The notes under the pieces are model-generated. The model saw nothing but the letters and a program-made list of their open reading frames with translations, did no database searches and was not told the DNA's origin. Positions 1-16,524 of a stretch of 16,524 nt of DNA are shown piece after piece. The DNA lies in the NCBI GenBank assembly GCA_025677825.1, contig JAIXMO010000128.1:1-16524 (forward strand), given 5' to 3'. This DNA comes from Helicostylum pulchrum (lineage: Eukaryota > Mucoromycota > Mucoromycetes > Mucorales > Mucoraceae). The position numbers and the translations under genes were made by a program. The first letter of the stretch is position 1; each line of letters starts with the position of its first letter.

Positions 1-430
1 ATTAAAACGTTTTATCAAATTATTTATGGAAGAAGAAATTTAAGCTGCTTTTACGACTTCGTAGCAAAATATCATTTATTCTACGATATTTTTTGTTTCT
101 AGCTATATGTAACGATACTGTAAATATAGCAAAATATAATTGCACTATACCTGAAGATTAATACGAACCTCTTTTATGAGTATACTTGAAATATAGCAAC
201 TAATTACATATATTGACTGTATGTACAGTAGAAATAATAATAATAGGTTATAAGTAATAGGTAATAAGGTAAAAGTGATAATAATAAGTGATTTGAAATG
301 ATAGAATTATGTAAGAAGATTATATCGACAGTTATATTGTTAAATTTGAATTGTATAAAATCGACTTTAATTAATTATTCTCGACAGGGACTAACTAGAA
401 CTGTAAATATCTTAACAACATTTTAAAGTT
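1..430. other. AT-rich flank without a gene
   Basis: No open frame with recognisable protein features is visible on either strand. The stretch holds simple AT-rich sequence, including a run of ATA/TAA repeats near 235-290. It lies 3' of the minus-strand transposase gene. I see no terminal inverted repeat that could mark the outer end of that transposon. Confidence 0.5.
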
Positions 431-440
431 TTTATTTATT
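431..440 (-). terminator. Poly(A) signal of the IS1595/Merlin-type transposase gene
   Basis: On the minus strand two overlapping AATAAA hexamers (431-436 and 435-440) follow the stop codon at 447-449 by only about 10 nt. This is the expected place for a short fungal 3' UTR. The call rests on motif and position only. Confidence 0.45.
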
Positions 441-949
441 GTTTATTTATAACAGTGTCATATTGGTTATTCTTATTCTTCTACTTCTTCTAACTACTCC
501 GAATGGAAGAATAGATTCATTATTCAATCTTCTTCTCTGCGAAGTATTTTCGTTGTTTGTGTTGGATCTTATATCACCAGTAACATCTTCCTCCACTAAG
601 TCACCGACATTTGTATCCTGACTCATAATATTCCGCGTAGTACTATAACTGGGAGGATAAGGACGATAATCATCGTCGTCGTCATCATTTTCTTCTTCGC
701 CATCTTCTTCGTCACTACTATAATCTGGAAGATCATCTTCTACGTCGGATTCAACATTTCCATATTCTGTATATACCGAGTTCTGTCTATCTCCTGGCAC
801 AAAATCAACTTCTCTTAACGACTTCATCATACCACCGAACAAGTCCCCGAAATACTTTCGTCTCCAAATAAATTCGAGAAGAACCCAGGGCATATTCTTT
901 TTGGTTCTTGAACGCGGGAAACAGCGAATTTTGACACCGTTCCAGGTAC

Positions 950-1022
950 CTAGTGTTCAAATTGATATATAATAAGTATTAAGGAAAAGTTATTTTTTTA
1001 ACTCTATAAGCAGTAGTATTAC
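950..1022 (-). other. Intron 3 of the transposase gene (73 nt)
   Basis: The donor is GTAATAC directly after ATTGAAG and the acceptor is ACACTAG. Splicing joins a split Gly codon and completes the conserved TIEGTW motif. It also links the catalytic core to the C-terminal FIWRRK segment. Without splicing the core frame stops at 979-981. Confidence 0.85.
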
Positions 1023-1352
1023 CTTCAATAGTATTGGTATGGGTTCCTTCTGAAGTTACGTACCCCTCTTCGTGATTAACAGCGCGATGCCCATAGAACA
1101 TCCCCCATTCAACAATACCGTTGTAGGCTCTCCAAAAATCAGTATGAATTATACTACCTGGGAGCACATGGTTAGTGATAATATTTTTCATAGTTTCCGC
1201 GTTTCGATTAGGTACGGTCATCATAAAGCACTTGCGTTCTGGGGTACGCTCAACACCACCAACTACCCAAACTCCTTCTACAGGATGACCATGGCTATAT
1301 TTACGTTTACCAAATTTACTTTCGTCTATCTCAACGATAACCCCGGGACCAC

Positions 1353-1417
1353 CTAAAAGATTATATGAGTAAAAATACAATAGAGTAAACTGTCTATGCT
1401 TAAGTTCAGCGTCTTAC
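1353..1417 (-). other. Intron 2 of the transposase gene (65 nt)
   Basis: The donor is GTAAGAC and the acceptor is CTTTTAG. Splicing joins a split Gly codon to give EIGGPGVIVEIDE, the conserved entry to the first catalytic Asp of ISXO2-like transposases. Confidence 0.88.
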
Positions 1418-1767
1418 CAATTTCGACGTCATGATCACCAATATCATTTTGCATAACCTGGTAAAAGTCCAACATAAGTTCACGAAGAGTCTGAGGATGT
1501 AACCGTGTAAGAACTGAGATCGTGTCACGAGAAGCCTTTGCTAACCAGTGATACAGGACAAGAAATTGTTTTGGTAAAGCTGTTTTTCTCCAAGAAAAGA
1601 AAGATCCGCTAAGAACTGATTCTCTAGACTTATTGCAACAGCCATGTCGCCCACAACGCCATAAGATACCCCTGTTGACATTGTATGTCAAAGACATAAT
1701 CTCGCCGTTACGACAAAGCATTCCTTGGTAAGACGCATCATAGAGAATACCTTCAGTAATAAGATAT

Positions 1768-1826
1768 CTGATATTTAATAGGTTTAGTTAACTTATAAGC
1801 AAATCAATATATTATTTATATTATAC
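1768..1826 (-). other. Intron 1 of the transposase gene (59 nt)
   Basis: The donor is GTATAATAT after TGCAG and the acceptor is ATATCAG. Splicing joins a split Arg codon (AG|A) and carries the N-terminal extension in frame into the zinc-ribbon region. The intron is AT-rich and contains an in-frame TAA, so the coding sequence cannot read through it. Confidence 0.8.
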
Positions 1827-2100
1827 CTGCAAGCTGTATCGTAGTCAACGACGTTGGCCTGAACTACTGACAATTCTGGAAGTCTAGAAGTTCTAATGGT
1901 ACTGTAGACAGGGAAGTTTACTTCAGTATCAAGTAAAGTACGTCTAGTTGGAATAGATCTATCCAATTGAACAATAGGCGAAGAAGTATTCGAATGAACT
2001 GGGCAACTTGCTTCATGATTTGAGTCCAAGGAAGGTGACGTAATGCTTGATGATGAATCCGAATCTTCAATCAAAATGCTTAAACTACGGCGTGCACCAG

Positions 2101-2521
2101 TGTGGAATCTGAGCTATGCAATAGTAAAGATTCAAAAATAAAATAAAAACACAAAAGATACAAGAAAGTAATCAGTCGCAAAAGCAGATAAAAGTTTTAT
2201 TTACGTGAAAAAGGTAGAGGTTTATATAGCTTTTTCATGTCTGAGTTTACAGATAAAATAAGTGTGTTTGTGCCACGCTAAAGTGCCACACTTTCCATAT
2301 CTAATTTCCTGCCGTGATTATATAATCCAGTCTTTCGGACAATACATGCAATTATGGAAGTCCTCTAATCCTGTATCCAGACATCAGTTATTACTGGGCG
2401 ATGTTGATAAGGCTTAGTTAAAATAAATATGTATTAGTCATAATGGTTAAAGCTGTGAGATAATCAAGTATGTGTAAATATATATGAGAATATATATCTG
2501 TATATATGCTTGATCACATCA
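2101..2521 (-). mobile_element. Solo LTR B (421 bp) inside transposase exon 1
   Basis: The segment is bounded by a perfect 5-bp direct duplication, ACCAG (2096-2100 and 2522-2526). Read on the minus strand it begins TGATGTGATC and ends GATTCCACA, giving LTR-type TG...CA ends. On that strand a TATA-like GCTATATAAAC (about 2220-2230) precedes AAATAAAAC, the order expected of U3, R and U5. Removing the segment and one duplicate restores the transposase frame. Its 5' part shares TATACAGATATATA, at nearly the same offset from the start, with the presumed LTR of element 2 at 11609, so it may be a relative. No internal retroelement sequence is present, which suggests LTR-LTR recombination. Confidence 0.82.
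2465..2517. repeat. Imperfect long palindrome in the U3 part of solo LTR B
   Basis: ATCAAGTATGTGTAAATA on one arm and TATATATGCTTGAT on the other form an imperfect inverted repeat with arms of about 25 bp around a central TGAGAA. Most of it is TA-rich, so some pairing is compositional. The ATCAAG/CTTGAT outer ends are not. Confidence 0.4.
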
Positions 2522-2644
2522 ACCAGGCATAGGAATATCAGAAGAGACAGGGGAAGCAGGACTCATATCAACTACAACAGGAGCAGGAGTTGCTTGACTC
2601 AAGCGAAAACGACGACTTGATACTTGGACTGGTTCAGCTGCAGG

Positions 2645-2940
2645 TGTGATAAATAGTATCAAATTAAAATAATAAAAGAGACAACAGTAAATAAGATGAA
2701 ACTTCTTATAGATCTTTATTGATTAAAATTACTTTTAAAAAACAAGAGAGGGAGCAAAAGGTTGCTCCTCTTAATATTCTTTTTATAGTCAAAGAACAAC
2801 CAGGGTAACATGACTGTTGTTTAAGGTGGTACAAGTAAATGGCTAAAATGTTAATTAGTACAATGGTATTGAGGTGTTACGTGAGAACCTCAATTATTTA
2901 AGGTACAGTCTCTTGCGTTAATTTATGGTAAAATACCACA
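2645..2940 (-). mobile_element. Solo LTR A (296 bp) inside transposase exon 1
   Basis: The segment is flanked by a perfect 5-bp duplication, GCAGG on the plus strand (2640-2644 and 2941-2945). Its plus-strand ends TGTGATA and TACCACA are near-perfect inverted repeats. Read on the minus strand it carries GACTATAAAAAG (about 2783-2793) followed by CAATAAAGATC (about 2712-2722), a TATA box and poly(A) signal in correct LTR order. Its first 40 nt (2940-2901, minus strand) are identical to 11570-11609 on the plus strand, just at the end of the element 1 pol frame. This ties it to a Ty3/gypsy LTR family active in this genome. Removing it with one duplicate restores the transposase frame. Confidence 0.88.
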
Positions 2941-3058
2941 GCAGGTACGGCAGACGTATTGACAGGCCCAGTAGAGTTAATGCGGAAGCGATTGTAAGAC
3001 ATTTTTGTTAAATAGAAGTAAGTATAATATTTGGGGGAAAAGTCGTAAAATACTCCCC

Positions 3059-3066
3059 TATTTATA
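3059..3066 (-). promoter_or_regulatory. TATA box of the transposase gene
   Basis: On the minus strand TATAAATA sits 57 nt upstream of the ATG at 3002, with AACAAAA directly before the start codon. The spacing fits a TATA-directed start about 30 nt downstream and a short leader. This supports 3002 as the true 5' end of the coding region. Confidence 0.6.
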
Positions 3067-3190
3067 CTTTTAAGGTCAAAAATTACTCGAAAATGACTCA
3101 TTTTTGAGCCAATCACCTTTACAGCAAAAGCTGCTAAGTTTCCCCGAGTCAGTTCTCCGAGTAAAAAAAAAAAAGAAACCTCAAAAATTG

Positions 3191-3316
3191 TTTTGGAACT
3201 ATGTTATACCACGGTTACACAAAATATGTTACACAAGAAAAATCGCCTTTTATAGTAATTTTTTATTGCTCTCAATTATCCCAGATCTAGCGGTGGCCAT
3301 ATATTAGCAAAGATCC
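3191..3316. repeat. Direct repeat copy 1 (126 bp)
   Basis: It matches 5333-5457 with two visible differences: one A fewer in the GAAAAATCGCC run of the other copy, and T/C at GATCTAGCGG. The right end joins the truncated Tc1 transposase frame abruptly at GGATC. The minus strand of the unit carries CTATAAAAGGC, a TATA-like motif, and a doubled TTGTGTAAC. I do not recognise the family; it could be a terminal repeat of a short non-autonomous element or a transposon end. Confidence 0.85.
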
Positions 3317-4246
3317 CAATACAGCTCCAAACCATAACACTACCACCACCGAGAAATGTTTTAGTTGCTATGACATAAGATGTTATCTTTTTATTGCTTA
3401 TAGTTAAATTATCTTATAAACTTAAAAATTGTTGTTATACAAAAAGACTTACAAATTCCAGACTTTTTTCAAATTCAGATTTTACGTCAGGCGCATAATG
3501 TATTTCTTTTCGTTTTTATACTGGTGGTTCATTAATTTTTACAGACACCATTTTTCTATCTATTATAAATTTAATTGTTAAATACAACTTTTTTCTTTAT
3601 TGCAACTTTTATATTAACGTTATTTTTTTTTGGAGTTTGTGTTTTTGTCTTTTTAAAAAGTTTAATCTTTGTATAAATATTACAGGTAACGTTTCTCACC
3701 ATGCTTTACTGTCTGATTTACTTGCTCTAGTCTAATACCTTCGTCGGATCTTTTGTAACACCAACTTACACCGTCTGAGCCAAAACGGTTAATTTTTGTC
3801 TCATCAGACCAAATAACATTTTTCCAGTCAATATCTGTCCAATCAACGCGGCTTTTACCGAATGCTAATCGCAATTTTCGATTGACAGGAGATATTTTAG
3901 GTTTGTTAGGTTTCTTAAAAGGGACAATACCTCTTGATTGAAGGTAACGACGAATAGAACGCGTACTTAATGAGATTCCTAGGTCATTTAATAGCAGTCT
4001 TGACAAAACAGTAGCTGATTGGACCTTTCCTTTGGTCACCTGATAAACCATAAAATCGATTGTAGATTTAGTAACTTTCATATTTCGCCCTTTTAATTGT
4101 ATATTTCTGTCGGGTAACTTTTCCTTTCCTATTTTAGCAACTGTTGACTTGCCTACCCCTGTTCTAGTTGAGGTTTCACGAACACTCATTCCGTTTGTTA
4201 AACATTGTACGACATTATTGATTTTGGAAGTAGACGTTTTTCGCAT
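3315..4246 (-). pseudogene. Tc1/mariner transposase, 3'-truncated and interrupted by a 347-bp insertion
   Basis: The N-terminal part reads from ATG 4246. It has a tandem helix-turn-helix DNA-binding region (about residues 3-42 and 58-105), a linker rich in Lys and Pro, and WSDET with the first catalytic Asp at residue 148. The frame runs to codon GGT 3700-3698. There a 347-bp insertion (3351-3697) breaks the conserved GGG-S-VMVW motif, which resumes at 3347. The rest reads VMVWSCIG and then runs into the 126-bp repeat at about 3316, where it soon stops. The second Asp and the final acidic residue are absent, so about the last third of a usual 330-350 aa protein is missing. No TIR pair for this copy was found. 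It is clearly non-functional. Confidence 0.88.
3351..3697. mobile_element. 347-bp non-coding inverted-repeat element (MITE-like) in the Tc1 transposase
   Basis: Plus-strand ends are GAGAAATGTT and AACGTTTCTC, an inverted repeat matching at 9 of 10 positions. ACC is duplicated on both sides (3348-3350 and 3698-3700). Leaving out the element and one ACC makes the Tc1 frame read H-G-G-G-S-V, the canonical motif, so the boundaries are well fixed. No coding potential is visible. A 3-bp duplication occurs in PIF/Harbinger and CACTA elements, but these ends match neither consensus that I know. Confidence 0.78.
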
Positions 4247-4320
4247 TTTGATAACTTGAAATTTTGGATATTACTTACTGTGAATATGTGTAGTTAATAT
4301 CTTACACTATGTTTGGTGTC

Positions 4321-4330
4321 ATTTTTTATA
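4321..4330 (-). promoter_or_regulatory. Possible TATA box of the Tc1 transposase
   Basis: TATAAAAAAT on the minus strand lies about 75 nt upstream of the ATG at 4246. In such AT-rich DNA the motif alone is weak evidence. Confidence 0.25.
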
Positions 4331-4361
4331 GCAATATTAAATATGTAGCCAAATTGTGGTT

Positions 4362-4592
4362 CAGAAAAAAAAAAAAAAAAAAGGGGCAGAAGTGTCCGCA
4401 TAGTATCTCTGACTTTAAACAAAGATTAATTTCGTTACTCCAACTCTAAACTTTGTGTGACATAACTTGTAAACGACAATATACAGGGCTTTCATATCGT
4501 ATAAACTTTGTCTGCTTTCGAAAATTATCTTAGCAACAATAAGCTGATATATTCAAAAGTCTGTAACATGCGGACACTTTTGCCGCATACTG
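4362..4592. mobile_element. Tc1/mariner-like MITE (about 210-230 bp)
   Basis: The right end, read inward, is CAGTATGCGGCAAAAGTGTC continuing CGCAT (4592-4568) and is followed by TA (4593-4594), the dinucleotide Tc1/mariner elements duplicate. An inverted copy lies at 4383-4401, with 17 of 19 positions matching. Each arm also contains a self-inverted ATGCGG/CCGCAT. The left terminus is degraded: a run of 18 A (4365-4382) replaces the expected outer bases and no TA is seen before CAG at 4362. There is no coding capacity. It adjoins the Tc1 gene, but its ends do not match that copy's left junction, so I treat it as separate. Confidence 0.65.
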
Positions 4593-4601
4593 TATATTTA
4601 A

Positions 4602-4660
4602 TATAAGATTTTACAATTAACACACATTTGTAAAATGTGTTAATTAATAATAATCTTATA
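4602..4660. repeat. Nested inverted repeat, hairpin 1
   Basis: Inner arms AATTAACACA (4615-4624) and TGTGTTAATT (4636-4645) are perfect complements. Outer arms TATAAGATT (4602-4610) and AATCTTATA (4652-4660) are also perfect. Together they form an interrupted 59-nt hairpin starting directly after the MITE. Confidence 0.7.
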
Positions 4661-4673
4661 AATTGTAATTAAG

Positions 4674-4697
4674 CTATTAATAAACTCTTATTAATAG
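4674..4697. repeat. Perfect 10-bp hairpin, hairpin 2
   Basis: CTATTAATAA and TTATTAATAG are perfect inverted complements around a 4-nt loop ACTC. It is the second of three hairpins in 130 bp. No gene ends nearby that would make it a terminator. Confidence 0.75.
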
Positions 4698-4701
4698 ATG
4701 G

Positions 4702-4732
4702 GAGGGTGAACAATTGTTATTGTTTGACCCTC
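4702..4732. repeat. Interrupted inverted repeat, hairpin 3
   Basis: GAGGGT (4702-4707) pairs with ACCCTC (4727-4732), and AACAAT (4709-4714) with ATTGTT (4719-4724). One and two unpaired bases separate the arm segments, and the loop is 4 nt. Confidence 0.65.
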
Positions 4733-4739
4733 ATAATAG

Positions 4740-5332
4740 ATGTGGGCATCCTTTTTTTTTTGTGTACTTAAATAAAAAGGAGCGTGTGGAAAATAAAGCT
4801 CGTGAAGCTGACATATTTTTTATTTTCGCACACAAAACATGGTGGTTAAAATGTCGTGTAATGTAAAAAAAACCAGGAACCTCGCCAGCCTCACGAGGTT
4901 TAGGTTTTCTCGCCAAAAAGTTTGTTTGTCTGCGCCTAAAAAAAGTAGAATTAAAAAAAACTTCGTGACACTCACAAGATAGTGGTTTTTTGACAAAATA
5001 TATTGTCGTCTGCGTCGTAAATAAGAAAAATAAAAAATAAAATTGCTGTATTTCGTGTTCTGGCTACCCTCGCCAAAAACTTGTCTATAAGTACCTATTT
5101 TTTTTTTATTCTCACGAATTTAATATTCAAATATGTTAAATTTTGTCAATTATATAATTTCGCGGTGTTTTTTGCGGAAAAATCAAGAAAAAGTTCGTAC
5201 TGCCATAATTAAAAAGCCTTGGAATTATTCCAAGACAATATAGAGAAACAAGGGGTTTTTAGGCTTTTCTCGTGTCAGTCACGTGACTAAAACTGTAAAA
5301 AATTTAAATCGGCCAAAATGTCATAAAAATCA
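4740..5332. other. Unassigned AT-rich region without a convincing gene
   Basis: No ATG-led frame with protein-like composition was found. The motif CTCGCCA recurs at about 4876, 4909 and 5069, twice followed by AAAA(A)ACTTG or AAAAAGTTTG, which hints at degraded internal repeats. CTTGGAATTATTCCAAG (about 5218-5234) is a perfect 7-bp hairpin, and GTCACGTGAC (about 5278-5287) is a palindrome. It may be the remains of an older transposon. Confidence 0.4.
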
Positions 5333-5457
5333 TTTTGGAACTATGTTATACCACGGTTACACAAAATATGTTACACAAGAAAATCGCCTTTTATAGTAAT
5401 TTTTTATTGCTCTCAATTATCCCAGATCCAGCGGTGGCCATATATTAGCAAAGATCC
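5333..5457. repeat. Direct repeat copy 2 (125 bp)
   Basis: Same orientation as 3191-3316 and nearly identical to it. Here the right end abuts the minus-strand Ty3/gypsy pol fragment, again exactly at GGATC, although the neighbouring sequence is unrelated to that at copy 1. Two different partners joined at one point imply that GGATC marks a true end of the repeated unit. Confidence 0.85.
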
Positions 5458-6317
5458 TTAGATGTAGCATGGTTTTTTCTTGGAGAAGAAACATGTAATC
5501 TTAGTTTAAGTTTATCAAATTTTGAATCGTCTGATTCCGTAGGAGGATACAAACGAGATAATGCATCGGGTAAAACGTTGTCTATTCCTTTTACGTGTAT
5601 TACAGAGAATTGGTAATCAAGCAATACGTCTAACCATTTTATGATCATACGATTAGCTGATTTTTGACTGAAAACATAACAAAGTGATTTGTGATCAGTA
5701 TATAAGGTAAAATGAGTACCCCAAATAAATTTATGAAATTGCTTTAGAGCGTAAATTACTCCGTTTAATTCTCTCATTGACGTAGAATATAGCCGTTCAT
5801 GTTTGTTAAATGTACGTGACATGAACCCAATATATTTAATTATAGACGCTTTTCCGTTATTGTTATCAACAGAATCAAACACTTGATAAAGTACACAACC
5901 GGTAGCAAAATCGCTTGAATCAGTAGCAATACAATATGGATGAGAATGATCAGGTTGAGACAACACTACATCAGACTGCATGATATTTTTTATCGCATCA
6001 AAGTGTATTTGATGTTTTGTAGTCCAAATGAAAGGACCACTTTTCTTAACATCATGAGATCTTAAGGCATCTAATGGAGCCATTAAGGCAGCAGCGTTTG
6101 GTATGTGCTGACGAAAGAAATCTACAAACCCTAATAGTGATTGAGCCTGTTTTTGTGTTTTTGGAGGAGGCATATCATCAAGGTTAGTCAGCTTTCTTTT
6201 ATCTATTCTTTTTCCAGAGGCAGAAATTGAATATCCTAAAAGGTATACGGCTGATTTAGCAAAATGTGATTTCTCGAAATTAATCCTTAAATTATTTTTA
6301 GTTAGTATTTCTTGTCG
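5445..6317 (-). pseudogene. Ty3/gypsy pol fragment: RT thumb and RNase H
   Basis: This is an internal slice of a retrotransposon polyprotein. On the minus strand the frame is open from about 6317, well before the internal ATG at 6173. It enters with RQEILTKNNLRINFEKSHF and LLGYSISASGKRIDKRKL, the end of the reverse transcriptase palm and thumb, followed by LLGFVDFFRQHIPNAA. RNase H follows with IATDSSDFATG (Asp), MRELNGVIYAL (Glu), LYTDHKSLCYV (Asp) and LPDALSRLYP (Asp), so all four catalytic acids are present. The RT active site, protease, gag and integrase are missing. The 3' side runs into the 125-bp repeat and stops at 5445-5447. The 5' side ends where the presumed 5' LTR of element 1 begins. 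It differs too much from elements 1 and 2 to be a copy of either. Confidence 0.85.
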
Positions 6318-6651
6318 TGATCTGGGATATAATTATTAAAACTAACTAGACACACTTACATCATAGTCAAAGACTAGTATATTAAATGAAGCTAAGTAAT
6401 ATAAACTAAAAGTCTATCATATAAATTACATCATGAAATGATATAATGTAAAGACACTAATAAATATAGCTTACTAAAAATACTTAGTGTCTCTTTGGTA
6501 AATGGTATAAATACAACCTTAGAACAGGATTCTTATAATCCTCAGATCTCTTTTTATATAATAAAACACTTTAATCCAGTCTCACAGTATTTATACTTGA
6601 CCCTCTCTTTTATTATATATATATCTTTATTCTACACTCCCATTTACCACA
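6318..6651 (+). repeat. Presumed 5' LTR of element 1
   Basis: The left edge TG at 6318 is where the minus-strand pol fragment stops being readable. The right edge TACCACA (6645-6651) is the exact inverse of TGTGGTA, which begins the presumed 3' LTR at 11570. TATAAATA (6506-6513) lies about 145 nt before the right edge, as in solo LTR A. The segment holds small hairpins, such as AGACACTAA (6452-6460) with TTAGTGTCT (6484-6492). However, its left 40 nt do not match the start of the 3' LTR, so the left boundary is uncertain. Only 27 nt separate the right edge from the gag ATG and no clear tRNA primer site is seen. Confidence 0.4.
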
Positions 6652-6678
6652 TTTTTTACTGTGAATTCTACTACCAAA

Positions 6679-9600
6679 ATGTCTAACTCTCAAGAACGTA
6701 CCGATACTCCTGTTTCTCTCAATAACGGTGAATCTGCTACTCCCACTGGTTCTCCTCTTTCTGAATATCAGCCCATGGAAGACGTTACCTCTGAAATCTC
6801 CATGACTGTATCTAGTGAAACCACGGATGATCTTATTCAAACCGCTCAAGCAAATTTGGAAACATTGAAGAATCAGTACTCTATTCTTTTTGGTCATTAT
6901 TTATCTTACCAACGTGTTAACCCTGATTCTGACAACACCAAGAATTCTTTTGCTATTTGTAAAGAAGCTGAACAAAAATATGTTGATGCCAAAACAGCTT
7001 TCTCTATCTTCAAGTCTATTCATAATCCCGTGAAAATGCAAGATGACAAGAAATTTTCGTTGGTTCCTTCAAGTCTTCCTTTCTTGCAACTCAAAACCGA
7101 TATTGTGTTGTATAAAAAAAATCATGAAGTCTTTGACTCCGTGTATGATTTTTGTACTCAATTTCAAACAGTATTGGAAGCTCATTCTTTGAGCATGAAT
7201 GACCATTGGGAAAGACTCCTTCCTATGTCTTTGAACAAAGAAGAAAGATCCTGGTTTGACGAGAAGTTAAGAAACAAGGCTTTTTCTTGGTCTGAGGCAC
7301 GTAATAAGATCTTGGATCACTTTGACACTCCCTATCGTAAATTCTTATTGATGGTGAAGGTCTGGAGCTTGAAGCAACAAGCTGGGGAATCTACTCGTTC
7401 TTATGCAGCAAAGTTTCAAAACTTAAGAAGACAAGCTGATCTTCACGACTGTCTTCAACTTGTACTTTGTTTTTGGTGTTCTCTTCGGGAACCTGTACGT
7501 CGTGTTGCATCCGTTGCAGTTTCTTCTCAGTATGGCAGCAAGTTACCTGGTAAAATCGAAGCCATGATTGATTTGGTTATTGCGTCCACCAATGACACCG
7601 ACTTGTTTTCCTCTTCCTCTTCTGGTATTTCGTCTGGCTTGTCTGGTGATAAGGGTAACAATGAGCGTCATTCACGTAAACGCAGTTCCCAATCTTTTTC
7701 TTCTGCTAGTAAAGACTATCAAAGGTCTAGTAAAGCATACCCTTCTTCGTCGTCGTCTTCTTCTGCTTCGAGTACTAGTAACAAACCTTGTAACTATTGT
7801 AAGGAACCTTGGTTCCAGGGACATCGTTGTGAAGCTTTTGTGAAAGCAAAGAAAATAAAGGTATCAAGAATGGCTCGTCGTAGTGACACTCCAGATACTA
7901 CTACTGATGAAGACAGTACTATGGAAGATGGTAACAATAGTAATGACGATGAAGACAATGAGCATCGTTTAGCTCAACTAGCTCTTGAATGTAAGTCTAA
8001 ACTAAAAAAAGATAAAAGAGTAAATAAAGTTGTGACTAATAACATAACCTTTCCTATTTTAATTAATAATTCTTATAGAACGACTGCTTTACTTGATTGT
8101 GGCGCTGTTTTCAGTTCAGTAGACGTGAAATTCTGTAAAGAAAATAAAATAAATATAAATTATATAAAACATATCAATAAAAACCTAGTTAATAAGAGTA
8201 ATCAATACAAATATTTTATAAAATTAGCGGATAATGATGTGTATACCAAAAGGATCGGAACTTGTACTTTAACAGTTAGCTGTAATAGTAAAACTCTAAA
8301 AAAAGAATTTGAAGTAATGAATTTAACCGATGATAATAACGAATTTTCGATAAGCATTGGTACTGATTATATGTCATCATTAGGCATGGGCATTTATGGT
8401 TTACCAACTTCATATGATGATCATGATTCCACTCAAGATGTCATTGAAGCTGATAGACGATATAACAATAAGAGCGAATTATTAGAAACAATTGATGCAG
8501 AAAACTCAGCTCGTGAAAAATGTCCTGCATGTGAGCCTAATGAATATAATGCAGCTATGGAATTTATAAACAAATATATAAAATTAAATCAATCCATTCC
8601 TAAAGGTGTATTCTGTACAGTACCTGAAAGTGTTGTATGTTTAGATACTCCTACTGATGTAACAGCATATAAAAAACCTTACCCAATTGCTTTAAAAATG
8701 CATAAGGTTATTGATGATCAGATAGCTGAATGGATTGACCTTGGTATTATTGAAAGAGCACCTGCTAACACTGAATGGAATACTCCTCTCACTGTTGTAA
8801 AGAAAACTGATGGCAAAGGAAATATAACAGGATATCGTGTATGTCATGACCCACGTCACATAAATGCTTTACTTAAAACAGTTGATAGAATGCCTTTACC
8901 AATAATCAGTGAGCTCTTTGAAGATTTAAAAGGTGCATCTGTTTATTCAACACTTGATTTGAAATCTGCTTTTAATTCTTTAAAATTAAATCCAGCCGAC
9001 TGTCATAAACTGGCGTTTACTTGGAAGGGTGTTCAATACCAACCTATTGGCACTGTCTTTGGTATTCGTCATGTAAGTTCTCAATTTCAAAGAACAATGA
9101 GCATTGTATTGGATGGTTTACCATTTGTAAGATACTTTGTTGATGACATTGTTTGCGCAAGCAATTCTGTTGACGAACATAAGGATCATCTTAAGCAAGT
9201 CATCCAAAGATTAACTGATGTAAACCTCAAGTTAAATCCGGCCAAATGCTGTCTATTTCAATCTGAAATTTATCTGCTTGGTTTTAGAATTTCACCACAA
9301 GGTATTAGTATGGATCGACGTAAACTAGTAAATGTCATTGAGTTTCCTACTCCCAAATCAGGACACGACATAATGAGGTACGCTGGGCTTATCAATTATT
9401 TCCGAAACTTAATTCCAAAAGTTTCAACTATGATGGCACCACTTGATAAATTAAGAAATGAAAAATCCCTTAATAAACTTTGGAATAATACACATCAAGC
9501 TGCTTTTGACAATCTGAAAAAAGCGCTCTTAAATGACGTTATTTTATCCTACCCTGGAAGGATATCTATGATCCCTTAATCAATTATTTTCAATAAATAT

Positions 9601-11587
9601 ATCTTTCTATATTCTCGGATATACTACATTTTTAAAATTAACATATCGTCTTTATATTCTATAGATATAAATAAATCAGAATTATATATATAAAATAAAT
9701 TATTTTATCACAAGAGCAAACCTTTTAGTTTTGGATAAAGATCAGCATTTTATTTATGATGTATTTTAAATAATGTTTTAATTTATAATATAAAAGGATA
9801 TCCGTCCTGATATGAATGCTCCCTTCTATATAAGTTGTGATGCTTCTCTAACAGGAATTGGATCAGCATTGTGGCAGAAAGTAGATGGTAAAATAAAGTA
9901 TATTTCTTTTATTGCAAAAAGCTTGTCAAAAAGTGAACGTAGATATTCTGCGTGTAAACGTGAGTTATTAGCTCTTGTTTTTTCTCTTAAACGTTTTCAC
10001 AAGTACATCTATGGTTCTGTATTTACACTATTCACAGACAATAAAGCTTTAACCTATATCCATACCCAACGTACGGCCAACCCTATGCTTGTTTCGTGGT
10101 TTGATACAATTCTCCAGTACGATTTTCGTATAATTCATTTACCTGGCATTGATAATATCTTACCTGATACTTTGTCCCGGTTATTTGAAACGCCTTCAAC
10201 CCAGTCAAATGAATTGGGTGGGGATAAAACATATAAAAATAAAATAGTAATGAGAAATAGTGCTGCTAGATTGGAAAACTTACCAAGTATAACTAGTGGT
10301 GAATATTTCACACCTCCTTCACAAAAAGAACGTGATGACCTTTTGAAACTTGAACACCTCAAGGGGCACTTCGGTGAGGAGGCATTAATAAACGCCATCA
10401 AAAGAAAAGGCATATACTGGACTAACATTAAAAAAGATGCAAATGAGTTGATACAAGCATGTGTTCAATGCCAACGTCATGTAATCACACGTAAGGGATT
10501 TAACCCATTAAGACCTGTACTTGCAACACTTCCTGGTGAAGCATGGGGAATTGATCTCACTGGTCCTTTCATTTGTTCTAAACAAGGTAATCAGTATTTG
10601 TTAGTAATGATAGACATAGCTTCAAAATATTACGTTTTAAAAGCTATACCAGATAAATCAGCTACGACTGTTTGTAATGAACTATTAAACGTGATTTGCA
10701 CTTTTGGTCCATTTAAAAAACTACAGAGCGATCATGGTTCCGAATTCGTCAATAAAATAATGACTACAATCAGAAAGCACATTGCGTTTGATCATGCTTT
10801 AATTTCTGTGTACCATTCAAGAAGTAATGGCGCTTCAGAAAGAGCTGTTCAATCTGCTGTTAAGACCATAAAAAAACAAATAAATGGTAATGTTGCCGAT
10901 TGGGACTGTAAGGTTGCTCCAACACAGCTATTCTTAAATAGCAAGTATAATATAAGAACAAAAAGTACTCCATTCTCGTTAATGTTCGGCAGGAATCCAA
11001 ATGACTTCGAAGACTTTAGTCAGGAAAAAGATATAAAAGCAACGCGTAAAATAAATGACGATCTACACAATAAGATACGTCACATGACGGAGATTGTTTA
11101 TCCTGCTATATATGAACAAGTAAAACAGGTCACAGAGAAGCAGAAATCTAAATTTGATGCCAAACATAAAATGATTGACATTCCTAATGGCTCAAAAGTA
11201 ATGATTTTAATAACTGACAGACAAAGTAAATTAGATCCACATTATAAGGGTTATTATACTACTGTTAGAAAAACTGCAGCTGGCACATATGTACTTAAAA
11301 ATGAACAAGGATTTCTTGAACCAAGAAATTATCCTCCTTCACTACTAAAAGTAACATCAAATAATATAATTAAAGATGATAATTATTTTGAAGTTGAGGC
11401 AATTATAGGTCATAAATATGACAAGAATAAAAACAGTTACCTATATAAATGTAAGTGGTTAAATTATGATGAATCCTTTAATTCCTGGGAGCCACCTTCT
11501 AACTTCACAGATCCTAAATTCATAACTGAATACTGGCGAAGAATTGGTGAAATCCCTGAAAGTATAACTTGTGGTATTTTACCATAA
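6679..11587 (+). pseudogene. Element 1 gag-pol polyprotein with chromodomain, broken by a 250-bp insertion
   Basis: ATG 6679 (context ACCAAAATG) was chosen over the in-frame GTG at 6661. Gag occupies about residues 1-400, with a Ser-rich stretch and one zinc knuckle CX2CX7HXC (371-384). The protease-like site reads LDCGA (Asp 473), with Cys where Thr or Ser is usual. RT has DLKSAFNSLKL, the GTVFGIRHVSSQFQRTM region and FVDD (820-823). The frame stops at 9577-9579, inside the insertion 9557-9806, and resumes from about 9807. RNase H then shows SCDAS, KRELLALV, FTDNKAL and LPDTLSRL. Integrase has an HX3H...CX2C finger and DX35E (D at 10553 and 10730, E at 10838). A chromodomain (about 11383-11535, VEAIIGHKY to WLNYDESFNSWEPPSNF) closes the protein. 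Both halves otherwise lack stops, so this insertion is the only visible lesion apart from the odd protease. Gag and pol share one frame, as in Tf1-type elements. Confidence 0.9.
9557..9806. mobile_element. 250-bp non-coding inverted-repeat element (MITE-like) in element 1 pol
   Basis: The left end GAAGGATATC (9557-9566) and right end GATATCCGTC (9797-9806) are inverted repeats matching at 9 of 10 positions. CTG is duplicated outside (9554-9556 and 9807-9809); CCTG (4 bp) is an equally possible reading. The RT side is in frame 1 and the RNase H side in frame 2. The net 253-bp gain accounts exactly for that shift. The interior is extremely AT-rich with no coding frame. Solo-LTR origin is unlikely because there are no TG...CA ends. 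Confidence 0.75.
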
Positions 11588-11609
11588 ATTAACGCAAGAG
11601 ACTGTACCT
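11570..11609 (+). repeat. Start of element 1 3' LTR (40 bp), interrupted
   Basis: Forty nucleotides beginning TGTGGTATTTTACC are identical to the first 40 nt of solo LTR A. The last six codons of the element 1 pol frame (stop 11585-11587) lie inside it. After 11609 the sequence no longer follows solo LTR A, which continues TAAATAATTGAGG. Another TGTTG LTR-like start appears at that point. This fits truncation by insertion of element 2. Confidence 0.72.
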
Positions 11610-11770
11610 GTTGTATTCACGTACTATACAGATATATAATTTAGATATACCTTTATACACAAAGGCTATATAACAATATAATATTATCTATTTGGTATTT
11701 GGATCTGTATACTTCTTATCGACTATATAAATTTAATGAAGAAATATAGTGTAACAGTTTATTTCTTCAA

Positions 11771-11858
11771 GTGATACAATAACCTACAAACAGTTCATTG
11801 TACTGAAGTGGTACAATAATCTACAAACAGTTATTCTTCTAAAAAGTGATACAAGAAG
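11771..11858 (+). repeat. 37-38-bp tandem repeat, about 2.3 copies, in the element 2 LTR
   Basis: Units start at 11771, 11808 and 11846 with GTGATACAAT, GTGGTACAAT and GTGATACAAG. The first two share AA(C/T)CTACAAACAGTT. A related partial unit precedes the first one (ACAGTTTATTTCTTCAA). Position upstream of the TATA box suggests U3 enhancer-type repeats; this is inference. Confidence 0.7.
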
Positions 11859-11904
11859 CACTTTGTCTTCAAAGCTTATTCATTCATATTTTCCCACATT
11901 ATAT

Positions 11905-11952
11905 TCACTTATTTTCCTCACCATCAACTCACTTATTTTTCCCACCATCAAT
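11905..11952 (+). repeat. 24-bp tandem repeat, two copies, in the element 2 LTR
   Basis: TCACTTATTTTCCTCACCATC and TCACTTATTTTTCCCACCATC lie head to tail at 11905 and 11929. A weaker third unit is present just upstream (TCATATTTTCCCACATTA). They lie between the 37-bp repeats and the TATA box. Confidence 0.65.
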
Positions 11953-12196
11953 TAATGTTCCTTCAATGTCTTATTTATATTCTGAAAAGTATATATAAGG
12001 ACCCATAATTTCCATTAAATAAAAAACAATCATTTCAAGTCTGATAATCTTTCTGTTTAATTTTTATTTTTGATATTTATTCTTTAAATATCATATTTTT
12101 TTTTATCAATTCTAATTCCTGTTGTTTTATTTTTTGAAAATTATCCTTTATTTTTTTTTCTCTCCCTTTTAAAAAAAATTATTATTTCCACTTACC

Positions 12197-15100
12197 ATGT
12201 CTATTCCTACTCAAAACTTTATCGGTCCTGTTGCTCCTCCTGCTACTAGAATGGAAGATGTTGAATTTTCTGCCGAAACTGCTCCCAATGTTAGTTCTAC
12301 TCCTGTTGCTAGTCCTAAGGCTCCTGTCTGTCTTCCTCGTGGTGCTGGTTCTGACCCTGCTGCTGGTTTGCAAGTCAGTATTTCCTTACTCCATGAAGAA
12401 ATTGTTTCATTGTATGCTCTTATTGCTTCTAGTAATGGTACTACTGATGAATTAAGAAGTTACCGTGAGAAAGTAAGTAAAAAAATGGGGGATTTAGACC
12501 AGCTCGGTAGGGCTCAGAAGTTGATTCAGGCTACGGCCGGCAGTACACTTGCAGGTGCCAAGTTGTCGAATGTAGTACCTCGTAATCTTCCTCTGTTTCA
12601 ATGGGAAAACCAGGTCTCTGTACCAGGTGCTCCTGTTTTCGTGGATGTAAACACTTGCATCATGAATTTTACTGATGTTATGATTAGTCATAACTTAGAT
12701 TTGGATGCTAATTACCTTCGGGTATTACCTCCTCTTCTTGCTGGAACTATTCGTCTTTGGTTTGAAGATTTTGTGACACAATTTAGAAAATTGTACCAAC
12801 AAGATCCTTCTTGGATTCAGTTCTCCACTGCCATGCAAGATCGCTATGGTCTTAACGTGCAGGAAGAACGTAACAACTGTGCTAGGGAATTAAACAGTAT
12901 TATGATGTATGAAGGCGAGAACCTCGAATCGTTCATTGATAGATTCAATAGTTTGAGACGCCGTGCGGTAGATCAAGTATTACCCAATTCATTATTAATC
13001 GAACGTTTTCTTCTTGCTTTGCCTCGAAAGGTTGCTGAATATATCAACGTTGCTATTGTCAATCTTCCTGAATACAAGCGACAAGATATTGAAGTTCTTT
13101 CAGATTTGGCCCGCCGATTGCAAAACAGTACTTTGTTTACTATGCGTGCTAATACCATGGTTGCCCCTTTGATGCCTCCTCGTGCTCCTAAGCGTTCTGC
13201 CATGCACATTGATCAAAATGATGCTGTACACAGATCTTCGAATAGATCTAGGCATGCTACCAATTTGGCTCGTGCTGCTGCGCCCACTGGTACCACTACT
13301 GGTGAATCTTCCTCTTCTGCTGCTGTTTCTGTTGTGACCCAACCAACTGACAAGTATTGTACCTTCCACAAGGCTAAGTCTCACAATACTAGTGAATGTC
13401 GTGCTGCTGCTGCTGCTGGTACCAATGTGAAACCCCGGGTGAAATATTGCCATGGCTGTGGTGTCGCCGGTTGGAACCCTCGACACGAGTGCGCTACTGC
13501 AAAACGTACGTCTCCTCCTCTTCCTCCTAATACTAATCAAGAGTATAACTTTGGTGCGATGACCTTGCAACAAGGTAGCAATGTTGTTGGCCCTGCCAAT
13601 ACTTCTTCTGCTGTTCCTTCTGTTCCTTCTGTTCCTTTTGTTCCTTCTGCTGTCTCTTCTGCTTCGGTTACGACTTCGCGTGCTGAATTACAGGCAGCAT
13701 ACAATGCTGGTGTTGCTGACGCCACTGCGGATATACAGGAATTATCCATTGCTGATGATGAAGATGTCATCATGGATATACAAGCCCAGAATTGTAAGTA
13801 TCATAACGTATTTAGTTCTTTACCAGAAAATAAGTCTAACATGATCATAATTCCTATTATTATTCAGAATATTAAAACGTATGCCATTGTTGATACTGGT
13901 GCTACTTTTAGCATGGTGTCTCCTTCTTTTTCGACTTTTTTGGGTGGTGATATCAAGGTAGTTCCTTCCAAAGGTACTATCCAACTTGGCCATTCTGAAG
14001 CAGTAGTTAACAGATCTGGTTCTACAATTTTAAACATCTATTATAATAAAAAGGTTTTAAAACACAATTTCGAGATTTTTTCTTTCTTTACAAGTAAAAA
14101 TAACAGTACCATACCTATATTGATTGGACTTGATTTAATAAGTAAACTTAACATTGGTATCACTGGTTTAGCACTTAGTCATACAGAACTTGCAGCTGAT
14201 AACCCTTTTTCCGATCCTCCTATTGATCCTTCTATTTCTGAACCTAATAACAGTCCTTATGGTACTATAGAAGAAAGAATTGAAATGGAAAAGTTATTAG
14301 AGCCTGTACTTCTTGCTAATAAGAATATTGATGTTAAAAACACTTACTGTACACTACCTGGAGCTATTGTATACCTTGAAACCAAACCTGGTTGTATTGC
14401 TTATCGTAAAAGTTATAGTCTTCCTTTAGCATATAAGGAGAAAGTAGCTGAGCAACTACAAATTTGGCAGGATGATAATGTAATTGAACCTGTTTCAACT
14501 TATAATGGGTTTAATTCTCCTTTATTGGTAGTCGGAAAAAAAGATACTTCTGGCAAAATATCTAAAGAGAAAATTAGATTAGTTACAGATGTCAGAAATC
14601 TTAATGCTTTACTTACTGAAACTGATACACAACGATTTCCTTTGATTTCGGAAATCCATCAGAAGTTGGGGATGTCTAAAATTCATACTGTACTTGATAT
14701 TAAGGCATGCTTCAATAGTTTCATGATAGCAAAAGAACACAGACACAAACTTGCTTTTACAGACGTCTTTACAAACAAGCAATGGCAATACAAGAAAGCA
14801 CCATTTGGGATTTCTTTCATTGGGAACCTTGTACAAAGAGTTTTACAAGATTTGTTTAGCGACTTAGATTACATACAAGTCTACGTTGATGATTTGACAA
14901 TTAGCACAAGTGATACTTTACGCCATCATACAGATTGTGTTGCTGAGGTTATTCGTAGATTAACTAAGCACAATTTAATGATTGCTACTGAGAAAATGGT
15001 TTTTGCTCAACAAGCTATCTTTATTTTGGGTTGGACAATTCAGAATGGTGCTATGGTTCCAGATCATCGTAAGGTCAATACGGCATACGAGTTTGAAATT

Positions 15101-16524
15101 CCACATACTACTAAACAGCTGCAGTCCTATCTTGGATATATGAACTATTTTAGATCGCATATATTGCTTTACGCGCATATTAGTGCTCCTTTAGACCAAC
15201 TACGAAATGTTGCTAATTTACAGGAAGTATGGAAACAAGAACACACTGATGCATTTAACAAACTAAAAGTGGCATTAGCTTCTGCACCTCTTATTTTTCC
15301 CATTGATTATAATTACCCTCTTCATGTTGCTACAGATGCTAGTAACACTGCTATTTGTGGTGTATTATATATGCAAGTTGGCGAAAAAAAGAAATACGTG
15401 GCAATGGCAAGTCGAGGTTTAACAAGTGTTGAGAGATGTTACTCTACTACAAGGCGTGAATTATTAGCTATAGTTTACTGTTTTCAACGATTTAATAAAT
15501 GGCTAGTACAAAAGCATTTTACATTACATACTGATCATCGTTCGCTTTTATATATTCAAACAAGTCTGGTGCCTAACCACCTGTTATTGACTTATTACGA
15601 AACATTATTTAGTCTTTCATATACTGTTATCCATATTCCTGGTATTCTGAATGTCATTGCTGATGCTGGAAGTCGAATGTACACAGACGGATATAAGTTG
15701 CAGGGTGGAGAGATAATAAATGAAAACAATAGTGGTTTTATTTTAAAAAAGGAAAAACGTACTTTCGAAACTGCTTTAGGCGAGTCACATCCACGTGTAC
15801 CTGTTAAGCTTTTAAAATACAGACGAAAGCAACAAAAATTAACTCCTCAGTTAAATATTAATAACTTTCATAAACAAGTTCGTTACATTCCTGATGCTAC
15901 TAACACTGATCCGTCTGAGAAAAAGACAGCAAACAGTAAATACAGTACTCAACTAGTTATGCGTGCAATGCAATACAAAGACTACATTACACCTCCTCCT
16001 TCAGAACGTGACGATATCATTAACCGTGCACACTTGCTAGGACACTGGGGACAAAATAATGTCTTGCAAACTATTCACAATGACTATAATTTACATTGGA
16101 CTAATATTCATAAAGACATTCAGCGTATTATTTCCAACTGTGACCAATGTAGTCGGTACTCTGTAGCAAAAACGGGGTTTCATCCTTTCCGTTCTACTTC
16201 ACCAACACAAGTGTTTGACCACTGGTCAATGGATTTGGCTACGTTCAATATTACTTCCTCTAGTGGAAATAACTATATGCTTATTTTGGTTGATCATTTC
16301 AGTCGATTTACAATTCTTCGCGCAATTACAGATAAATCTAGTCTCACTATAGCTAAAGAATTACTTAATGTTTTCTGTCTATTTTCATTTCCTAAGGTAT
16401 TAACCTCTGACAATGGATCTGAATTCGTTAACGAAATTGTATCACAGTTAATTTTAATGAGTGGCATTGACAGACGATTATCTTTACCTTATACTCCTAC
16501 TGGTAATAGCGTTACAGAACGATT
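12197..16524 (+). CDS. Element 2 gag-pol polyprotein (partial, open at window end)
   Basis: I read the frame from ATG 12197 (TTACCATGTCT) through 1442 codons without a stop. Gag spans about residues 1-440: a Pro/Ala/Ser/Thr-rich start, then the capsid-like region (LRVLPPLLAGTIRLWFEDF). It has two zinc motifs, CX2HX4HX4C (388-401) and CX2CX8HXC (418-432). The protease has VDTGATFSMVS (Asp 566). RT shows RLVTDVRNLNALL, LDIKACFNSF, KAPFGISFIGNLVQRVL and YVDD (Asp 898). RNase H has ATDAS (Asp 1047), RRELLAIVY, HTDHRSLLYI and IADAGSRM. Integrase has HX3HX31CX2C from residue 1279, then D1346, D1405 and E1441, a DX35E triad. The window ends five bases after that Glu codon. Gag and pol share one frame. 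It resembles element 1 in design but is clearly a different lineage. Confidence 0.92.
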   Translation, partial: MSIPTQNFIGPVAPPATRMEDVEFSAETAPNVSSTPVASPKAPVCLPRGAGSDPAAGLQVSISLLHEEIVSLYALIASSNGTTDELRSYREKVSKKMGDLDQLGRAQKLIQATAGSTLAGAKLSNVVPRNLPLFQWENQVSVPGAPVFVDVNTCIMNFTDVMISHNLDLDANYLRVLPPLLAGTIRLWFEDFVTQFRKLYQQDPSWIQFSTAMQDRYGLNVQEERNNCARELNSIMMYEGENLESFIDRFNSLRRRAVDQVLPNSLLIERFLLALPRKVAEYINVAIVNLPEYKRQDIEVLSDLARRLQNSTLFTMRANTMVAPLMPPRAPKRSAMHIDQNDAVHRSSNRSRHATNLARAAAPTGTTTGESSSSAAVSVVTQPTDKYCTFHKAKSHNTSECRAAAAAGTNVKPRVKYCHGCGVAGWNPRHECATAKRTSPPLPPNTNQEYNFGAMTLQQGSNVVGPANTSSAVPSVPSVPFVPSAVSSASVTTSRAELQAAYNAGVADATADIQELSIADDEDVIMDIQAQNCKYHNVFSSLPENKSNMIIIPIIIQNIKTYAIVDTGATFSMVSPSFSTFLGGDIKVVPSKGTIQLGHSEAVVNRSGSTILNIYYNKKVLKHNFEIFSFFTSKNNSTIPILIGLDLISKLNIGITGLALSHTELAADNPFSDPPIDPSISEPNNSPYGTIEERIEMEKLLEPVLLANKNIDVKNTYCTLPGAIVYLETKPGCIAYRKSYSLPLAYKEKVAEQLQIWQDDNVIEPVSTYNGFNSPLLVVGKKDTSGKISKEKIRLVTDVRNLNALLTETDTQRFPLISEIHQKLGMSKIHTVLDIKACFNSFMIAKEHRHKLAFTDVFTNKQWQYKKAPFGISFIGNLVQRVLQDLFSDLDYIQVYVDDLTISTSDTLRHHTDCVAEVIRRLTKHNLMIATEKMVFAQQAIFILGWTIQNGAMVPDHRKVNTAYEFEIPHTTKQLQSYLGYMNYFRSHILLYAHISAPLDQLRNVANLQEVWKQEHTDAFNKLKVALASAPLIFPIDYNYPLHVATDASNTAICGVLYMQVGEKKKYVAMASRGLTSVERCYSTTRRELLAIVYCFQRFNKWLVQKHFTLHTDHRSLLYIQTSLVPNHLLLTYYETLFSLSYTVIHIPGILNVIADAGSRMYTDGYKLQGGEIINENNSGFILKKEKRTFETALGESHPRVPVKLLKYRRKQQKLTPQLNINNFHKQVRYIPDATNTDPSEKKTANSKYSTQLVMRAMQYKDYITPPPSERDDIINRAHLLGHWGQNNVLQTIHNDYNLHWTNIHKDIQRIISNCDQCSRYSVAKTGFHPFRSTSPTQVFDHWSMDLATFNITSSSGNNYMLILVDHFSRFTILRAITDKSSLTIAKELLNVFCLFSFPKVLTSDNGSEFVNEIVSQLILMSGIDRRLSLPYTPTGNSVTER

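What the first reader, a model, noticed from the sequence alone, without database searches (positions are those of the whole stretch)
447..3002. A four-exon transposase gene hit twice in its first exon by solo LTRs, with the frame fully recoverable
Seen directly: two segments with TG...CA ends (2101-2521 and 2645-2940), each bounded by a perfect 5-bp duplication (ACCAG, GCAGG), lie within 550 bp of one exon. Excluding them with one duplicate each, and three GT-AG introns, leaves exactly 1632 nt with no internal stop across all six pieces. This is an unusually clean record of a cellular-style gene killed by LTR insertions. Gene callers would report four or five unrelated small ORFs here. The absence of other lesions suggests the insertions are recent.
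Basis: partly seen in the sequence, partly recalled or inferred. Interest (0 to 1): 0.75.

Follow-up and report, generated by a model that had tools for sequence, protein, structure and literature searches.

The report
Merlin transposase split by solo LTRs
A jumping-gene enzyme gene in a fungus was broken by the leftover ends of other jumping genes; the record is unusually clear and recent, but this kind of event is ordinary in repeat-rich DNA.

Summary
On the minus strand, 3002-447, six pieces (62+118+269+350+330+503 = 1632 nt) stay in frame with no internal stop, three GT-AG introns excluded, and two TG...CA segments carry perfect 5-bp duplications. Both are genuine LTRs: each family has a full-length element in this genome with paired LTRs and matching 5-bp TSDs, and 14 of 30 fetched LTR1 loci are TSD-flanked solos. 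A 99%-identical copy (contig C28) lacks LTR1, with one ACCAG and an open frame across the site. For LTR2 no copy found covers the site, and its place inside the coding part is only probable. The gene is not cellular. It is the transposase of a Merlin (IS1595-like) DNA transposon: Pfam domain, invariant D, D and E, GG-ended terminal repeat at 3183-3316. Merlin is already reported in Mucoromycota (PMC8101967, PMC7928374; passages). Another Merlin-like gene (C50) is also split by a solo LTR1. The insertions are recent. The case is clean but ordinary transposon-on-transposon decay.

The parts
3183..3316 (-). 5' terminal inverted repeat of the Merlin element; outer end reads GGATCTTTGCTAATATATGG on the gene strand (inner limit not defined)
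   Evidence: 97% match behind the gene in C28 (2936-3061) and C69 (1990-2115), in opposite sense relative to the gene; same outer end at window 5458, C28:3126 and C23:15303 with different flanks
2941..3002 (-). exon 1, first part (ATG at 3002), up to the LTR2 insertion
   Evidence: coding status weak on its own (1062 of 2000 shuffles also open)
2645..2940 (-). solo LTR2 (296 bp), same sense as the gene; TSD GCAGG at 2640-2644 and 2941-2945
   Evidence: 44 matches counting partial ones, 9 at the top score over all 296 bases including this one; full-length element C9:5051-12688 with TSD TGCAT
2522..2639 (-). exon 1, second part, between the two LTRs
   Evidence: 248 of 2000 shuffles open; the equivalent of 2522-2597 runs straight into the third part in C28
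2101..2521 (-). solo LTR1 (421 bp), same sense as the gene; TSD ACCAG at 2096-2100 and 2522-2526
   Evidence: site without it in C28
1827..2095 (-). exon 1, third part
   Evidence: 14 of 2000 shuffles open
1768..1826 (-). intron 1, GT-AG, 59 bp
   Evidence: site sequences present in C28
1418..1767 (-). exon 2
   Evidence: 4 of 2000 shuffles open
1353..1417 (-). intron 2, GT-AG, 65 bp
   Evidence: site sequences present in C28
1023..1352 (-). exon 3, catalytic core DDE_Tnp_IS1595
   Evidence: (59.7 bits, cut-off 27, frame 979-1413)
950..1022 (-). intron 3, GT-AG, 73 bp, inside the codon right behind the invariant Glu; 2 of 10 fungal relatives aligned change at the same place
   Evidence: both sites present in C28, the acceptor also in C69
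447..949 (-). exon 4, end of the transposase region and an acidic tail, stop at 447-449
   Evidence: 0 of 2000 shuffles open

Best explanation
Window 1-3316 is roughly the 5' three quarters (judged from the C28 copy) of a Merlin (IS1595-like) DNA transposon of a Mucoromycota-like fungus, with a four-exon transposase gene on the minus strand and its 5' terminal repeat at 3183-3316. Two LTR retrotransposons of different families inserted into it, each duplicating 5 bp, and each later lost its interior by LTR-LTR recombination, leaving solo LTRs of 421 and 296 bp in the same sense as the gene. This split exon 1 and ends translation 34 codons from the ATG. Shown: frame, TSDs, LTR families with full-length members, and a copy without LTR1. 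Inferred: that LTR2 lies within coding sequence, that interiors were lost by recombination, that the introns are spliced, and that the gene is inactive. It is one layer in a nest of transposons hitting transposons.
For: Frame and introns; TSDs. Copy without LTR1: window 1-2100 and 2522-2597 match C28 2177-72 and 76-1, sharing 5 bp, the single ACCAG; C28 reads 112 codons open across the site. LTR1 full-length elements C28:5394-15751 (TSD ACGAT) and C9:12993-23335 (TSD TTCCT), 0 differences between the two LTRs in each. LTR2 full-length element C9:5051-12688, TSD TGCAT, 1680-aa frame. DDE_Tnp_IS1595. D126, D188 and E226 invariant in 12 of 12 aligned rows. Terminal repeat ends. A sister Merlin family of 1909 bp shows exact 8-bp TSDs in 13 of the 13 loci L003-L020 that gave both ends, 12 distinct targets (my reading of the printed flanks).
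Against: No complete copy of this element was found: C33 and C28 stop at opposite contig ends and C69 has only the 3' part, so its own TSD could not be read. No copy found covers the LTR2 site. C28 could be an allele or assembly variant of the window locus and not a paralogue. C28 shows 4 single-base insertions in exons, probably artefacts. The first two pieces of exon 1 are not significantly open by shuffling. The terminal 8 bases of the 3' repeat in C28 and C69 differ from the 5' one.
Confidence: 0.9

Rival explanations
1. LTR1 breaks the coding exon, but translation normally starts further in (a Met lies in the piece between the LTRs), so LTR2 lies in the 5' leader and only one insertion hits coding sequence. 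This changes one part of the best explanation only.
For:: the two pieces around LTR2 are open in 1062 and 248 of 2000 shuffles. No relative found covers this stretch; the N-termini of fungal relatives look different.
Against: GC of both pieces (0.51, 0.47) is above that of 3003-3182 (0.33); frame and phase continue exactly to the ATG at 3002.
Confidence: 0.25
2. C28 and C33 are two assembled versions of one locus (alleles), so the LTR1 insertion is a polymorphism at one site and not a paralogue comparison. LTR1 is still an insertion.
For: C28 and C33 end at opposite contig ends, so no shared flank separates them. C67 and C69 hold a sister Merlin in the same target, so allelic or duplicated contigs exist. 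C28 seems to mix bases of two copies.
Against: In the stretch shared by the three copies, differences are alike: window-C69 7 of 990, C28-C69 7 of 992, window-C28 6, which fits three separate copies.
Confidence: 0.3
3. The LTRs are not dead weight: lying in sense, LTR1 supplies a promoter for an N-truncated transposase from exon 2 on.
For: Both LTRs are in the sense of the gene, judged by the long frames of their full-length elements; the catalytic exons downstream have no stop.
Against: No transcript data; no Met in the third part of exon 1, so a start would lie in exon 2; the lost part may be needed.
Confidence: 0.06
4. A domesticated cellular gene, kept by selection until the LTRs killed it.
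For: Introns, a long N-terminal region and an acidic tail; frame intact outside the LTRs.
Against: Terminal repeat next to the gene; further copies, with different downstream flanks in C28 and C69; 6 replacement to 3 silent substitutions between window and C28 coding parts, so no sign of purifying selection, though n is small.
Confidence: 0.03

Closest known systems
Merlin superfamily of DNA transposons (IS1016/IS1595-related), reported in Mucoromycota (PMC8101967, PMC7928374, PMC5982828; passages)
   Same: DDE_Tnp_IS1595 domain, invariant D, D and E, terminal repeat starting GG, no zinc domain found in the parts scanned, host lineage by best named hits
   Different: Three introns and a long acidic tail (the word intron does not occur in the main text of PMC8101967). 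TSD of this copy unreadable
Solo LTRs of LTR retrotransposons (likely Ty3/gypsy)
   Same: TG...CA ends, 5-bp TSD, full-length relatives in the same genome
   Different: Nothing essential; two families lie within 550 bp of one exon
Compact Merlin family in the same genome (1909 bp, 302-aa open frame)
   Same: 44% identical over most of the exon 3 frame; a diverged relative in C50 is also split by a solo LTR1
   Different: One open frame of 302 aa, other terminal sequences, many near-identical copies

Membership tests
Merlin superfamily | DDE_Tnp_IS1595 domain | tested here: met
   Searches (59.7 bits; 60.4 bits), cut-off 27
Merlin superfamily | conserved DDE catalytic residues | tested here: met
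   D126, D188, E226 invariant in 12 of 12 rows; that these are the catalytic ones is recalled
Merlin superfamily | terminal inverted repeats beginning 5'-GG | tested here: met
   the 5' end is in the window, the 3' end only in copies C28 and C69, whose last 8 bases differ but also begin GG; the 3' boundary is my reading
Merlin superfamily | 8- or 9-bp target site duplication | not testable with these tools
   no copy of this element found with both ends on one contig; the sister family shows 8 bp in 13 of 13 loci with both ends
Merlin superfamily | no Zn_Tnp_IS1595 domain | tested here: met
   none in the third part of exon 1 or in exons 2-4; the first two parts of exon 1 were not scanned
solo LTR | TG...CA ends, 5-bp TSD and no interior | tested here: met
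solo LTR | same sequence as the paired LTRs of full-length elements | tested here: met
solo LTR | empty site without the insertion | tested here: inconclusive
   met for LTR1; no copy found covers the LTR2 site
Ty3/gypsy origin of the two LTRs | gag-pol with RT and RNase H before integrase | not tested
   hints only: the LTR2 element matches window 5458-6312, whose frame holds RT_RNaseH; the LTR1 element resembles window 12674-13024, 67% over 355 bp; no domain scan of either interior

The most novel reading that the evidence does not exclude
The sense-oriented LTR1 acts as a new promoter, turning a full-length Merlin transposase into an N-truncated one with intact catalytic exons, so that retroelement decay creates a transposase variant or repressor.
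Probability: 0.06. Interest if true: 0.5.

Novelty: new member of a known kind. Interest (0 to 1): 0.22.

Why it matters
It is a fresh, readable example of retroelements breaking a DNA transposon, with an LTR1-free copy in the same genome. It may help annotation: a fungal Merlin transposase can have introns, and 2 of the 10 fungal relatives aligned change exactly where intron 3 sits here, one by extra residues and one by breaking off.

Tried and rejected
Looked for a complete copy of this Merlin element to read its TSD: none found, the three copies end at contig ends. Looked for an LTR2-free copy: none found; C28 ends about 43 bases short of the site. These genome searches score only the best candidates, so absence is not proof. 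Considered LTR2 as a spliced intron by looking at its joints; not computed, dropped. Considered domestication: see rivals. Paper searches: searches gave listings; PMC8101967, PMC7928374 and PMC5982828 were seen as found passages only. I made no search to show that nobody has described this locus. The one protein search listed 120 of 1471 hits; 11 of them were aligned with the query: ten fungal (P0001, P0003, P0004, P0005, P0006, P0007, P0009, P0010, P0032, P0098) and one metagenomic (P0020).

One search also added the second side of the full-length LTR1 element.

Full report
Setting. The window is the whole of contig C33 (16,524 bp) of a 32.2-Mb genome in 168 contigs. Named best protein matches are Mucor, Rhizopus, Choanephora, Parasitella and Lichtheimia, so the host is most likely a Mucoromycota fungus (inference). 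Many of the near-identical transposon copies lie on small contigs of about 10-33 kb.

The observation. Every coordinate of the finding that I tested checks out. The frame is no accident for exons 2 to 4 and the third part of exon 1: at most 14 of 2000 shuffles stay open. For the two short pieces around LTR2 it is weak (1062 and 248 of 2000), although their GC content is coding-like.

The gene. The frame around exon 3 carries DDE_Tnp_IS1595 (exons 2-4 together). The alignment with 11 relatives keeps three acidic residues in all 12 rows. Intron 3 lies inside the codon right behind the invariant Glu. Of the 10 fungal rows aligned, two change at that very place: the Choanephora model (P0005) reads extra residues there and the Mucor hiemalis model (P0010) breaks off. 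The other eight run through it. This fits a shared intron in some relatives but does not prove it. The element's 5' terminal repeat is at 3183-3316; its counterpart lies behind the gene in C28 and C69, in the opposite sense relative to the gene. The outer end GGATCTTTGC occurs at four places with four different flanks: window 3316, window 5458, C28:3126 and C23:15303. In C28 and C69 the repeat behind the gene ends GGTTAAAAGC instead (the boundary is my reading). A sister Merlin family of 1909 bp in the same genome has exact 8-bp TSDs in 13 of the 13 loci L003-L020 that gave both ends, at 12 distinct targets; two more gave one end only. Merlin in Mucoromycota is in print: PMC8101967 lists Rhizopus, Lichtheimia and Phycomyces and gives GG ends and 8- or 9-bp TSDs (passages); PMC7928374 reports it in sequenced Mucorales (passage) and PMC5982828 in Rhizopus genomes (passage).

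LTR1. The genome search gave 44 matches, partial ones included, with 40 of 71 candidates scored. Of 30 fetched loci, 14 have equal 5-bp flanks, the window among them, so they are solos. Four loci are the paired LTRs of two full-length elements (C28, TSD ACGAT; C9, TSD TTCCT). The other 12 show no equal 5-bp flanks; several are cut short or end at contig ends (pairing from the positions and the flanks). In both full-length elements the two LTRs are identical. The window's LTR1 differs by 4 bases from its nearest copies, with 1 change private to it among 11 near copies. The C28 copy of the gene shows the site without LTR1 and reads open across it for 112 codons.

LTR2. The search gave 44 matches, partial ones included, nine of them at the top score over all 296 bases, the window's own among them. 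A full-length member lies at C9:5051-12688 with TSD TGCAT and a 1680-aa frame; its two LTRs match the window's at 99.7 and 100%. On the gene strand the first 40 bases of LTR2 are also at 11570-11609 of the window, where another retroelement begins. The identity of the copies points to a very recent insertion. No second copy of the gene was found to reach this site.

Lesions and selection. Between window and C28 there are 9 coding substitutions, 6 replacement and 3 silent: few, and without sign of selection on the protein. C28 also has 6 single-base insertions relative to the window, 4 of them in exons. At the 2 sites that C69 covers, C69 has a substitution where C28 shows both bases side by side, so the insertions look like an assembly that merged two copies. 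If real, they would mean that the LTR1-free copy is itself broken. Either way the window copy has no lesion in frame apart from the LTRs.

Nested context. The pattern is general here. C50 holds another Merlin-like gene split by a solo LTR1 with TSD CTCCT in its catalytic part. The full-length LTR1 element of C28 sits in a relative of the window's own retroelement, at the equivalent of 7823-7827: one side matches window 7823-9556 at 98.7%, the other window 7827-6316 at 82%. It carries two compact Merlins itself. Two solo LTRs in one exon are thus not surprising in this DNA.

Verdict. A correct and careful observation, correctly read as solo LTRs in a transposase gene, but not a cellular gene and not a new kind of event. 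Open points are the LTR2 empty site, the true start codon, and whether C28 and C33 are paralogues or alleles.

Noticed in passing
window 11570-11609 and 11609 onward: The first 40 bases of an LTR2-type LTR end abruptly where another retroelement begins (98% match to C23 from exactly 11609): a retroelement inserted into the LTR of another.
   Followed up: partly
window 9557-9804: About 248 bp present here and absent from the C28 copy of the same pol region, with about 5 bp shared at the joint: another small insertion.
   Followed up: partly
window 3317-4598 and C18:12389-13318: A Tc1-like element (frame 3680-4270) found in several contigs carries about 346 extra bases here (3351-3696); the Merlin element of the finding abuts it.
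   Followed up: partly
G000 contigs C9, C20, C28, C37, C42, C43, C48, C50, C63, C69 and others; L003-L016: A compact 1909-bp Merlin with a 302-aa transposase frame and a second frame of about 282 aa of unknown kind, in near-identical copies with exact 8-bp TSDs: probably active lately.
   Followed up: partly
L007 (C69) and L018 (C67): The same compact Merlin insertion with the same flanks in two contigs: allelic or duplicated contigs in this assembly.
   Followed up: no
window 2051-2086, near the start of the third part of exon 1: The stretch SLSILIEDSDSS resembles a SUMO-interacting motif (recalled); similar stretches in 2 of 3 fungal relatives whose N-termini were printed (P0003, P0010; not clearly P0006).
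   Followed up: no
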